The notes under the pieces: model-generated
What the model was told of the DNA's origin: nothing
Seen by the model: only the letters and a program-made list of their open reading frames with translations
The model's database searches: none
Source of the DNA: Candidatus Obscuribacterales bacterium
GTDB lineage: Bacteria > Cyanobacteriota > Vampirovibrionia > Obscuribacterales > Obscuribacteraceae
NCBI GenBank assembly: GCA_019744775.1
Contig: JAIETZ010000004.1
Span: 310,001-374,000 of the forward strand
Direction of reading: 5' to 3'
DNA: 64,000 nt
Shown: positions 1-64,000 of the stretch, piece by piece
How positions within the stretch are numbered: the first letter of the stretch is position 1
How the letters are laid out: every line of letters starts with the position of its first letter
Translations under genes and position numbers: made by a program

Positions 1-1
1 A

Positions 2-856
2 AGTGCTCTTCTGGACAAGCACGGCACACTTTTACCGAGCACTGTCTGGCCGAATTTGGAAATGCTGTCCTGTTGGAAGGGCGGACCAATGTCCTTCTAT
101 CTGAATCAATTGCCTGAATACTACGGCAACGTGGCAATTAGAGATTTCGGCTATATGGCTTCTGAAGGTCGCGGCTCAATTCCAATACAGAATGATGGTG
201 CCGGCGGAGTCTTGGCACTCACATCGCACTTCTTTGAATTTGTGCCCGAGCTGACAATGGAAGCCGGACAACCAAAATTCCTTACAGCTGATCAGCTTGA
301 GCTGCACGGACGCTACTACATTTACTTCACGACATCATCCGGCATTTACAGATACAACATCAATGATGTTATTGAAGTTGTCGGCTTTTACAACCGCACT
401 CCTATAATTCAATTCATTCGCAAAGGCATGGGCATCAGTTCCATAACTGGTGAGAAGTTGACGGAAGAGCAGGTTAAGATTGCCTTGTCATATGCAGTCA
501 ATCAATTGCAATTGAAACAAATTCAACACTTCACCGCTGCTGTTGAACTTGATAAACCACCTTATTACACCCTTTACGCAGAATTGAAGAGTGATCTTCC
601 AGAACCTGTACGCAATGAGTTTGTCCGTGTATTTGATCACTCGTTGCAAGCGCAAAATCTGGAATACCAGGATAAGAGACAGAGCAAGCGACTGGGAACC
701 CCGGTTCTCAACATAGTGCCGCCTGGTACATACCTAAAATTGAGACAGCAGCGTGTTGCCGAAGGAGCTCCAGAGGCACAAGTTAAGATTCCGTTGTTAA
801 GTTGCAGTACCGATTTCAGCAAATCTCTTGCTACACTAGCCATGGCGGAAGATTAG
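2..856 (+). CDS. GH3 auxin-responsive-promoter family protein, C-terminal part (5' truncated)
   Basis: This is the last 284 residues of a GH3-family protein; the frame is open to the left edge, so the true start lies outside the window. GH3 proteins are acyl-adenylating enzymes of the firefly-luciferase superfamily that join a carboxylic acid to an amino acid or another amine. The family is recognised from the stretch around residues 37-80 of the visible part (YYGNVAIRDFGYMASEGRGS, then a FFEFVPE segment) and the later GRYYIYFTTSSGIYRYN-like core that closes the adenylation site. The substrate-defining N-terminal half is missing. The gene is followed by three SDR genes and a Mpo1-like gene on the same strand, which suggests a shared biosynthetic or lipid-modifying role (inference). 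Bacterial GH3 substrates are mostly unknown, so no specific product is proposed. Confidence 0.85.
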   Translation, partial: SALLDKHGTLLPSTVWPNLEMLSCWKGGPMSFYLNQLPEYYGNVAIRDFGYMASEGRGSIPIQNDGAGGVLALTSHFFEFVPELTMEAGQPKFLTADQLELHGRYYIYFTTSSGIYRYNINDVIEVVGFYNRTPIIQFIRKGMGISSITGEKLTEEQVKIALSYAVNQLQLKQIQHFTAAVELDKPPYYTLYAELKSDLPEPVRNEFVRVFDHSLQAQNLEYQDKRQSKRLGTPVLNIVPPGTYLKLRQQRVAEGAPEAQVKIPLLSCSTDFSKSLATLAMAED

Positions 857-886
857 GAATAACGCTGACAGGAGCTAGCCCTAACA

Positions 887-1903
887 ATGGACAAAACAAC
901 CGTTTTGGTAACCGGAGCCACAGGTCTGGTAGGTTTTAACGCAGTCAAACACTTGCTCAGCAAAGGTTTTATGGTTAAGGCCCTGACAAGAAGTTCAAGC
1001 AATGTCGCTGATTTGAAAAGTCTTGGCACTACCGGACAATTGACAATTGTGCAAGCAGATCTTGACGACAAGGCTCAGCTAGTTAACTGCATGAAAGGCG
1101 TAGATGTAGTAGTTCATGCCGCAGGCTTTGTTGATCCCTTGGGCAAACGAGCAGACATCTATAAAGTAAACGTAGAAGGAACAGGAAATATTCTTGCCGC
1201 TGCTGAAGAAGCAGGCGTCAAACAATTGATTCATATAAGCAGCTTGTCGGTAATTACCGGACAAGGCGACCAATATGGCTTGTCGGAAAAAGCAGAACTC
1301 AAATACTGCGGCGAAGCTTACGCTGATTCAAAAGTAGATGCGGAAAAATTAGTCACTTCGCAAAACGGCACTATCAATGTCACCGTATTACGTCCAGGCT
1401 TCATTTACGGTCCGAAAGAAAAGGCTTGGATGCCACGCTTGATAAATTCAATTGCCCAAGGCAAAGCAATGCTGATAGACGGCGGGCAAAAAGAAACGAA
1501 CGTCATTTACGTAGGCAATCTTAGCCAAGCAATTGAACTGGCGATATTAAATGAACAAAGCTTCGGGCAAGTTTACAACCTAACCGATGGCGAAAGAGTA
1601 AGCAAGAAACAACTCTTTGATGCAATTGCCGATGGTCTTCAATTGCCCCGTGTCACTCGAGTGATACCGTCAGCTGTTGCGCGCACGGCATGCGAAGTTG
1701 TTTCAACAATTGCTCCATTGCTGCCTCTTTCAGCACGCAAAGGACTTTCCCGTTATTCACGAGCTGCTTTTAGATTGGCAGGCGTCAATCAAGGATTTGA
1801 TATCAGCAAAGCTGAGCGCGAATTGAACTACACTAACCGCGTTCCCTTTTCGGAAGCAATGAAATTGACACTAGCTGATTTCGGCGCCAAGAAGGCGGGA
1901 TAG
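887..1903 (+). CDS. NAD(P)-dependent epimerase/dehydratase (extended SDR) 1
   Basis: A 338-residue extended short-chain dehydrogenase/reductase. The Rossmann nucleotide-binding motif GATGLVG is at residues 10-16, and the catalytic YxxxK is at Y145-K149 with a preceding Ser pair near 118. The length is typical for dihydroflavonol reductase-like or 3-beta-hydroxysteroid dehydrogenase-like SDRs. The ATG at 887 follows an AGGAG about ten bases upstream. It begins 30 bases after the GH3 gene and ends 3 bases before the Mpo1-like gene, so it is almost certainly in one operon with them. It should act in the cytosol on a hydroxyl/keto or sugar-like substrate using NAD(P)H, but the substrate cannot be read from the sequence. 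Confidence 0.88.
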   Translation: MDKTTVLVTGATGLVGFNAVKHLLSKGFMVKALTRSSSNVADLKSLGTTGQLTIVQADLDDKAQLVNCMKGVDVVVHAAGFVDPLGKRADIYKVNVEGTGNILAAAEEAGVKQLIHISSLSVITGQGDQYGLSEKAELKYCGEAYADSKVDAEKLVTSQNGTINVTVLRPGFIYGPKEKAWMPRLINSIAQGKAMLIDGGQKETNVIYVGNLSQAIELAILNEQSFGQVYNLTDGERVSKKQLFDAIADGLQLPRVTRVIPSAVARTACEVVSTIAPLLPLSARKGLSRYSRAAFRLAGVNQGFDISKAERELNYTNRVPFSEAMKLTLADFGAKKAG

Positions 1904-1906
1904 GAA

Positions 1907-2185
1907 ATGCAAACTTCAACAAATCCTATTCAAGCCTTTGTCATTGACTACATACAACGCCACAAACATCCGGTTAATGCAATTTTGCACATCTTCGGCG
2001 TGCCGATGGCATTCTATGGATTGTACGTGCTAATAGCAGGCGATATCAGCCTGGGCATTGGGCTTCTTATCGGCGGCTATCTTTTGCAGTGGCTGGGACA
2101 CTCAGCGCAAGGCAATGAAGTCGGCGAAGTCACCCTAATCAAAAACATCATCAAACGCATAAGCGGCAAGTGCAAGGAGTGCTAA
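1907..2185 (+). CDS. Mpo1-like / DUF962 membrane protein
   Basis: A 92-residue protein with two hydrophobic segments (about residues 26-45 and 47-65) and the DUF962 signature: His-Pro-x-Asn near residue 22, a second His before a Gly-x-Pro turn, and a WLGHxxxGNE motif near residues 62-71. Yeast Mpo1, the named member of this family, is an iron-dependent dioxygenase that shortens 2-hydroxy fatty acids by alpha-oxidation. The histidines that would hold the iron are present here, so a related activity on a membrane lipid is plausible but inferred. The protein is at the short end for the family. Its stop is 2 bases before the GTG of the next SDR, and its last codons contain that gene's ribosome-binding site. 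Confidence 0.75.
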   Translation: MQTSTNPIQAFVIDYIQRHKHPVNAILHIFGVPMAFYGLYVLIAGDISLGIGLLIGGYLLQWLGHSAQGNEVGEVTLIKNIIKRISGKCKEC

Positions 2186-2187
2186 AC

Positions 2188-3123
2188 GTGAAAGGACCAA
2201 TCGTTGTTGACGGCGCAACAGGATATGTCGGCTCGCACCTTGTAGCAGCGCTTTGTGAAAATGGTTTTGACGTACGCTGTCTTGTGCACGAAGGCGCACG
2301 AGAAAAGGATATTGAATTTCTCAAATCACTCAATGCAAAAGTTTATGTAGCCGATTTGGAGAATGACTCTGCGGAGTTAAATTCAGCTTTTGCCGGCGCC
2401 GAAACGGCAGTACATCTAATTGGCAGCATCGCTCCACCTAAAGGTCAGACAATGCAAAATCTGCACGTCAACCAAACAAAGCAATTAGTTAAGTTGTGCC
2501 GGGAAAATCAAATCAAAAAGGTTGTGATGGTGACTGCACTTGGCTCATCATCACAAGCTGAAAGCAACTATCATTCAACAAAGTTTCAAGCAGAAGAATT
2601 ACTGCGCACAAGCGGGCTTGGTTATGTCATCTTACGTCCTTCTCTTATCTTTGGACGCCAGGTCGGAAACAGAGACAGCAAGCTGGTTGCTCGGCTCATA
2701 GAAGCTATTGAAACAAAGCCTGTTGTACCGCTAATTAATGGCGGCGCCAATTTGATTCAACCAATATTTATTGGTGATCTTGTTGATGCCTTGCTTGCCG
2801 TTATCAAAAGAGACGACTTAGTCAATCAGACTTACGAATTGGGCGGTGCCAGCGTAATTTCCATGAAACAGTTTGTGGAAATGCTGATGGAGACTCTAGC
2901 CATCAAAAAACCCCTTGTTGGGCTGCCGACTCCTGTGGCCGTTATGCTTGCCACCTGCATGGAAGCAACTTCTCGAGTGCCGTTAATCAGCCGTGATCAA
3001 GTTCGCATTTCCAAAAACAACAACATCTGTGCGACCAATGATCTTTCCGTAAAACTAGGCATAGAGCCCCGCCACATCAGAGCCGGCTTAAATACTTACA
3101 AAGAAAAGCTTGCTTTAGTATAG
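2188..3123 (+). CDS. NAD(P)-binding SDR (NDUFA9-like atypical SDR) 2
   Basis: A 311-residue SDR. I chose the GTG at 2188 because AAGGAG at 2174-2179 sits 8 bases ahead; an in-frame GTG at 2170 would overlap the upstream gene and lacks such a site. The nucleotide-binding GATGYVG is at residues 9-15 and a YHSTK catalytic-type motif at 128-132. The region following it (an ILRPSLIFG-like strand) resembles the NDUFA9-like atypical SDRs that bind NAD(P) and are often linked to quinone or lipid metabolism. It is less like SDR 1 and SDR 3 than those are to the classic dihydroflavonol reductase type. The role within the cluster is unknown. Confidence 0.82.
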   Translation: MKGPIVVDGATGYVGSHLVAALCENGFDVRCLVHEGAREKDIEFLKSLNAKVYVADLENDSAELNSAFAGAETAVHLIGSIAPPKGQTMQNLHVNQTKQLVKLCRENQIKKVVMVTALGSSSQAESNYHSTKFQAEELLRTSGLGYVILRPSLIFGRQVGNRDSKLVARLIEAIETKPVVPLINGGANLIQPIFIGDLVDALLAVIKRDDLVNQTYELGGASVISMKQFVEMLMETLAIKKPLVGLPTPVAVMLATCMEATSRVPLISRDQVRISKNNNICATNDLSVKLGIEPRHIRAGLNTYKEKLALV

Positions 3124-3133
3124 GAGACAGTTC

Positions 3134-4150
3134 GTGAAAATCTTCGTCACCGGTGCTTCGGGTTTTATTGGGTCACAGCTTGTACCGCATCTCATTCGTG
3201 GTGGACATGAAGTGACAACTTTCGGACGCACGCAACCTGTCTTTGAAGGAATTCGCGCAACAGAATTCAATCACATCGTAGGGGACATAACAGATCAAGA
3301 AAAGGTCTCGGAAGCAATTAAAGGCAATGAGATTGTTTTTCACATGGCCGGTTTTATCTCTTATAGAAAAGTAGACAAACCACGCCAGTACGAAATAAAT
3401 GTCTTGGGCACGCGTTATGTTATGGAGGCGGCTCTTAAGCATGGCGTAAAACGTGTCATTCATACAGGCTCAATAGCCGGAATGGGCATTCCCAAACCAG
3501 GCGAAGTTGCCGATGAAAACACGCCCTACAATCTTGCAGGACTGGGACTTAATTACTGCGACAGCAAGCATGACGCACAAATGGAAGTTCTGAAATACTG
3601 CAAAATGGGATTGCCTGCCTTAATCCTCAGTCCCGGTATTATTTTTGGCGAAGGCGATACTCACGTTCATCACCACACCATTTTTGCCGCCATCGCCAAA
3701 GGCAATATGTTCGGCTGCCCAGCCGGCGGTGTTACTTTCTCAGACATACTAGATGTGGTCGATGCCCACTTAAAGGCAATGACAGCGGGGCGTCCCGGTC
3801 AAAACTATGTAATCGGCAGTGCGAATTTAACCTATCTGCAGGCCGCAGGCATTTTCTGCCGAGTTCTTAAGACAAAGCCGCCGACAATCATCATTCCAGG
3901 CTTCATTCTTGAAACGCTCGGTAACATTTGCGAATTTATATTTCCCCTTTTGGGCAAACGTCCGCCACTTACAAGGCAAATCGCCTGGCTTTCGCAAAGA
4001 CGCATATTCTTCAGCTCTGACAAGGCTATTAAGGAATTGGGGCTCCAGCAGACAACTTTTGATGAGACTATTATTCGCACCGCCCCATACTATTTGAGCC
4101 GAATTAGTAAGTCCGGCAGTAAACAGTTTGCTTTAAGTAAGTCCCATTAA
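3134..4150 (+). CDS. NAD-dependent epimerase/dehydratase (extended SDR) 3
   Basis: A 338-residue extended SDR starting at a GTG at 3134, just after the TAGGAG that combines the stop of the preceding gene with a ribosome-binding site. The Rossmann motif GASGFIG is at residues 7-13 and the catalytic YCDSK at 141-145. The C-terminal half has a hydrophobic stretch around residues 255-275 (LETLGNICEFIFPLL), which is common in sterol/dihydroflavonol-type SDRs that sit at membranes. It is the third SDR in the cluster that starts with GH3, which suggests successive redox steps on one metabolite (inference). About 90 bases separate it from the response regulator. Confidence 0.86.
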   Translation: MKIFVTGASGFIGSQLVPHLIRGGHEVTTFGRTQPVFEGIRATEFNHIVGDITDQEKVSEAIKGNEIVFHMAGFISYRKVDKPRQYEINVLGTRYVMEAALKHGVKRVIHTGSIAGMGIPKPGEVADENTPYNLAGLGLNYCDSKHDAQMEVLKYCKMGLPALILSPGIIFGEGDTHVHHHTIFAAIAKGNMFGCPAGGVTFSDILDVVDAHLKAMTAGRPGQNYVIGSANLTYLQAAGIFCRVLKTKPPTIIIPGFILETLGNICEFIFPLLGKRPPLTRQIAWLSQRRIFFSSDKAIKELGLQQTTFDETIIRTAPYYLSRISKSGSKQFALSKSH

Positions 4151-4242
4151 AATCTATAGTTGGGTATAAGTAATACAGTGAATTGCGCAGATAGTTAGGG
4201 TATCTGTAGCTGATAACATGGATAAAGGGGGCTATCTGGGTT

Positions 4243-4917
4243 GTGCCGGTGACTTCAGAAACGATCAGCATTGTGATTGCCGAAGACCACGAGATAACTC
4301 GTGTGGGTTTAAGGCTTACACTTGAGCAGCTCGACGGCTTTGTTGTTGTAGGCGAAGCCTGCAACGGCAGGCAAGCTATTCAGGAAGTCTTAGATAAGAA
4401 ACCCAAAATTGTCCTTATGGACATAGGCTTACCTTTAATGGATGGCATTGAGGCAACCAGACGCATTAAAAGTGAAGTGCCCGACACGGGCATTATTATG
4501 CTTACCTCGCACGACACCGACCGAGATATTTTTGCTGCCCTTTCTGCCGGAGCCGATGGTTATTGCGTCAAGGAAGTCTCCAGCCACCGTCTGGCAATTG
4601 CTATTAGAGCGGTTGTTGATGGTGCTGCCTGGCTGGATCCAGCTATCGCCAATCGTGTTTTAAGAGCCTGTGCAACCGGTGGGTCGCAAATGGCTAACTC
4701 GCAAGAAGCCGAGAAGTCCGATCATTCGCCGCTTTCGCAAAGAGAGATAAGCGTGCTTTCCTTAATTGTGGCAGGTTTAAGCAATCAAGAAATTGCCGAA
4801 CGCTTAACCTTAAGCGTAGAAACTGTAAAAACGCACGTGCGTCACATTATGGAAAAACTAGCAGTTCACGATCGCACACAGGCAGCAGTGAAGGCCTTGA
4901 GACAAGGTCTCGTCTAA
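4243..4917 (+). CDS. NarL/FixJ-family response regulator
   Basis: A 224-residue two-domain response regulator. The receiver domain has its acidic pair at E14-D15, phospho-acceptor D60 (in the VLMDIGLPLMDG context) and conserved K110. A linker leads to a LuxR-type helix-turn-helix at about residues 160-220, with the usual SNQEIAERLTLSVETVKTH recognition region. It is therefore a DNA-binding transcription regulator controlled by a histidine kinase, but no kinase lies nearby. The start is a GTG at 4243 preceded by AAAGGGGG; a second GTG at 4249 is an alternative. The stop overlaps the convergent htpX stop by 4 bases. Whether it controls the upstream SDR cluster is unknown. Confidence 0.9.
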   Translation: MPVTSETISIVIAEDHEITRVGLRLTLEQLDGFVVVGEACNGRQAIQEVLDKKPKIVLMDIGLPLMDGIEATRRIKSEVPDTGIIMLTSHDTDRDIFAALSAGADGYCVKEVSSHRLAIAIRAVVDGAAWLDPAIANRVLRACATGGSQMANSQEAEKSDHSPLSQREISVLSLIVAGLSNQEIAERLTLSVETVKTHVRHIMEKLAVHDRTQAAVKALRQGLV

Positions 4918-5753
4918 CTCTTTTCCATTTCTTCTAGTCGTTTGATGCGCTCCATAATTGGCGGGTGCGTCGAATATAAATTGATAAACCAATTATCCGG
5001 ATTGGGCTTCACTATATAGAGTGATGACAGCGCCGGATTGACATTGGTGAAAGGAATTTGCTGACTGCCTTTATCTAATTTAGCCAGAGCATTTGCCAGC
5101 GCTTCGGGATCTTGCGTAATCTCAGCGCCAGTTTTGTCGGCTTGATATTCACGCGCGCGAGATATTGCTAAATTGATAAGCGTGGCTGCAATCGGCGCAA
5201 GTATGACCAACAACAAAGAAAATAACGGGTTGCCACCGCCATTTCTATCATCTCTGTTGCCGCCGAGATAATAACCAAAGTGAGCGATCATCGTAACGAC
5301 AGATGCAAGCACTGCTGCCATTGTCGTAATCAAAACATCTCTATTGCGCACATGCCCCAGCTCGTGTGCAAGAACAGCCGCCAACTCGCGCTTATTCATA
5401 ATGCGCATGATGCCTTCCGTCACTGCAATTGCAGCGTGTTGCGGATCACGCCCTGTAGCAAAAGCATTTGGTGAATCTGTAGGGATTGCATAAATGCGTG
5501 GCACAGGAATTTGCGCGCGCTTGGCTAAACCTTCAACAATCTCGTAGAGTTCCGGTGATTCTTCCCGTGTCACCGGTTGGGCGCCTGACATTTTAAGAGC
5601 AATAGTGTCGGAGAACCAATAACTGCCGACATTTGTCAGAACAGCAAAAGCAAAAGCTATGTAGAGTCCTCTTTCACCACCAATGACACCGCCGACGAAA
5701 ACAATAAGCGCGGTTAGGATACCCATCAACAATATTGTTTTAAGCGTATTCAT
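4914..5753 (-). CDS. htpX: Protease HtpX (zinc metalloprotease, M48B)
   Basis: A 279-residue integral-membrane zinc protease. Two hydrophobic segments lie near the N-terminus (residues 5-45), the zinc-binding HELGH at 130-134, another pair of membrane segments at about 147-197, and the third ligand in the EYQADKTGAE motif (E201). This is the standard HtpX architecture and length. HtpX degrades misfolded or damaged inner-membrane proteins with its active site facing the cytosol, and it is usually stress induced. The ATG at 5753 is preceded by AAGGAG at good spacing. It converges on the response regulator with a 4-base overlap. Confidence 0.95.
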   Translation of the reverse strand: MNTLKTILLMGILTALIVFVGGVIGGERGLYIAFAFAVLTNVGSYWFSDTIALKMSGAQPVTREESPELYEIVEGLAKRAQIPVPRIYAIPTDSPNAFATGRDPQHAAIAVTEGIMRIMNKRELAAVLAHELGHVRNRDVLITTMAAVLASVVTMIAHFGYYLGGNRDDRNGGGNPLFSLLLVILAPIAATLINLAISRAREYQADKTGAEITQDPEALANALAKLDKGSQQIPFTNVNPALSSLYIVKPNPDNWFINLYSTHPPIMERIKRLEEMEKS

Positions 5754-5884
5754 TTATATGCTCCTTGCTGTTAGCTCTCATTCTAACTTGTCGGCAAGAC
5801 CCTGCGCCAAGACAACGCCTTACAACCCAGCGGTTGTCAGAGGCTACAAAGCCAAGCCTGGCGGGACCTTGAGATGTTCTCGTA

Positions 5885-5904
5885 GGGGCGCATTGTATGC
5901 GCCC
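5885..5904. repeat. Short REP-like palindrome
   Basis: GGGCGCAT and ATGCGCCC form a perfect 8-base-pair stem around a 3-base loop, flanked on the left by a GTAG run and on the right by TTTG. Hairpins of this make-up occur as dispersed extragenic palindromes in many bacterial genomes. It lies between the divergent htpX and fumC genes, about 60 bases before the fumarase start, so it could also affect the fumC leader. Only one copy is visible here. Confidence 0.5.
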
Positions 5905-5962
5905 TTTGCTTCAAAGTATAATGTTGGCTTCAAGTGCCACTCAACCTGCTAAGAGGTCCAAT

Positions 5963-7384
5963 ATGCCCGTGAAGGAACATACCCGTATTGAGCGTGATTC
6001 GATGGGAACCATGGAGGTTCCAGCCGATGTTTTATATGGTGCCAGCACACAACGCGCAGTGCTGAATTTCCCCATTAGTGATTTGCGCTTTTCCCGTTCT
6101 TTCATCAAGGCATTAGCACTAATCAAATATTGCGCAGCTGAAGTAAATGCTGAATACGGCGAACTCGACAAGAAAGTTGCCGACGCTGTTAAGCAAGCTG
6201 CCATGGAAGTTGCTGAAGGTAAATTCGACGACCAGTTTGTAGTAGACATTTTTCAAACTGGCTCGGGCACATCGACAAACATGAATGCCAACGAAGTAAT
6301 TGCCAATCGCGCAATTGAAATTCTTGGCGGAGAACGCGGCGACAGAAAACTCGTTCACCCAAATGATCATGTAAACAACGGCATGTCATCCAACGATGCT
6401 ATTCCAACTGCTATTCACGTAGCAGCTCTTATCGGCATTGAGCATGAACTAATTCCTGCCGCTAAGAAGCTAAAAGAAAGCCTCGACAAAAAATCCAAAG
6501 AGTTTTGGAATATCATCAAAACAGGCCGCACTCACTTACAAGATGCAACACCAATTAGACTGGGACAAGAATTCCTTGGCTATGCAGGTCAGATCGAACG
6601 CGCAATTGAGCGCCTTGAGTACGCCAAAGGAAGACTTTCACAAGTAGCGTTAGGCGGAACAGCTGTCGGCACAGGAATTAATGCCCGCACAGATTTTGCC
6701 AAAAAGGTTTTGGAAAAACTTTCCAAACAAGTCGGCATAAAAATAACTGAGACATCAAATCACTTCCAAGCACAAAGCACATTGGATGAAGTGGTTGATA
6801 CTTCAGGCATTTTGAAAACTATCGCTGTCGGCATGATGAAAATTGCCAACGACGTTCGTTGGTTAGGTTGTGGTCCGCGCGCCGGCATTGGCGAAATTGC
6901 CCTGCCTGAAGTACAACCTGGAAGCTCCATTATGCCTGGTAAAGTCAATCCCGTAATTGCTGAATCGGTGACGCAAGTCTGCGCGCAAGTCATAGGGAAT
7001 GACACGGTTGTGGCGGTTGCCGGACAATCGGGCAACTTTGAATTGAACGTCATGCAACCAGTTGCTGCTTACAATCTCTTGCAGTCAATTGATTTATTGG
7101 CCAAATCGATGGACAACTTCCGCCTGCAGTGCGTCGACGGCATCAAGGCAACTGAAAGAGGACCGGAACTTCTGGAAGCCGGATTGATGCTCTGCACAGC
7201 GCTTGTGCCGGCAATCGGCTATGACGCGTCAGCAGCTCTTGCCCACGATGCTTTTGAATCAGGTAAAACTGTGCGTGAGATGGCTCGCGAGAAAACAAAG
7301 CTCACCGAAGACGAACTCAAGAAATTGCTTGACCCATCCAAGATGGTCGAGCCAGGCACCAAACAAGCCGGCGGCGGCGGTTAG
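5963..7384 (+). CDS. fumC: Class II fumarate hydratase
   Basis: A 473-residue enzyme of the fumarase/aspartase superfamily that interconverts fumarate and L-malate in the TCA cycle in the cytosol. The ATG at 5963 is preceded by AAGAGG and gives the standard N-terminus; an ATG 66 bases upstream in frame is less likely because it would make the protein longer than its family and would sit in the palindromic repeat. The superfamily signature GSSIMPGKVNP is at residues 320-330; the Gly after Met-Pro favours fumarase over aspartase, which usually has Ala there. TGSGTSTNMNANEV and a NDHVNNGMSSND stretch also fit. It has no visible operon partner. Confidence 0.93.
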   Translation: MPVKEHTRIERDSMGTMEVPADVLYGASTQRAVLNFPISDLRFSRSFIKALALIKYCAAEVNAEYGELDKKVADAVKQAAMEVAEGKFDDQFVVDIFQTGSGTSTNMNANEVIANRAIEILGGERGDRKLVHPNDHVNNGMSSNDAIPTAIHVAALIGIEHELIPAAKKLKESLDKKSKEFWNIIKTGRTHLQDATPIRLGQEFLGYAGQIERAIERLEYAKGRLSQVALGGTAVGTGINARTDFAKKVLEKLSKQVGIKITETSNHFQAQSTLDEVVDTSGILKTIAVGMMKIANDVRWLGCGPRAGIGEIALPEVQPGSSIMPGKVNPVIAESVTQVCAQVIGNDTVVAVAGQSGNFELNVMQPVAAYNLLQSIDLLAKSMDNFRLQCVDGIKATERGPELLEAGLMLCTALVPAIGYDASAALAHDAFESGKTVREMAREKTKLTEDELKKLLDPSKMVEPGTKQAGGGG

Positions 7385-7406
7385 TTTCAATCCTTATCTT
7401 CTACGA

Positions 7407-8402
7407 ATGCTGCCTTTCCCAACCTACCTTCGACAGACAATCGCATTCGTTGGAGCGGTGTTGCTCGTTCTAACGTCCGCGGCGTTTTTAGCAAGCTTTT
7501 TTGCATCCTTATCACCATACTTTGAATTTTTGACCCATGCACGCTTCATCTATATTTTCCTTTTTGTAATTGCATTTGTCCTATTGTTGCTCACCTCTTA
7601 TCGTTGGCTGACTCTACTTGCAGCAGCACTGCTTTCGTTTTCTTGCATAGGCGTCATCCAACATCTGTTTCCGCACCAGCCTCTGCCAAAAACCCACTCA
7701 CATTTCCGGATCGTACAGATGAATCTCTGGGGTGGCAAGAATCGTGAATTTGAAGAAGCGATCAAAGTGGCACGTGATACCAATCCTGATGTAATTGCCT
7801 TGACAGAGGTCACACAACAGTGGTGGCTTACATTTACTAAAGCCTTTCCTGACTACAAATACCAGATTGTCGAACCACATTACGGTGGCATTGCTATTCT
7901 AAGCCGGCTTCCACTCGAAGCCCTTGAGATTAAGTACTTCAACTCCATCAAAAGACCACGCATTCATGCCCGATTAATGCTTGCCAATGGTTCCTGCGTA
8001 AATTTGCTTTTTGTGCATCCAGTCATTCCTCTTTACCGCAATCAATTACGCGATAAAGAATTCATTTTATTATCACAAGAAATCAACGACGAAAAGAATC
8101 CGAAAATTCTTTTCGGTGATTTTAATTGCAGCCCCTGGTCTCCGGTCTACGCGCAACTTTTGCGGACAACACAATTGGTAGACACGCAACAAGGTTTTGG
8201 ACTCCAGCCATCGTGGGGACCACATTGGTGCCCAATACCTATCATTCCAATTGACCATTACTTCATTAGTAGCGATTTGTCCACCGTTTCTCGATACATT
8301 GGTCCTGATTTTGGCTCAGATCATCGTCCGGTTATTATCGAACTAGCTTTAAACTCTGAACTACCAATAAATTCAATGCTTAGTCCTCTAACTTCTCACT
8401 AA
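7407..8402 (+). CDS. Membrane-anchored endonuclease/exonuclease/phosphatase (EEP) family protein
   Basis: A 331-residue protein with three hydrophobic segments in its first 90 residues, followed by an EEP (DNase I-like) domain. The catalytic landmarks are an MNLWGG strand start, the acidic residue in ALTEV, the GDFN motif, and a C-terminal GSDHRP motif with the general-base His. EEP proteins hydrolyse phosphodiesters in nucleic acids or phosphomonoesters in lipids and sugars. The membrane anchor with a probably external catalytic domain resembles the YafD/VanJ-like group, for which a lipid or extracellular substrate is usual. I chose the ATG at 7407; the frame stays open upstream only inside fumC, out of frame with it, so longer starts are spurious. 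No strong ribosome-binding site is visible. Confidence 0.8.
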   Translation: MLPFPTYLRQTIAFVGAVLLVLTSAAFLASFFASLSPYFEFLTHARFIYIFLFVIAFVLLLLTSYRWLTLLAAALLSFSCIGVIQHLFPHQPLPKTHSHFRIVQMNLWGGKNREFEEAIKVARDTNPDVIALTEVTQQWWLTFTKAFPDYKYQIVEPHYGGIAILSRLPLEALEIKYFNSIKRPRIHARLMLANGSCVNLLFVHPVIPLYRNQLRDKEFILLSQEINDEKNPKILFGDFNCSPWSPVYAQLLRTTQLVDTQQGFGLQPSWGPHWCPIPIIPIDHYFISSDLSTVSRYIGPDFGSDHRPVIIELALNSELPINSMLSPLTSH

Positions 8403-8411
8403 CCATAAAAC

Positions 8412-8864
8412 GTGGATGGCATGATACGAAATAACTTGAACTCAAAGTTGAGAATAGTCATCGCAGGACTGCTTGGTATATTTTTTCTTGCCGGCATCCT
8501 GTACTTAAGTCCGATAGTTCGCTTGTCGGTCGCAATTGATCAAGACATCAAACAGACCATGAATCTGCAAAATACACATCCGATACCATTTGATCGAAAG
8601 ATGTGGCTGGAGTCGGGGTCTGGCACAAAACTGTACAGCAAATCGATCAGGCAAAAAATGCTAAACGACCTGTTCACGCACTACAAGTTAGTTGGCATGA
8701 CTCGTCAGCAGTTGGATGAGTTACTTGGTCCAGGCACAGGCAAATGGAAACCAGCACTGGAAATTAGTTATCCTCTAGGATCTTTCGGATTTTTCGATGA
8801 TATGTGGCTTGCTTTCGAAATCAAAAAAGGCATTGTTACTAAATACATCGTGACGCCCGATTGA
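8412..8864 (+). CDS. Hypothetical membrane-anchored protein
   Basis: A 150-residue protein of no family I recognise. One hydrophobic segment lies at about residues 14-36 (LRIVIAGLLGIFFLAGILYL), so it is either anchored or secreted. After it, a GMTRQQLDELLG helix followed by a turn resembles the start of BamE/SmpA-type small beta-alpha domains, but that likeness is limited to one short motif. It begins 9 bases after the EEP gene on the same strand and is probably cotranscribed. The GTG at 8412 or the in-frame ATG at 8421 could start it. Confidence 0.6.
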   Translation: MDGMIRNNLNSKLRIVIAGLLGIFFLAGILYLSPIVRLSVAIDQDIKQTMNLQNTHPIPFDRKMWLESGSGTKLYSKSIRQKMLNDLFTHYKLVGMTRQQLDELLGPGTGKWKPALEISYPLGSFGFFDDMWLAFEIKKGIVTKYIVTPD

Positions 8865-9049
8865 GCTTCCTCCGACGGCAAATCTTTTTCAGTTCACACC
8901 GTAAATGTGTCCATACTGTTTTCAATGTTTACCGGCATTGTGTTCAGTCAGCTTTAATTTATGCGCTTGTGCAAGAATTCCCGGTAGTTATGTTACGACA
9001 TGCTGCGTTAATATATCTATACTGTTGCATGTCTTATTTTAACCAGCAG

Positions 9050-9093
9050 TTAATATCCAACATCTAATGCTATAATAGAAATAACATTGGATG
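9050..9093 (+). promoter_or_regulatory. Candidate abiE promoter with inverted-repeat operator
   Basis: A perfect TATAAT lies at 9071-9076, 37 bases before the AbiEi ATG. It is flanked by CATCTAATG (9061-9069) and CATTGGATG (9085-9093), which are inverted copies matching at 8 of 9 positions. A -35 element is weak (TTAATA near 9050). In characterised AbiE systems the AbiEi antitoxin represses its own operon by binding inverted repeats in the promoter, so this is the expected arrangement. Confidence 0.55.
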
Positions 9094-9112
9094 CTCAAAG
9101 TTAACTAACAAT

Positions 9113-9958
9113 ATGAGTACAAAACGAGACTACCTCAACCAAGGCCGCCCACTGACTCCGATGCTGTCCAGAATCATTCTGACAGCTGAGGAAGAAAACC
9201 GTCATGTCCTGAGGGTGTCGGATTTCAAGAAATTTTATCAAACCACCGACAATAATGCGCGCGCAATGATTGCTCACTTAGTGGACACAGGCTGGCTGAT
9301 ACGGCTTGGTCGTGGTTGCTACCAGCTTCAATCCGCAAAAACCGGACTTGAACCATATCCAACTGGCGATAAATTTGTTCTTGCTGGGCAATTTGCACCT
9401 GATAGTTTCATCGCTTATGGCTCCGCAGCCGAATATCACGGTCTCACCACTCAAATCTTTCAAAACGTACTGCTTGCCACTCCCAGGCGAAGAAATCAAA
9501 TGTCGCAGCCGGAACTAAAGCTGCGCTTCATTTTGATCGACTCAGAAAATTACGTTGGATTTCAAAAGACAACTAAAGCACCCGATGTAAAAGTTGCCAC
9601 CATAGAGCGAACAATTATTGACGCCATTGATCGTCCTGATCTATGTGGCGGTATTTCTGACCTGAAAGAGATCCTGAATAGGGCTCGCGGCAAAGCATCC
9701 ATTCAACGTATTCTTGAGTATTTACCAACTTATCATTCAAAATCATTGATTCAGAGGGTTGGCTATCTTTTGGAATCCGAAGGATTTGGTCTGAAGCCAG
9801 CAGAAAAGAAACGTTTATTGTCCTGGTGTCATGGCAACAAAACCTATTTGTTTTCACGCAAGCAAGCCGGAACCACCAAACTTCAGCATTATTCAAAAGA
9901 CTGGCAACTAGTAATTAATGCACCTGGTTTTTCGCCCATCCCTCACCAGAGAGATTAG
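9113..9958 (+). CDS. abiEi: AbiEi-family type IV antitoxin / autoregulator
   Basis: A 281-residue protein of the AbiEi family. The N-terminus (about residues 15-80) reads as a winged helix with a RLGRGCYQL wing, followed by the family's C-terminal domain beginning with an FIAYGSAAEYHGL segment and containing a TIERTIIDAIDRPDLCGG motif. AbiEi proteins act as DNA-binding autorepressors and as antitoxins that neutralise the AbiEii nucleotidyltransferase without direct binding (type IV logic). It is followed after 2 bases by the toxin gene, and the promoter ahead carries an inverted repeat. AbiE systems are known to abort phage infection and to stabilise mobile DNA. Confidence 0.9.
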   Translation: MSTKRDYLNQGRPLTPMLSRIILTAEEENRHVLRVSDFKKFYQTTDNNARAMIAHLVDTGWLIRLGRGCYQLQSAKTGLEPYPTGDKFVLAGQFAPDSFIAYGSAAEYHGLTTQIFQNVLLATPRRRNQMSQPELKLRFILIDSENYVGFQKTTKAPDVKVATIERTIIDAIDRPDLCGGISDLKEILNRARGKASIQRILEYLPTYHSKSLIQRVGYLLESEGFGLKPAEKKRLLSWCHGNKTYLFSRKQAGTTKLQHYSKDWQLVINAPGFSPIPHQRD

Positions 9959-9960
9959 TT

Positions 9961-10938
9961 GTGATAACAGAAAGCATTTTGGGACGCATCATTCATTCTT
10001 CCGGTGTTGATGATGAGCGGATTGTTCGGCTGGATGTGATCTCTGTATATCTTCTTCAAGCATTCAACGATGCAGGAATGTTTGATCATATGTGTTTCAA
10101 GGGTGGCAATTCGCTTCGCAAAATATTTGCCAGGAGACCAAGCAGGTTTTCGTTGGATCTTGACTTTGTTGATGCTTCATACCAACACCTGTCTGACGCT
10201 GGATTAACGGCTCATGATTATTATCGAGAGCTGCAACAACACATCGATCAACGCACGATTTACGATATTCATTGGCGTGTTGCGCCGGTGGCAGAGGAGG
10301 AATTAAATACAGATTCGGTGCGCTTTGACATTCATTATTTTATTTACGATGACAAACCCGACAGTAAATGGCAATCACGAACGGATAACTTACTAGCATT
10401 TGAATGTAGTCTTAGGCGTCCAGTCTTGCTGCCCAAAGAATTTCGCGAACTTCGCGAAGAGAGCTGGTTCAAACATCTTGAATTTACACCTTCAGCCATT
10501 CCGGTTTTGCAATTGGAAGAGGCAATGGCTGAAAAGATTCGCGCTGCCTTCCAGCGTAATAATGCCAGGGATCTTTATGATCTTTACCAGTACAACGAAC
10601 TGGTATTTAATCCGGAATTGGTTCGGATCGCAGCCGTTCTTAAATGCTGGCAAGACAGGGGTCTTTATAGCGGTCCTACCAACTTTGATCCAGTTGAGTT
10701 TTTCACAAAACTACAGCCAACGACCTACAATTGGGAACCACTAAAACATCAGGTAGCGCCTCATGCCTGGGTTGAACCAGCCAAGCTTTTGCAAACCATT
10801 ACCCAGCGATATGGTTTCTTGTCAACACTGACAGACGAGGAACAGCAACTGTGCTTAGATCGTTGGCAGAAGCGACAAGATCTTCATGACTCTCTCTGGC
10901 ACCAACTCAGAACTCAGGCAGCGGTTACCGGTCAATAA
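9961..10938 (+). CDS. abiEii: AbiEii/AbiGii-family nucleotidyltransferase toxin
   Basis: A 325-residue member of the AbiEii/AbiGii family (DNA polymerase beta-like nucleotidyltransferase fold). Motif I is KGGNSLRK (residues 47-54) and motif II RFSLDLDF (62-69), which carries the metal-binding aspartates. A helix with EEAMAEKIRAA and the RDLYDLY motif completes the four motifs used to define the family. Known members transfer nucleotides, for example to tRNA acceptor ends, and so block growth. Motif I has Asn where many relatives have Thr or Ala before Ser/Ala-Leu. The GTG start at 9961 follows the antitoxin stop by 2 bases. It converges on the permease with only 5 bases between stops. Confidence 0.9.
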   Translation: MITESILGRIIHSSGVDDERIVRLDVISVYLLQAFNDAGMFDHMCFKGGNSLRKIFARRPSRFSLDLDFVDASYQHLSDAGLTAHDYYRELQQHIDQRTIYDIHWRVAPVAEEELNTDSVRFDIHYFIYDDKPDSKWQSRTDNLLAFECSLRRPVLLPKEFRELREESWFKHLEFTPSAIPVLQLEEAMAEKIRAAFQRNNARDLYDLYQYNELVFNPELVRIAAVLKCWQDRGLYSGPTNFDPVEFFTKLQPTTYNWEPLKHQVAPHAWVEPAKLLQTITQRYGFLSTLTDEEQQLCLDRWQKRQDLHDSLWHQLRTQAAVTGQ

Positions 10939-10943
10939 CGCCC

Positions 10944-12884
10944 TTACCCGACGTGAATACGTGGGCGGCGCCTTGGATCATGCTCCACTTCACGCAGAAT
11001 TTCTCTGGCTACTGGGGCGGTTTCGCCTTCGCCGAAGAATATGTATTTGAATATGTATAGAAGCGGATTGCCTTCGGTCCATCCGAAATAAGCATGTGGC
11101 ACGCATTGAGTGTTATCGCGAATGTGCAAAAGCAACGCAGCAATTGCATTAGGCACAGCCGTGCTTGTACAGCGCAAGACTTTGTATCCCTCAATCTCAT
11201 GCCCATAAACATCAAGACAATCATCAATGAAGTCGGATGCATCACTTAGAGAAATCTCCAAGAAAATGAAGTCGCCTTCCGGAATTGTGATGCTGTGAAT
11301 ATCGCGCGATTCAGCTTCCTTGGCTGCATAACTGCTGCCGCCTGGTCTATGGGCGAGCAATCTCACTTCACCCATTGCATGCAATTTCGCTTCTTCGATA
11401 AATCTTCTTGCGTTGTCATCCAAAGTCACGGAACTAATTCGAAGTTCAATTGACCTAATTGCTCGCGAAACTAGTGATATGGTAAGAATTGCGCCCACGA
11501 AGAACATGGCAATCTGAAGACCTTCAGGCCGTTCAATCATGTTTACTATTGATGTGTAGACAAACACAATTGCAATAGCAAGATAAGCATACTTACGCCT
11601 TTGCTTCGATTTATAAGCAGAAATTGTCACAGCAACAGCCGCTGACGTAATAAGCACCAGTACGCCGGTCGCATACGCCCCAGCCTGAGCGTCAACGTCA
11701 GCCTTGAATATAAATGTCACAACATACGACAGTAGCATGAAGAACATAACTAATGGTCTGACTGCTGCCGCCCAATCAGGCGCCATGCCGTAACGAGGCA
11801 AGTACTGCGGCACCAAATTCAATAGTCCGGCCATTGCAGATGCTCCGGCAAACCAAAGGATGAGAATGGTGCTTATGTCATAGACAGTTCCAAAACCATC
11901 ACCTAAAAACTTGTGAGCCAAGTAGGCTAATGCGCGTCCGTTAGCCGGACCATCCGGCTGAAAGGCTTCCGGTGGAATTAGTATTGTAGAAATTATCGAG
12001 CTGCCTATTAGAAAGACGCTCATGATGAGTGCAGCACTTGTCAGCAAAAACTGAGTGTTGTGAATTCTGCCTTCAGGCAATTTCGGATTGTCATCCGGTT
12101 TGCCTCTTACAAGTGGCATAACAGCAACACCTGTTTCAAATCCGGAAAGTCCCAGTGCTAGTTTCGGAAATAACACAAGCGAAATTCCCAACATCACCCA
12201 TGGAGACTGGTAAGTAGAAAATAAATTCGCATGCCAGTTTGCCATCATTTCAGGATGCGCAACTATTTCTTTCATGCCGACAAAAATGACGTAAGCGTTC
12301 AATATCAAATACGGCACAACGAGTAAAACGGCAAAGCCAATCGCTTCACGAAAACCGACAAGAAAAATAACGCCTAGCGTTGTGAGCAATACAAGCGTCA
12401 CACCAATCCTGTCTTGAAAAAAGGACGGCAAGTCCTCAAAAAATGGGTTCTCCACAATATGAGCCGTGGCGTCGGCAGCTGATAAAGTAATTGTAATAAT
12501 GAAGGCTGTGCCGGCAAATCCCAGCAGCGCAAGGACAATAGCCTTCCCCTTCCAACCGGGAAGCAAGGCTTCAAGCATGGAAATGCTGCCCTGACCATGT
12601 GGGCTTTCTTTGGCAACGCGCCTATAAACAGGAAGCGCGCCAAAAACAGTTAACAATACAAGGATGAGTGTGGCAAACGGCGACAACAGCCCGGCAGCGA
12701 GAAAGGCAATACCTGGCTGGTAACCCAAAGTTGAAAAGTAATCTACCCCAGTAAGACACATGACCTTCCACCAGGCATCCGTGTGGGTTGGCATGCCTAT
12801 CTTGGATTGTCTGATGCCCTGGAAAAACCAGCGCCTAATGCGGTTTGAGAGTTTTAAGGAGCGTCTATTCGCTACTGTAGTCAC
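10944..12884 (-). CDS. APC-superfamily amino acid permease with cytosolic C-terminal domain
   Basis: A 646-residue polytopic membrane protein. The first 470 residues contain about twelve hydrophobic segments with the APC hallmark of a [13 protein letters not shown]-type unwound first helix and a [10 protein letters not shown] segment in the middle. The last 170 residues are soluble, beginning after the [12 protein letters not shown] region, and probably form an alpha/beta regulatory domain. Such transporters take up amino acids or related organic cations by proton or sodium coupling; the substrate cannot be read here. The start is a GTG at 12884. It is transcribed divergently from the FIST gene. 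Confidence 0.82.
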
Positions 12885-13023
12885 GACTTATGACCTATTT
12901 TCAAGCAAGTAATGATACTCCTCGTCATGCCATTTGTCTTGCTTCTTAAACAAACTGAGATTAGTTGTTGACAATCAAGCCTTACCTTTTAAAAGCGGGT
13001 ACATTGGGGAAAAGGAGTCGGCC

Positions 13024-14229
13024 ATGAAATGGACCTCTTGCGCAGCTTCGCCAACCAGCAAGAAATCTTCGCTGGAAGCGCTAATTGCTGATTGCGCAAA
13101 GCAAGTAAAAAAATCGCTTGGCGGATTAACACCCGACCTTGTTTTAGGTTTCATTTCGCCGCACTTCAGCGATGATTTTGAGCGGGTACCGCAAGTCGTC
13201 TTATCCAATCTCGGACCGACAAATTTTATCGGATGCTCGGCAGGCGGAATAATAGGCGGCGGTCAAGAAATTGAGCAAACACCAGGCGTGGCTCTGGCAG
13301 CGGCTTATCTACCTGAGGTGAATCTGCGTGCCTTCCATGTCAATGAGGATGAATTGCCGGATCTCGATGACCCACCATCGCGCTGGGAGAAGTTGCTGGG
13401 TGTTGCACAGAAAGACGATCCGAGCTTTATCATTTTGCCGGATCCGTTTTCATTCAGTATTGATGTATTTATTTCCGGACTCGATTACTGTTTTCCACGT
13501 GCGATAAAAATTGGTGGTTTAGCCAGCTCCGCTAGCCGTCCGGGACAAAATGCTTTATTCATGAACGACAAGGCTTTCCGCTCAGGACTTGTCGGTGTTG
13601 CCTTAACAGGCGACATTGAAGTAGATACGGTAGTAGCGCAAGGCTGCCGTCCAATAGGCAAGCCATTAAGCGTGACGCGTTGCCAGAAGAATCTGCTCTA
13701 CGAGTTAGACAATAAACAAGCAATTATTGTCTTGCAGGACATTCTGGAAAATTTGTCATCACACGATCAAGGACTAGCGCGCAATGCTCTATTTCTCGGT
13801 GTCGTCATGGACGAATTCAAAGACACATTCAAGCCTGGAGACTTCCTCATCCGCAACATTCTCGGCATTGAACCCAACACCGGAGCCTTGGTGGTTGGCG
13901 AAATTCTACGCAATGCACGCACTGTACAATTCCACCTGCGTGATGCGGCAACTTCGGCTGATGACTTGCGCCACTTATTGAAACGCTATTGCGATGAACA
14001 TCCTGAAGGTGGACTAGGAGCGCTGTTATTTTCCTGTCTTGGTCGTGGGCAGCACCTCTATGGTCATCCCAATCATGATAGCGAATGTTTCCGCGAATAC
14101 TTAGGCGAAATTCCTTTAGGCGGCTTCTTCTGCAACGGTGAGATAGGCCCAATTGGCGGCACCACCTTTTTGCATGGCTATACTTCTTCTTTCGGCATCT
14201 TTCGAAAAAAAGCGCCGGCCAAAGCTTAG
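13024..14229 (+). CDS. FIST N/C-domain signal transduction protein
   Basis: A 401-residue protein with the FIST_N domain (about residues 20-220) followed by FIST_C (about 225-385). The FIST_N hallmarks are a DLVLGFISPHF strand, the FIGCSAGGIIGGG turn and a GVALAAAYLP strand; FIST_C shows the GALLFSCLGRG and GGFFCNGEIGPIGG-type ending. FIST domains are thought to bind small ligands, possibly amino acids, as sensor modules. Here there is no output domain, so it may act through a partner. The ATG at 13024 is preceded by AAAAGGAG, and an in-frame start 90 bases upstream lacks such a site. It leads a plus-strand run of genes reaching 18.1 kb. Confidence 0.88.
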   Translation: MKWTSCAASPTSKKSSLEALIADCAKQVKKSLGGLTPDLVLGFISPHFSDDFERVPQVVLSNLGPTNFIGCSAGGIIGGGQEIEQTPGVALAAAYLPEVNLRAFHVNEDELPDLDDPPSRWEKLLGVAQKDDPSFIILPDPFSFSIDVFISGLDYCFPRAIKIGGLASSASRPGQNALFMNDKAFRSGLVGVALTGDIEVDTVVAQGCRPIGKPLSVTRCQKNLLYELDNKQAIIVLQDILENLSSHDQGLARNALFLGVVMDEFKDTFKPGDFLIRNILGIEPNTGALVVGEILRNARTVQFHLRDAATSADDLRHLLKRYCDEHPEGGLGALLFSCLGRGQHLYGHPNHDSECFREYLGEIPLGGFFCNGEIGPIGGTTFLHGYTSSFGIFRKKAPAKA

Positions 14230-14282
14230 CTGTCCACAAGGTGTACACTATAGTTACTGCGTAGACTTGGAGGTCTGATAAG

Positions 14283-14798
14283 GTGTTTACTCGTGAAGCT
14301 TTTCTATCCAGCTTGATAGTCCTGTCACTCTCAGCGGTACAAGCTTATGCGGCTCCTGCAAAGAAGGCGGCACCGGCAAAAGCGGCACCGGCAAAAGCGG
14401 CTCCGGCAGCGGCACCGATGGCTCCTAATATGCCTATGCCAAAGACTCAAAACCTTACGCCTCAATATAACGCTTATGCAACTCAGTTGCGCAGCAAGCT
14501 AAATACCAACTGGAATTATCCGGATGGCAAAAACCATGTCACCATTCAATGCGTCTTGTCTGCCGATGGTATAGTTTCTGATTTTCAAATTTCGAGTTCA
14601 CCCAAAAGTGCAGCAGCAGAAGAAGCGGCCAATCAAGCTTTCAATCAAGCGCAACCGCTTGATTCTTTGCCGGGTAATACACCATCGGCACGTCTGACAT
14701 TGACGTTTGATTCCACATCGAGCCAACACGAAAGCTCTTCCAATTTAAAGACACATTTAGAACCGCTGGGAAAAGTCGCAGTTCCTGTTAATCCGTAG
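14283..14798 (+). CDS. Secreted protein with TonB-C-like domain
   Basis: A 171-residue exported protein. Residues 1-24 form a signal peptide ending in AYA. They are followed by a low-complexity linker of repeated AAPAK units, encoded by near-identical 15-base DNA repeats at about 14368-14415. The C-terminal part (residues 60-145) has the layout of a TonB C-terminal fold: a helix with YATQLRSKLNTNW, a strand with VTIQCVLSADGIVSDFQIS, and a helix AAAEEAANQAF. Without an N-terminal membrane helix it is not a classical TonB and is more like the stand-alone TonB-C proteins of unknown role. GTG start at 14283, preceded by GGAGG at 9 bases. Confidence 0.7.
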   Translation: MFTREAFLSSLIVLSLSAVQAYAAPAKKAAPAKAAPAKAAPAAAPMAPNMPMPKTQNLTPQYNAYATQLRSKLNTNWNYPDGKNHVTIQCVLSADGIVSDFQISSSPKSAAAEEAANQAFNQAQPLDSLPGNTPSARLTLTFDSTSSQHESSSNLKTHLEPLGKVAVPVNP

Positions 14799-14813
14799 AA
14801 TACGGAGGTCAAT

Positions 14814-16400
14814 TTGTACTTCAACTCAAATCGTACAAGGAGATCAGTTGCGTGCGGACTGATTTTGTTAGCCATGTGGGGACTAGGTCAGAATAAAGCA
14901 AAAGGTCAGATAGGCATTGAAGGCACCAGACGCCCGATGTATGCCGGTACCTGGTATGAGGCAGATCCCGAAGTTTTAAAAAATCAGTTAGATCAATTCC
15001 TAGCAAAGGCAACTCCACCTGTTGATGAACAAAGTGCCGGCATTCTGACCAAAACGAATTCACCTGTAACTTCGCCTATTACTGCAATTATCGTACCGCA
15101 CGCAGGCTATGTTTATTCCGGACAAGCAGCAGCTTACGCTTACAAGTCAGTACAAGGCAAAAACATCAAAAGAGTATTTCTTTTGGCGCCGAGCCATTAT
15201 GTTGCCTTCCAGGGTGCGGCACTGCCGACAGCAACAACTTATGCAACACCTTTGGGCGATCTCTATGTAGATCGAGATGTAGTATCGCAGTTGCAGCATT
15301 ATCCTGCCTTTAAGCGCATGCCGGACGTGCACAGAGTGGAACATGCTCTCGAAATGCAACTCGCTTTCATCCGGGAAGTACTCGGCGAAGTTAGTATTGT
15401 GCCCATTGTTATTGGTACTCTTCCGAGCAAGGCAGATGTTAAATTAACTGGTGAATTATTGCGTCGGTATATCACCAAGGACGATCTTGTTGTCGTCAGT
15501 TCGGATTTCACACACTTTGGTCCACGTTACGACTATCAACCTTTTACTACAAACATCAAAGAAAATATTCGAAAATTAGACGAGCAGGCCTATGATTACA
15601 TAAGCAAAATTGATCTGACGGGCTTTTTGGAATTTCAGGAAAAAACCAAAGATACAATATGTGGTTTCTATCCGTGTTGTGTCTTGCTGTCAATGCTCGA
15701 TACAGGCACTCACACAACCCTGCTTAATTACTACACGTCTCAAGACACCGCACAATCAGAAAGCGACAATTCAGTAAGCTATTTATCCATTGCATTTTCC
15801 GGCAAAGACTGGTCTCAACCGCAAAGCATAAAATCCGACAAACTGTCGGAAGCGGACAAACAGGCACTTCTGAAAATTGCGCGGTCAACACTTAATTCAT
15901 ATGTTGACAAAAAGACCGTACCTACACTGGCTGAATTGGGCATAGCACCAAGCAAAGCTTTACTAGAAGAAAAAGGCGCCTTTGTCACCCTCAACAAACA
16001 CAAAGAACTTAGAGGTTGCATCGGTCATATCTGGCCGTTAAAACCATTGTGGCAATCGGTACAAGAAAACGCTGTTTCAGCATGCTCTGTCGACTATCGA
16101 TTTGATTCGGTCAAACCGGAAGAGCTGAAAGATATCGAGGTGGAAATTAGCGTACTATCTAAGCCACGTCCCATTTCCAGTTACAAGGAAATCGTGCTGG
16201 GGCGCGACGGCATTGTTCTAGCTAAGAATGGCAAGCAGTCGGTTTTCTTACCTTTTGTCGCACCGCAATTCGGCTGGACACTTGATGAAACTCTTACCCA
16301 ATTGTCTAAGAAAGCAGGACTCGAGCCCGATGACTGGAAAGAAGGTGCCCACTTCGATGTATTTCAAGCCGAGGTGTTTGAGGAAGGAAAGCATAACTAG
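14814..16400 (+). CDS. Exported MEMO1-AMMECR1 fusion (AmmeMemoRadiSam proteins B and A)
   Basis: A 528-residue fusion. Residues 1-32 read as a signal peptide (basic start, then ACGLILLAMWGLG). Residues 35-325 form a MEMO1-like domain, related to extradiol dioxygenase LigB, with the PMYAGTWYEAD start, the IIVPHAGYVYSG motif and the LAPSHYV strand. Residues 345-525 form an AMMECR1 domain with the highly conserved LRGCIGH motif and an SACSVDYRF segment. In many bacteria these two proteins and a radical SAM enzyme are neighbours (AmmeMemoRadiSam system); here A and B are fused, apparently exported, and no radical SAM gene is in the window. The start is a TTG at 14814 after GGAGG; an ATG at 14874 would remove most of the signal peptide. 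Confidence 0.88.
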   Translation: MYFNSNRTRRSVACGLILLAMWGLGQNKAKGQIGIEGTRRPMYAGTWYEADPEVLKNQLDQFLAKATPPVDEQSAGILTKTNSPVTSPITAIIVPHAGYVYSGQAAAYAYKSVQGKNIKRVFLLAPSHYVAFQGAALPTATTYATPLGDLYVDRDVVSQLQHYPAFKRMPDVHRVEHALEMQLAFIREVLGEVSIVPIVIGTLPSKADVKLTGELLRRYITKDDLVVVSSDFTHFGPRYDYQPFTTNIKENIRKLDEQAYDYISKIDLTGFLEFQEKTKDTICGFYPCCVLLSMLDTGTHTTLLNYYTSQDTAQSESDNSVSYLSIAFSGKDWSQPQSIKSDKLSEADKQALLKIARSTLNSYVDKKTVPTLAELGIAPSKALLEEKGAFVTLNKHKELRGCIGHIWPLKPLWQSVQENAVSACSVDYRFDSVKPEELKDIEVEISVLSKPRPISSYKEIVLGRDGIVLAKNGKQSVFLPFVAPQFGWTLDETLTQLSKKAGLEPDDWKEGAHFDVFQAEVFEEGKHN

Positions 16401-17765
16401 ATGAAATACTTCCCCCTACTTTTATTTTGCCTTCTTGTATTGTCTACAAGCCTAGCAAGTGCCGATGAACCTAACCCTAAAACCATTGTGGAAGCACAAG
16501 AAGTACGTGCGCTGCCAGGCAAATTAGACAAAGTGCCCGTATTCAATTCAAACAGTCCGGAAGTAGTGACTAATGAAGGCATTTTGCTATCCACCTTCCC
16601 CAAAGAAGGCAAAAGTTTTCCTGATGCACATTTGAATTATCCGCTGACAGGAAGATTCGATATCTTCACTCACCACATAGCAAAAACAGTAACTGAAAAT
16701 GAAATCAAAACACTTTATCAAGCTCTTTTGATTCACAACAACTCAGATAAGAAAACAACAGTTCATATTTTGCAAATAGCTAGTTATCTAAGTCAACCGG
16801 ATGCGCCTTTTGTGCCGTTACAAGACTACGCGGATAATACTGACGGCAACGTATTTGCCGGACCGGGTGATCGCGTGACCAGCGAACTCCTGCGAGAAAC
16901 CACAAGCACTCCTGGCAAAATCATTCTAGCTCCGCACGAGACCGCTGTTCTTGCTTGCTGGGCAATACCTGTCACAGATCTGCAACCTCATTTAAACGGC
17001 AGATCGGCTTTGTTTAAACTAAAGTCTAATGGGCCTGTTTCCATCGCTGATCTGGCAACATTTGCCAAAGTAGACAGCAATCATCAAGATGTTGCGCCAA
17101 ATTTAGACGATTGGTTAAAAGTACTAAATACAATGGATCTTTCAACACCAAGAGAAAAGGCGGCAACACCAACTCATGCAAGACCACTAATTTATGGCAG
17201 GGTAGCAGGAGTTGCCGAAGGCGATACTTGGTTGTGCAAGCCGAAGAAAATTCAAGTCCCGGAATTGGGCAAAGCCCTATCGTATGCAATTAGCTCAATA
17301 GACGGCGGTACCTGGGGTACAGAGCAAATTCAAAGCGCACCGCTTTTAGCTCGGTATCCCGACACAGCCTTTCAAGCTCACGGCAATTACGGAATCAAAT
17401 ACGATTTAACATTGCCATTGCATAATCCCGCTCCAACAGCGCGTACTGTAGCCGTTACGTTTCAAACTCCATTGAAGAGCGAGAAGAAAGAAGGACAACT
17501 AAGTTTTCTTTATCCTGTGCCGAACAAGATTTTCTTTCGGGGCACATTGCGCTTGAGCTACAAAGATGACGACGGACAAGAGCAGACAAAATATGTCCAT
17601 ATAGTTTCAAGACGTGGGCAACAAGGACAGCCGCTTATAACCTTGAAAATGAAACCCGGATCAACGCGCACTGTGAGAGTCGAATTCCTCTATCCCCCGG
17701 ACTCAACACCACCGCAAGTGTTGACATTCAAGACGCTGCCGGCTGAAACAGCCGGCGCTCAATAA
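16401..17765 (+). CDS. Secreted DUF3370-domain protein
   Basis: A 454-residue exported protein with a signal peptide (residues 1-22, ending in ASA) and a DUF3370 domain over nearly the whole mature chain. The recognisable start is the AQEVRALPGKLDKVPVFNS motif near residues 34-52, followed by a GDRVTSELLR segment and an NYGIKYDL segment around residue 330. The family is known mainly from cyanobacteria and has no established function; it is predicted to be periplasmic or surface located. Its ATG directly abuts the stop of the MEMO-AMMECR1 gene with no gap, so the two are cotranslated. It supports a cyanobacterial-lineage origin for the window. Confidence 0.85.
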   Translation: MKYFPLLLFCLLVLSTSLASADEPNPKTIVEAQEVRALPGKLDKVPVFNSNSPEVVTNEGILLSTFPKEGKSFPDAHLNYPLTGRFDIFTHHIAKTVTENEIKTLYQALLIHNNSDKKTTVHILQIASYLSQPDAPFVPLQDYADNTDGNVFAGPGDRVTSELLRETTSTPGKIILAPHETAVLACWAIPVTDLQPHLNGRSALFKLKSNGPVSIADLATFAKVDSNHQDVAPNLDDWLKVLNTMDLSTPREKAATPTHARPLIYGRVAGVAEGDTWLCKPKKIQVPELGKALSYAISSIDGGTWGTEQIQSAPLLARYPDTAFQAHGNYGIKYDLTLPLHNPAPTARTVAVTFQTPLKSEKKEGQLSFLYPVPNKIFFRGTLRLSYKDDDGQEQTKYVHIVSRRGQQGQPLITLKMKPGSTRTVRVEFLYPPDSTPPQVLTFKTLPAETAGAQ

Positions 17766-17776
17766 GGAGCCACACA

Positions 17777-18103
17777 ATGGCTGATACGCTGAGAGAATAC
17801 AAGAATTTGATTGTCGCTTATCTGCGCGATTACGAATCCTCCCGTATGGCTGGTGATTCAGATAAGCTCAGACGATTGACCGAAACACCTGACGACCTGC
17901 TCTTGCAAAAGTGGTTATGGATAGGCACCATCGTAGGCGCAATCGCCTGCTTCGGCATTATGTGGCCTGTTGCCGCACTTCTTCTGGCACCTTTTGTGAC
18001 TTCGTTTATCATGGAGCCGTTGTGGATGATCATAAAGTTCGCCATGGGCGTGACTTTGATTTTATTTTGCTCGGCTATCTACGTAACCTTTAAAAAGAGC
18101 TGA
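17777..18103 (+). CDS. Hypothetical small membrane protein
   Basis: A 108-residue protein of unknown family. The first 45 residues are charged and helical (a DTLREYKNLIVAYLRDYESS start), followed by two hydrophobic segments at about residues 47-72 and 80-105. It starts 11 bases after the DUF3370 stop, with AAGGAG in between, and is probably the last gene of that operon. Its 3' end overlaps the convergent DUF1156 gene by 25 bases. Confidence 0.65.
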   Translation: MADTLREYKNLIVAYLRDYESSRMAGDSDKLRRLTETPDDLLLQKWLWIGTIVGAIACFGIMWPVAALLLAPFVTSFIMEPLWMIIKFAMGVTLILFCSAIYVTFKKS

Positions 18104-20331
18104 GCTATAACCAACTTTATGGCTTTTGCTTGCGGCATGACTGTACCATCTTCTTCAAGCACATTCTTAAAGCTCGACAGAATTTTAGCGCCCTCTAGAA
18201 GGCTTAGCTGCAATCTATCCACTTGCGCATGACCACTCGTCTCCAGCTCGGCGATTCTTGCCGGCAGTTCGGCGCGGAGTTTAAGGCATAGATCGCCGGC
18301 ACTTATATTTGGGGCGGTGGCAGGACGTTTTCTAATAATCAAAAGCAAGGATGAAGCTAAACACTTACTACCACCGCGAGCAACCATTCTTGTTGAGCGC
18401 TCAGTAGCCAATGTCCAATAAGTAGTGAGCATCCAGCCTGACGTAAGCAGTGATTCAAGCATTGCTTCCCAGCCACTGAAATCATCTTTTGGATTGAAAG
18501 CATAGAAAACAGCTGTAGGATATTTTGAGTCGGAAATACTTTGTATGCCGGCAAAAGAATCAGTGAGACCATCGATAAAATGCTTGCGTGCCTCTTTTTC
18601 ATCGCCATCGAACCGATGAGGTGCCACGACGAGTTCCTCATTCTTAGGAACCAAATGATCGGAAAACAATTCCCTATGAATCCCGGACAAAGAACGTTTC
18701 AGCCACACATAGAAGAAATCAGAAAGGTCGGCATAACTTACATAGTTGTAGTAAGGTGGATCAGTTACTACTACAGCCGAACTTGTTGAACCCTGGCAGT
18801 CAACGGAATTCAATTGACGTATTACACTGGTTTTTTGCGTTTGAGAGGAGCGCGGCAAATTATTAACAGCTGATGCCACCCACTCACTTGCGGTGGCGAT
18901 TGTAAGCGAACCGTCAAGTATATTTGCCTCGGCAAAGTCCCAGGTCATTTGCATTGCTTGGCGTCCAAATACTTGAGCGACATTTTGATTGGTTGTATTC
19001 CAGGGATTTAAAAGAGTTGAATATCTAACTAAATGATTGACGGCAAATGCCAGATAAGTTGCAACTGCATCAGCGAAAGCCGCGAGTCCCGATCCACCCG
19101 ATTCCAGAGTAGTGCAATCATCAGGCAACTTCCACATGCCCGATTGCATAACATGAGCTTTCACTTCTTCGACTAAATCGCTGAGTACGCATAAAGAAAG
19201 AAGTTGACGCGGCATAAAATAATCGCTGAAAGTTTTAAACCCATAAGCACGTCCCTGCGCGTTGCTGGCAAATGTTCCACGAGTTTTTTCATTGGGAATA
19301 TTGTTAGTCCGGCGATAAATGTCTAGAGCTTTTGCGCAAGCCTCATTCAATTCGGTCATCTTAGTCAATGAGTACGGCAAATATTTACGACCACGCTTGT
19401 TCTGAACAACAGTTGCTAGAGGCAAAAACCCCAACTGACTGTTCTCGGCCTGCAAATGAATGTACTTGCCCTTCACAACTTCGCTGCAAACCAAACACTG
19501 GAAAGCCGCTTTTGCCGCTTTACCTGTTTCCAAAATCAAACGGGTGCCGGCTGCCAGGCGCGGTTTAAGTTCGTCATCAGCCTTGCCATGAATTATCTCA
19601 AAACCAACTTTTCCATCCTCAACAAGCGGATTGATCCAGGCTTGCTTACCGGCTTTCGTACAAAGCCAAAATTTACTAATTAGTGGGACGTCGACGACAC
19701 AAGTCGGATTTGGACATTTGACCGAACGACAGTAGAGCCAGGCAATAACTTTTTGACCTTCGTTAGGATAGAGATAATCAAGCCTTCTTTTACTTTCCTC
19801 TTGCATCCAATTGCCATAAAAGCTAATTGCCTCAGTAAGTGATGATCCCTGCGCGAATTTTTCCGGAATCTCGATTAGGGCTTTGTTTATTATCACTGCC
19901 AGAGGATTAATGTCAGAACCGTGTGCTTCCAGCCCCAAGCGTTTCGCCTCTAACGGAATGGAACCACCACCGGCAAAAGGATCATAAATGCGCGGTGGCA
20001 TGCCGCCTGTTGCCTTTTCGATTTCCAACCGAGCTTGAGCGAAAACCTCATCATCAGATGCGTTTGCACCAATAAGAGTTTCCATGATGGAGAGCAATCT
20101 ATCTCTTTCACGGCTTTGCTCATCAAGGCTTGGAAAACGCTCAGGGCAACTTGCCGGATCATCTACTAAGGACGCAAATAATATCGCTCGGCAAACAGCT
20201 AAAGGTTTGCGCGACCACCACAGGTGAAGCGAGCGAGGATGCCCTTTTAGAAAGGGATTTTTGTCCTTTTGAGCGGCAATATTCAAACTATTAAGCGGAA
20301 GCGTAACCTCAATTAGCTTTTGTCTCGACAT
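18079..20331 (-). CDS. DUF1156-domain DNA (adenine-N6-type) methyltransferase
   Basis: A 750-residue protein. Residues 1-60 form the DUF1156 domain with its HPRSLHLWWSRKP motif (31-42). The AdoMet-binding motif I is DPFAGGGSIPLEA (117-129), and the catalytic motif IV is DPPYY (524-528), as in amino-methyltransferases that modify adenine or cytosine. Two Cys pairs (near CRSVKCPNPTC and CLVC) suggest a zinc ribbon inserted between the motifs. DUF1156 methylases are often found with a DUF499 ATPase, a helicase and a phospholipase D nuclease in anti-phage islands; none of these is near, so here it stands alone. The start ATG at 20331 is clear; a ribosome-binding site is weak. Confidence 0.87.
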   Translation of the reverse strand: MSRQKLIEVTLPLNSLNIAAQKDKNPFLKGHPRSLHLWWSRKPLAVCRAILFASLVDDPASCPERFPSLDEQSRERDRLLSIMETLIGANASDDEVFAQARLEIEKATGGMPPRIYDPFAGGGSIPLEAKRLGLEAHGSDINPLAVIINKALIEIPEKFAQGSSLTEAISFYGNWMQEESKRRLDYLYPNEGQKVIAWLYCRSVKCPNPTCVVDVPLISKFWLCTKAGKQAWINPLVEDGKVGFEIIHGKADDELKPRLAAGTRLILETGKAAKAAFQCLVCSEVVKGKYIHLQAENSQLGFLPLATVVQNKRGRKYLPYSLTKMTELNEACAKALDIYRRTNNIPNEKTRGTFASNAQGRAYGFKTFSDYFMPRQLLSLCVLSDLVEEVKAHVMQSGMWKLPDDCTTLESGGSGLAAFADAVATYLAFAVNHLVRYSTLLNPWNTTNQNVAQVFGRQAMQMTWDFAEANILDGSLTIATASEWVASAVNNLPRSSQTQKTSVIRQLNSVDCQGSTSSAVVVTDPPYYNYVSYADLSDFFYVWLKRSLSGIHRELFSDHLVPKNEELVVAPHRFDGDEKEARKHFIDGLTDSFAGIQSISDSKYPTAVFYAFNPKDDFSGWEAMLESLLTSGWMLTTYWTLATERSTRMVARGGSKCLASSLLLIIRKRPATAPNISAGDLCLKLRAELPARIAELETSGHAQVDRLQLSLLEGAKILSSFKNVLEEDGTVMPQAKAIKLVIAQLFLKVT

Positions 20332-20475
20332 TGCTTCAGCTCTTGGTAACAGTAATCGACAACGTGACAGTTACGTTTCACAATAGTTTGCTGCAACTGC
20401 GTAAACTTTAGTCATAATACACGACAGTAATACCGATTAGACAGCTTATTAGCAATACATTCTTGAGATCTTCGC

Positions 20476-21354
20476 ATGGCAGAAAACAACTTCGACAAAT
20501 TCATGGTCCCTCCAGGCGAGAAAATATCTCTCAAAAGAGATTACAACCCAAGCTATCGTCCAAATGATTTGAATTCCGATGAAGCAGAGGACAAACTCAA
20601 ACAAGGCGTAAAGAAATTAGCTTCCCTGCAAGACAAGCTTTCGGCACAAAACGCACTTTCCGTGCTAATTATCTTCCAGGCACTGGATGCCGCCGGCAAA
20701 GATGGGACTATAAAACACGTCATGTCCGGTATTAACCCACAGGGTTGCGACGTGCATGCTTTCAAACAACCATCGACAGAAGAATTAGATCATGATTACC
20801 TCTGGCGTTGCGCCAAACGACTCCCCGAACGTGGTCGGATCGGCATATTCAACCGGTCATACTATGAAGAAGTGCTCGTAGTGAGAGTTCATCCCGAACT
20901 TCTGGAACAGCAACATCCACCTTTAAAAGCCTCACCAAAACTTTGGCAACAGCGCTTTGAAGAGATGAACAATTTTGAGAAGTATTTGACACAAAATGGC
21001 ACCACAATCATAAAGTTCTTCTTGAATGTTTCCAAAGAAGAGCAGAAAAGACGTTTTCTTGAGCGGATTGAAAATCCGGAAAAGAATTGGAAATTCTCGA
21101 GCCAAGACATTGTCGAAAGACAATACTGGAAAGATTACATGAAGGCTTATGAAGAATGCTTCAATCACACATCCACAAAATGGGCACCGTGGTATATCAT
21201 TCCGGCGGACTACAAGCCGTTTGCGCGACTTCTAGTTTCCGACATAATCAGCAGCAAGCTCAAAATGCTCAATCCCGAATATCCTCAATTGAGCAAACAA
21301 AAATTGAAAGAGCTTAAGTCAGCCAAAGAACAACTTTTAGGTGAAACGAAATGA
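20476..21354 (+). CDS. ppk2: Polyphosphate kinase 2 family protein (class III-like)
   Basis: A 292-residue PPK2-family phosphotransferase that uses polyphosphate to phosphorylate nucleoside mono- or diphosphates. The Walker A motif is DAAGKDG (residues 71-77), and the second conserved block is FNRSYYEEVLVVRVHPE (125-141), with the lid helix after it. The GTIKHVMSGINPQG context resembles the class III enzymes such as that of Meiothermus ruber, which convert both AMP and ADP; the class is inferred from likeness recalled, not aligned. The last codons overlap the start of the P450 gene by 4 bases (ATGA), so the two are translationally coupled. Confidence 0.9.
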   Translation: MAENNFDKFMVPPGEKISLKRDYNPSYRPNDLNSDEAEDKLKQGVKKLASLQDKLSAQNALSVLIIFQALDAAGKDGTIKHVMSGINPQGCDVHAFKQPSTEELDHDYLWRCAKRLPERGRIGIFNRSYYEEVLVVRVHPELLEQQHPPLKASPKLWQQRFEEMNNFEKYLTQNGTTIIKFFLNVSKEEQKRRFLERIENPEKNWKFSSQDIVERQYWKDYMKAYEECFNHTSTKWAPWYIIPADYKPFARLLVSDIISSKLKMLNPEYPQLSKQKLKELKSAKEQLLGETK

Positions 21355-22700
21355 AACAACCACCTGGACCCAAAGGACACTTTCTCTGGGGCTCGGGTAT
21401 GGCCGCTATAGAAACACCACTGACTCTTTACGAAAGTGCGTGGAAAGAATTCGGCGACTGCGTAAGGCTCACGAGCATTCCAGGATATTACTGGTACTTA
21501 TTCACGCATCCGACAGCCGTTGAACATGTTTTGCAAACACACCAGCAAAACTTTCGCAAACCGGATGTATTCAATCGTCCGATGTCGCTGCTTGTCGGCA
21601 ATGGTCTAGTAGTATCTGAAGGCGCATTGTGGATGAGACAAAGGAGGCTTGCTCAGCCCGCATTCCACAAAACGAGATTAGCCTTGCTTGCGCAATCGAT
21701 GGTCGATACAACTATAGAACATATAAACAATTGGGAAAAACTGACCACCGAGTCAGTTATCGACATTGCAGATGAAATGGGTGCCTTGACACTGGATATT
21801 GTCGGCAAGGCTCTATTTAGCACTGACCTCCATGAATACTCCGAACGAGTCGGTACAACCATGCGCATAGCGCTCGAACACGTCAATTACCGCATGGGAC
21901 ATGCATTTAGTCTACCTGAATGGGTACCGACAAAACGTAATCGCCAGTTTCTAAAAGCAAAAGCTGAACTTGATTCAGTAGTAATGGAAATCATCTCAAA
22001 GCGCCGTCAATCAGGAATTGATGAAAACGATCTACTCTCTGCACTATTGCGGGCGACAGACGACGAATCGGGCGAATCAATGTCCAACGAGCTATTGCGC
22101 GACGAAGTAATAACACTCATGCTTGCCGGGCATGATACAACTGCTGCAGCCCTAACATGGACATGGTATTTGCTGAGTCTCAATCCGGACAAAGAAGCCA
22201 TTCTTCTAGACGAATTGAAATCAGCGTTAGGTGGCAGAATGCCATCAGTGGAAGACTTGCCGAATCTTCCTTACACAAGAATGGTCATCGAAGAGTCCCT
22301 TAGGCTATATCCGCCTGCCTGGGGTATTATTCGCGAAGCAAAAGAAGACGAAGAAATTGGCGGCTATATTGTGCGCAAAGGTAGACCGATAACTCTCGTT
22401 CAATACATCACTCACAAGCACCCCGAATTTTGGGAAGAACCTCATGCTTTCATGCCGGAGCGTTTCGAAAAAGACAAAGTCGCTCAACGCCCAAAGTTTG
22501 CCTACTTTCCCTTTGGCGGTGGTCAACGAGCCTGCATAGGCAAAGAGTTTTCGCTCATGGAGGCAACGCTGGCATTAGCAGCAATTGCCCAAAAACTTAA
22601 GTTTATTCCTCTGCCGAATCAAAATATTGATCCGGATCCCACATTTACTCTTCGCCCAAGATATGGAATTAAAGCGCATGTTCTTAAAAGAGACAACTAA
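21351..22700 (+). CDS. Cytochrome P450
   Basis: A 449-residue cytochrome P450. The I-helix oxygen-binding motif AGHDTT is at residues 259-264, the K-helix ExxR at E315-R318, and the heme-binding loop FPFGGGQRACIGKEF places the proximal cysteine at C395. There is no N-terminal membrane anchor, so it should be a soluble monooxygenase. The sequence style (GHDTTAAAL, LRLYPPAW) is that of the CYP4/CYP102/CYP110-like fatty-acid or terpene hydroxylating groups. No ferredoxin or reductase gene adjoins it. It overlaps ppk2 by 4 bases, an unusual partnership. A terminator-like hairpin follows at 22803. Confidence 0.94.
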   Translation: MKQPPGPKGHFLWGSGMAAIETPLTLYESAWKEFGDCVRLTSIPGYYWYLFTHPTAVEHVLQTHQQNFRKPDVFNRPMSLLVGNGLVVSEGALWMRQRRLAQPAFHKTRLALLAQSMVDTTIEHINNWEKLTTESVIDIADEMGALTLDIVGKALFSTDLHEYSERVGTTMRIALEHVNYRMGHAFSLPEWVPTKRNRQFLKAKAELDSVVMEIISKRRQSGIDENDLLSALLRATDDESGESMSNELLRDEVITLMLAGHDTTAAALTWTWYLLSLNPDKEAILLDELKSALGGRMPSVEDLPNLPYTRMVIEESLRLYPPAWGIIREAKEDEEIGGYIVRKGRPITLVQYITHKHPEFWEEPHAFMPERFEKDKVAQRPKFAYFPFGGGQRACIGKEFSLMEATLALAAIAQKLKFIPLPNQNIDPDPTFTLRPRYGIKAHVLKRDN

Positions 22701-22802
22701 AACCAGGAACCTAGTGAGTACATTGCCTCTTCGCATAGTGTTCTAGCTACTATGGCTTAAAAATTGACATTGTTGCAGACGCCAGGGATGGCGCTTATGA
22801 AC

Positions 22803-22835
22803 GTCCGGACAACTCAGGTCCGGACTTTCATTTTG
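22803..22835 (+). terminator. Rho-independent terminator candidate after the P450 gene
   Basis: GTCCGGAC at 22803-22810 and again at 22818-22825 pair perfectly around a 7-base loop and are followed by TTTCATTTTG. The 8-base-pair GC-rich stem with a T-rich tail fits an intrinsic terminator for the ppk2-P450 operon, about 100 bases after the P450 stop. A smaller CGCC/GGCG hairpin lies just upstream at 22780-22793. Confidence 0.65.
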
Positions 22836-22879
22836 TTGAGCGCGGCTGTTAAAATTGGTGTCTGTTAGCGGAGAGCCAA

Positions 22880-24364
22880 TTGACTACCTTTAAACCCATG
22901 CAATTAGATCTAGCTTCAAGAGCCCATCTTGAGATGGTGATGGCAGGGCTACTACCTGACTTTGATAAAGCCGCCAAGAAAGAGGCGCACGATGCGAAAA
23001 GCTATCAGGCGCATACGGACAAATTAGAAAGGCGCGATCTGCGCGAACTTCTTTGGAGTTCAATAGATAATCCTGATTCAAGAGATCTTGATCAACTTGA
23101 GTACGCGGAAAAACTTCCTTACGGCACTTATCGATTGGTCGTAGCTATTGCCGATGTCGATGCCTATGTGAAAAAGAACAGTGCTATTGACGTGCACGCT
23201 GCAAGCAACACGACGTCTGTTTACACGGGCATCGTCACATTTCCCATGTTGCCGGAAGAACTTTCTTATGACCTTACTTCGCTTCTTGAAGGAGTTGATC
23301 GCGAGGCAATGGTCGTGGACATGCTCCTCAACGAAGATGGCAATGTCACGGAAAGCAGCATTTATCCAGCTATAGTTCATAACCATGCCAAACTCAATTA
23401 CGAAATGGTGGGAAGATGGCTGGAAATTGGAGGACCGGCACCGGAGAAAATTGCAGACACCAAAGGTCTTACCGAACAAATTCATTTGCAAAATGACATT
23501 GCCCAAAAGATTCAAAATTGGCGCGACAAGCAGGGTTCGCTTGTTTTGAAAACCCTTGAGGCAACGCCTATTACTGCAGACGGCACAGTAATTGACTTAG
23601 TTGTCGTAGAAAGTAATCCTGCGCGTTTGGTCATTGAGAATTTCATGATTTCTGCTAATAGAACTGTATCTAAGTTTCTAGAGAAAGCTAACGTCCCTTC
23701 TATTAAACGTATAGTGAAGATTCCGGATCGCTGGGACAGAATCGTCGAAGTTGCCGAACAGTACGGTGAAAAATTACCGCACAATCCGGATGCCCGAGCG
23801 TTAAGAGAGTTTCTCCTTTCGAGAAAAGAAGAAGACCCATTACGTTTTCCTGATCTTTCGTTGACCATCGTCAAACTATTGGGACGAGGTGAATATGTAA
23901 TCGAAGTTCCAGGACAAAAAGACATCGGACACTTCGCCCTGGCGGTGCGCAACTATACTCATTCCACTGCACCCAATAGGCGTTATCCGGACATGGTCAC
24001 TCAACGCCTGCTGAAAGCAGTACTTACTGCGTCCGCAATTCCGTATTCCATGGATCAATTAGAGGAAATAGCACTTAACTGCAATCACAAAGAAGAGGCG
24101 GCTAACAAGGTTGAGCGCACGATGCGTAAATTGGCGGCCGCCGTCCTATTGTCCAGCCACATTGGAGAAACATACGAAGGCATTGTCACCGGTAAAAAGG
24201 CAGGCGCCACATTTGTGCGGCTGATAAAACCGCCGGCAGAAGGCATGATTGTTCGAGGTCAACACGGGGTGGATGTCGGTGACAAAGTAAAAGTGAGGCT
24301 GGTGGAAATTGATCTCGAGAATGCCTACATCGACTTTGCTAGAGTCGGCAAACATCATCGCTAA
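22880..24364 (+). CDS. RNB-domain ribonuclease (RNase II/R family)
   Basis: A 494-residue protein dominated by an RNase II catalytic (RNB) domain. The active-site strand is VVAIADVDAYV near residue 90, and the FPMLPEELSYDLTSLLEG segment near residue 120 is the strongly conserved RNB block. The GHFALAVRNYTHSTAPNRRYPD motif near residue 355 carries further catalytic residues. The last 70 residues look like an S1-type RNA-binding barrel. The N-terminal cold-shock domains of full-length RNase R/II are missing, so the protein is about 150-300 residues shorter than those. It should degrade RNA 3' to 5'. The start is a TTG at 22880 after GGAGAG; the ATG at 22898 is an alternative. Confidence 0.88.
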   Translation: MTTFKPMQLDLASRAHLEMVMAGLLPDFDKAAKKEAHDAKSYQAHTDKLERRDLRELLWSSIDNPDSRDLDQLEYAEKLPYGTYRLVVAIADVDAYVKKNSAIDVHAASNTTSVYTGIVTFPMLPEELSYDLTSLLEGVDREAMVVDMLLNEDGNVTESSIYPAIVHNHAKLNYEMVGRWLEIGGPAPEKIADTKGLTEQIHLQNDIAQKIQNWRDKQGSLVLKTLEATPITADGTVIDLVVVESNPARLVIENFMISANRTVSKFLEKANVPSIKRIVKIPDRWDRIVEVAEQYGEKLPHNPDARALREFLLSRKEEDPLRFPDLSLTIVKLLGRGEYVIEVPGQKDIGHFALAVRNYTHSTAPNRRYPDMVTQRLLKAVLTASAIPYSMDQLEEIALNCNHKEEAANKVERTMRKLAAAVLLSSHIGETYEGIVTGKKAGATFVRLIKPPAEGMIVRGQHGVDVGDKVKVRLVEIDLENAYIDFARVGKHHR

Positions 24365-24599
24365 AATAATACTCTTATAGTTATAGATTAAAGAGAAGTT
24401 GTTCGCTTCAAACCCGCTTGGTTAGCGATTTGTAACGCGCGTCTGTCAAATTTTATCTCACCAACGCACTACTCCGAAACGATGAAATAGTCACACAATT
24501 CGGCTCTGTCTATACCTAACTACGACCTTCAATATAGCGAGGAAGTCCTTACGATAACTAACTCGTGCTAATGTTGTAAAGAGGTTTGTGGGGGCACGA

Positions 24600-24632
24600 A
24601 CCAGCCTCATCTAGAGGCAAGTGGTTAGGGGA
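24600..24632 (+). promoter_or_regulatory. Leader hairpin ahead of the giant repeat protein
   Basis: In the 290-base gap before the giant secreted protein, GCCTC (24604-24608) pairs with GAGGC (24614-24618), and ACC with GGT just outside through a small internal loop. It ends about 25 bases before the start codon and could be a leader element. I found no convincing -10/-35 pair in the rest of the gap (24365-24600). Confidence 0.3.
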
Positions 24633-24654
24633 CACTTTTAGGGATATAAAAATT

Positions 24655-27600
24655 ATGCGATTCGATCCACGTGCAATCGTTGGATTGCTTTCGGCTGGCC
24701 TACTTTGTCTACAATTGAATAGCTTTGCTCAAGAGGCACCCCCTACCTCGAACGAAGTTGATTTGAGTTCCACTCAACAGAGTGTGGCAGCTACGACTTT
24801 GCCGACATTTAGTTCTGTTTCAATAAATGTCGGCGACGTCGCCAGGACTGTAACACCGACAGACTACTTAACGCCTGCAGAGACAATTGCTGTCATGCAG
24901 GTATTGGCGCAGGGTCAGCAGTCAATTCTACTTGGGGCATCAGGTAACGCAGTTGGCGGCACCTTCCACATCACTTCGTCAATTACTCAAAATCTTCATA
25001 GCCTGGTGATACCGCAAGGGGTCACGGCGATAAGTGACTTTGCAAATATATCTGCACTTTCGATGACCGGCAATTTTGTTAACTCCGGAACTTTCTATGC
25101 TGTTTCCTCCAACTCTGCCATTACACAGGCAGCCATAAACAGCGCAAATATATCCAACTTAGCCGGTGCAACAATTACGTCTGTCCTTCCGACAAGCGGT
25201 TTGGCAGGATGCAGCAATTTAGTTTCAAGTCTTAGTTTGGTATTAAATGCCACGAACAACATCTACAATGCCGGCACTATTGCCAGCAGTGCTGACTTGA
25301 CGATGACTGCAGGCGGTGCCATTACCAATACCTCTACTGCTTCCATGACTGCCGTCATGCAAGCAGTGAATAATGTCAATTTGATGAGTTCTCTTATTGA
25401 AAATTCCGGCGTGATTGCCGCGCAGATGGGCAATATCAATATCGCCAGTGCCACCGCTCAAAATCTCGTTATAAATAATATTGCCGGACGTTTGGAAGCA
25501 GCGCTAGGTTCGATAAATATTAGAGACGCAAATTTCACCAGCAAGAATCACATGTTGCTTTGGGGCGGCGATGTTGTGAGCGAAGTTTTGAATATTTATT
25601 CCGGAACTGGAGTTGCCAGAGTTAACGTCAATGACCTAGTGGGACTCACCAATATTTATGCAGGTGAGGCTCATGTACAAGCAGCAACCAGCTCTTTAAA
25701 CTTAGGCACGATTGAACTTTCCGGTGATCCAACTTTCTATAACACCTTGGGAGACGTAACCATTAATGGTCCACTGGAATTCGCCGGTGCACCGCTGGCA
25801 GTTGTCGCAAAAGGTGACATACTCACAGCTTCAGGCGTCGGCAATATCAAAACGAGTTCTACAACAGGACATGCAGGAGCCATAACACTTATCGCCGGTG
25901 CTGATGTGCACTTAGTGTCTGGAGGTCCTAATGATGTTTTGCCAACCAATCCTCAAAATCCCGGCGACACGACAACACAACTAGAAATCCGAGGCGCCAG
26001 CTCAACAGGCGGCAGCATCACACTGACAAATGTCACTGCTCTGGAAGCTGAAGGGTCGACAACCAGCGGAACAGGAGATGGCGGTGCAATTACACTAATT
26101 GCTTTTGCTGATCCGGACGACGGCTCGAAAGGTGTTATCAGCGTGCCGACAGGTTTAACAATTAAATCCGGAGGACGTCACGCCAACGGCAATGTGACAA
26201 TTATTGCCGGAGCGACATCCGGAACATCAATCACTACAGGCGCTATAAATGTCAACTCGGTAGGATCATCAACAAACGTCAATGGCACATCACAAGACAC
26301 GATAACGGCCTACGCAGCAACGCCAACGCTAACCGCCGGCACCTATGTATATATTCAAAACGGAGCAATGACAGGTTCATTCACACCGGGCACATTGCAA
26401 TCTGCAACAGTGAATTTAGGCACATTGACAGCTAAAGCCGCTAACATAGATATCAATGCCGGTGGCAACGTGACTATTAGTTCAATTGCCGACAGTTCAA
26501 CTGCCGGCACCGGATCATATGACGGCGGTAGTGTCGTGATTCACTCCGGTGCTGATGTATCACTAGGAGCCGTCACGGCAAGTGGCGTCGGCACGGGCAA
26601 GGGTGGAAACGTTGATATCTCCGGCGACGGAGTCGTATCAGCAACTAGTGTAACAGCCAGCGCTTCCACATCCGGAGCCGGCGGTACTATTGCCATGTAT
26701 GGAGGCACTTCGCTTACTCCTGGAACCGTGACTGCTGCTAGAGTCGGCAGCTTTGCCGGCGGCAAAGTCACACTATCCGGTACTGATGTAATACTCAAAA
26801 CAGTCACAACAACAGGCGGACCATTGGCAGTTGTGGCCTCAGGAAATATCACGACCGCCTCTTTACCAACAGTTATTGACACATCAAGCACCACAGGTAG
26901 TGGTGGCGCGCTGACGCTTATTGCCGGAGCGGCATTCACAAACACTTCGACCAGCCAGCTTTCTGTAACAGGTGCTTCCACAACCGGCGGCATCATCAAG
27001 CTAATTACGCCGAATGCAATTACTGGCCTCACAAGTCAGGGTTCCACAACAAGCGGCACCGGCGCAGGCGGCAATATAACCTTGATCGCCTATGGCAAAC
27101 CATCAGATGGTAGTTTGGGCACAATTCAGCTGCCCTCAACCGTACAAGTGAGAGCCAGTGGCGGCGTGTCTGGTGGTACCAATGGCACTGTCACAATAAT
27201 TGCTGGCGCCGGCAGCGGCACGGCTATCGATATGGGAAGCCTCGCTTCAAATATTGGCACTCTAGGTACAGGTGCAATTACAGTCGGTACGACAGCAGCG
27301 AGCATTACCGGTGGGAGTGTATCAATCAGCGCAGGAGCCATCACTTCAGGATCTTTTGGTCTGGGTACCCAAACATCAGCTGGAGTCAATATCGGGAACT
27401 ACACGTCCGCAGCAAACATATACATTAAGAGCGCATCCGTCACCGACATTTCCTCAATTAATACAAGCGCAAACGGCGGACGTATTGATATCATAAGCGA
27501 CTCAAGTTTGACGGTGACGGCATCATCCGGTACCGGACTAATTATGAGAGCCTCGGGTTCGGGAGCAAACACAATTCTGTTAAGTGCTTCGAGCGGCGCA

Positions 27601-30600
27601 ATTACACTAGCCGATGATCGGACATTTGACGCAGGAACGGGTGGTTCTGTGTCATTTGTAGCCGATTCAGCCGGAGGAGCAATTAATATAAGCTCCGGCA
27701 ACACCGTCACCATTCAAAACAGCACCGCTACGTTCAGAGCGCCTAATATCAATCTCTTGGGAGCCAATTCAAAAATAACTTCAACAAAGACAACCGGCAC
27801 CGGCATCATTATTGATAATGGCACCGTATCGGAAACTCTCACAATCAAGGGACCTGACAGTGCAACAGGTGGCACAATTTCAACTAGCGGTTCATCAGTT
27901 ACTGTGACGGCCAACAACAATCAAGATGTAGCATTCACTAAAGTTGCCGGCACGAACACCTCCACAATTAATTTCAACGCGCCAACCACAGTAACAGCAA
28001 CCAATTCTACTACGAGTATCGCCAGCAGCGTGACCGTGGCAACAAACAACGCATTTACTTTCAACGCAAATAACGGCACCTTCACCAACAACGGCACTAT
28101 TTCCTCAACAGACACCACCTTAAGAGTGCAAAGTACCGGAACTCTGCTCTTAAACGGTACTCCGGCAGCGGCAACTTCGATTACCGGCACTAACGCACAA
28201 ATGATTGTATCTGCCGCTTCGAACTTAACGGTTGCATCAGATTATGCATTCAGTCTCAGTTCGACTGGCACTGCCAGTATCTCGTCAACAAGTGGCTCTG
28301 TTGAATTACAATCCGGTGCAGAAGTAACAGTCAGCGGCGGCAGCAGTCTTTCATCGACAACGCCTTTATTGGCAGTATCCACATCCAACCTGAAACTTAA
28401 CGACGGCTCCGGTTTCATTATTAATAAAACAAGTAATATGGGAGCACAGTTTACTTCTCCGACCAGCACCTTAACCGTAACTTTGGCAAACGACAGCGAC
28501 GCACATGTTCAAACCACAGGCGCAAGTCTTTCATTTGCCGCCACTGGCACATCCGCAGCTGTTAACTTCACCAAGTCCGCAGGCGCTGACGCATCAAGCC
28601 TAGCAGTCACAGGTGGCACCGTAACGGTAACCTCAGCCGATTCAATATCAATTGGTGCAGCTGTAACAGTGTCAACCAATAACACAACATCACTCACGTC
28701 TAATTCACTAAGACAAAATGGAGCGCTAACAGCCAGTCAGGGTAATGTGGACATAACCACAAACACGGTAACAGCTAATGGATCTATCTCGGCAACTCAA
28801 TCAGGTGCGACGATAACCGTTCACAATCAAAGCAGCCCGACAACAGCCATGCAACTATCAGGCGATCTCGCCTTTGCCGGTGGTGCCGTAACAATTACCA
28901 GCAATGGTACGGCCTTAACCATTGCCAGTGGTTCCGACATTAGTGCAGACAATGACATCACGATTAATAACACCGGCGCAAACGTCACTGTCGCCGGCTC
29001 AATTTCAGCTCCCTCCAAGACAGTTGCTGTTAACATTTCCGGTTCCGGAAATGTGCTTGGCGGTGGTGGAACCATCGCCGCAGACAGCGTTGAATTTTCT
29101 CTCGCCAACGGAGATATAGGCACATCCAGCCAGCCAATTTCAACAGATACCGGTGACATATCCATCTCCTCATGCGACGACGTATACATAAGTAATGTCT
29201 CGCAGCTCAATTTCACGAATTTCGGCGGCGGAAATATTGGTCTATTCACCGGAGATGATCTCTACATCGACCAGACCATTAATATTGCTGGAAACATCCA
29301 ACTGGTAACCGCTGGCACTCTCCATCTGGACAATACTCATTCCTTGACCTCCACAAGCGGTCAAATTACCCTCGGCGCAGATCTTTTGGAAATCAATGGA
29401 AGTATTACCGCCGGGCAAATTACTCTCTATTCTGCCGGAACTCGCGAAATTGCCGTCGGCAGTACAACAAATGTGAGCGGCAAAGTCGATCTCAATACAT
29501 CTGTCTTGTCCTTGCTTTCCACCTCACAGTTAACAATAGGCAAATCCGACAGTTCAGCCAACATCAGCCTTGCAGGCACCGTAACTCTCTCAAGCATGAG
29601 CGCTGTGCCAGTTACTAATCTGACATTTGCTACGGCAGGAAATTTCTCATCATCAACTTATGCAATTCAAGCTGGCTCCAACACAGTCAACTTCGTTGCC
29701 GCAGGAACCGTAACTGTTGGTAGCCTCACCGGCACGGCTCCAGTACTAACAATGACCGGCGGCAACGTTACACTGACTGCCAGCGTCACCGATCTACATT
29801 TAGGCAGCTCGTCAGTCAACACGATGAATCTCACTGTGGCAGGCAACATAGTTATCGACCAAAATGTATCCAGCACTGGTTCAGCAAGCTTAATAACTAC
29901 AGGTAATACATCTCTGAGCGTGGCTTCAGGCAAAACACTAAGCTCGACTAACGGACCGATGACAATTAGCGCTCGCAGTTTGAGTCTGTCAGGAAATGTG
30001 ACTGTTAGCTCCGGATCTTTGACAATTTATCCCAATGACAGTCAAGCCGTAAAAGTAGGAGCCTCAGGAACCACCTCAGGAGTATTCAACCTGACCACAG
30101 GAGTTTTGAGTCACGTATCAGCAACTTCTTTGGTAATTGGAAAATCTACAATGTCCGGCAACATAACTATTGGCGGTAACATCGACCTGAGCACGATAGC
30201 GGCAAGCTCATTGCCGAGCATGACTTTCTTGACGGCAGGTACATTCAACTCAAACAACAACTCATTTACCTTGGGTTCAGGTCAACTCGTAGTAACGTCT
30301 GGTGGCGATCTATCAATAAACGGAATTACGGGCACAAACCCAACTGTCACATTAACCGGCATGGGAGTTTGGCTATTAAGCCCAATCTCCACATCGGCGG
30401 GCACCATATCTGTCACAGCAAATTCATGGCTCGCCATTTCCGGCGATATCACCATGTCCAGCGGCGGCACATTGACGGTAGCCCAAGTAACCAGCAATGG
30501 TCCATTTAACATCAATGCCAATATTGGCGGAAGCTCAACAACGGTAAATCTAAGCTCGGCTTGCTGGCAAGGACTATCACAATTGTCCGGTGTAGTAATT

Positions 30601-32715
30601 GCAAATTCGTTAACTTTAACCGTAACCGGTGGCAACATCGGTACTTCGAGCAACCGCTTCGATACACAAGCTTCGGCAATAACGGTAAACGCCAGTAACC
30701 GAAATGCGTACCTGGCAAATTCCGGAACACTTACTCTAAACAGCTCTACTGCCGGCTACTTAGATTTGAGCAATGACAATAACATGACCGTATCAGGAGC
30801 GCTCAGCACCAGTAGCATGCAACTTGCAACTTCGGCTAATAATGGCTCAATCACCATAAGCAATAACATTAGCTCCCCGAGCTATTTAGTACTGTCGGCT
30901 CATGGCTCCGGCAATATATCGCAGACGACAGGTTCTATCAGCACAAGTGCTCTCTGTTTGATTTCAACCTCAGGAAATATTGGTAGCAGCACAGCCAAAA
31001 TAAACACAAACGCATTTTACCTGCAAGTAGCCACAACTGGAAACGGATACATCCAGTCGACTGGTTCAGTGTATGTCGTACAACCTACAAGCGGAAATAC
31101 GTTGTCTATTCAGTCAGGTGGACAGTTAGAAGTTGGTTCAACAATCAACGCCACCACGCTTACACTGGCGAGTGCCGGAACAATCATCATTACCGGTAAT
31201 ATTACAGCCACAACAGCGACACTTAATGGCAGCGGCAATGGAAACATTTTACGCAACGGCGGCGTTATTACTGCCACCACACTTGCTTTGTCGACTGGCT
31301 CAGGCACAATAGGCACATCAAGCAACAAAATATCCACAACAGCAACCAGCATCTCTGTAAGCAATACTGGCGGACTGCATCTAAATTCAACCAACACCGG
31401 AACAGTAACGCTAACAAGCATTGCCAGCGGCTACGCAGATGTCAGCGTGGCTGGAGCCATGGATGCAACTGGTGACGTAAATGGCACCTTCGGTGTTGAG
31501 CTTAATAGCTCTGGAGCCATGACCGTCAATGATGTTGCAGCAACAAACGGCAGTGTGTCGTTAACTGCAGACGGGGGCACACTAACAATTGCAGCCGGAG
31601 CCGTTGTGCGAGCAGACGAAGGCAATTTGAATATTAGACAAAACGACACGACAAACGGCTATATCCTAATTGATGCCGGAGCTAATATTGGAGCATTCAC
31701 AGTCGGCACTCCCAATGCCAGCAAGGGCAACGTCACAATAACTATCGGAGCGCCACCATCAACGCCGACAGCAGGAAGCACTCCATCCAACGTCACAGAA
31801 TACATCGTCGCTGGTGGACAAATCTTCTACGGCGCAAACGGCATAGACGCCCAACCGTCAACCAACACCTTAAACGCGATTGGCGGCACAATGATCTTCG
31901 ACACCGGCAGTCGCTCGTCGTCAGCTATTACATTGGGTGGCGGCGTCACAATCACTGCTGATCCGCCACTTCTCCCGGATGACTCCTTAGTACCAGGCGG
32001 ACCGGATGCAGGAATTAACCTCGGCTTTTCCGACATAGTAATCGAATCTCATCATCTAGATGGAAATTACATAAATCCATTCCTGCAACCAATTGCCTAT
32101 ACGCCATCTATCGCACCTGATGAAGAGATTCTCGAACCAATCAAAGGAATGGCACGCACCGAATTCGGTACATCAACGATAAGACACTCGCAATTTTCAA
32201 AATTCAATCTTGAAGAAGGCTATGTCTCTCACAGCTCAGGCGACATTCTTGTTGAAACCAAGTCCGACGCAGTACGTATCGTTGCAGGCAAGCACTCTGT
32301 ACAGATCGCGCCGAACACGGTAGTCCTAATATCCAAAGAAGCTCAACTCATCAAAGTCAGACCGCTCTATGAAACCAGCTCCAACGCAGTCAGAGTCTCA
32401 ACAGGCAACATGTCCACACGCGTATTTGCCGGACAAGAACTCATTCTGGCTGAAGACGAAGACTCACTAAAACAGACTCTAGGAAATGATTCCATCGGAC
32501 GCAGAAAAACACACATGGACCCAATACCAAACAATGGCATCATTCATCGCTGCGAAGTCTCGCCAATTTCTCTGATAGAGAACAATTACATACTGACCAA
32601 ACTCATACAAAGTACGCATGAGCGCGACAAGCAAGTTACGAAGAAACTAGTAAAAATGGCCGCATGCATGATGTCCGTCACCAACAGCCACGGACCATAC
32701 TCCAGCAAGCCCTAA
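24655..32715 (+). CDS. Giant secreted beta-repeat protein with FecR-like C-terminus
   Basis: A 2,686-residue exported protein. The signal peptide covers residues 1-26 (ending SFAQ), and from there to about residue 2,400 the chain is Ser/Thr/Gly/Ala-rich with short alternating strands such as GNITLIA and GTVTVGS, typical of right-handed beta-helix adhesins of the filamentous haemagglutinin style. Two long internal duplications are visible: residues about 382-532 against 722-862, and about 1,588-1,780 against 1,788-1,985. The last 190 residues change character; residues about 2,500-2,600 resemble a FecR-type beta domain (GDILVETKSDAVRIVAGKH, then a NMSTRVFAGQELILAED strand). I chose the ATG at 24655 because it directly opens a signal peptide; an in-frame TTG lies at 24586. 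Likely a surface adhesin or matrix protein (inference). Confidence 0.8.
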   Translation: MRFDPRAIVGLLSAGLLCLQLNSFAQEAPPTSNEVDLSSTQQSVAATTLPTFSSVSINVGDVARTVTPTDYLTPAETIAVMQVLAQGQQSILLGASGNAVGGTFHITSSITQNLHSLVIPQGVTAISDFANISALSMTGNFVNSGTFYAVSSNSAITQAAINSANISNLAGATITSVLPTSGLAGCSNLVSSLSLVLNATNNIYNAGTIASSADLTMTAGGAITNTSTASMTAVMQAVNNVNLMSSLIENSGVIAAQMGNINIASATAQNLVINNIAGRLEAALGSINIRDANFTSKNHMLLWGGDVVSEVLNIYSGTGVARVNVNDLVGLTNIYAGEAHVQAATSSLNLGTIELSGDPTFYNTLGDVTINGPLEFAGAPLAVVAKGDILTASGVGNIKTSSTTGHAGAITLIAGADVHLVSGGPNDVLPTNPQNPGDTTTQLEIRGASSTGGSITLTNVTALEAEGSTTSGTGDGGAITLIAFADPDDGSKGVISVPTGLTIKSGGRHANGNVTIIAGATSGTSITTGAINVNSVGSSTNVNGTSQDTITAYAATPTLTAGTYVYIQNGAMTGSFTPGTLQSATVNLGTLTAKAANIDINAGGNVTISSIADSSTAGTGSYDGGSVVIHSGADVSLGAVTASGVGTGKGGNVDISGDGVVSATSVTASASTSGAGGTIAMYGGTSLTPGTVTAARVGSFAGGKVTLSGTDVILKTVTTTGGPLAVVASGNITTASLPTVIDTSSTTGSGGALTLIAGAAFTNTSTSQLSVTGASTTGGIIKLITPNAITGLTSQGSTTSGTGAGGNITLIAYGKPSDGSLGTIQLPSTVQVRASGGVSGGTNGTVTIIAGAGSGTAIDMGSLASNIGTLGTGAITVGTTAASITGGSVSISAGAITSGSFGLGTQTSAGVNIGNYTSAANIYIKSASVTDISSINTSANGGRIDIISDSSLTVTASSGTGLIMRASGSGANTILLSASSGAITLADDRTFDAGTGGSVSFVADSAGGAINISSGNTVTIQNSTATFRAPNINLLGANSKITSTKTTGTGIIIDNGTVSETLTIKGPDSATGGTISTSGSSVTVTANNNQDVAFTKVAGTNTSTINFNAPTTVTATNSTTSIASSVTVATNNAFTFNANNGTFTNNGTISSTDTTLRVQSTGTLLLNGTPAAATSITGTNAQMIVSAASNLTVASDYAFSLSSTGTASISSTSGSVELQSGAEVTVSGGSSLSSTTPLLAVSTSNLKLNDGSGFIINKTSNMGAQFTSPTSTLTVTLANDSDAHVQTTGASLSFAATGTSAAVNFTKSAGADASSLAVTGGTVTVTSADSISIGAAVTVSTNNTTSLTSNSLRQNGALTASQGNVDITTNTVTANGSISATQSGATITVHNQSSPTTAMQLSGDLAFAGGAVTITSNGTALTIASGSDISADNDITINNTGANVTVAGSISAPSKTVAVNISGSGNVLGGGGTIAADSVEFSLANGDIGTSSQPISTDTGDISISSCDDVYISNVSQLNFTNFGGGNIGLFTGDDLYIDQTINIAGNIQLVTAGTLHLDNTHSLTSTSGQITLGADLLEINGSITAGQITLYSAGTREIAVGSTTNVSGKVDLNTSVLSLLSTSQLTIGKSDSSANISLAGTVTLSSMSAVPVTNLTFATAGNFSSSTYAIQAGSNTVNFVAAGTVTVGSLTGTAPVLTMTGGNVTLTASVTDLHLGSSSVNTMNLTVAGNIVIDQNVSSTGSASLITTGNTSLSVASGKTLSSTNGPMTISARSLSLSGNVTVSSGSLTIYPNDSQAVKVGASGTTSGVFNLTTGVLSHVSATSLVIGKSTMSGNITIGGNIDLSTIAASSLPSMTFLTAGTFNSNNNSFTLGSGQLVVTSGGDLSINGITGTNPTVTLTGMGVWLLSPISTSAGTISVTANSWLAISGDITMSSGGTLTVAQVTSNGPFNINANIGGSSTTVNLSSACWQGLSQLSGVVIANSLTLTVTGGNIGTSSNRFDTQASAITVNASNRNAYLANSGTLTLNSSTAGYLDLSNDNNMTVSGALSTSSMQLATSANNGSITISNNISSPSYLVLSAHGSGNISQTTGSISTSALCLISTSGNIGSSTAKINTNAFYLQVATTGNGYIQSTGSVYVVQPTSGNTLSIQSGGQLEVGSTINATTLTLASAGTIIITGNITATTATLNGSGNGNILRNGGVITATTLALSTGSGTIGTSSNKISTTATSISVSNTGGLHLNSTNTGTVTLTSIASGYADVSVAGAMDATGDVNGTFGVELNSSGAMTVNDVAATNGSVSLTADGGTLTIAAGAVVRADEGNLNIRQNDTTNGYILIDAGANIGAFTVGTPNASKGNVTITIGAPPSTPTAGSTPSNVTEYIVAGGQIFYGANGIDAQPSTNTLNAIGGTMIFDTGSRSSSAITLGGGVTITADPPLLPDDSLVPGGPDAGINLGFSDIVIESHHLDGNYINPFLQPIAYTPSIAPDEEILEPIKGMARTEFGTSTIRHSQFSKFNLEEGYVSHSSGDILVETKSDAVRIVAGKHSVQIAPNTVVLISKEAQLIKVRPLYETSSNAVRVSTGNMSTRVFAGQELILAEDEDSLKQTLGNDSIGRRKTHMDPIPNNGIIHRCEVSPISLIENNYILTKLIQSTHERDKQVTKKLVKMAACMMSVTNSHGPYSSKP

Positions 32716-32739
32716 TAAATATATGTAGACAATAAAAAA

Positions 32740-32811
<72 letters not shown>

Positions 32812-32844
32812 ATAGAAGGTTTCTTATATTAACATGTCAGCAAC

Positions 32845-32970
32845 CGGGTTCTAACCCCTGAAAACCCACCCCGGCATGAACCCAAACCTCATGACATCAC
32901 CCGTAGGGCTTGAGAGCTCTCTGGGTGGCTGTTTCCGGTACGGAGCGTTGTCACAGGTAGCTGGCTGAAT
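32845..32970. other. GC-rich structured intergenic segment, no gene recognised
   Basis: Between tRNA-Asn and the last gene of the minus-strand secreted operon there are about 180 non-coding bases. Several inverted repeats are visible: CATGA/TCATG around 32875-32893, CACCC/GGGTG enclosing a GAGAGCTCTC palindrome at 32900-32928, and CCGGTACGG near 32934. I tested it by eye as SRP RNA, tmRNA, 6S, 5S rRNA and RNase P fragments and none fitted. It may be a small RNA or an operon terminator region. Confidence 0.3.
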
Positions 32971-32994
32971 ATTGCGGAATCTGTAAACAGTAAT

Positions 32995-33945
32995 TTATTT
33001 GTTTGTCTTCGGTTGAGTCATATTGGACCAGATACGCGAAATGTCTTCGCAAGTTGCTTTCAGCCTGGCCTCACCGGGCTTATTTTCGTCCAAACCTTGA
33101 CCAGCATAGTGCAGATCTTCTGCTATCTTGCGAAGCGTATCTTTTGCCGGAAAGGTGTCTGTATTTTTGGGATTTGCCAAATTACGCAAAGCAGATGCAC
33201 CGGCCAGACCTAACATTGCTATTCTCTGTCGCAAATTATCAACAGCATCATCCATAGCATACCTGCGCATAGAATTGAAATCACCGCGATTCAAGGCAAT
33301 CGCATAAGGCGCATATGGATCGCCTGCTGCATGTACGGTTGCTAAAGGATCAACGCCCATGCCGGAAAGGCGGTCAACAACATCACTAGGCAGATTGTCA
33401 TAGAAGGTCGTTATGGCCCCATTTGTAATATCATCCGCACCAGGACTGCCATCTGTCGGCAGTGTATGGTGATGATCCTCAGGACCACCACCGGCTTGTT
33501 GGTGATGATGCGCTTCCGGGTCCATCGCGCTCGAAGCTGCTGCCAAAGGTGATGTTGTCGGTTTCGTTGTTTGACTGGAAGCAGGAGGATCTTTTGAGTT
33601 TACAAAATCATTTAAAGCTGCTGTCGTCGTAGGATCCAGTATAGGCAAATCATCCGATGCCGAACCAAACAATATCCGTTCTAAATTTCTCAATCCAGGG
33701 GACTTGTCCTTATCGCTTTGTGCCGAGGCATTAGTGCCGGATTTCTTATTGGCCAAGCCCATAGGAACAACTTCTGTTTGAGGTTTAACAGATGCTTTTA
33801 CGTTATATGGTCCTCCGGATTTTCCTGTTATTTGCACATCATGCTTGTAACCCGGAGATATTCCGTCTTCTTGAGCGCAGCTAGGCGCAGGAATAGTAGC
33901 TAACGCAACAAGCACGCTTAGTACTGTTGGCTCAAGCTTTTTCAT
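32995..33945 (-). CDS. Secreted protein of unknown family (QITGK-type, paralogue of the upstream gene)
   Basis: A 316-residue exported protein with a signal peptide (residues 1-24, ending SCA). Residues 33-60 contain a QITGKSGGPYNVKASVKP segment that is also found in the same position of the mature N-terminus of the neighbour at 33959-35413, so the two share an N-terminal module. Then come a low-complexity linker rich in Ser/Thr/Pro and a His-rich stretch (HHHQQAGGGPEDHHH near residue 148), which could bind metal. A predicted helical C-terminal third (residues 215-310) follows. No known domain is recognised. It is the fifth and last gene of a minus-strand operon of secreted proteins, 13 bases after its neighbour. 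Confidence 0.7.
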   Translation of the reverse strand: MKKLEPTVLSVLVALATIPAPSCAQEDGISPGYKHDVQITGKSGGPYNVKASVKPQTEVVPMGLANKKSGTNASAQSDKDKSPGLRNLERILFGSASDDLPILDPTTTAALNDFVNSKDPPASSQTTKPTTSPLAAASSAMDPEAHHHQQAGGGPEDHHHTLPTDGSPGADDITNGAITTFYDNLPSDVVDRLSGMGVDPLATVHAAGDPYAPYAIALNRGDFNSMRRYAMDDAVDNLRQRIAMLGLAGASALRNLANPKNTDTFPAKDTLRKIAEDLHYAGQGLDENKPGEARLKATCEDISRIWSNMTQPKTNK

Positions 33946-33958
33946 TTGTACCTGCCTT

Positions 33959-35413
33959 TCAGGCTGTTTCGTTATTGATTCTCATGCACTTGTCGATATC
34001 GAACTCGAGAGCGCTACGCATGCTTCTTTCCGAAGCGCTGCTGCTGCCAACTTGTTCCTTCAAATCCTTGAATCGAGATACAAGTTTCAATGCAAACTCA
34101 CGTGCTTTTTGCTTTTCAGCTGAAGTGTATGAATTGCCGCTGGATACTCTGCCTGCTGCATCAAGTGACATTTCCAAAAACTGCTTGGTCATGCGATTGT
34201 CGCCTCTAGCCAACTTGTCTGCAAGTTTTGCTAGACCTTCGTAATCGTTGGGTCCGACACTCAGATCATCGGCCGCACTGCTTACACGCGAGGGAGATTC
34301 TGATTGCGGAGCTTCCTGCAGGCGTTTGCCGAGATCGGTAAATTCCTGCATTTGGTCATTGAGTGCCTGAGGACTTGGCGCTTGAGCTGTTTGTTTAAGA
34401 GCGGTCAATACTTTTTCGGCTGCGTCTGTGGAGAGTTTATCGCCCATTAGCTTTTGCAACTCGGCTGCAATTTCTTGTGCTGTTGGCCCTTGAGCCGTTT
34501 GCTGATTCTGCTGTCCATCTTGACCCTGTCCTTGCCCACCGCGCATTTGTCCGGCCATTTGGCTTGCCGCTTGCATCATTTGACTTACTAATCCCATGAT
34601 GCCTTGAGCAGTATTCATACCCATTTGATTCATCAAGTTTGGATTGCCGAACATTGCTTGTTCGAAATTGCGCATCATTTGATCTCGCCTTGCCTGAGCA
34701 AATAGGCGACCTAATTGCCTTTGCTGGCGCTGTTGGGCCTGTATTGCAGCTTGCGCCAAAGCCTGCTGCTGCTGGGCTAATTGGTTAAGCCCTTGCTGCA
34801 TTTGATTGGCTGTTTGCTGTTGCTGCTGGGCCATTTGATTAGCTATTTGCTGCTGCTGATTGGCTAACTGTTGATTAGCTTGACGCTGCTGATTAGCAAG
34901 TTGTTGGTTGGCTTGCTGCTGCTGCTGGGCTAATTGCTGATTAGCCTGGCGCTGTTGCTCTTGCAATTGTTTTGCCAATTCCTCTTGCTGCTTCTGCATC
35001 TGCTTAGCCAACTCCTCCTGTTGCTTCTGCATTTGCTCAGCCATCTTTTTAGCGACATCTTCTAGTTCTTGTTTGGTCACAGGAGCATTATTTTGCCCCG
35101 GCTGTTGTGCAGTCTTTTCTTCCGGCTTCTGATTTGGATCTTCCTTCACCAGGTTTTTACCGGCGGCATCCTCTCCAGGCTGCTTAGCTGTTTCGCCAGC
35201 CGGCTTTCTTTCCGGATTCTGAATCACCGACAGAGGCATAGCTTGTGGCGATGCTGGTTTAACGATGGCAGATATCGAATATCCGCCGCCTTCTTTACCG
35301 GTAATTTGGAACGTCGTTGAGTAGGGCTGTTCCTCTGCCACAGACACAGTTGACTGTCCTGCAATAGTCAGCGGCACCAGCAAAGAAAGCAATAAACGAT
35401 TATTTGTCCTCAT
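33959..35413 (-). CDS. Secreted glutamine-rich coiled-coil protein with 11-residue repeats
   Basis: A 484-residue exported protein. The ATG at 35413 follows GAGGAAAAG and opens a signal peptide (residues 1-29, ending SVA); a longer frame from 35527 would overlap the upstream gene. The mature start carries the QITGKEGGGYSISAIVKP segment shared with the next gene. Residues 124-211 are eight successive 11-residue units of the type LAKQMQKQQEE, ANQQLANQQRQ and IANQMAQQQQQ, which predict a hendecad, right-handed-type coiled coil. Further Gln/Met-rich helices run to about residue 300. The C-terminal third (340-480) is helical. It is probably an extracellular or periplasmic fibrous protein (inference). 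No family is recognised. Confidence 0.75.
   Translation of the reverse strand: MRTNNRLLLSLLVPLTIAGQSTVSVAEEQPYSTTFQITGKEGGGYSISAIVKPASPQAMPLSVIQNPERKPAGETAKQPGEDAAGKNLVKEDPNQKPEEKTAQQPGQNNAPVTKQELEDVAKKMAEQMQKQQEELAKQMQKQQEELAKQLQEQQRQANQQLAQQQQQANQQLANQQRQANQQLANQQQQIANQMAQQQQQTANQMQQGLNQLAQQQQALAQAAIQAQQRQQRQLGRLFAQARRDQMMRNFEQAMFGNPNLMNQMGMNTAQGIMGLVSQMMQAASQMAGQMRGGQGQGQDGQQNQQTAQGPTAQEIAAELQKLMGDKLSTDAAEKVLTALKQTAQAPSPQALNDQMQEFTDLGKRLQEAPQSESPSRVSSAADDLSVGPNDYEGLAKLADKLARGDNRMTKQFLEMSLDAAGRVSSGNSYTSAEKQKAREFALKLVSRFKDLKEQVGSSSASERSMRSALEFDIDKCMRINNETA
34781..35044 (-). repeat. Eight tandem 33-base units encoding hendecads
   Basis: The DNA here is a run of eight diverged 33-base units, each encoding 11 residues with A/L/M at the first position and Gln/Asn elsewhere. 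The reading frame is kept throughout and synonymous differences are common, so it is a protein-level repeat and not a recent DNA expansion. Confidence 0.8.
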
Positions 35414-35453
35414 GATCTTTTCCTCAGACAATGGTTGTGTGTGGTGACTCGGA

Positions 35454-36629
35454 CTACTGCGCTGTGCGCTGTCCTCCGGATGACGGATTGATTGTGATGA
35501 CTTGAGAATTCCCGCCCTGCATGTCAATTACATTCGGCGAGCGATTTTCAATTCTCAATTCAACAGGGCCGGCTAGTCCTTCTACTCCATAAACCATAAC
35601 GGTTACTGTTGTAGATTCACCTTTCTTGAGCACAGTCTTTGGAGCACTCATTTTTACTTTCAGGTTGCAATACCTACCTCTTGCAGTTCTGCCGCATTCA
35701 GTAAAGGTAATATCAGTTGGTCCAACAATATTACCAGGGCTTTTCACCACAGTGCCGCGCGGACCTTCTGCTAACGGCGGACATTTAACGCCACCACACT
35801 TAACACCTGTATTGCCAGAATAACCGTCACAGCCACCACCAATTGTAATTGGCTTACCTGTTTGACCAGCTGTCGGCATTGTGCAACCACCAGGTGGATA
35901 GCCTGGGTTCATTGGTTTTTGTGGATGTGGTACCGGCTTTGAACAAACCGGTTGTCCATTGTGTGTTAGAACCAAGTCAATTGGATCTCTTCCCAATCCA
36001 CAGACAAATGTCGGAGGATTCATCGGTGTTGCATTACTAACTGGACAGCTAATTGGTTTCGCCGGCTTGCCGCAAGTGCCGCTATTTTTACTTGTCGTTG
36101 GTTTACTACCAGTGCAAGGCGGTTTGGACGAAGTCTTGGGTGGTTTTGAACATGGTGGTTTCTTTTCACCCGGACACGGTTTTTCTTCTTCAGGAGGACA
36201 TTCCTCAGGCGGCAATTCCGCAATAGGAATCACAGGCGGCATCGTAAATCCTGTAGGCAAACAAGGCGGCGGACAATCCGACGGCAACTTCTCTTGCGGC
36301 GGAGCCGGCTCTTGAGCCTTCTTAACCTCAACTACATAACCATTGAGTTCATCTTCATTTTCTTCTTTTTCTTTAGCGGTCTGTCCGACAGGTTCAGCAA
36401 TTACTGTTCCTGAAAGCGTATCGCCCGTCGCCATATCTTCCGGCAAATTGACACTGATTTTGCCGTTTGGCGTATCAAAAACTGTGGTGTTTAAACCATC
36501 ACCAATTTTGGACGTTGCACTTATTTGGCTTTGTCCAGTGACTTTTGCAATTAGCACCGGATTGTAAGCAATAAGCGTGGTTAAAGCAAAAGTACTTAGG
36601 GTCAACCAACCCAACTTTTTCTTGTTCAT
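35454..36629 (-). CDS. Secreted Cys/Pro-rich protein, TIG-like (paralogue A)
   Basis: A 391-residue exported protein with a signal peptide or anchor at residues 8-30. Residues 45-105 form a module (DTPNGKISVNLPEDMATGDT, an SGTVIAEP strand, then NEDELNGYVVE) that recurs in the next gene upstream at 36766-38094, with the 11-residue NEDELNGYVVE identical in both. Residues 110-225 are extremely Pro/Cys/Lys-rich. The rest contains a Cys-rich segment that looks like a TIG/IPT immunoglobulin-type domain, followed by a strand-rich segment with TVTVMVYGVEGLAGPVELRI. It lacks the C-terminal barrel-like domain of its paralogue. Function unknown; secreted structural or adhesive role likely (inference). 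Confidence 0.72.
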   Translation of the reverse strand: MNKKKLGWLTLSTFALTTLIAYNPVLIAKVTGQSQISATSKIGDGLNTTVFDTPNGKISVNLPEDMATGDTLSGTVIAEPVGQTAKEKEENEDELNGYVVEVKKAQEPAPPQEKLPSDCPPPCLPTGFTMPPVIPIAELPPEECPPEEEKPCPGEKKPPCSKPPKTSSKPPCTGSKPTTSKNSGTCGKPAKPISCPVSNATPMNPPTFVCGLGRDPIDLVLTHNGQPVCSKPVPHPQKPMNPGYPPGGCTMPTAGQTGKPITIGGGCDGYSGNTGVKCGGVKCPPLAEGPRGTVVKSPGNIVGPTDITFTECGRTARGRYCNLKVKMSAPKTVLKKGESTTVTVMVYGVEGLAGPVELRIENRSPNVIDMQGGNSQVITINPSSGGQRTAQ

Positions 36630-36639
36630 TTTCCCGTCC

Positions 36640-36765
36640 TTTTAGAAAAATCCGACTAATTGCGCAATGCGCACGTCGATCCTTTTACGCCACGGGTGTT
36701 ATACCCAGGTGGCAATCATCAGCGCGCCATAATCGCGCTATGTAAACGAATCCTAAGTAAAAATA
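36640..36765 (-). other. Two hairpins in the gap between the paralogue genes
   Basis: This 136-base gap within the operon holds two stem-loops. GCCAC-GGGT with ACCC-AG-GTGGC lies at about 36693-36714, and AGCGCG with CGCGCT (perfect 6-base-pair stem) at 36721-36739. A TGCGCA repeat follows at 36660-36673. They could tune the relative amount of downstream genes, as an internal attenuator or processing site. No terminator-like T run follows on the minus strand. Confidence 0.35.
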
Positions 36766-38094
36766 TTAGCGAGTAAGTGTCCAGCGTCCTGTAGAACCAG
36801 CTTGAGTCCACGTACCTTCCAGCGTTCTTCCGTCAGCGGACAAATTAAGGCTGGCCGTACCATGTACGTTAATCCAATGTTCGTAGTAAGAAAAGTTTAC
36901 AGTGCCGGCTTTGGGATCATAAACGCCTTCTTCAATCACGCCCTGTTTATCCGCCGCTTGCTGCCAATGACCTTTCACTTGCTGCAAACCATTCGGTTGA
37001 TTGCTTACTTCCAGTGTCATTGGACCGTAAGTGGAACTCCATGTACCAGCAATGCTTGGTGTCGCAGGTTGACTAGCTTGCTGTGGAGGCGGTTCAATGG
37101 GTCGAGTACTTCCGTAGGGCTGAAAATAAGTGACATTGATTATTGGCGGTTCCAGCACCCATGCAACGAAACTAAAAGATCCACTTCTTATCGCGCTGAC
37201 ATTCATTGACTTTGTCCAAGTGCCTGTTTGTTTTTCCAGCTTGACTGTTTGTTTGTCGCCACCATCTAGTTGCACGACACCTGGAGCCAAATTGTTAATT
37301 TGAAGATCTACCGGTTCACTTATTCCGTCTAGTCCCCAAACTGTGACAGCAAGAGTGGTTGTCTTGCCGCGTTCAATGTCGGTCAGTCCACATTTTAAGT
37401 CCACAGCAAGAATCGTAAATTTACCAGTGGCAATTGCATTGCCTTCGCGCATTTCAATTGTTGTCGTGCCTTGAACATTGTTGGGACACTCAACCACCAG
37501 CTTGCGTGGCGACTCGCAAAACTTGACCAACTCTTTGCCTGCAACTTTTACAGATGAATTATTAAAATCGCCATCGCACGGACCACGACACTGTATTGGC
37601 CAACCAGCTTGAGCGTAAGGTGGGAGCATGCAAGTCCCTGGATACTTGGCACAAGGAAGCGGTGGAGGCTTATCGTAAATTTTGACGCTGGTCGAACAAA
37701 CTCTTGTGCCCTTCTTATCTTTCAAGACAAGATCAACAATATTGTTGGCTGTCGGCATTACACATTTGAAATCGCCAAGACGGCAAGGAGCTTTCTGATC
37801 GGCGATTTCCACTACATAACCATTTAATTCGTCTTCGTTTTTTGTTTGCTCAGTTTGATTTCTGCCCTTAGGTTCAATAATCACCGAGCCGGATATAGTG
37901 TCACCTTCCGATGTATCATCCGGCAGATTAACTCGCAACTGTCCGTTTTTTGTATTAAACAAGATGGCAGACATTCCACCACCGTTGACAGGCATGGCTG
38001 TTGCTGTTTGAGAATAAGCAGGCTGACAGTCTATGTCAAAGTGAAAAATAAACTGAAGCAGAAGTGCAACCAGAGTGAGAACCCGTAGTGTCAT
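36766..38094 (-). CDS. Secreted Cys-rich TIG-like protein with C-terminal beta domain (paralogue B)
   Basis: A 442-residue exported protein with a signal peptide (residues 1-30). Residues 42-98 carry the same module as paralogue A (FNTKNGQLRVNLPDDTSEGD, then SGSVIIEP and NEDELNGYVVE). Residues 105-215 are a Cys-rich TIG/IPT-like domain with about ten cysteines, so disulfides are likely. Residues 225-320 form a second strand-rich domain with TTTLAVTVWGLDGISEPVDLQI. The last 100 residues (GTWSSTYGPMTLEVSNQ to the end) look like a small beta-barrel seen in many extracellular bacterial proteins. No named family is recognised. It is the second gene of the operon, 32 bases after the Gly-rich protein gene. 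Confidence 0.72.
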   Translation of the reverse strand: MTLRVLTLVALLLQFIFHFDIDCQPAYSQTATAMPVNGGGMSAILFNTKNGQLRVNLPDDTSEGDTISGSVIIEPKGRNQTEQTKNEDELNGYVVEIADQKAPCRLGDFKCVMPTANNIVDLVLKDKKGTRVCSTSVKIYDKPPPLPCAKYPGTCMLPPYAQAGWPIQCRGPCDGDFNNSSVKVAGKELVKFCESPRKLVVECPNNVQGTTTIEMREGNAIATGKFTILAVDLKCGLTDIERGKTTTLAVTVWGLDGISEPVDLQINNLAPGVVQLDGGDKQTVKLEKQTGTWTKSMNVSAIRSGSFSFVAWVLEPPIINVTYFQPYGSTRPIEPPPQQASQPATPSIAGTWSSTYGPMTLEVSNQPNGLQQVKGHWQQAADKQGVIEEGVYDPKAGTVNFSYYEHWINVHGTASLNLSADGRTLEGTWTQAGSTGRWTLTR

Positions 38095-38126
38095 AAACGC
38101 CGCTCTTTCAACTCTAAATGCTGTAC

Positions 38127-38567
38127 CTAGTGACCACTGCAGCTGCTACCAGAACTGTATCCGCCACCGCCGCTGCAAGTCCCGCCGCTGCTATAGCCTC
38201 CACCAGAGCTATATCCACCGGAGGAGCTTCCGCCACCTCCAGAGAATCCACCGCAACTATCAACAATTCCCATCACAGAATTGAAAATACTAAGTCCCGT
38301 GTTCACCGCAGCCGCACACTCTTCCGGTGTTGGTGCAGGGTTATAAACTCTGCCGGTTACGTAGTCTCTGTGAACAGTGAAATGGACGTGGGGATTTTTC
38401 GTGACGATAACAGTACCAACCAAAACATCACTACCGCTGTACTGAGTGCGCGACACACCGCCCTGCAACATTGGGGCCGACGCATCTTGAGCTATTGCGG
38501 GCACGAAAGTTCCAGCGAAAGTTGCTAGTGAAAGCACAAGCACCAATGAGTTACTGATATGCCTCAT
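38127..38567 (-). CDS. Small secreted Gly/Ser/Cys-rich-tail protein
   Basis: A 146-residue exported protein. The ATG at 38567 is preceded by GGGGGA on the minus strand and opens a signal peptide (residues 1-27, ending AIA). The mature region (28-104) has a MLQGGVSRTQYSGSDVLVGTVI segment and a VHFTVHRDYV strand. Residues 105-146 are almost only Gly, Ser and Tyr, in GGYSSGG-type units with Cys at 105, 131 and 143; Cys84 lies before it. Such flexible, cysteine-bearing tails occur in secreted structural and cross-linked proteins. It is the first gene of the five-gene operon. No family recognised. Confidence 0.7.
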   Translation of the reverse strand: MRHISNSLVLVLSLATFAGTFVPAIAQDASAPMLQGGVSRTQYSGSDVLVGTVIVTKNPHVHFTVHRDYVTGRVYNPAPTPEECAAAVNTGLSIFNSVMGIVDSCGGFSGGGGSSSGGYSSGGGYSSGGTCSGGGGYSSGSSCSGH

Positions 38568-38640
38568 ACAAGCATCCCCCCGATCTCGCCACATTCCCTG
38601 TGCCCGTACGAGCACTATTTGAAACAACATGTAAAGTATT

Positions 38641-38670
38641 ATTATCGGGTATACTAAATCACGGTGTCAA
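38641..38670 (-). promoter_or_regulatory. Promoter of the five-gene secreted operon
   Basis: On the minus strand TTGACA (38670-38665) and GATAAT (38646-38641) are separated by 18 bases, a near-consensus sigma-70-type promoter. The start codon of the first operon gene lies 73 bases further on. On the plus strand, TATACT at 38650-38655 may be the -10 of the divergent YbjN-like gene, so the two promoters would overlap. Confidence 0.6.
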
Positions 38671-38674
38671 CGAC

Positions 38675-39157
38675 ATGGGGCCACAGCATATGGGTCTATT
38701 TGGAACACACAAAGCCACCAAGGGCAGCGTCGAAGAAGTAGCGAGCATGATAAGCACTTACTTCAAGAGCCGCGGGCTCAATCCCGATCATCAGGTATTG
38801 AAGTCTTCCGAAGGATGCGGCTGGTGGATGAAGCAAGGCTCGGCAAAGGTGTATATCTTTGTGCAAGATGCCGCTGGCGGTCCGGTGTTGCGTCTTACCA
38901 GCCCTCTTGTTTTCATTCCCAAGGAAAACCAGGAAGCGTTTTTCAGAAGGCTGCTTGATATCAATTGCAACTTGAGCAGTTGTGCTCTAGCCACCCACGG
39001 CGATGTTGTATTAGTTGTTGCACAACGACCGACCTTAGGCTTAAACCAAGAAGAGGTTGATGAACTCGCTTGGTCTGTTGCCTATGTGGCGGATTTGCTG
39101 GACGAAGAACTCTCCGGGCAATTTAAAGCTCAAATGTATTCCGACGATCACGCATAG
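38675..39157 (+). CDS. YbjN-domain protein
   Basis: A 160-residue cytosolic protein with the layout of YbjN/type-III-chaperone-like folds: an N-terminal helix, a central sheet (VYIFVQDAAGGPVLRLTSPLVF), a helix with EAFFRRLLDINCNLSSCALATHGDVVLVVA, and a long C-terminal helix (NQEEVDELAWSVAYVADLLDEEL). Proteins of this group often act as chaperones or in regulation; the specific role is unknown. The start is uncertain among ATGs at 38675 and 38690. It is divergent from the secreted operon and shares its promoter region with it, so a regulatory link is possible (inference). Confidence 0.65.
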   Translation: MGPQHMGLFGTHKATKGSVEEVASMISTYFKSRGLNPDHQVLKSSEGCGWWMKQGSAKVYIFVQDAAGGPVLRLTSPLVFIPKENQEAFFRRLLDINCNLSSCALATHGDVVLVVAQRPTLGLNQEEVDELAWSVAYVADLLDEELSGQFKAQMYSDDHA

Positions 39158-39208
39158 GTAAATACTACGATTACGAAGGACGACATAGGTTTCGTATCTG
39201 GTCTGGCA

Positions 39209-39979
39209 GTGGAAGCAGGCCGGTTGGCCATGGCCATGCGCGAAGGCGTCGGCATCAAGGAAAAAACCGGTCCGCATGATCTTGTTACGGAAGCAGATCA
39301 TGCTTGTTCAGATATTCTCACCGCCGGACTGCGCAAAAGATTTCCTAACGACATAATCATTTCCGAAGAAGATGAAAATCACCATCAGGAAATTTCCAGC
39401 GAAAACATTTGGCTTGTAGATCCAATTGACGGAACAGACAATTACGTCAAAAACGACGGCCAATATTGTGTAATGATTGGCCTTTTGCACAAATTAAAAC
39501 CGGTCTTCGGCTGGGTATACGCACCTGTCAGCGAACGTCTTTATTTCGGCGGACCAAATCATGGCTCGTTTTTACAAACAGGAGAGCTGCAAGCAAATGC
39601 TTGTGCGCCTTTAGGCGACATGCTGGAAATGAAACAAGTAAGGCTGGCAATGGGGCGCCGTGACCGCAGGAATAATCCCTGGATAGGTGACATTCCCGAA
39701 ATAGAATGGCTGGTTACCGGTAGTATCGGTTTGAAAGTAGCAAGAATTCTCGATAACGAAGCGGATCTATTTGTACATCTATCAGGAAAATTGAAAGTAT
39801 GGGATTCGGCCGCACCGGTTGCTTTAGCGCTAGGCGCAGGTCTGGATGTAGGGTCATTGGAATCGAATGACTTACATTTTCCACTGCCTGCCATCCGACA
39901 CGACAGCACAATTGTTATTGGCAAAACCGGCGCTCTCGATTGGTCGCGCAAATACTTAAAGCAGAGGACCAGCCCATGA
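39209..39979 (+). CDS. Inositol monophosphatase family protein
   Basis: A 256-residue metal-dependent phosphatase of the inositol monophosphatase superfamily. The metal-binding motifs are IISEEDENH, WLVDPIDGTDNYVKN and, near the C-terminus, VWDSAAPVALA. These enzymes hydrolyse inositol monophosphate, 3'-phosphoadenosine phosphate or fructose 1,6-bisphosphate; which applies here cannot be decided. The annotated start is a GTG at 39209, but the first family helix begins upstream (FVSGLAVEAG), and only rare codons such as ATT at 39170 would include it. Its stop overlaps the RNase D ATG by 4 bases. Confidence 0.87.
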   Translation: MEAGRLAMAMREGVGIKEKTGPHDLVTEADHACSDILTAGLRKRFPNDIIISEEDENHHQEISSENIWLVDPIDGTDNYVKNDGQYCVMIGLLHKLKPVFGWVYAPVSERLYFGGPNHGSFLQTGELQANACAPLGDMLEMKQVRLAMGRRDRRNNPWIGDIPEIEWLVTGSIGLKVARILDNEADLFVHLSGKLKVWDSAAPVALALGAGLDVGSLESNDLHFPLPAIRHDSTIVIGKTGALDWSRKYLKQRTSP

Positions 39980-41154
39980 GCATCATCGTCAATCAACAAG
40001 GATTAGATGATCTCTGTGCTCGCATAGACAAAGCAAAACGCTTTTGTCTCGACATGGAATTCATTCCGGAAAAGACCTACAGCACAGAGTTGTGTCTCAT
40101 TCAAGTTGCGCTCGATGATCTAGTGACGATAATTGATCCATTGGCTGTGCCCAACTTAAAACCTCTTTGGGAAAGAATTGCCAATCCGGAAATTCTTGTT
40201 GTGCTTCACGCAGCAGATCAAGATCTCGATCTCGTCTATGCTAATTCCGGACTTGTGCCGCAAAACATCGTCGACACTCAGCTTGCTGCAGGATTTGCCG
40301 GCTTTGGCTATCCGGTTGGCTATGCAAAACTTTTGCAAACATTGCTGCAAGTAAGCATCTCAAAAACAGAAAGCTACACGGACTGGATGGTTCGTCCGTT
40401 GACGAAAGAACAAGTAGAATACGCCCTCGACGATGTTCGCCACTTGCTTCCTCTTTGGGATCGCGTTGAAGCTAATCTCAAAAAACTCAATCGCTTACCT
40501 TGGGCACTTGAAGAATGCCAACGTTACACCGAGCAGGAATATTACATCAAAGACCGCTCGCGGGCCTTCATGCGTGTGAAAGGTGCGAGCTCGCTACCAA
40601 GACGCGGACTATCCGTATTACAGCAACTCTACTGGTGGCGCGACGGAGAAGCAGCTAAAAACAACAAGCCTGTACGAACAATTATTTCCGACAATATTCT
40701 GCTAGAGCTAAGCAAGCGTCCTCCGCAGCGAATAGAAGACATGCAGAGGCTGAGAAGTCTGCGCCCCGATCAAATTCGCCATTACGGCAATGACATTTTG
40801 CAGGCTGTAAAAGTCGGACTGGAAGTCTCGATGGATGACTGCCCCAGTTGGCCGCACTCATCAGCCCCAACCAAACGTGACGTCCTGCAAGGTGATCAAC
40901 TATACGCAGTTCTAAAAGTGATTTGCTACGACCTCGATCTAGCACCGGAGTTAGTAGCCACTCGCGACGAAATCCAACTCTTAATCCGCATTCACCGCGG
41001 CGAGAAAGATGACAACGGCACCTTACCATTGCTTATCGGCTGGCGCAAAGAAATTGCGGGACAAAAACTCCTCGACATTCTCAGCGGAGCAAAAGTCAGC
41101 TGGAAGATGGGCAACTCCCAGCACCCTATCGAACTTCAAATAGATAACAATTAG
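39976..41154 (+). CDS. rnd: Ribonuclease D
   Basis: A 392-residue DEDDy 3'-5' exoribonuclease. The metal-binding residues are D26 and E28 (FCLDMEFIPE), D85 (HAADQDLDLVY), Y149 and D153 (YALDDVRHLLPLW). An HRDC-type helical region follows from about residue 215 (LQQLYWWRDGEA), and a second one may lie near 290-380. RNase D trims the 3' ends of tRNA precursors and other small RNAs. The ATG overlaps the IMPase stop (ATGA), so translation is coupled. It converges with the next minus-strand gene with a 4-base overlap of stops. Confidence 0.92.
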   Translation: MSIIVNQQGLDDLCARIDKAKRFCLDMEFIPEKTYSTELCLIQVALDDLVTIIDPLAVPNLKPLWERIANPEILVVLHAADQDLDLVYANSGLVPQNIVDTQLAAGFAGFGYPVGYAKLLQTLLQVSISKTESYTDWMVRPLTKEQVEYALDDVRHLLPLWDRVEANLKKLNRLPWALEECQRYTEQEYYIKDRSRAFMRVKGASSLPRRGLSVLQQLYWWRDGEAAKNNKPVRTIISDNILLELSKRPPQRIEDMQRLRSLRPDQIRHYGNDILQAVKVGLEVSMDDCPSWPHSSAPTKRDVLQGDQLYAVLKVICYDLDLAPELVATRDEIQLLIRIHRGEKDDNGTLPLLIGWRKEIAGQKLLDILSGAKVSWKMGNSQHPIELQIDNN

Positions 41155-41612
41155 ACTTTCTCGACTTTTCGACGAATCCAAAAAGCAGAAAAACCGCACA
41201 CCATAGCCAGCACTAGCGTACCAGCCACTACCGGAGTTAGCTCCAAACTGACTGGAAAGTAAAAGTAAAACGGATCTGTATGTGAGATCGCTCTAGCTGA
41301 TGTTAAGGCAAACCAAATGCCTAAGTTGGTCAACGAAAAACAACAGTACAGTACAACAATGTAAATGAGAGAATTTGCGGTAAGCAGTTTTCTTGGTAAA
41401 AGAAAGCTAGCCACAAACGCCAACACAACAAAAACGATGTGCGCTAAGGCAACAGACTTGAGATAGCGAGGGTGCTTCAGAAGTTCTGTTGAATCCGCAA
41501 CAAACTGCTCTGTAAGAGAAGTTTGCATCCAGTAAGACATTCCAAAAAGAACGATACTTCCCAAAAGAGCAAACGCAATCGCTGGCAGCAACAAGGCGCT
41601 ATGTGACTTCAC
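41151..41612 (-). CDS. Hypothetical membrane protein
   Basis: A 153-residue protein with four hydrophobic segments (about residues 7-28, 53-72, 78-101 and 121-143). No family is recognised. It starts with GTG at 41612, overlapping the TGA of the preceding cysteine-peptidase-like gene (GTGA), so it is translated together with that gene and may work with it. Confidence 0.65.
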   Translation of the reverse strand: MKSHSALLLPAIAFALLGSIVLFGMSYWMQTSLTEQFVADSTELLKHPRYLKSVALAHIVFVVLAFVASFLLPRKLLTANSLIYIVVLYCCFSLTNLGIWFALTSARAISHTDPFYFYFPVSLELTPVVAGTLVLAMVCGFSAFWIRRKVEKV

Positions 41613-42430
41613 TCCAGATGCCCTTCCTTGTCCGGATTTCGATAGATGTGAATTTTATACCGACTATCAGGAGCGTATGTGTTCTTAAAGTTGGTTGGGT
41701 TAAGCGTCGCAACTGGTGCATCCGGATGCAGTTTCTGCAAAGTTTGAGTCACATGTCCTTTGCCGTCCGTCGCCGATACTATTGCTGAATGGTTGTAGTA
41801 GTGACCCTTGCCGTCAGCGCCAGTGTCTTCGACTAAAATTATGTCGCCAGGCTTGGCATTTTTGCCATCCTTCACTTCTTCATAGCCGTGTTGGTGCAAG
41901 TAATTTGGAGTTACTTGCTCGTTACGCGCTTTAGCTGTATTTTCCTCCGGCGGAGAACCTTCAATGTGTGACTTCACCAGAAAATGACAGTTATACGAAT
42001 TCATCGGACGATCTTTTAGATCCTGGATTACACCGAGTGATTCATTTGGAAAATTTGGCTGCGGTTTGTCTCCGGCATTACCGTGTATCAGTTTGCCTAA
42101 ACCAGCATCGAGCTCAGAGGCCAATTCCGCCAAGCGCTGTTGCACATCCTTACCATAATCATGACTAGCTATCTGATCAATAGTGTCGCCCATCTGTTGC
42201 AGTCCACTAGCCATATTGCTCAAGTCCAGATTTAGCGGCAATTTAGGCAAGGTGCCCTTTTCCTCCATCTCTACATTTTGCTTAGCGAGACTGGCGTATT
42301 CTTTCGGTCCCAGCTTGGCATACTCGGGCGAGTTAATTGCCTCCGAGCCTACTTTGGAGGGGGACGCTGCGTGATCGGAAGCAACAGGCTTTTCCGATAC
42401 TTCCTTAGCTTGAGGGTTCTTATTGGCCAC
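41609..42430 (-). CDS. NlpC/CHAP-like cysteine peptidase or amidase
   Basis: A 273-residue protein. The first 60 residues are disordered and charged, then a helical stretch leads to a papain-like core: a probable nucleophile C148 (SYNCHFLVKSHIEG), a KPGDIILVEDTG strand at 193-204, and a probable catalytic H214 (YYNHSAIVSA) followed by the typical strand. This order, Cys-helix then PGDIIL then His-strand, is that of NlpC/P60 and CHAP enzymes, which cut peptidoglycan peptides. There is no signal peptide. The assignment rests on these motifs only and is moderate. Confidence 0.6.
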   Translation of the reverse strand: MANKNPQAKEVSEKPVASDHAASPSKVGSEAINSPEYAKLGPKEYASLAKQNVEMEEKGTLPKLPLNLDLSNMASGLQQMGDTIDQIASHDYGKDVQQRLAELASELDAGLGKLIHGNAGDKPQPNFPNESLGVIQDLKDRPMNSYNCHFLVKSHIEGSPPEENTAKARNEQVTPNYLHQHGYEEVKDGKNAKPGDIILVEDTGADGKGHYYNHSAIVSATDGKGHVTQTLQKLHPDAPVATLNPTNFKNTYAPDSRYKIHIYRNPDKEGHLE

Positions 42431-42520
42431 TTAATGTCTCAACAAAGGGACTTTCTCCATTATTGGCGAGCCAATACGGAGTGTCAATTAACAAACGGGC
42501 TATTTAATGAATTATCGGGT

Positions 42521-43465
42521 TTACTTAGCCGCAGCAGACTTGGCATAAACGGGCGTCAGCCATTTCTTATACTTTGGCATTTCACCACGGCAAATAGACT
42601 CGTACATGTCTTTTATCTTCTGTGAGATAGGTCCAACGCCGCCATCACCAACTGGGCGTCTATCAACTTCAAGAATTGGAGCCACTTGCGCGCCTGTACC
42701 GCAGAAGAATAATTCATCGGCAACGTACAACTCGCTTCTGTCGACTGAGCGAATTACTGTCTTCAATCCAAGCTCAGCTTCAGCAAATTCCATTACTGTC
42801 TCGCGAGTAATACCTTCCAAAATATTTTCCGAAACAGGTGTCGTTATCAACTGCCCGTTGCGCACCATGAAAATATTCATCGCACTACCTTCAGACACGT
42901 GTCCGTTTTCGGACAACACTATGCAGTCATCAAAGCCCGCGCGTACAGCATCTGTTTTTGCAAGTGCGGTATTTGCGTAAGCACCAATAATTTTTCCGCG
43001 TGCTGGAATTGCATTGTCTTCCACGCGGCGCCAATTTGAAACCATTACCTTGAGACCAGGTGCACCATGAAAATAATCACCAAACGGCACGGTAAACATA
43101 CAAAACTCAGACGGGTTATCTGTGAGTGTCGGACCAATTCTCATGCCTGATTTGTAAGCGCTCGGACGGATGTAGGTATCTGTCTTCGGAGCATTTTTGC
43201 GCAAAAGTTCAATTGTCAGATCGCAGAGTTCATCTACTGAAAAATCAACGTTCAAATACATGATTTTCATGCTGTCGAACATGCGCTCGAAATGTTCTCT
43301 CAAGCGAAAGACATACATCTCTTGCGTCTTGTCTGACCAGTAGCCACGAATGCCTTCAAAGACGGCTGTTCCATACAGGAATCCGTGCGTCATGATGCTT
43401 ATCTTCGCATCTTCCATGGGCACGAATTTGCCTTCAAAAAAGGCATATGACTTATCTTGGCTCAC
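42521..43465 (-). CDS. ilvE: Branched-chain amino acid aminotransferase
   Basis: A 314-residue class IV PLP aminotransferase. The segment YGTAVFEGIRGY near residues 31-42, the PLP-lysine K158 in ARGKIIGAYANTALAK, and the LSENGHVSEGSAMNIF motif are diagnostic of IlvE. It makes and degrades leucine, isoleucine and valine by transfer from glutamate. It stands alone as a single transcription unit in this window, about 90 bases from RNase HI. Confidence 0.93.
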   Translation of the reverse strand: MSQDKSYAFFEGKFVPMEDAKISIMTHGFLYGTAVFEGIRGYWSDKTQEMYVFRLREHFERMFDSMKIMYLNVDFSVDELCDLTIELLRKNAPKTDTYIRPSAYKSGMRIGPTLTDNPSEFCMFTVPFGDYFHGAPGLKVMVSNWRRVEDNAIPARGKIIGAYANTALAKTDAVRAGFDDCIVLSENGHVSEGSAMNIFMVRNGQLITTPVSENILEGITRETVMEFAEAELGLKTVIRSVDRSELYVADELFFCGTGAQVAPILEVDRRPVGDGGVGPISQKIKDMYESICRGEMPKYKKWLTPVYAKSAAAK

Positions 43466-43557
43466 GGCAATCTCTCTTTGAAAGGGACATATACTTAGTA
43501 GATCTAAGCTTCATTATGGCACTAGATGCCGCTTTGAGCTCACACTGGAATTTTTAT

Positions 43558-43977
43558 TTAGCCAGCTCCAGGGCCTATATCCATAGCTAAATTGGCTAGT
43601 CTATCAGCCTCTTTGTTTTGCTCTCTGCGCACATGGACAATTACAAAGGAAGCAAAACGGTTTTTAAGTGCCTGAGCTTTCAGAAATAGCGGCTTCAGTC
43701 CCTCGTTTTTGACTCGGTATTCGCCATTCATCTGCTTAACCATAAGCTCTGAATCTGTGCGCACTTCAACGCTTTTGATGTCGCACTCGATGCTCTTTTC
43801 AAGCGCTCTTATGAGGGCCGTATATTCAGCCACGTTATTCGTCGTAGTGCCGAGAAATTCACTTATGCTGGCAACCGGCTGCCCACCTTTTGTTATGACG
43901 GCGCCAATTCCTGCCGGACCGGGATTTCCGCGCGAGCCGCCATCTGTATATATGATCGCTATGTCGTTGCCGGTCAT
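43558..43977 (-). CDS. rnhA: Ribonuclease HI family protein
   Basis: A 139-residue RNase H-fold protein. The four catalytic acids are D12 (IYTDGGSRGNPG), E51 (NNVAEYTAL), D75 (VRTDSEL) and D125 (NKEADRLAN). The TNNVAEYTAL motif places it in the RNase HI branch without the basic-protrusion handle, often annotated as reverse-transcriptase-like. It cleaves RNA in RNA-DNA hybrids. Its ATG overlaps the alaS stop by 4 bases, an unusual coupling to a tRNA synthetase. Confidence 0.9.
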   Translation of the reverse strand: MTGNDIAIIYTDGGSRGNPGPAGIGAVITKGGQPVASISEFLGTTTNNVAEYTALIRALEKSIECDIKSVEVRTDSELMVKQMNGEYRVKNEGLKPLFLKAQALKNRFASFVIVHVRREQNKEADRLANLAMDIGPGAG

Positions 43978-46658
43978 GCTTTTGCATTCATCTCTTGTTG
44001 AACAAGAGCCTCTGTTTTGGACAGTGCTTCACCAAGTTTTTCCGGCATCTTGCCGCCGGCTTGCGCCAATTGTGGACGCCCACCACCACCGCCACCACAA
44101 ATAGTGGCTGCTTCTTTAATAAGCTTACCGGCATTTAGTCCACGCTTCACCAGCGGCTCGGAAACACCTGCGACAAGAGTCACTTTGTCGGCAGCTAGTG
44201 CGCAACCAACAATAACAACCAAGTCATTTGCTTGCGTGCGCATTTGTTCAACAACAGCTTTCAAGCCATCTGCTGAAACGTTGTCTACTGTGGAGACAAT
44301 TAAGCGAATGTCGCCTATTTGTTTAGCTTTGGCTAAAAGTTCAGGGACTTTGGACATTGCCAATTTCTCTTCCAACTGTGCGGCCGCTTTTTCTCTGGCT
44401 TTTAACTGATCTTGCAAACGTTCTATCTGATCAATCAAATCGCCAGGACGTACTTTCAATCTATCCGCAACTTGCGAAAGAATATTCATGTGCTGGCTTA
44501 TATGCAGCCAAGCTTTTGGCCCGGATAGAGCTTCCACACGGCGAACGCCTGATGCAACGCTGCCTTCGGAAATTATTTTGATAGGCCCAATTTCGCCAGT
44601 TGATGCCACATGTGTGCCACCACAGAATTCAAGGCTGGCATCGCCCATCTTCACAACGCGCACTACGTCGCCATATTTTTCACCAAACATGGCAATGGCG
44701 CCGGTGTTTTTTGCCTCATCCAAACTCATCTCGACAGTTTTGACAGGCAAGTTCATTCTTACCCAGTCATTCATTGTCTTTTCAATTTGCTGAAGTTCTT
44801 TAGCTGTCGGTTGACGCTCGAAGCTGAAGTCAAAGCGCATTGTTTCCGGTCCGACTTGCGAACCAGCCTGTACAACGTGCTTGCCCAATAATTCTCTAAC
44901 AGCAGCATGGAATAAGTGCGCAGTGCTGTGATGCAACACAGTCTGCTCGCGCCTGTCTTTATCAACTAGTGCTTTGACTAATTGATTAGCTTCGATTGAT
45001 CCGGATAATGCGCGCACTCTGTGAACGTGCAATCCTTCGTGCTTTTTAGTGTCAAGAACAGTAAGCATGCCCTCATCAGAAGACAGCAAGCCGGTGTCAC
45101 CAACTTGTCCGCCTGATTCGGCATAGAAAGGAGTTTGATCAAGAACAACTTCAGCTTCCTGTCCCTCTTCTAGCTGTTCGACAAGTTTGCCTTCTTGAAC
45201 AAGTGCGACAATTTTACTTTTGTCTTCGACTGCGCTGTATCCGGTAAATTTAGTTGTACCGTGTTCTTTGAGAACTTTACCTAGAGCCTCATCACCAGTG
45301 ATGATGACATTGAATTTGTTGACCGAAGAAACATCTTCGTGTTCTTTCTTGGCTTGAGCAAAGCCATCCATATCCACAGTCTTTTTATGTTCAACTGCAA
45401 TTTCCTGCGTCAACTCCACAGGGAAGCCATAGGTTGCATAAAGATTGAAAGCAGAGCGACCATCGATAACAGGCTCTTTGCCGCCAAGAAGTTCTTCAAG
45501 CAAGCTCATTCCACGATCGATTGTTTTACCAAAGCGCTCTTCTTCTTCGCGAATTGTTCTTTCAATCAATTCCTTACTTTGCTTGAGTTCAGGATAATGA
45601 TCGCCATAAATATCAACAACTGTCGGCACCAGTTTGTAGATAAATGGTTCGTTCAAGCCAAGCAAACGTCCAAAGCGAGCAGCTCTGCGAATAATGAATC
45701 TCAAAACATAACCACGGCCGATGTTACTTGTACGCACACCATCAGCAATTAGGAAGGTGACGCAACGAGCATGATCTGTGATGATCTTTAAATAGACATC
45801 TTTCTCATTACCCTCTGATCCATCGTAATTGACATTCGCCAACTTGCCGGCCGCTTCCAGAATTGGGAAGAGCAAATCTGTTTCAAATGTATTGCGCTTC
45901 TTCTGAAGAATGGTCGCAACACGCTCAAGACCGGAGCCTGTGTCTACGTTTTTCTTCTCTAAAGGTGTGAATTTGCCGTTCTCATCCTTGAAGAGTTCCA
46001 TCAAGACCAAATTCCAGAACTCTAGATAGCGATCACATTCGCATTTACCAATGCCGCATTTTTCCGGATCGTCATTGCAGCCGTATTCACGACCTCTATC
46101 GTAATAAAGCTCGGTACAAGGTCCGCATGGGCCTGTTGGTCCGGGAGGTCCCCAGAAATTGTCGGCACGACCTAGGCGATGAATTCGTTCTTTAGGAACG
46201 CCAACTACTTTGTGCCAAATATCATAAGACTCATCGTCAGCTGCATTTTGCTCGTCTCCGGCAAAAACAGATACGGAAATTCTATCCGGCTCCAAGCCAA
46301 GATCTTTGGTGCACAATTCCCATGCCCAAGGAATTACATCCTTCTTGAAGTAATCGCCAAAGCTAAAGTTGCCCAGCATTTCAAAAAAGCTGTGATGTCT
46401 TTGCGTGCGCCCAATATTTTCAATGTCTGAGTCTTTACCGCCTGCTCGAGTAACTTTCTGCACGGTTACAACACGTGGCGGATCTGTAGGCGGCTTTAGT
46501 CCCAGGAAAATCGGCACGAAAGGAACCATGCCGGCTGAGGTCAAAAGCAAAGTCGGGTTATCAGGAATAAGGCTTGCCGAAGGCAAGTACAAATGCCCCC
46601 GTTTGTCGCGGAAGTACGCAACAAATTTGTCGCGAATCTGAGCTCCAGTAAGCGTCAT
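43974..46658 (-). CDS. alaS: Alanine--tRNA ligase
   Basis: An 894-residue alanyl-tRNA synthetase. Class II motif 1/2 region contains the GHLYLPSASLIPDNPTLLLT-type start and the HHSFFEMLGNFSFGDYF block. The editing domain has the zinc-type HHSTAHLFH motif, with the CGGTHVASTGEIG motif later; a C-Ala domain with a helical linker and the GGGGGGRPQLAQAGG tail complete it. It charges tRNA-Ala. I chose the ATG at 46658 because MTLTGAQIRDKFVAYF is the standard N-terminus and GAGG precedes it; the frame opens 84 bases earlier without support. The start is in a divergent intergenic region shared with NAD kinase. Confidence 0.96.
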   Translation of the reverse strand: MTLTGAQIRDKFVAYFRDKRGHLYLPSASLIPDNPTLLLTSAGMVPFVPIFLGLKPPTDPPRVVTVQKVTRAGGKDSDIENIGRTQRHHSFFEMLGNFSFGDYFKKDVIPWAWELCTKDLGLEPDRISVSVFAGDEQNAADDESYDIWHKVVGVPKERIHRLGRADNFWGPPGPTGPCGPCTELYYDRGREYGCNDDPEKCGIGKCECDRYLEFWNLVLMELFKDENGKFTPLEKKNVDTGSGLERVATILQKKRNTFETDLLFPILEAAGKLANVNYDGSEGNEKDVYLKIITDHARCVTFLIADGVRTSNIGRGYVLRFIIRRAARFGRLLGLNEPFIYKLVPTVVDIYGDHYPELKQSKELIERTIREEEERFGKTIDRGMSLLEELLGGKEPVIDGRSAFNLYATYGFPVELTQEIAVEHKKTVDMDGFAQAKKEHEDVSSVNKFNVIITGDEALGKVLKEHGTTKFTGYSAVEDKSKIVALVQEGKLVEQLEEGQEAEVVLDQTPFYAESGGQVGDTGLLSSDEGMLTVLDTKKHEGLHVHRVRALSGSIEANQLVKALVDKDRREQTVLHHSTAHLFHAAVRELLGKHVVQAGSQVGPETMRFDFSFERQPTAKELQQIEKTMNDWVRMNLPVKTVEMSLDEAKNTGAIAMFGEKYGDVVRVVKMGDASLEFCGGTHVASTGEIGPIKIISEGSVASGVRRVEALSGPKAWLHISQHMNILSQVADRLKVRPGDLIDQIERLQDQLKAREKAAAQLEEKLAMSKVPELLAKAKQIGDIRLIVSTVDNVSADGLKAVVEQMRTQANDLVVIVGCALAADKVTLVAGVSEPLVKRGLNAGKLIKEAATICGGGGGGRPQLAQAGGKMPEKLGEALSKTEALVQQEMNAKA

Positions 46659-46676
46659 TGCTAATAACCTCGAATG

Positions 46677-46693
46677 CCGCAGTTGTTCTGCGG
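46677..46693 (-). promoter_or_regulatory. Leader hairpin upstream of alaS
   Basis: CCGCAG and CTGCGG form a perfect 6-base-pair stem around a TTGTT loop, just upstream of the alaS ribosome-binding site. A minus-strand TATACT lies upstream near 46704. The hairpin could modulate translation of alaS; no T-box features are visible. Confidence 0.35.
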
Positions 46694-46828
46694 GATCATT
46701 AAGTATATCAGTTGACAGCGGGGGACTGACACGGGCAGCCAAATCTGCTAACCTTCAAGTCCTGAATGCTTGAGTATCCTTAATCTCAACTGTTCTTGAG
46801 AACCCTTTGTCATAGATAGTCAAAAGCC

Positions 46829-47734
46829 GTGAAGCTCTCAAGAGTCCTTATCGTTTACAAGAAATCGACTTACCAGATTCAAGGGGTCGAGCATAAAGAG
46901 CCGCGCTTTTTAGAGCTAATTGAACAAGGTCACGCCTCGGTCACGCGTGTTGTTCGCGCTCACGATGAACACTACGGCACTCTTGAAAAAATAAAAGGCG
47001 AGCTCACACGTCGCAACATCGAATACTACATGGCGGCACGCGCCGATCTCAACAAAAAAATTGTCACTGATGTAGATCTCATAGTTTCCGTGGGCGGTGA
47101 CGGCACTTTTCTGGATGCCTCTCATCACACTTTGACGATTCCAATTCTTGGCGTAAATTCGGCGACGTCCTCCAGCTTTGGTCACTTTTGTATTGCCAAC
47201 GATAGAACTTTCAGCCAGACACTCGATGATATCGAAGCGGGCAAATTAACGCCTAAACCAATTCTACGCTTGGAACTAGTGTTGAACGGTCAAGCAATCA
47301 GCCAGCAAGTTTTGAACGAAGTGCTCATCTGCCATAGCAACCCGGCCGGCACAAGCCGCTATTTCATCGAAGTTCCAGGCAAACGCGAAGAGCAAAGATC
47401 TTCAGGAATTCTAGTTGGACCGCCGGCAGGCTCAACTGGATTTTTAAGAGCAGCAGGCGGAAAAGTATTTCCAATTACCGATCGCAGCTTCCAATATGTA
47501 GTACGCGAGCCCTGCCCGCGCCCCAATGAAAATTGGCATCTGACCAAGGGGCTGATCACAAATCTCGCTGAAGAAATGAAAATAGTATCCGAGACAAGAA
47601 CAGCAGCTATCTTTATCGACGGCGCTCATATTGTCTACCGCTTCCCATTAGGCGAAGAACTCATTATTCGCGCAAGCAAAACAGATCTCATGGCCTACAT
47701 CGACCCAAATCTCAATCAAATTTTTCAAGGATGA
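46829..47734 (+). CDS. nadK: NAD(+)/NADH kinase
   Basis: A 301-residue NAD kinase of the ATP-NAD kinase family, which makes NADP from NAD. The diagnostic GGDGTFLDASH motif is at residues 89-98, and the substrate-site stretch around NPAGTSRYFIEV is present. Strands with SSGILVGPPAGSTGFLRAAGG form the second conserved block. It is slightly different from classic NadK in the insert before the PAGTSRY block. GTG start at 46829. It overlaps the MurT gene by 4 bases (ATGA). Confidence 0.9.
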   Translation: MKLSRVLIVYKKSTYQIQGVEHKEPRFLELIEQGHASVTRVVRAHDEHYGTLEKIKGELTRRNIEYYMAARADLNKKIVTDVDLIVSVGGDGTFLDASHHTLTIPILGVNSATSSSFGHFCIANDRTFSQTLDDIEAGKLTPKPILRLELVLNGQAISQQVLNEVLICHSNPAGTSRYFIEVPGKREEQRSSGILVGPPAGSTGFLRAAGGKVFPITDRSFQYVVREPCPRPNENWHLTKGLITNLAEEMKIVSETRTAAIFIDGAHIVYRFPLGEELIIRASKTDLMAYIDPNLNQIFQG

Positions 47735-49110
47735 GTATTTTGTCGCAGGTAACCGACAGTCTTGCTATTGCCGCCGGAAAATTATCCGCGCAAGCTATTC
47801 GCGTTGCCGGATTGGGACTCGGTACCAATCTACCCGGAAAAGTTGCAAGGCGTCTGTCTCCTTCTGTTTTACACAAGTTGGCAAAGCAAAGCAGACTTGG
47901 TGTAATTGCGGTGTCAGGCACCAATGGAAAAAGCACGACTTCCGGATTTCTAGCTTCAATTCTTTCCAAAGCCGGCTACAAACTGGTGCATAACCGCCAG
48001 GGTGCAAATTTGGTAACAGGAATCACCGCCACGCTAATTGATAATGCCAACTGGCAAGGCAGATTGGACACCGATTATTGCTTGTTCGAAATAGACGAGG
48101 CAGCGCTTCCTTTAGTTGCCGCCGAGATTGAAATTAACCACGTCATTGTAACCAATTTATTTCGCGATCAGCTTGATCGATTTGGTGAACTTGACACCAC
48201 TGCCCGCCTAATCAACAAAGGCATTGCCATCAACCATTCGAAGACAGTTTTAAATGCGGACGATCCAAATGTCGCAAGCCTTGCTCCTGAAAGCGATCAT
48301 CTTTTTTACGGTATCGAATCGATCAATCCCACATGCGTAAGCCAAATTGGTCAGCTTGCCGAACTTTCCTATTGCGGCAAATGCGGCAGTGAATACAGCT
48401 ATGACTTGATATTTTACGGTCAGTTAGGACACTACGCTTGCCCGAAATGCAGCAATAAGCGACCCAAGCCTGACGTGCAAGCGCATAATGTGACCGTTCA
48501 TCCGGCAGGTTCCACTTTCCGCGTCAGTCACGGCCACATATCAGCTGAGATTCACCTAAATCTGCCTGGCATGTTCAATGTCTACAATGCATTGGCAGCT
48601 GCCGCAATTGCTTTCCAATTGGATATTGCCGGCGAGACAATCAAAGAAGGACTAAATAAGTATTCAACACTATTTGGCCGATCAGAGAAGATCACAATCG
48701 AAGGCAAAGCAGTGATTATCCAGCTTATAAAAAATCCGGCCGGTGCTTCGCAAGTTGTGTCCGCAGTTGCTTGTGACCCAAATGCCAAAATCCTTATCGC
48801 AATCAACGATAACCTAGCCGATGGACGAGACATTTCCTGGCTCTGGGACGCTGAGTTTGAACAATTGTCTGACGCCAAAGAAGAAGTCATAGTCAGCGGA
48901 CAGCGCGCAGAAGACATGGCAGTGAGAATGAAATATGCCGGATTGCCAACCGGGCAAATTAGAGTTGTTACTCCACTGGAAGCAGCCTTAAAGCAAGCAC
49001 TCGAGTCAACAGACGATGATCAGACTTTGTGGATACTGCCGACATACACTTGCTTGCTTGAAATGCAAAAGATTTTGAAGTCGATGGGCTACAACCTGTC
49101 GGGCACATAG
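47731..49110 (+). CDS. murT: MurT-like Mur ligase (lipid II isoglutaminyl synthase subunit)
   Basis: A 459-residue Mur ligase with the P-loop GTNGKST at residues 63-69 and, between its two domains, a four-Cys zinc ribbon (C215, C218, C237, C240), which is the hallmark of MurT. The C-terminal DUF1727-like part includes the IAINDNLADGRDISWLWD segment. In MurT-GatD the complex amidates the glutamate of lipid II to isoglutamine. The glutaminase GatD normally adjoins murT, but the next genes here are unrelated, so it must be elsewhere or missing. The ATG overlaps the NAD kinase stop. A strong terminator follows. Confidence 0.88.
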   Translation: MSILSQVTDSLAIAAGKLSAQAIRVAGLGLGTNLPGKVARRLSPSVLHKLAKQSRLGVIAVSGTNGKSTTSGFLASILSKAGYKLVHNRQGANLVTGITATLIDNANWQGRLDTDYCLFEIDEAALPLVAAEIEINHVIVTNLFRDQLDRFGELDTTARLINKGIAINHSKTVLNADDPNVASLAPESDHLFYGIESINPTCVSQIGQLAELSYCGKCGSEYSYDLIFYGQLGHYACPKCSNKRPKPDVQAHNVTVHPAGSTFRVSHGHISAEIHLNLPGMFNVYNALAAAAIAFQLDIAGETIKEGLNKYSTLFGRSEKITIEGKAVIIQLIKNPAGASQVVSAVACDPNAKILIAINDNLADGRDISWLWDAEFEQLSDAKEEVIVSGQRAEDMAVRMKYAGLPTGQIRVVTPLEAALKQALESTDDDQTLWILPTYTCLLEMQKILKSMGYNLSGT

Positions 49111-49120
49111 GCACATAATA

Positions 49121-49148
49121 AGAAAGGGTCGGCATGCCGACCCTTTCT
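49121..49148. terminator. Bidirectional terminator between murT and the TPR gene
   Basis: A perfect 28-base palindrome centred on GGCATGCC, with AGAAAGGGTC on the left and GACCCTTTCT on the right, lies between the convergent murT and TPR genes. The GC-rich stem with A-tract and T-tract flanks on both sides can end transcription from either direction. Confidence 0.85.
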
Positions 49149-49170
49149 CTAATTACCTTAGAAGTGAAGA

Positions 49171-50235
49171 TTACTTCTTAGCGCTTTGCTTTGGTAGACT
49201 GTTTAGACCTTCCGTTGCTGCTTTGATGTTCGGATTGATTTCCTTCACTTTGTTGTACTCAGCGCGCGCCTCATCGTACATGCCTTTTGCTTTGAGGGCT
49301 TCAGCATATTCGAGATGGCTGGCTGTGTCGTTCGCATTCAACTTGATGGCTTCTTTGTACTCTTTTTGAGCTCCATTGAAATCACCAGTTGCATTCAAAG
49401 CACTAGCCAATCTTCTATGTGCTGGTCCAAAAGTTGGGAATATCTTGAGGGCCTTGCGCTGCTCAACAATAGCTTCCTTGTGGTTGCCTTGCTTAGCCAA
49501 CATCCAACCCAAACCGCTGTGTGCATTTGGATGTTCCGGAGCAATCTTCAAAGCTTGTCTGAAGCTCTTAATTGCACCATCAGTATCACCGGAATCACCT
49601 TGGATATTACCGAGGTTGATATAGGCTTCAGGAGAAGTCGATTCCATTTGGATGGCGGTTTCTTCTTCTGCGATGGCTTCTTTTACAAGACCCTTTTGCG
49701 CAAGCAAAACACCAAGATTGACGTGCGGTGCAGCATCTTTGTCGTTTAGCTTAATTGATTTACGGTAAATATCGATAGCTTCATCGTTTTGACCGGTTGA
49801 AGCAAGCATCATGCCGAGATCAAGATGGGCACGGAAGCTTGTCGGCTTCAGCTCGACTGCCTTGCGGAATTCAACGATGGCTTCTTTGTTTTTGCCTTGG
49901 TTAGCGTAGATTTGTCCAATTACTACATGGGGCAAGAAGTATGTTGGATCAAGACGAAGAGCTGTTTGTTCTTCCAAAACTGCTGTTTCGTAATCGTCGG
50001 AGGCGGCCAATACGGCGCCCAATCTCTGGTGAGCCTTAGCGCTGTCCGGGTTAAGACGAATGGCTTCCCTGTACTGAACGGCTGCTTCTTTGGTTTTCAT
50101 TTTTGCAAAGAAATCGTTGCCTTTTTCAATACACTTGTCAGCAGCTTGAACATCTGCCGGACTGACTGCTGCAAAGGCGCTAGCGCAGCTACCTACGAGC
50201 AGAAGTGAAAGAGCTATTGGCTTCAGGCTTTTCAA
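49171..50235 (-). CDS. Secreted tetratricopeptide-repeat protein
   Basis: A 354-residue exported protein with a signal peptide (residues 1-22, ending AFA) and about nine TPR units from residue 33 to 345. The consensus is readable in units such as AHQRLGAVLAASDDYETAVLE and AHSGLGWMLAKQGNHKEAIVE, with the typical A/G/Y/A positions. Repeats in this style form a superhelix that binds peptides or scaffolds complexes, here in the periplasm or outside. No enzymatic domain is present. Specific partner unknown; convergent with murT across the shared terminator. Confidence 0.88.
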   Translation of the reverse strand: MKSLKPIALSLLLVGSCASAFAAVSPADVQAADKCIEKGNDFFAKMKTKEAAVQYREAIRLNPDSAKAHQRLGAVLAASDDYETAVLEEQTALRLDPTYFLPHVVIGQIYANQGKNKEAIVEFRKAVELKPTSFRAHLDLGMMLASTGQNDEAIDIYRKSIKLNDKDAAPHVNLGVLLAQKGLVKEAIAEEETAIQMESTSPEAYINLGNIQGDSGDTDGAIKSFRQALKIAPEHPNAHSGLGWMLAKQGNHKEAIVEQRKALKIFPTFGPAHRRLASALNATGDFNGAQKEYKEAIKLNANDTASHLEYAEALKAKGMYDEARAEYNKVKEINPNIKAATEGLNSLPKQSAKK

Positions 50236-50314
50236 GGTAAATCCCCCTCTAACTAAACCGGGAGATATTATAACCTTCTCTAACCTTCTTATATGAGACG
50301 TTACAATAAACCTG

Positions 50315-50830
50315 ATGATATATCCGTATAAAGAACTAAAACCTCAAATCGACGCAAGCGCTTACGTAGCGCCGAGTGCAGCCATTATTGGCGACGTTCG
50401 CTTAGGAAAAAATTCAAGTGTCTGGTTTAACGCAGTGTTACGTGGCGACATCAATTCAATTGTCGTTGGCGCAGACAGCAATATCCAGGACGGTTGCCTC
50501 TTACATGTCACCCACGAACTACCAGTAGTCATTGAAGACCGCGTCACCATCGGACATGGCGCTATCGTGCATGGATGCCACATTGAGTCTGATTGCTTAA
50601 TCGCAATGGGCGCGGTAATTCTTGATGGTGCCCATATCGGGCAAGGTTCATTAATTGCCGCCGGGGCGGTTGTCTCCCCCAATGCAAAAATCCCACCAAA
50701 GAGCCTGGTGATGGGCGTTCCTGCCAAAGTAGTTCGCCAGATGTCCGATGAAGACTTGAATCGGACAAAATTCAACTGGCAGCATTACGTCGAATATGGG
50801 CGCATTTACAAAGAGCTTCCCTTAACATAA
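50315..50830 (+). CDS. Gamma-type carbonic anhydrase family protein
   Basis: A 171-residue left-handed beta-helix protein made of hexapeptide repeats. The gamma-carbonic-anhydrase landmarks are all present: R43-D45 (VLRGDINS), the NIQDG turn at 56-60, and the metal-binding histidines H64, H81 (TIGHGAIVHGC) and H86. Such proteins assemble as trimers with zinc or iron at subunit interfaces; some hydrate CO2 and others are acyltransferase-like. Activity cannot be decided from sequence. ATG at 50315, single gene. Confidence 0.9.
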   Translation: MIYPYKELKPQIDASAYVAPSAAIIGDVRLGKNSSVWFNAVLRGDINSIVVGADSNIQDGCLLHVTHELPVVIEDRVTIGHGAIVHGCHIESDCLIAMGAVILDGAHIGQGSLIAAGAVVSPNAKIPPKSLVMGVPAKVVRQMSDEDLNRTKFNWQHYVEYGRIYKELPLT

Positions 50831-50932
50831 GTCCAGTTTTTCATTTAAAAATACGTGGTCTCCCCAATGACCAGACAGTTTTGCGCATCTATACTTAGGA
50901 GCAGCGATAGTCCCTAAATTACAGGCGACACT

Positions 50933-51739
50933 TTGTCTTACTTCGAAGACTTACTCGATGACATCAAACAGAAGCAGCGTCCGGTGGATACGGTCCACTA
51001 CAAAATGCTTTCTGAATCCGGCATTGCCTTAAAACAACCTAGCACTGTACCCGCCGAAAGGGTCAAACCAGTCGAGTCCTTGGTGCGCGCCGGCAACAGC
51101 CCAATGACCATGGCTCACAACCGGCTAAATCACAAAGAAGCTATCTTTCGTGTCTTTGCGCGACAAAGCGATGGAGTAAACGTAGGGTCTGGATTCTTTT
51201 ATGCTGCAAGCGGGGAGTTCATGACAGACCTGCACGTCGTCGGTGAAGCTAACACTTGCCAGGTTTTGCTCAATAACGGACAGGTTTTAAAAGCAGTGGT
51301 GGACAGACGAGATCACAATACGGACCTGGCTTCCGGTCATGTGGTTGAACCCAAGAAATCCTTACCTTATTTGATCTTGGAAAAACCAGCCTCGGTTGAG
51401 ACTTACACTGGTAAAACCTATTCGGCCGGTTACCCCGACGGTAGAGAATTCACTATCGTCCCTGGAAACACCAGCAAGTTGTCGTTTTCAGGAATTGCCT
51501 CGGCAGGTGCTTTAGAAATAGGGGAAAACCCATCGCGAACAGTAATTGTCACAGACATTGAGACGCGAGCAGGAATGTCCGGTGGCGTATTATTCAACAA
51601 AGACTTCCTGCCAATCGGCATAATCGATAAAGGCACCAAACCGGGATCGAAGTCACCAATCAGTATTTCAACACCAATCACTGATGGCATAAGAATGATT
51701 AAACAACCAGTGACTTACAAACTTGAGTCCAAGTTTTAA
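50933..51739 (+). CDS. Trypsin-like (S1/HtrA-type fold) serine peptidase, intracellular
   Basis: A 268-residue protein with a trypsin-like fold. The apparent triad is H101 (TDLHVV), D131 (NTDLAS) and S216 (GMSGGVLF), in the order and contexts of HtrA/trypsin-like peptidases, although the usual Asn before the His is Asp and the usual Pro after GG is Val. The first 65 residues are charged and without a signal peptide, so it should be cytosolic, which is less common. No PDZ domain follows. The start is a TTG at 50933; the first in-frame ATG would lose 24 residues. It converges on the hydrolase gene with a 4-base overlap. Confidence 0.75.
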   Translation: MSYFEDLLDDIKQKQRPVDTVHYKMLSESGIALKQPSTVPAERVKPVESLVRAGNSPMTMAHNRLNHKEAIFRVFARQSDGVNVGSGFFYAASGEFMTDLHVVGEANTCQVLLNNGQVLKAVVDRRDHNTDLASGHVVEPKKSLPYLILEKPASVETYTGKTYSAGYPDGREFTIVPGNTSKLSFSGIASAGALEIGENPSRTVIVTDIETRAGMSGGVLFNKDFLPIGIIDKGTKPGSKSPISISTPITDGIRMIKQPVTYKLESKF

Positions 51740-52770
51740 GATCCAAGTTTTTTACTCGACGATGAATTCGGTTTAGATGCTGACTTGAATATCACGCCTT
51801 TTACCTGCGTTTGCGGCATGTGTTGAGTCAACCAGCCGGAAATTGCTTCCAGTGTATTGTCATTGATAAATGCAGTCTCTAAAAGCACGTGCCCACGTGA
51901 GTCCAGCCATCTTACTGTTTGATCTTTGGACTTCAAATTAGTCATCAAATCAACTATGCCGTCGGCTTTTATAATCTTGTCGGCACTGCCCTGAATAATA
52001 AGTACGGGAATATGCGGCGGGATGCTGCGCACATAAGCAAGTGTTTCCTTCATTGTTTTGCGGCTACCCAGAAGAGCTTTGAGACTCAAAGAGCGACGGG
52101 TCAGAGGATCTTTCAAAGCTTCATCGGTGATTCTTGGATCGTCTGACGTGTACGACTTAATGTACGGCTCCATGTTTAACTCGCGCCCGGGGTTTGTACA
52201 AAACTTCGCAGCGTCAACAACCATTTGCTTACACAGTGAATGGTGATGAGCAATTGCCGGGCTGGAAAGAATCAGTCCGTCTGTTAGATCCGGGCGAACG
52301 CCGGCCAGATGAAGAGCAAGGTCTGCTCCAAGACTTTCACCGATACAAAACATCGGTCGATTGGGATAAAGCGAGCGCATGCGCGCTGCCAGATTTACCA
52401 AATCCTCGTAGGATTTTTCGTAGCTTACCTTGTCTCCGCCTTTGAAATTGCCTTTGTCGTCGTGCCAGCGTCCATAGCCGCGCAAGTCCTGCGCAACAAC
52501 CACATAACCTTTGTCGGCCAAATAGCCGCCGAGCTTATCGTAGGCAGCGCCATGCTTCATCAATCCATGAATGGCAATAACTACTCCTTGTTCGTTTTTG
52601 GTCTTATCCGACCATTCGTACACGGGCAATTTCAGCTCGCGAACTAGAACGCCCTGGTCGTTTCGTTCTGCCTGAGTGAATCCAGGCGGACAAGGCGAGG
52701 CAATGCAGAGAATTACTGCAAGAGACAACTGCGCAATTTTTCTAGTAAAAGAGCTACCGTGAGCTTGCAT
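51736..52770 (-). CDS. Exported alpha/beta hydrolase (serine aminopeptidase S33-like)
   Basis: A 344-residue exported hydrolase. Residues 1-33 form a signal peptide. The alpha/beta-hydrolase core has the oxyanion HGLMKHG loop, the nucleophile elbow GESLG (S146), acid D264 (IQGSADKII) and H294 (SRGHVLLE). The closest type is the monoacylglycerol lipase/S33 group, which cleaves esters in lipids or lysophospholipids. The C-terminal tail is Ser/Lys-rich and disordered. It is divergent from carB. Confidence 0.87.
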   Translation of the reverse strand: MQAHGSSFTRKIAQLSLAVILCIASPCPPGFTQAERNDQGVLVRELKLPVYEWSDKTKNEQGVVIAIHGLMKHGAAYDKLGGYLADKGYVVVAQDLRGYGRWHDDKGNFKGGDKVSYEKSYEDLVNLAARMRSLYPNRPMFCIGESLGADLALHLAGVRPDLTDGLILSSPAIAHHHSLCKQMVVDAAKFCTNPGRELNMEPYIKSYTSDDPRITDEALKDPLTRRSLSLKALLGSRKTMKETLAYVRSIPPHIPVLIIQGSADKIIKADGIVDLMTNLKSKDQTVRWLDSRGHVLLETAFINDNTLEAISGWLTQHMPQTQVKGVIFKSASKPNSSSSKKLGS

Positions 52771-52881
52771 TTAAGACCCAGTTTCAAAGATAAGCCGCTA
52801 CTAGTCATGTACCAACAGATCTAATATTTCAAAACATGGAGACCTGATGTCAAGTGATAAAATCTTGCAGACAAAACTAGT

Positions 52882-52894
52882 ACACTGTCAGTGT
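52882..52894. promoter_or_regulatory. Perfect 13-base palindrome ahead of carB
   Basis: ACACTGTCAGTGT is a perfect odd-length palindrome 26 bases before the carB ATG, followed by a short T run. It could be a repressor operator or part of a promoter. Only one copy is visible and no known box is matched. Confidence 0.3.
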
Positions 52895-52920
52895 TTTCAC
52901 CTCACATTGAGATTGGACAT

Positions 52921-55900
52921 ATGCCTAAACGTACCGACTTGAAAAAGATTCTGGTTTTGGGGGCTGGTCCGATAACGATTGGTCAGGCGTGCGAATTTGA
53001 TTACTCAGGCACACAGGCTTGCAAGGCGCTCAAAGAAGAGGGTTTCGAAGTCGTCCTTATAAACTCCAATCCGGCGACGATCATGACCGATCCGGAAGTG
53101 GCAGATAGAACATATATCGAACCGGTAACTGCATCTGTTGCGCGCGAAGTTATCAAAAGAGAAAAGCCGGATGCACTTTTGCCGACAATGGGTGGTCAAA
53201 CAGCATTGAACGTGGCTGTTGAATTAGCTGAGTCAGGTTTTCTGGAAGAACAAGGTGTTGAACTCATTGGCGCCAAGCTCAAAGCAATTAAGTTGGCAGA
53301 GGATCGCGATCTCTTCAAAGCCAAGATGCTTGAGATTGGATTGTATGTACCAAAATCCGGCATCGCCAGAAAATTGGGTGATGTAAAAGACATCGCCAAT
53401 GAAATTGGTTTTCCCATCATTATTCGTCCGGCGTTCACGCTAGGTGGCGCAGGTGGCGGTATTGCCTACAACCAAGAAGAATTAGATGAAATTGCTCAAT
53501 CAGGTCTGAATGCCAGCCCAGTCAACGAGATATTGCTTGAGGAAAGTGTACTTGGATGGAAAGAGCTCGAGTTGGAAGTTATGCGCGATTGCCAGGACAA
53601 CGTGGTAATCATCTGCTCGATTGAAAACTTTGATCCTATGGGCGTGCACACAGGCGATTCCATAACAGTTGCGCCATTGCAGACAATAAGCGACAAAGAG
53701 TATCAAGAGTTACGCAACGCTGCTATTAAGGTAATTCGCGCTGTCGGAGTAGATACAGGCGGCTCAAATATTCAATTCGGTGTGTGCCCTGAAACAGGCC
53801 GCATTGTAGTCATCGAAATGAATCCGCGCGTCTCACGTTCATCAGCACTAGCCAGCAAGGCTACCGGCTATCCAATTGCAAAAATTGCCGCCAAATTAGC
53901 AGTTGGTTTGACGCTCGATGAAATCCCCAACGATATTACTAAATCAACACCGGCATCTTTCGAACCGGTAATTGACTATGTAATTACCAAAATTCCACGC
54001 TTCAATTTCGAGAAATTCGCCGGCGCCGACAATACGTTGACGACACAAATGAAGTCTGTCGGAGAAGTGATGGCAATTGGCCGCACCTTCCAAGAATCAA
54101 TGCAAAAGGCTTTGCGCGGACTGGAACTGGGTCTAAATGGTTTTACAGCAATACCCTCAAGACTGGAAGCTGACACCAGCGAATGGCGTAAGCGATTGTC
54201 GGTTCCAAACCGCCACCGCCTAACAGATATTTTTGGCGCCTTTGAAGCAGGCTTGCCTTTAGATGAAATCGAAGAGCTGACCAACATCGATCCATGGTTT
54301 CTAGATAACTTGCTGGAAATCTGGCAAGAGACCAAACAATTAAGCGGCAAAAGCTTAAATGACTTGGATAAGGCCTACATGACTCACTTGAAGCAGCTTG
54401 GATTTTCCGATAGACAAATTGCGCACGCAATTAGCAGAGACGGCAAGAAAGTAAGTGAAGATCAAGTCTTTGAATTGCGCTCGCAGTTCAAGATTTTCCC
54501 AACTTACAAAACAGTTGATACTTGCGCGGCAGAATTTCTTGCTTCGACGCCGTATCTTTATTCAACTTACGAGAAAGAATCGGAAGTACCACCTTCCAAC
54601 AAACAGAAGGTAATTATTTTGGGCGGCGGTCCTAACCGTATCGGTCAAGGTATTGAATTTGATTATTGTTGCGTACAAGCAAGCTTGGCTCTGCGTGAAA
54701 TGGGATTGGAAGCCATCATGGTCAACTCTAATCCGGAAACTGTTTCCACCGATTACGACGTTTCAGACAGGCTCTACTTTGAACCTCTAACGCTAGAAGA
54801 CATCACGCACATTGCAATGGAAGAAAAGCCGCTTGGTGTAATTGTTCAACTTGGCGGTCAGACCCCACTAAAATTGTCGCGAGGGCTGGAAGCTCGCGGC
54901 ATCAAAATTCTCGGAACTGCACCTGAATCAATCGACAGAGCTGAAGATAGGGCACTCTTCAACGACATGATCAAGAAACTCGGCTTGCGTCAACCGCCTG
55001 GCTCAACTGCCTACAGCATGGAAGAGGCACAACGTATCGCCAGAGAAGTTGGTTATCCGGTTTTAGTCCGCCCAAGTTATGTGCTTGGTGGTCGAGCAAT
55101 GGAAATTCTTTATAGTGAAGAAGAATTGCAACGTTGGCTTTCCACAGCTCTTAGAGTTGAGCCGGATCGTCCAGTGCTAATCGACAAATTCCTGGAAAAC
55201 GCAATTGAAATTGATGTCGACGCTATCTGCGACGGACAAGAAACAATTATTGCCGGCATCATGGAGCACATTGAACAAGCCGGCGTGCACTCAGGTGATA
55301 GCACTTGCGTGCTGCCGACTCAATCTATTCCGCTCAAAACGCTTGAAGAAATTCGCTCGGCAACAGAATCATTATCACGCGAGCTAAAAGTAGTCGGCTT
55401 GATGAATATTCAATTTGCCGTCAAAGATGAATTGCTCTATGTTCTGGAAGTCAATCCACGAGCCAGTCGCACAGTGCCTTTTGTATCGAAGGCAACAGGT
55501 GTTCCATGGGCAAAACTAGCGGCTAAAGTAATGGCAGGCAAAAAGCTTTCCGAATTGAACATAAGCCAGCGTCTAATTCCGCCGCATGTTTCTGTAAAAT
55601 CCGTGGTTATTCCTTTCAAGCGTTTTCCAGGCGCGCAAATTGCTCTTGGTCCGGAAATGCGCTCGACAGGCGAAGTGATGGGAGTTGCCTCTCAATTTGG
55701 ACTAGCATTCGCCAAAGCACAACTTGCCGCAAGTCACGATCTGCCTGTCAAAGGCCGTGTTTTTATAAGCGTTTCGGATCATTACAAACAAGAAGTGGTG
55801 CCGATTGCACAAAGCCTTTATCAGTTAGGCTTTGAACTTGTCGCCACACGCGGAACAGCATCCGTTGTCAGATCAGGCGGCATTCCTGTAGTGACAGTCA

Positions 55901-56193
55901 ACAAAGTTTCCGAAGGCAGACCCAACTTGGTTGACCGCATCAAAAATGGCGAGATCAATCTAGTCATTAACATCCCATCTGGACGCACTGCGCATGTCGA
56001 CGATCAAGTAATTCGACAAGCGTCTATCAATTACAACGTCCCTGTTGTGACAACCTTATCTGGTGCCCGGGCGACCGTATCAGGTATTTCTGCTCTACAA
56101 GCTGGTCCATTGGCAGTGAAGAGCCTGCAGGAATACCACAGCAATATTGCCTACTGGGAAAAAGCAACACGTGAAGTACCCAGCAACGCATAG
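52921..56193 (+). CDS. carB: Carbamoyl-phosphate synthase large subunit
   Basis: A 1,090-residue CarB. The standard N-terminus [17 protein letters not shown] starts at the ATG at 52921; the ORF opens 30 bases earlier without support. Two homologous ATP-grasp halves follow, each beginning with a [20 protein letters not shown] or [20 protein letters not shown] motif (residues about 15 and 568), with the oligomerisation region between. The last 130 residues are the MGS-like allosteric domain. It makes carbamoyl phosphate for pyrimidines and arginine together with CarA, whose gene is not in the window. The palindromic repeat follows its stop. Confidence 0.97.
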
Positions 56194-56197
56194 TTTT

Positions 56198-56343
56198 TTG
56201 TCATTTCGACCGAAGCGCCAAAGGCGCGGAGTGGAGAAATCTGCTACATGTGCTCGAAGAATCTGTTAGACCACGTACAGCATGTATTCAGCGCGGCAGA
56301 TCTCTCCACTCCTTCGCTAAAGCTCAGTCGGTCGAGATGACAA
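56198..56343. repeat. 146-base inverted-repeat element (MITE/REP-like)
   Basis: The left arm 56198-56244 and right arm 56296-56343 are imperfect inverted copies: both ends read TTGTCAT, TCGACCGA, GGAGTGGAGA and ATCTGC in order. They differ by substitutions and by the small insert GCGCCAAAGGCGC, itself a hairpin, in the left arm. The 51-base centre is unpaired. No ORF is inside. Similar extragenic elements with these arms occur dispersed in other bacteria, so it is probably a mobile or REP-type element; it fills the gap between carB and the FMN reductase gene. Confidence 0.75.
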
Positions 56344-56364
56344 TTTTTGAGAGGAAAGTTCAAA

Positions 56365-56949
56365 ATGTCAACTAAACCAAAAGTGCTTGTTTTCGCAGGT
56401 TCACTGCGTAAAAGCTCCTTCAACAAAAAGCTCGTCAAAATTGCCGAAGCAGGTGCAAAGGAAGCTGGTGCTGATACCACGTTCGTTGATCTTGCTGATT
56501 TTGATCTGCCTATCTTCAATCAGGATAACGAAGATGCAAACGGACTGCCATCAGGAGCGCGCAAACTCAAAGACTTGATGTTAAGTCACGACGGCTTTTT
56601 GGTTTCTGCCCCTGAGTACAACAGCTCAATTACAGCAGCATTGAAAAATGCTATCGATTGGGCATCACGTCCAGTGCAAGGCGAGGGCACACTAGCTTGT
56701 TTCAAAGGTAAGGTGGTTGGACTCATGAGTGCTTCACCAGGCGCCTTGGGCGGGTTACGTGGGCTGGTTCACGTACGAGCCATCTTCAATAACATCTTTT
56801 CGCTGGTAATACCCGAACAAGTGGCCGTCAGCAAAGCCAATGAAGCATTTAACGACGACGGCTCCTTGAAAGATGCCAAACAGCAACAAGCTGTCATGGA
56901 TATCGGGCGCAATGTGGCAAAAATTGCAGCCAAGCTGAAAGCTCCATAA
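56365..56949 (+). CDS. NADPH-dependent FMN reductase family protein
   Basis: A 194-residue flavodoxin-like reductase. The FMN phosphate loop GSLRKSSFNKKL is at residues 12-23 and the isoalloxazine loop is APEYNSSITAALKNAIDWASR near 84-104. Such enzymes reduce FMN, quinones, chromate or azo dyes with NAD(P)H. The ATG at 56365 follows GAGGAAAG; an in-frame start 18 bases upstream is less supported. Its leader is formed by the end of the inverted-repeat element, which may affect its expression. Confidence 0.9.
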   Translation: MSTKPKVLVFAGSLRKSSFNKKLVKIAEAGAKEAGADTTFVDLADFDLPIFNQDNEDANGLPSGARKLKDLMLSHDGFLVSAPEYNSSITAALKNAIDWASRPVQGEGTLACFKGKVVGLMSASPGALGGLRGLVHVRAIFNNIFSLVIPEQVAVSKANEAFNDDGSLKDAKQQQAVMDIGRNVAKIAAKLKAP

Positions 56950-56988
56950 GGAAGACTGGCAAAAGCCAAATCCCTGCTTTCAAAGCGC

Positions 56989-56994
56989 TATAAT
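56989..56994 (+). promoter_or_regulatory. Candidate -10 element of deoC
   Basis: A perfect TATAAT lies 38 bases before the deoC GTG, in an 82-base gap. A convincing -35 element at the right distance is not visible. Confidence 0.4.
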
Positions 56995-57031
56995 TGTCGC
57001 CTTCATAGACCTTTTGCAAGGGGGATGACCC

Positions 57032-57712
57032 GTGAGCCAGGATATTGCTAAATACATAGATCACACACTTTTGAGTCCACAAGCCACTCGTGCTGAGATA
57101 ACCAAGCTTTGCGAAGAAGCTAAAGAGCATAATTTCTACTCTGTATGCGTCAATCCCTGCCATGTTCGCCAGGCAGTAAAAGAACTTTCTTCCAGCAAAG
57201 TAGCTGTTGCCTGCGTAATAGGATTCCCTCTGGGAGCCAATCTCACGGATATAAAAATTGCCGAAGCACAACGTGCAATTTCCGAAGGCGCGGAAGAGCT
57301 TGATTTGGTTATTAACATCGGCGCCCTCAAAGATGGCGATATTGACTATGTCACAGACGAAATTCGCTCAATAGTAAAAGTATCCAAAGGTGCTCCTGTT
57401 AAAGTAATTATCGAATGTGACCTATTAACAGACGAAGAGAAAACCGCTGCTGCTGAAGCATGCGTCAAGGCAGAAGCAGCCATGGTCAAAACTTCAACCG
57501 GCTTTGTCAAAGACGGCAAAGGTGCAACTGTAGAAGACATTCAATTGATCAAGAAAGCCATTGCCGGCAGCTCTTTGGGCATCAAAGCCAGTGCAGGTAT
57601 TCGTGATTTGGAAAAGGCACAGACCCTTATTGATGCAGGCGCCACACGCCTGGGAACATCGGCCGGCGTTGCAATAGTCAAGGGCAAACAGCCCGCAAAA
57701 GCAGGCTACTAA
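57032..57712 (+). CDS. deoC: Deoxyribose-phosphate aldolase
   Basis: A 226-residue class I aldolase that splits 2-deoxyribose 5-phosphate into glyceraldehyde 3-phosphate and acetaldehyde in nucleoside breakdown. The Schiff-base lysine is K153 (MVKTSTGF), with the proton-relay K185 (GIKASAGI) and D91 (LDLVINIG). Length and motifs are standard. The GTG start at 57032 follows AAGGGGGAT. A weak hairpin (GGGATT/AAGTCCC) follows the stop at 57730-57745. Confidence 0.95.
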   Translation: MSQDIAKYIDHTLLSPQATRAEITKLCEEAKEHNFYSVCVNPCHVRQAVKELSSSKVAVACVIGFPLGANLTDIKIAEAQRAISEGAEELDLVINIGALKDGDIDYVTDEIRSIVKVSKGAPVKVIIECDLLTDEEKTAAAEACVKAEAAMVKTSTGFVKDGKGATVEDIQLIKKAIAGSSLGIKASAGIRDLEKAQTLIDAGATRLGTSAGVAIVKGKQPAKAGY

Positions 57713-57789
57713 AGCGATAGCGGGATTCTTAAGTCCCTTGCCAACCCTGTATTATGGGACAAATTAGATGTAAAGATGTTAAAATCATA

Positions 57790-57801
57790 CTCCACGTGGA
57801 G
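57790..57801. promoter_or_regulatory. Palindrome overlapping a ribosome-binding site
   Basis: CTCCACGTGGAG is a perfect 12-base palindrome whose right half supplies the start of the GGAGGTGAGG ribosome-binding site of the next gene. It could be a protein-binding operator, or the arms could mask the site in a dimeric RNA contact. A protein binding here would block either transcription or translation. Confidence 0.35.
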
Positions 57802-57809
57802 GTGAGGAT

Positions 57810-58148
57810 ATGACATCTATGTTCGAGCAGCCGATGGTCAAGCTTTTAAGGATTCTATCGCCAACTATTAATTGGCTAGAAACCAGAGGAACCGTTGAAG
57901 TTGCGGACGTCCCCACAGACCACTTGGAAGCCATTAAGCAGTTAGAACGCATAGGCGTTGTTCACAAGCGTAACAATCGTTGCTATGAACTGCAAAGAAT
58001 TCGTCTGAAGAAACTCATGGGCAGCATGGGCATTAACACGCTGACTCCTATTGAGCCGACACCTTCGCCGACTGTCACTCAAGTTGCGCCGACAATTGAA
58101 TTGCCGGAAGCTACAGTGCCGATGCCGGTAAATTCTGAACTCAACTAA
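57810..58148 (+). CDS. Small winged-helix-like protein preceding mutS2
   Basis: A 112-residue protein of unknown family. Residues 8-72 could form a winged helix (INWLETRGTVEVADVP, then AIKQLERIGVVHKRNNRCYELQ), with a Pro/Thr-rich disordered tail from residue 83. This suggests DNA binding, but the evidence is only fold-like patterning. The ATG at 57810 follows GGAGGTGAGGAT. It ends 8 bases before the mutS2 start, so they are cotranscribed. Confidence 0.6.
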   Translation: MTSMFEQPMVKLLRILSPTINWLETRGTVEVADVPTDHLEAIKQLERIGVVHKRNNRCYELQRIRLKKLMGSMGINTLTPIEPTPSPTVTQVAPTIELPEATVPMPVNSELN

Positions 58149-58156
58149 TAACGACC

Positions 58157-60580
58157 TTGGTTAGCACAAGGCAAGACTGCCGCACCCGCACATTACGCGC
58201 TCTTGAATGGGACAGGCTGAAATCTTTGCTTGCCGATGAAGCGCATACTGCTAAGAGTCGAGAACTCTGCTTAAATCTCATGCCTGCGTCAGGACTTAGT
58301 GTCTGCCAAATTCTTCTGGAAGAGACAAAAGAAGCTGCGAGTCTCATTGAAAGCAGATCAGGTTTCAACTTTGAACATCTGCCTGATCTAGAAGAAACAA
58401 TTCAACGACTTAAAGCCGGAGCATCACTTTCCGGCAAAGAACTTGCATTTGTCAAACACACTCTTACAGCGACAAGACTTACACGTTCGAGCTTGTCACT
58501 TTTGGACAAAGCAAGTTTTCCGCAGCTGACAAAATTTGCCAACGAATTATTTTCTCTGGAAAAATTAGCCAATGAAATTGAGGCGGCTATTGAAGATGAC
58601 GGTGAAGTCAAAGATAGTGCCAGTCCGACTCTTAATCAATTGCGCGGACAAGTGCATCATCTGGATAATCAAATACGCGACGAGCTAACGAAAATAATTC
58701 ACAAGAATGCTCAATCAAAAGTTTTGCAAGAGCCTATTTTCACCAAGCGAAATGATCGGTATGTATTACCTGTTGTCGCCAGCATGCGAGGCTCCATCGA
58801 CGGCATCGTTCACGATAGTTCCGCTTCCGGATTGACTGTCTATGTTGAGCCAATAAGCGTTGTCGAACTAGAAAACAAACTCCGCTTAAAACAAGCGGAA
58901 ATTGAGAGAGAAATCGCGCGCATATTGTCGCTATTAAGTGCTTCTTGCCACGCCCATCAAGGCGAAATTGAAGTCTCGTTCAACACTCTTATCCAGTTGG
59001 ACTTCATCATGTCTCGCGCTCGACTGGGGCTAAAATACAACGGCTACTGCCCACCGCTTGCCAAAGACGGTCCATTAAAACTTATTGCTGCGCGTCACCC
59101 ATTGATGGTGCTTAGAGAAAAAACGCAGGGCGCACAAACTACAATTCCCAACGACATAAAACTATCAGCAGACGAGAGATCTTTTATCATCACCGGTCCA
59201 AACACCGGCGGCAAAACTGTTTACTTAAAGACAGCCGGGCTTCTCTCTTTGATGATCAAATCAGGACTTTCACTGCCGGTGCAATCGGGATCCGAGGCGC
59301 TTTATTTCAGTGAGATTTACGCAGATATCGGTGATGAACAATCCATCGAACAGAATCTTTCAACTTTCTCATCGCACATGACTAACATTGTGGAAATTAT
59401 CGATGCGGCAAAACAAGGTGATTTAGTTTTACTAGATGAAGTTGGCGCAGGCACAGATCCCAAAGAAGGCGCAGCTTTAGCAAGAGCAATTCTTGAGCAG
59501 TTAAATTCGGCAATGGTCTATACAGTTGCCAGCACACACTACGGCGAATTGAAAACACTTGCCTATGCCATCAAAGGCTTTATCAACGCCAGCTTAAAAT
59601 TTGACGAAGCAAATTTGGCACCCACATATCACTTGCAAATTGGTATTCCAGGTTCATCTAAAGCAACCACAATGGCGCGACGCCTGGGACTCAACGCCAA
59701 TGTTGTCGAAGCAGCAGAAAAATTTCTATTAGCCGGCGAAGCCGACCTGCAAAAAACAATTGAACAGTTAGAGTCAAAACTGAAGGAAGTATCTCAACTC
59801 GAAGAGCAAGCGGAAAAAGCAAATAAATTAGCCGTCCTGAAAGAAAGCGAAGCCTTAGCCCAACTAGCGGCAATCGAAAAAGAAAAAGAGAAACTCAAGT
59901 CAACTTACGCCAGACAGTTGGAAAAAGATCTCCACTTCGCGCAAGAGACTATTCGCAGCACCATCAAAGACTTACAGAGCAAGCCCTCATCACAAAAAGC
60001 TCAGCAAGCTCAGAAGGACATGGCTGAAATTAGACAAGCCCTTCATTGGTCCGATAACGAGATAGGCAAAAGCCTGCCTCAAGACATCAAAGTCGGTCAA
60101 CGCGTAAAGGTCACCTCGCTCAATCAAACAGGCATAGTTTTAGAAATCCCATCCTCAATCGAGCCAACTAGCCAGGCAACAGTGAAAGTCGGCAATTTCC
60201 CGGTTAAGGTAGCGCTCACGGATTTAATAATCGTCGACCACAGCCAAGTTAATAAACCTCAGAAATCTCAGAAGATGAAATATCAAAGTCAGCCTGTAAC
60301 AGCCTCAAGCGCTCAAGTTAATGTGTTTGTGCAAACTGCCGCCAACACACTAGATTTGAGGGGACACCGGGTTTTGGAAGCCATGGATGAACTGGAGAAA
60401 TTCCTAGACCACTCAACCGTCGCCCATATTAGTCCGGTGATGATAATTCACGGACATGGCACAGGGGCTGTAAAAGCCGCCGTGCGCGATTATTTGAAGA
60501 CCTCGTCGTATGTCGATTCATCTCGCCCAGGAGAACCTTACGAAGGCGGAGACGGTGTCACCGTTGTCGAATTAACCTAA
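58157..60580 (+). CDS. mutS2: Endonuclease MutS2
   Basis: An 807-residue MutS2. The ATPase P-loop GPNTGGKT is at residues 347-354 and the Walker B LVLLDEVGAGTDP follows about 75 residues later. A long coiled coil comes next, then a C-terminal Smr nuclease domain from about residue 730 (NTLDLRGHRVLEAMDEL, HGHGTGAVKAAVRDYL). It lacks the mismatch-binding domain of MutS. MutS2 suppresses homologous recombination and in some bacteria splits collided ribosomes; both roles are known for the family. The start is a TTG at 58157. Confidence 0.95.
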   Translation: MVSTRQDCRTRTLRALEWDRLKSLLADEAHTAKSRELCLNLMPASGLSVCQILLEETKEAASLIESRSGFNFEHLPDLEETIQRLKAGASLSGKELAFVKHTLTATRLTRSSLSLLDKASFPQLTKFANELFSLEKLANEIEAAIEDDGEVKDSASPTLNQLRGQVHHLDNQIRDELTKIIHKNAQSKVLQEPIFTKRNDRYVLPVVASMRGSIDGIVHDSSASGLTVYVEPISVVELENKLRLKQAEIEREIARILSLLSASCHAHQGEIEVSFNTLIQLDFIMSRARLGLKYNGYCPPLAKDGPLKLIAARHPLMVLREKTQGAQTTIPNDIKLSADERSFIITGPNTGGKTVYLKTAGLLSLMIKSGLSLPVQSGSEALYFSEIYADIGDEQSIEQNLSTFSSHMTNIVEIIDAAKQGDLVLLDEVGAGTDPKEGAALARAILEQLNSAMVYTVASTHYGELKTLAYAIKGFINASLKFDEANLAPTYHLQIGIPGSSKATTMARRLGLNANVVEAAEKFLLAGEADLQKTIEQLESKLKEVSQLEEQAEKANKLAVLKESEALAQLAAIEKEKEKLKSTYARQLEKDLHFAQETIRSTIKDLQSKPSSQKAQQAQKDMAEIRQALHWSDNEIGKSLPQDIKVGQRVKVTSLNQTGIVLEIPSSIEPTSQATVKVGNFPVKVALTDLIIVDHSQVNKPQKSQKMKYQSQPVTASSAQVNVFVQTAANTLDLRGHRVLEAMDELEKFLDHSTVAHISPVMIIHGHGTGAVKAAVRDYLKTSSYVDSSRPGEPYEGGDGVTVVELT

Positions 60581-60705
60581 AATCTGGATAGATGCGTCTC
60601 AAATAAGGGAATTTTCGTATTTCTCCCAAATACAGACAGCCAACGCATAATTAAACTAGGTAGAAATAAACACCCAGTTGCGATGCACTAATCCGGAGAG
60701 AAGGC

Positions 60706-63700
60706 ATGGACGACGATAAGCAGGTCACCAAACCAGAAATCGCCTCAGAGGGCTCTAACAGCGCCATGAACGCGCCTTTAGAGAAAGCTGCCGCAGCAGG
60801 CAAACAAGACTCATCAGGCGCCTTGTCGCAAGCAGCCACCGAATCTGCCGAAGCCGAAAAAGGCAAAAAGTGGACAGGTGGACAACCAGGCGTTGCCCAA
60901 CGGGACACTTCGTTCGACTCACCGGCTTCTCAACCAGCTGCGGCAAACACTCGCCCAAGCTCAATTTTCGATTTGGTCAACCAAGCTAGAACCGCACCGG
61001 CTCCTGAAGTTGCACCAATTCAAACAACAGAAAACTTCAATCGTCCGCAAGCTGCAGATAGCCGCGTACCAAGTGGTAACTGGAACGACTCAAATTTCTT
61101 GAGCCCACTTCCAATGCTTGATGCGTCAATGAATCAAGCGACAGAACAACAAGCTTTCCAACAATTGGCCTATGCACAAGCTGCAGTAGATCTGCTAACG
61201 CCGAATAATGTGCGCATTATCGTAAATGATTTAGAGAAGCTACAACGCGCACTTCCACTGGAAATGGAATCCACCAAAAGAGCCGCCATGCAAGAGCGCA
61301 TTGCTACAGGCACTCGTATTCTCGACAGCCGCTGGGAATGCCCATTACGTCTTGCATTCGGCATGTTGAAAATAGCCTCCGCTGACGGACAACAACCACC
61401 GGTAGACGCGTTTCGTCTCTTGCAAGAAGCAGCACGCATAAATCCGGCTCTAAAAGACGATCCGGATGTCAAAGCAACAATGGATAAGTGCGCAAGTCTC
61501 TATGGCAATATGGCACAAGCTGTTAAACAGTCCATGGAACAAGCTGTTGTTGCCGGCGCTCAAACACCTGTTCAACAAGAAAGATCCGCCTTTCAAAACG
61601 ATCCACAATTAGCACAAAGACTTGCTGAGCAAGGACGCAAAGCTCAACTGGATTCACCAGATCCATATGTACATGCCCGCGAGTCCGAAGTTCTAATGAG
61701 GACACAAGGCGTTCTCAGTCAAGACGCCAAACGTGAGCATAACTTGGCTATTGAATCAGCCAAGAAAGTTAAGAACTCCAAGGGCGAAAGCTACAATTTA
61801 GTTCTTGGCGAAATCACAAAAACCAAGGGCGTTATTACTGAAAAACAAGCTGCCCTAGCGAAACTGCAAGAGCAAATCGCGGAAGCTAAAAAAGCCAGCA
61901 AATCCATTGCTTCTGAAGTTATGGCAATTGAAGGTGCACGTGCCGCTGAAGAGCAGAAAACGCGCAGCGCCAATCTCTGGGAAGCTGGTACGACAATCTT
62001 CAGCCGTACACTCAAGTCCGTAACCGGCGACGCAGAAAAAGAAGACAATGCCCACAACGCTAAAGTTGCTGAAATGGTCAAGCGCGGCAACGCGTTACGA
62101 GATCTCGAAACAAAGCGTAAGGCTTTGGAAGGTGAGATCAAGTCTTCGCAAGATACTCTTAAAACACAGCAGACAAAACTAGCCGAAGTCGGCAAGCCGA
62201 TTGCAGAAAAACATGTCGGCTATGCCAAGGCTCTTTTACAAGATGCTGAGGCTTGCACCAGTCAAGCCGCCAAAGCACTTGCGGAAAACAATACAGAAGA
62301 ATTGCAGAAGAGTCAGGCCAAGCAATTGACCGACCTCGTAGAAGCAGCAAAGCAATTAAATAGAGCAGAAAAAATCACTCCGGATTTAGCAAACAACGAA
62401 GAGATCAAACAGCTCAAGCAGAGAAATTCCATCGTAAGTTCTTCAATCGGCGAAAACATCAAGGACCTTACGCCAGCACAACAACAAGATCTCGACGATC
62501 GCTTTTTAGCTGTGGTTAACGTTTACAATCAACAACGCTCTGACCAACTACAAGCAGCAATTGCCGGCGGCGCCAAACCAACAGAAGCTCAAGCAGCCCT
62601 GGTCAAGGAATTAGCCGACCTCGCCGGTTTTGTTCCTGAACTGCAAAAGGATGCAAAATTAAGAGCAGCAGTCGGACAAATTCTCAAAGGCGAGCGAATC
62701 ACCGAAGAAAGTTTGACTGAATCAGCCAAGATTGAATCGAAATCGTTGAAGTTAAAGGAAAACGTCTTCCTTGGCGAACAAGCCATGCAACAATTTCAGG
62801 GACTCTTCCTCAACAGACAGTATAAGGATGCAGCAGAGTCCTTAAAAACGGCAATGGAGAACCAGAAGCCGCACGTTAAGCAATTGAGAAACGAATTGGG
62901 GCAAATAACAGAAGCACTAGGCTCCTGCACGACCCTTGAGCAAATGGCTCTTCTCAAACAAGGAAAGCAGGCCCAGGAAGAACTTATTGCTAAGGAAGAA
63001 AGCAAAGTTCTACAGTCAATTGGATTGCTCTACCTAACTGAGAAGCTTCCAATGCAGAAAGAAGACGGCTCGACTGTAGAGGTGCAAGGCCCGGGCTTCA
63101 AGCCGGAACAAGCAATTCAAGCACTAAATCAAGCCAAGCTGGATTTTCCAGGTATCGAGCGTAATCCTTTGTTTGAAAAACAAATGCTGATGGCTCAGGG
63201 ACTTGAAAAAGACGTCAAAGCTATGGAGATAAAAGCTCGCGAAGATTCAGAAAAGGCCAAAGAAGCAGGAATAGATTTTGCCACCACTTTAACTAGCTGG
63301 GGTGGCGCTGCTGCCGGGGGCGCTCTGGCGACGGCTGGTCTTGTTGGCGCAGGTGTTATGGTAGCCGGAGCTCCAGTTACCGTTCCGATTGCTTTGACAA
63401 TCTTAGGAGCATCAGCTCTTGTAGGCGCAGCAACAGGCGGTTTGACTAAGTGGGGTCTAGCAAATGCATTTGATGCCAAAGACAAAGACATGGGCAGCAA
63501 CCTCTCCAAAGGTGCTTGGATAGGCGGCACAACAGGATTGGGTGGTGGAGGACTGAAAGTCGGCGGCATGGTTCTTGCAGAAGGGCTTGTCCTGGCAAAA
63601 GGCGGAACCACTCTATATCAGGGCGTCAAATATGCCGATGTTATGAATAAAGTCACAAAGGTAGCACCGATGAATAATACGGTTGCTGCAATACTCAAGG

Positions 63701-64000
63701 GGGCCAACGGCAATGTAGCCAGAGAAGTTAAACTTGGTGAAGAAATTCTGGAAGCACAACTAAAGCAAGGCAAGATAACTCAAGAAACATTCGACACGGC
63801 AAAGTCCTGGTTGTCTGGTGCCGGAACCGTTAAAGGCACACCAGTTAATACAGCCGAAATCCTGCAGAGTGTAGGAGTAAATATGGGTGACGATGTTCTC
63901 ACCGCCGCTGGATTGAGAATGCAAGCAGCTGGAGGAATGGGTGGCACAAGAGCTATTGATGCCGGCTGGGAAGCGCTGAAAGCGGGTCTACCGCAAGCAA
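60706..64000 (+). CDS. Very large helical protein, 3' end outside the window
   Basis: A reading frame open from the ATG at 60706 to the right edge, at least 1,098 residues, preceded by GGAGAGAAGG. No family is recognised. Residues 1-105 are disordered and Ala/Gln/Pro-rich with no signal peptide. Residues 140-250 are helical. About 340-860 is a long helix-rich, Lys/Glu/Gln/Ala-rich region with coiled-coil character. Residues 866-912 form a Gly/Ala-rich hydrophobic stretch (GAAAGGALATAGLVGAGVM start) that could insert in a membrane. The rest is again mixed helical. This layout is seen in large effector- or toxin-like proteins and in structural proteins; the missing C-terminus decides. It follows mutS2 after 125 bases. 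Confidence 0.75.
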   Translation, partial: MDDDKQVTKPEIASEGSNSAMNAPLEKAAAAGKQDSSGALSQAATESAEAEKGKKWTGGQPGVAQRDTSFDSPASQPAAANTRPSSIFDLVNQARTAPAPEVAPIQTTENFNRPQAADSRVPSGNWNDSNFLSPLPMLDASMNQATEQQAFQQLAYAQAAVDLLTPNNVRIIVNDLEKLQRALPLEMESTKRAAMQERIATGTRILDSRWECPLRLAFGMLKIASADGQQPPVDAFRLLQEAARINPALKDDPDVKATMDKCASLYGNMAQAVKQSMEQAVVAGAQTPVQQERSAFQNDPQLAQRLAEQGRKAQLDSPDPYVHARESEVLMRTQGVLSQDAKREHNLAIESAKKVKNSKGESYNLVLGEITKTKGVITEKQAALAKLQEQIAEAKKASKSIASEVMAIEGARAAEEQKTRSANLWEAGTTIFSRTLKSVTGDAEKEDNAHNAKVAEMVKRGNALRDLETKRKALEGEIKSSQDTLKTQQTKLAEVGKPIAEKHVGYAKALLQDAEACTSQAAKALAENNTEELQKSQAKQLTDLVEAAKQLNRAEKITPDLANNEEIKQLKQRNSIVSSSIGENIKDLTPAQQQDLDDRFLAVVNVYNQQRSDQLQAAIAGGAKPTEAQAALVKELADLAGFVPELQKDAKLRAAVGQILKGERITEESLTESAKIESKSLKLKENVFLGEQAMQQFQGLFLNRQYKDAAESLKTAMENQKPHVKQLRNELGQITEALGSCTTLEQMALLKQGKQAQEELIAKEESKVLQSIGLLYLTEKLPMQKEDGSTVEVQGPGFKPEQAIQALNQAKLDFPGIERNPLFEKQMLMAQGLEKDVKAMEIKAREDSEKAKEAGIDFATTLTSWGGAAAGGALATAGLVGAGVMVAGAPVTVPIALTILGASALVGAATGGLTKWGLANAFDAKDKDMGSNLSKGAWIGGTTGLGGGGLKVGGMVLAEGLVLAKGGTTLYQGVKYADVMNKVTKVAPMNNTVAAILKGANGNVAREVKLGEEILEAQLKQGKITQETFDTAKSWLSGAGTVKGTPVNTAEILQSVGVNMGDDVLTAAGLRMQAAGGMGGTRAIDAGWEALKAGLPQA

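Follow-up and report, generated by a model that had tools for sequence, protein, structure and literature searches.

Introduction

The AmmeMemoRadiSam system is represented by three curated models, for the AMMECR1-like protein A (TIGR04335), the MEMO-like protein B (TIGR04336) and a radical SAM enzyme (TIGR04337), and adjacency of the three genes is common but is not required by the models. Conservation of both MEMO and AMMECR1 extends from archaea to humans, and neither has a known reaction. Radical SAM chemistry requires SAM and a strong reductant, and the enzymes that perform it are generally regarded as intracellular. Burroughs et al. 2019, said to be the main paper on the Memo families and one that may describe export, reportedly suggested that Memo proteins modify nucleotide bases and isoprenoids.

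The best structural reference is human MEMO1 (PDB 7kq8, 7l5c), a chain solved without an AMMECR1 domain, which is described as cytosolic, binds Fe and Cu with H49, H81 and C244 as metal ligands, and was not found to have dioxygenase activity (PMC11081632). The AMMECR1 structures 1zq7, 1vaj and 1wsc are likewise of stand-alone proteins. Here we analyze a stretch of 64,000 nucleotides (the window) from a member of the Obscuribacteraceae in which the two domains are fused behind a signal-peptide-like N-terminus. The fusion and the protein families themselves are already known. In the open-licence literature, outside of which most subscription journals lie, we found no report that any AmmeMemoRadiSam part or any radical SAM enzyme is exported or works outside the cytoplasm, and none that connects AMMECR1 with a signal peptide or twin-arginine signal, with lipoproteins or with a spermidine synthase.

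Start Site and Predicted Export of the Fusion

MEMO and AMMECR1 are fused in a single ORF of 528 residues at 14814-16400 on the forward strand, which has a TTG start preceded at a distance of five bases by a GGAGG ribosome-binding site (14804-14808). The MEMO domain spans residues 41-326 (14934-15791; PF01875, 210 bits) and has human MEMO1 as its best PDB match, and the AMMECR1 domain spans residues 353-522 (15870-16379; PF01871, 158 bits). The fusion also exceeds the cut-offs of both TIGR04336 (222.8 bits, cut-off 26) and TIGR04335 (159.9 bits, cut-off 99). The first-pass annotation of this DNA had proposed a fusion of proteins B and A and a TTG start leading into an apparent signal peptide; the fusion is borne out, and the second proposal is supported by the spacing of the GGAGG site and by the character of residues 1-31 (14814-14906). 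These residues have an n-region with R7, R9 and R10, an h-region at about residues 12-24 (VACGLILLAMWG) and a possible cleavage site AKG/Q, the slash marking the junction. The charged n-region, hydrophobic core and small residues at -3 and -1 expected of a Sec signal peptidase I substrate are thus all present by sequence and by our own heuristic, and export is predicted, although the h-region is short and contains W and G, which counts against it. In an AlphaFold2 model, residues 1-35 have pLDDT values below 50 and form one helix (residues 8-24) outside both well-modeled domains.

The relatives of the fusion carry similar junctions. Read by eye, a small residue followed by Gln occurs as AKG/Q in L024, GYA/Q in L026, GEA/Q in L027 and GDA/Q in L028, and junctions of the same type are IWG/Q in L029, FWA/Q in L035, SRA/Q in L037 and AFS/Q in L048, with the Gln not kept in L033 and L042. 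An alternative is that translation begins at the ATG at 14874 (Met21 of the fusion), or that the hydrophobic residues are a mere vestige, the protein being cytosolic in either case. TTG is the less common start, and several family members in the same operon have no signal (e.g. L030, L031, L039-L041 and L045-L047). We consider this improbable, however, as GGAGG lies at the usual distance from the TTG and inspection of the sequence ahead of the ATG revealed no GGAGG-type site, the sister genome (L025) has the same GGAGG/TTG arrangement, and diverged relatives keep signal-like upstream sequence. Start site, N-terminus, junctions in relatives and the wide survey described below therefore all speak for the predicted export of the fusion.

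The N-terminus also contains a twin arginine (TRRSVAC), and we weighed whether the fusion is a Tat substrate with which the radical SAM enzyme, itself signal-less, could be exported as a hitchhiker. The RR lies ahead of the h-region, TatC is encoded in the window genome, and hitchhiking is known for other Tat complexes. Nonetheless, the RR is shared by the window protein and its sister but absent from the next relatives (L026-L029), and the residues that follow it fit the usual Tat consensus poorly; we hold this route to be unlikely.

Export signals were called throughout with our own heuristic script; resemblance to lipoproteins, like the junction motifs, was judged by eye. The background of the caller was 42/1980, or 154/2760 with a longer search; for tier 1 calls it was 73/2820 (2.6%) for fusions and 39/2440 for radical SAM proteins. 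The background of the weak tier was high (341/2820 including tier 1), and weak calls were not scored as positive.

Fold and Metal Ligands

The AlphaFold2 model of the fusion, built from a 35-row alignment, has a mean pLDDT of 88.4 and a pTM of 0.68, the latter leaving the relative placement of the two domains unsure. Foldseek matched it first to human MEMO1 (7kq8, E 1.1e-27, 32% identity), to the AMMECR1 structures, which correspond to its C-terminal domain, and then to extradiol dioxygenases at ranks 11-30. The metal ligands of human MEMO1 are kept, with His96 (15099-15101) as the counterpart of H49, His128 (15195-15197) of H81 and Cys283 (15660-15662) of C244. In a 16-row alignment (A1) H96, H128, D231, H234, C283 and the RGCIG motif of AMMECR1, which contains Cys402 (16017-16019), are all invariant. 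Among the 49 signal-bearing wide fusions aligned from the best 80 of 585 relatives, Cys402 is kept in 48 and the position of Cys283 is Cys in 46 and Asp in 3. The class III extradiol dioxygenases (DesB, 2-aminophenol 1,6-dioxygenase and DOPA dioxygenase) match the fusion at the level of the fold, with 10-14% identity. The dioxygenase fold of the LigB-type enzymes is thus present in the fusion, whereas the alignment lacks their 2-His-1-carboxylate iron site, Cys283 standing in place of the carboxylate ligand.

The Radical SAM Partner and Distribution in the Family

The window genome (G000; 4.10 Mb in 13 contigs) encodes one MEMO, two AMMECR1 and one TIGR04337 radical SAM enzyme, and thus has all three AmmeMemoRadiSam families over their curated cut-offs. 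The radical SAM enzyme (579.6 bits, cut-off 220) is at G000:C3:181225-182262, unlinked to the fusion on contig C4. The absence of a radical SAM partner, which the first-pass annotation had claimed, is hence ruled out by this match elsewhere in the genome. None of the 18 radical SAM proteins found in G000, the AmmeMemoRadiSam enzyme included, has an export signal. Compared with the known AmmeMemoRadiSam system, A and B are here fused with a predicted export signal and the radical SAM gene is unlinked and plain (without a signal). The second AMMECR1 of the genome (L023:1210-1929, G000:C2:359833) is diverged, with RACWG in place of RGCIG, and it has a putative signal of its own. Within the group of second AMMECR1 proteins, orthologues of which occur through the family, the heuristic calls a signal in 14 of 21 rows, L023 among them.

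We extended the comparison to 39 genomes of the family and order (G000-G038), among them the named family member Obscuribacter phosphatis (L102). MEMO was found in 36 of these, counting G021, where it appears as two adjacent ORFs, and G037, where the contig ends within it. TIGR04337 exceeds its cut-off in 36 as well, and the genomes missing one or the other include incomplete ones. The two occur together in 33 of the 39 genomes and are on different contigs in all 33. The signal on the fusion is patchy, being called by the heuristic in 15 of 40 class-and-family rows, which counts against export, and on a tree of 39 fusions the signal label requires nine changes, eight of them forced. Repeated gain or loss of signals among orthologues is a known phenomenon (PMC5952966). 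The call for L043 is probably false, and those for L051, L053 and L054 may extend into the upstream TonB_2 gene. Where a family fusion has no signal, the TonB_2 stop often lies too close to the MEMO domain to leave room for one (34-64 bases in several rows). In two of the genomes (L061, G016:C14; L062, G024:C15) the MEMO domain ends ORFs of 903 and 935 residues with hydrophobic stretches ahead of it.

By the same heuristic, none of 31 radical SAM enzymes of the family has a signal. Cyanobacteriota fusions from outside the window's order lacked a signal in 21 of 21 cases of the phylum sample. Six class-level genomes have a fusion, and in five of them (G041, G046, G052, G056 and G057; the sixth is G047) no TIGR04337 match exceeds the cut-off, which indicates that MEMO and AMMECR1 domains can occur without the radical SAM enzyme.

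Fused Loci and Signal-Bearing Radical SAM Enzymes Beyond the Family

A wider sample was assembled from the best 80 of 585 relatives, which were found with the window protein's own alignment, thereby biasing the sample toward that protein. All 80 loci, from many bacterial phyla and some archaea, contain MEMO-AMMECR1 fusions. The first-pass annotation had described the AmmeMemoRadiSam proteins as separate and cytosolic, which is too narrow a description given that these 80 loci are fused and most carry predicted signals. The search for fused, exported versions that it proposed yielded N-terminal export signals on 50 of 77 fusions from these best 80 of 585, with six weak calls and 21 without a call, compared with 73/2820 for internal controls; the denominator excludes L101 and L102, duplicates of family loci that are counted there, and L124, which is cut off. 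A rule that fused proteins are exported does not hold, since the Cyanobacteriota fusions from outside the window's order mentioned above are plain and those of Kiritimatiellae/Verrucomicrobia-like members of the best 80 of 585 are mostly so.

In the same sample a signal was also called on 23 of the 42 complete radical SAM enzymes encoded in the same locus as the fusion (controls 39/2440), with one weak call (L137), 18 without a call and L176 left out as cut off. The 23 comprise 20 with RR, two Sec-like and one lipobox-like N-terminus. The TIGR01409 model (TAT_signal_seq) matched 11 of 33 signal-bearing radical SAM N-termini and one of 68 plain ones (p = 1.1e-5), the plain control of this comparison being 68 of the 89 plain radical SAM rows (A5; 85 of the 89 in A3). 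The radical SAM profile was first built from two rows and then rebuilt from 74, and every one of the 131 radical SAM rows checked, including 33 with a signal, keeps the CX3CX2C motif. In a tree of 98 radical SAM rows, which takes in the window genome's L020 and five of the 30 loci L071-L100, leaves out the phylum sample and drops matches shorter than 260 positions, 32 of the 33 signal-bearing enzymes fall into one clade of 38 rows (SH-aLRT 86, under the starred level). Six members of the clade have no signal call, and the enzyme of the window genome lies outside it.

Fusions predicted to be exported accompany signal-bearing radical SAM enzymes in 19 of 23 tier 1 calls compared with 10 of 18 otherwise (best 80 of 585), which is a trend only (p = 0.09). 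TatC is present in 23 of 24 genomes with Tat-type radical SAM enzymes and in 17 of 19 with plain ones (p = 0.58), and because of this similarity its presence is no evidence for export. It is more often absent where the radical SAM signal is Sec- or lipobox-like (4/8 versus 1/24 with RR, p = 0.009), a contrast to which genome incompleteness could contribute and in which the sole RR case lacking TatC (L151) has a poor Tat motif. In the Prevotellaceae the combination seen in the window genome, a signal-bearing fusion and a plain radical SAM enzyme, is predicted by the heuristic within one locus (e.g. L159, L162, L164 and L180).

Several genomes appear to have two sets of these proteins. TIGR04337 exceeds its cut-off in 41 of the 44 genomes reached through the named loci. 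Eight genomes (G248, G260, G262, G264, G270, G272, G281 and G286) have an unfused MEMO besides a fused one, and in all eight the unfused protein is plain and the fused one signal-bearing; left out of this count are G282 and G255, where the apparent unfused row is a cut copy and a stretch of the fused gene, respectively, and G271, the unfused MEMO of which did not enter the comparison. Similarly, among 14 clearly listed genomes that encode a signal-bearing radical SAM enzyme, 13 have a plain copy as well, the exception being G287 with a single copy; G267 also has a plain copy and is not counted here, its signal call being doubtful.

An altiarchaeote (L168:1704-5368, forward strand) has an operon of, in this order, tatA, tatC, a Tat-tagged radical SAM enzyme and a fused MEMO-AMMECR1, the N-terminus of the latter being lipobox-like and weak by the heuristic caller. 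A second archaeon (L155) has tatC inside the locus on the opposite strand. Divergent from the L168 operon is a gene (L168:6715-8871, reverse strand) for a membrane protein with a spermidine synthase domain. Relatives of it occur in 20 of the best 80 loci of 585, namely in 13 of 23 with a signal-bearing radical SAM enzyme and in four of 19 with a plain or weak one (p = 0.03). Clustering of all neighbor ORFs was blurred by wrong-frame ORFs in high-GC loci, and this was the one neighbor family examined. The window's genome yielded no such relative. In six Tat-tagged radical SAM enzymes (L130, L136, L152, L156, L158 and L167) a single conserved CxxCH lies about 22 residues ahead of the first cysteine motif and may serve to bind heme c or some other metal. 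Two Bacteroidales loci (L146 and L170) have a single ORF in which MEMO, AMMECR1 and radical SAM parts follow a signal-like stretch; an ATG lies just ahead of the MEMO domain and no TatC was found in either genome, so that with the start unsure the export of the radical SAM part is doubtful.

A Pathway Possibly Divided by the Membrane

We propose that the window protein is the exported arm of an AmmeMemoRadiSam pathway, the radical SAM arm of which is cytosolic, and consider this to be reasonably probable from comparative sequence evidence. The signal peptide (about residues 1-31) would carry the chain across the cytoplasmic membrane by Sec and would probably be cleaved at AKG/Q. Outside, the MEMO domain with its extradiol dioxygenase fold would hold Fe(II) or Cu(I) through His96, His128 and Cys283 and carry out a redox step, and the AMMECR1 domain, with Cys402 in RGCIG, would perform a coupled step. 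In this organism the pathway's radical SAM enzyme would be separate and cytosolic; in related systems it appears to be exported as well, mainly by Tat. We counted in favor of this proposal the start site and domains, the residues invariant in A1, the junctions, the signal of L023, the co-occurrence in 33/39 genomes, the wide sample and the eight genome pairs.

The main alternative is that the fusion is exported but has no functional tie to the radical SAM enzyme; it might, for instance, handle iron or copper in the periplasm. The two genes are on separate contigs in 33/33 genomes of the family and order that have both, the radical SAM enzyme is plain in 31/31 family rows, class-level genomes have a fusion and no radical SAM enzyme over the cut-off, and human MEMO1, which uses the same ligands, binds Fe and Cu with no dioxygenase activity found (PMC11081632). 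We regard independence as unlikely, although by no means negligible, since 33 of 39 genomes of the family and order have the fusion together with the radical SAM enzyme and the genes are linked in 43 of the 80 named loci (best 80 of 585), in addition to two triple fusions and one partial gene.

If, as we propose, the pathway is divided by the membrane, its substrate or an intermediate must cross the membrane or lie in it. The substrate in the window organism would then probably be found on both sides of the membrane, the split implying a substrate or intermediate that can be reached from both, and export would narrow the search to substrates and metals available outside the cytoplasm. A membrane lipid would fit a split pathway of this kind and the proposal attributed to Burroughs et al. 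2019.

In a wider sense, we tentatively suggest, as a claim that we see as close to balanced but slightly on the doubtful side, that AmmeMemoRadiSam has an extracytoplasmic branch whose radical SAM enzyme would itself work outside, exported folded by Tat, beside an exported MEMO-AMMECR1 fusion. Some lineages would add CxxCH and the membrane spermidine-synthase-like neighbor, which may have to do with SAM supply or product, and the window organism would have the MEMO-AMMECR1 arm only. If the Tat-tagged enzymes are truly exported, radical SAM chemistry would take place where no supply of SAM or reductant is known, and bacteria with both plain and predicted exported sets make such chemistry directly testable.

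Neighboring Genes

The fusion follows a FIST protein gene (FIST_N + FIST_C by profile match; 12934-14229, forward strand), present in 25 of 31 family loci, and a gene for a putatively exported protein with a TonB_2 C-terminal domain (14283-14798, forward strand), present in 29 of 31 with a signal call in 26 of the 29. The stop of the latter is 15 bases ahead of the fusion, and this FIST sensor and TonB_2 pair (12934-14798) is kept upstream of the fusion across the family. Directly abutting the fusion downstream is a DUF3370 protein with a signal-like N-terminus (16401-17765, forward strand), followed by a small hydrophobic, probably membrane, protein (17777-18103, forward strand) with relatives in 14 of 31 family loci. 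The placement of the fusion between TonB-C-like and secreted DUF3370 genes, as first described, is thus correct. The further suggestion that the operon as a whole works outside the cytosol is not confirmed, since the conserved FIST neighbor has no obvious signal at its N-terminus by eye and DUF3370 is limited to the window's genus (L024 and L025), which also rules it out as a conserved partner of the fusion.

Elsewhere in the window, a DUF1156 methyltransferase-like protein is encoded at 18079-20331 on the reverse strand, with a weak likeness to the anti-phage-associated NF042963 (136 bits, cut-off 1000), and two adjacent ORFs at 9113-10938 resemble an AbiEi/AbiEii-type toxin-antitoxin pair.

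Follow-up and report, generated by a model that had tools for sequence, protein, structure and literature searches.

What five secreted proteins encoded in a row might be doing together, and why two pairs of them should share modules, are the questions raised by positions 32995 to 38670 of the 64,000-nucleotide stretch of Candidatus Obscuribacterales bacterium DNA analyzed here (“the window”; a window coordinate is the position on contig C4 minus 310000), which comes from a genome of 4.1 Mb that is 98% complete. A sequence-only reading had taken the five products for parts of an extracellular fibre, sheath or matrix. The answer that seems the probable one to us, judging from comparisons of sequences and predicted folds, is a different one: the operon would be an extracytoplasmic docking system in which two proteins each contribute a part of one Ig-like domain, the product of gene 3 being the putative “acceptor” and those of genes 4 and 5 the putative “donors”.

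Five secreted proteins retained together in Obscuribacteraceae

All five open reading frames (gene 1, 38127..38567; gene 2, 36766..38094; gene 3, 35454..36629; gene 4, 33959..35413; gene 5, 32995..33945; these and all features below lie on the minus strand) have usable starts and encode Sec-type N-termini (signal peptides judged by eye), and the intergenic gaps amount to 32, 136, 40 and 13 bases from gene 1 to gene 5, just as had been described from the letters. Purifying selection acting on every one of them (dN/dS 0.03-0.09 versus the nearest genome) and a gene order kept in G001, G002 and G010 (G-numbers denote relatives within the same GTDB family as the window genome) show that these are real coding genes. 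They do co-occur in relatives from two genera of Obscuribacteraceae, several of whose genomes are fragmented metagenome assemblies: G001 has the whole set in synteny, G002 has it from gene 1 up to the start of gene 4, where its contig ends, and G010, a representative of another genus, carries the operon on contig C30 at a different chromosomal site, genes 1-2-3-4 being followed there by three gene-5 paralogues. The G010 site matching the window context (ribonuclease D, inositol phosphatase, YbjN-like) holds a reduced acceptor and gene-5-like pair instead (L069). Synteny in the relatives, coupled with this change of chromosomal site, indicates that the operon behaves as a unit. Neighbours in the window, as assigned by Pfam, are a YbjN-type chaperone, an inositol monophosphatase and ribonuclease D; Obscuribacterales, i.e., non-photosynthetic Cyanobacteriota, is where close relatives of gene 2 are found, and a plasmid search with gene 2 as the query gave no match.

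That the proteins belong to no recognised family holds for the five themselves by Pfam and fails for their relatives, the IPT/TIG domain (PF01833) being matched in 8/28 homologues of genes 2 and 3 (best E 9.3e-7), with no Pfam match to it in genes 2 and 3 themselves. Structure searches (Foldseek run on genes 2 and 5) did not yield five unrelated functions.

The single near-consensus promoter proposed earlier has fared worse. The TTGACA-18-GATAAT promoter-like site (38641..38670) scores 11/12 against the consensus; of its sequence, however, only what follows the -35 box is conserved, the box itself not being kept in G002 and G010, and the region contains fewer such sites than shuffled sequence does (4 vs 8.2 +/- 2.8). 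The 19-base GGGTATAAcAcCCGTGGCG block in the gap between genes 2 and 3 (36688..36706), kept in four genomes of two genera, is a candidate second promoter or operator, and the conserved GGGTATAAaA stretch in this gap suggests that a second promoter ahead of gene 3 is likely. A GGG-N-TGGCG regulatory motif that the leader of gene 1 seemed to share with the gap between genes 2 and 3 was considered as well and dropped, since its spacing had been miscounted and its matches do not exceed chance.

Rods with complete or truncated Ig-like domains

Genes 2 and 3 encode rods of tandem beta-sandwich domains (D1, IPT/TIG and Ig-like, with a further domain, D4, only in gene 2), and the NEDELNGYVVE segment reported for both is indeed identical in the two copies. 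The 442-aa gene 2 product was modelled by AF2 with a mean pLDDT of 85 as four consecutive beta domains: the lineage-specific D1 (37675..38007; LPDDxxxGDTISGTVxxEPKG...NEDELxGYVVE), the IPT/TIG-like domain (37441..37674), the Ig-like D3 (37147..37440; profile match 1-88 of 89, hence complete) and, past a disordered linker, the eight-strand D4 (36769..37062), which is widespread in the family. D3 is closed as a well-folded Ig domain by its terminal (F-G) beta-hairpin TKSMNVSAIRSGSFSFVAWVLEPP (37144..37215; AF2 strands 293-301 and 309-313, block at position 294 with a pLDDT of about 93), and it is this hairpin that is absent from gene 3. The gene 2 copy of G001 (L078:5076-6403) is frameshifted inside D4, which may be a metagenome assembly error.

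Foldseek searches with the gene 2 model returned generic tandem Ig/IPT proteins, with S-layer proteins among the weak matches. Given that the top match was the Bacteroides ovatus surface glycan-binding protein SGBP-B (E 3.7e-7), the rods might be read as glycan-binding surface proteins like those of Bacteroides; this match, however, reflects a generic layout of tandem Ig domains (TM 0.22-0.25, 11% identity) that contactin, plexin and S-layer proteins display too, and Pfam scanning of the flanking proteins brought up neither a glycosidase nor a SusCD-like gene, which leaves glycan binding a very improbable explanation, and the reading was rejected. Searches with D4 in Pfam and among PDB sequences gave nothing significant; this unannotated beta domain recurs elsewhere in fusion with secreted proteins of caspase-like (DACHSGA) and OmpA-like type (L015, L018, L025; sequences read by eye).

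The gene 3 product consists of D1, a Cys/Pro-rich linker, TIG and an Ig domain that is truncated (35490..35663; profile match 2-66 of 89, without the F-G hairpin), its Ig homology stopping at GGNSQVITI, 11 residues ahead of the stop codon. Comparing the sequences that follow TIG reveals two C-terminal classes. The complete one, running through “GGNxQ...TxxxxVxALxxGxFxFxAxV”, comprises gene 2 plus four further types of sequence (G010 C11, G010 C53, the G018 gene, which is divergent, and a protein of 700-1100 aa present in most family genomes), whereas members of the truncated one, gene 3 and its relatives, end or turn into low complexity directly after “GGNxQxITI”. The complete-Ig profile found 55 matches across 50 family genomes, 46 of which reach the end of the domain (85-88 of 89), while nine end at 60-72; these nine are gene 3 of G000, G001, G002 and G010, the G018 homologue, G039:C298, G010:C52, G000:C13 and the G002 orthologue of the latter, C201. 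A putative acceptor with an incomplete Ig-like domain, of the kind that takes part in donor-strand complementation, is thus present nine times over. The 700-1100-aa protein, a single one in most family genomes, has a D1-like domain, TIG and a complete Ig at its end (G000:C4:663204-663398 and its orthologues, L151-L175), and is a candidate ancestor of the split Ig.

The truncation of gene 3 had escaped the earlier interpretation, and so had a D1-like piece in gene 1. The latter gene encodes a secreted 146-aa protein with a conserved GLSIFNSVMGIV segment and a Gly/Ser/Cys tail ending in SC-SGH; its profile similarity to D1 (GSDVLVGTVIVTKNP...TGRVY, 38328-38489, residues ~27-80) spans 41 columns and was equalled by 0/150 shuffles at an hhalign probability of only 15-61%, and is no more than suggestive. 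Gene 1 would possibly contribute another partial domain and is probably an accessory piece.

Downstream, the convergent neighbour of the operon (24586-32715) encodes a 2709-aa secreted haemagglutinin-like repeat protein, the G010 homologue of which (L071:1471-6846) overlaps the start of a gene-2-like complete-Ig gene by 1 base, hinting at a tie between the haemagglutinin-like and gene-2-like families.

The putative donor hairpin and the F-G hairpin of the Ig domain

Genes 4 and 5 do have the QITGKxGG module in common, as had been noticed (hhalign, 55 columns, Prob 97.9, E 4e-13), and it is the sole part that they share. In the gene 4 product, the N-terminal hairpin YSTTFQITGKEGGGYSISAIVKP (35255..35323, by profile match) precedes the coiled coil reported earlier, which turns out to be a hendecad one of seven 11-residue repeats (34793..35023; lag-11 identity 0.58 vs about 0.25 at other lags, DNA period 33; G001 has exactly one repeat fewer), and a C-terminal FDIDKC region. 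The gene 5 product carries its hairpin YKHDVQITGKSGGPYNVKASVKP (33781..33849, by profile match) ahead of a His-rich linker and an all-helical C-terminal domain (33016..33453), for which Foldseek found no significant PDB fold match, the domain being a generic helical bundle. AF2 folds this domain (pLDDT mostly 80-94) and leaves the donor module at low confidence and mostly unstructured alone, as might be expected of a segment needing a partner.

Elsewhere, donor modules likewise occupy the mature N-terminus of unrelated proteins, and in one case a C-terminus, that of another secreted protein (G010:C25, L115), a placement to be expected of a portable element for docking. Small proteins (G000:C11, C13) are among these other donors, as is G002:C395 (L114), in which the hairpin is fused to a possible CHAP-like domain (Pfam E 0.02, below the cut-off). 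Such diversity of donors (coiled-coil, helical, small, possibly CHAP-bearing and with the hairpin at the C-terminus) suggests one acceptor with exchangeable cargoes.

The donor module resembles precisely what gene 3 is missing. Its profile (alignment A5, 14 sequences, the module common to genes 4 and 5) aligns without gaps to columns 67-89 of 91 of the complete-Ig profile, i.e., the F-G hairpin (E 3.2e-5, score 26.0), and none of 200 column shuffles did as well (best 16.0). The same register was recovered with 32 complete Ig domains (E 6e-5, 0/200 shuffles) and, more weakly, with the conserved Ig domains of the large proteins alone (E 0.0012), domains far removed from that of gene 2, and the hydrophobic pattern of the donor equals that of the F-G hairpin residue by residue. 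No comparable match of the donor profile was found to D1, TIG or D4, 72 windows of which score at most 11.6 against the Ig profile; nor did it match the mixed alignment A1 over the Ig region, which is explained by most rows of A1 having no Ig domain. It should be kept in mind that the hairpin is short (23 residues) and that the hhalign probability of the match is 65-73%. When the donor HMM was run against 5363 translated segments, the top matches after the donors and one G023 protein were the F-G hairpins of gene 2 orthologues, at insignificant E-values; the weak match in G023 (E 0.003) falls in a large protein resembling alpha-2-macroglobulin and shows that Ig-type hairpins in general share part of this pattern. 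A segment similar to the missing strands and sitting at a free terminus of a putative partner, as in donor-strand complementation, is thus found.

The two halves also travel together. A donor gene is present at the locus of all nine truncated Ig domains, in eight of them as the gene that follows immediately downstream on this strand, 11-96 bases away (at G010:C52, the donor lies 2.7 kb off on the opposite strand), whereas of the 41 complete Ig domains that stand alone, away from these loci, none is accompanied by one. Fisher p is 4e-10 for this link and 6e-8 for the coincidence at the genome level, values uncorrected for shared ancestry; with each distinct type of locus counted once, the contrast is about 5/5 vs 0/3. 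Among the 50 family genomes, the six with strong donor hits (G000, G001, G002, G010, G018 and G039) are the very six with a truncated Ig, and the donors are found in the same six among 382 genomes of the class. Over the six loci compared, the divergence of acceptors correlates with that of donors (r 0.94, permutation p 0.006, 4/720), partly owing to four of these loci being species orthologues. Two donor genes on G000:C11 have no acceptor nearby.

One might object that the hairpin is simply an N-terminal signal, either generic or peculiar to the lineage, that sorts proteins to the envelope or anchors them there, its Ig likeness being a convergence of beta-hairpins. It does follow a signal peptide always except in G010:C25, it decorates unrelated proteins and the pattern is short; the match, however, is register-exact to one hairpin of one domain and not to others, and a general sorting signal would be expected to occur more widely than in the six genomes with a truncated Ig, so we consider this explanation unlikely. 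The earlier proposal, in which five separately folded secreted proteins build a fibre, sheath or matrix and the shared modules are mere family signatures, seems just as doubtful: secretion, a spacing resembling that of co-transcribed genes, the coiled coil, the Gly/Ser/Cys tail, the tandem Ig rods and the weak S-layer fold matches are all in keeping with it, but it leaves unexplained why Ig domains of the gene 3 type break off ahead of the hairpin only at loci that also have a hairpin gene.

A minor observation concerns the surroundings of some of these donors: an unannotated secreted family with Cys-rich segments and a common helical region (by eye) adjoins the donor genes at G039:C298 and G000:C11 (L080:498-1571, L087:6741-8432).

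A candidate docking system and its known counterparts

What stands of the earlier interpretation is that the proteins are secreted, made together and probably assembled together, the shared modules now looking like the two halves of an Ig domain; the fibre, sheath or matrix has no such support, for no feature tested confers polymerisation and the pairing predicts several proteins docking on one acceptor rather than a chain. In the mechanism proposed, gene 3 would provide a D1-TIG-Ig rod whose last domain is short of its two C-terminal strands, and removal of the signal peptide from the gene 4 and gene 5 products would leave the missing F-G beta-hairpin at their N-termini. This hairpin would then insert into the open Ig domain and complete it, as in donor-strand complementation, so that one acceptor could carry alternative cargoes: the coiled-coil protein, the helical-domain protein and donors encoded elsewhere. 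Gene 2 would be the paralogue that needs no donor, as it possesses the hairpin itself, and it has an additional domain of envelope type. From the truncation, the hairpin similarity, the co-localization of the genes and their co-occurrence, which are observations, we infer physical binding, a surface location, and an adhesion or matrix role; assembly of the gene products at the surface is likely, and the proteins of genes 3 and 4/5 probably snap together outside the cell without a chaperone or usher.

Among the nearest precedents found are chaperone-usher pili, in which, as in the split Ig, an incomplete Ig-like fold is completed by the N-terminus of another secreted subunit: FimA of type 1/P pili has an Ig-like fold lacking the C-terminal strand, which an N-terminal extension of another subunit supplies (PMC6615685). 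Here, by comparison, two strands (a hairpin) would be donated, acceptor and donor are different proteins and the donors carry no acceptor of their own, so no chain is implied. Neither the usher (PF00577) nor the PapD-type chaperone (PF00345) was matched in the 98%-complete genome, with the control (E. coli for the usher) positive in both searches, and the system is therefore not a chaperone-usher pilus, though the joint should work alike. In Bacillus subtilis, the N-terminus of TapA is donated to the Ig-like fold of TasA by strand complementation without an usher (PMC10151520, PMC9674648); these matrix proteins are secreted, as are those of genes 1-5, but a single strand is donated and the filaments grow as homopolymers, unlike the hairpin docking suggested here. 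Pfam searches of genes 1-5 found no sequence similarity to TasA/TapA and no match to Camelysin (PF12389, TasA), for which one sub-threshold match was obtained in a neighbour of a relative. The Ig-like domain of the RTX adhesins FrhA and MpIBP is discontinuous in sequence (PMC10865825), its parts lying in a single chain on either side of an inserted domain, whereas here the split would run between two proteins; in the literature covered (subscription journals lying outside), split Ig domains were found only within one chain. IPT/TIG surface proteins likewise have TIG followed by an Ig-like domain, while D1, an Ig that is truncated and partners acting as donors are peculiar to the gene 2/3 family.

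We lean, with less confidence than for the splitting itself, toward a natural and portable split-Ig docking device: a dedicated acceptor without the F-G hairpin and exchangeable, terminally tagged cargoes, operating outside the cytoplasm with no PapD-type chaperone or usher and produced when a widespread Ig-bearing protein underwent fission. If true, this would extend donor-strand complementation beyond pilus assembly, to a docking code of modular design with a single acceptor for several tagged cargoes, and provide a first testable extracytoplasmic assembly mechanism in non-photosynthetic Cyanobacteriota; the 23-residue hairpin tag and its Ig acceptor could possibly serve as a protein-coupling tool. 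As an aside, the acceptor and donor of G039 (L080:2186-3493 and L080:1586-2173) bear similar C-terminal tails, GGTxIxTPP...VIARQVxPxGxVVQ, and so does the C13 donor.
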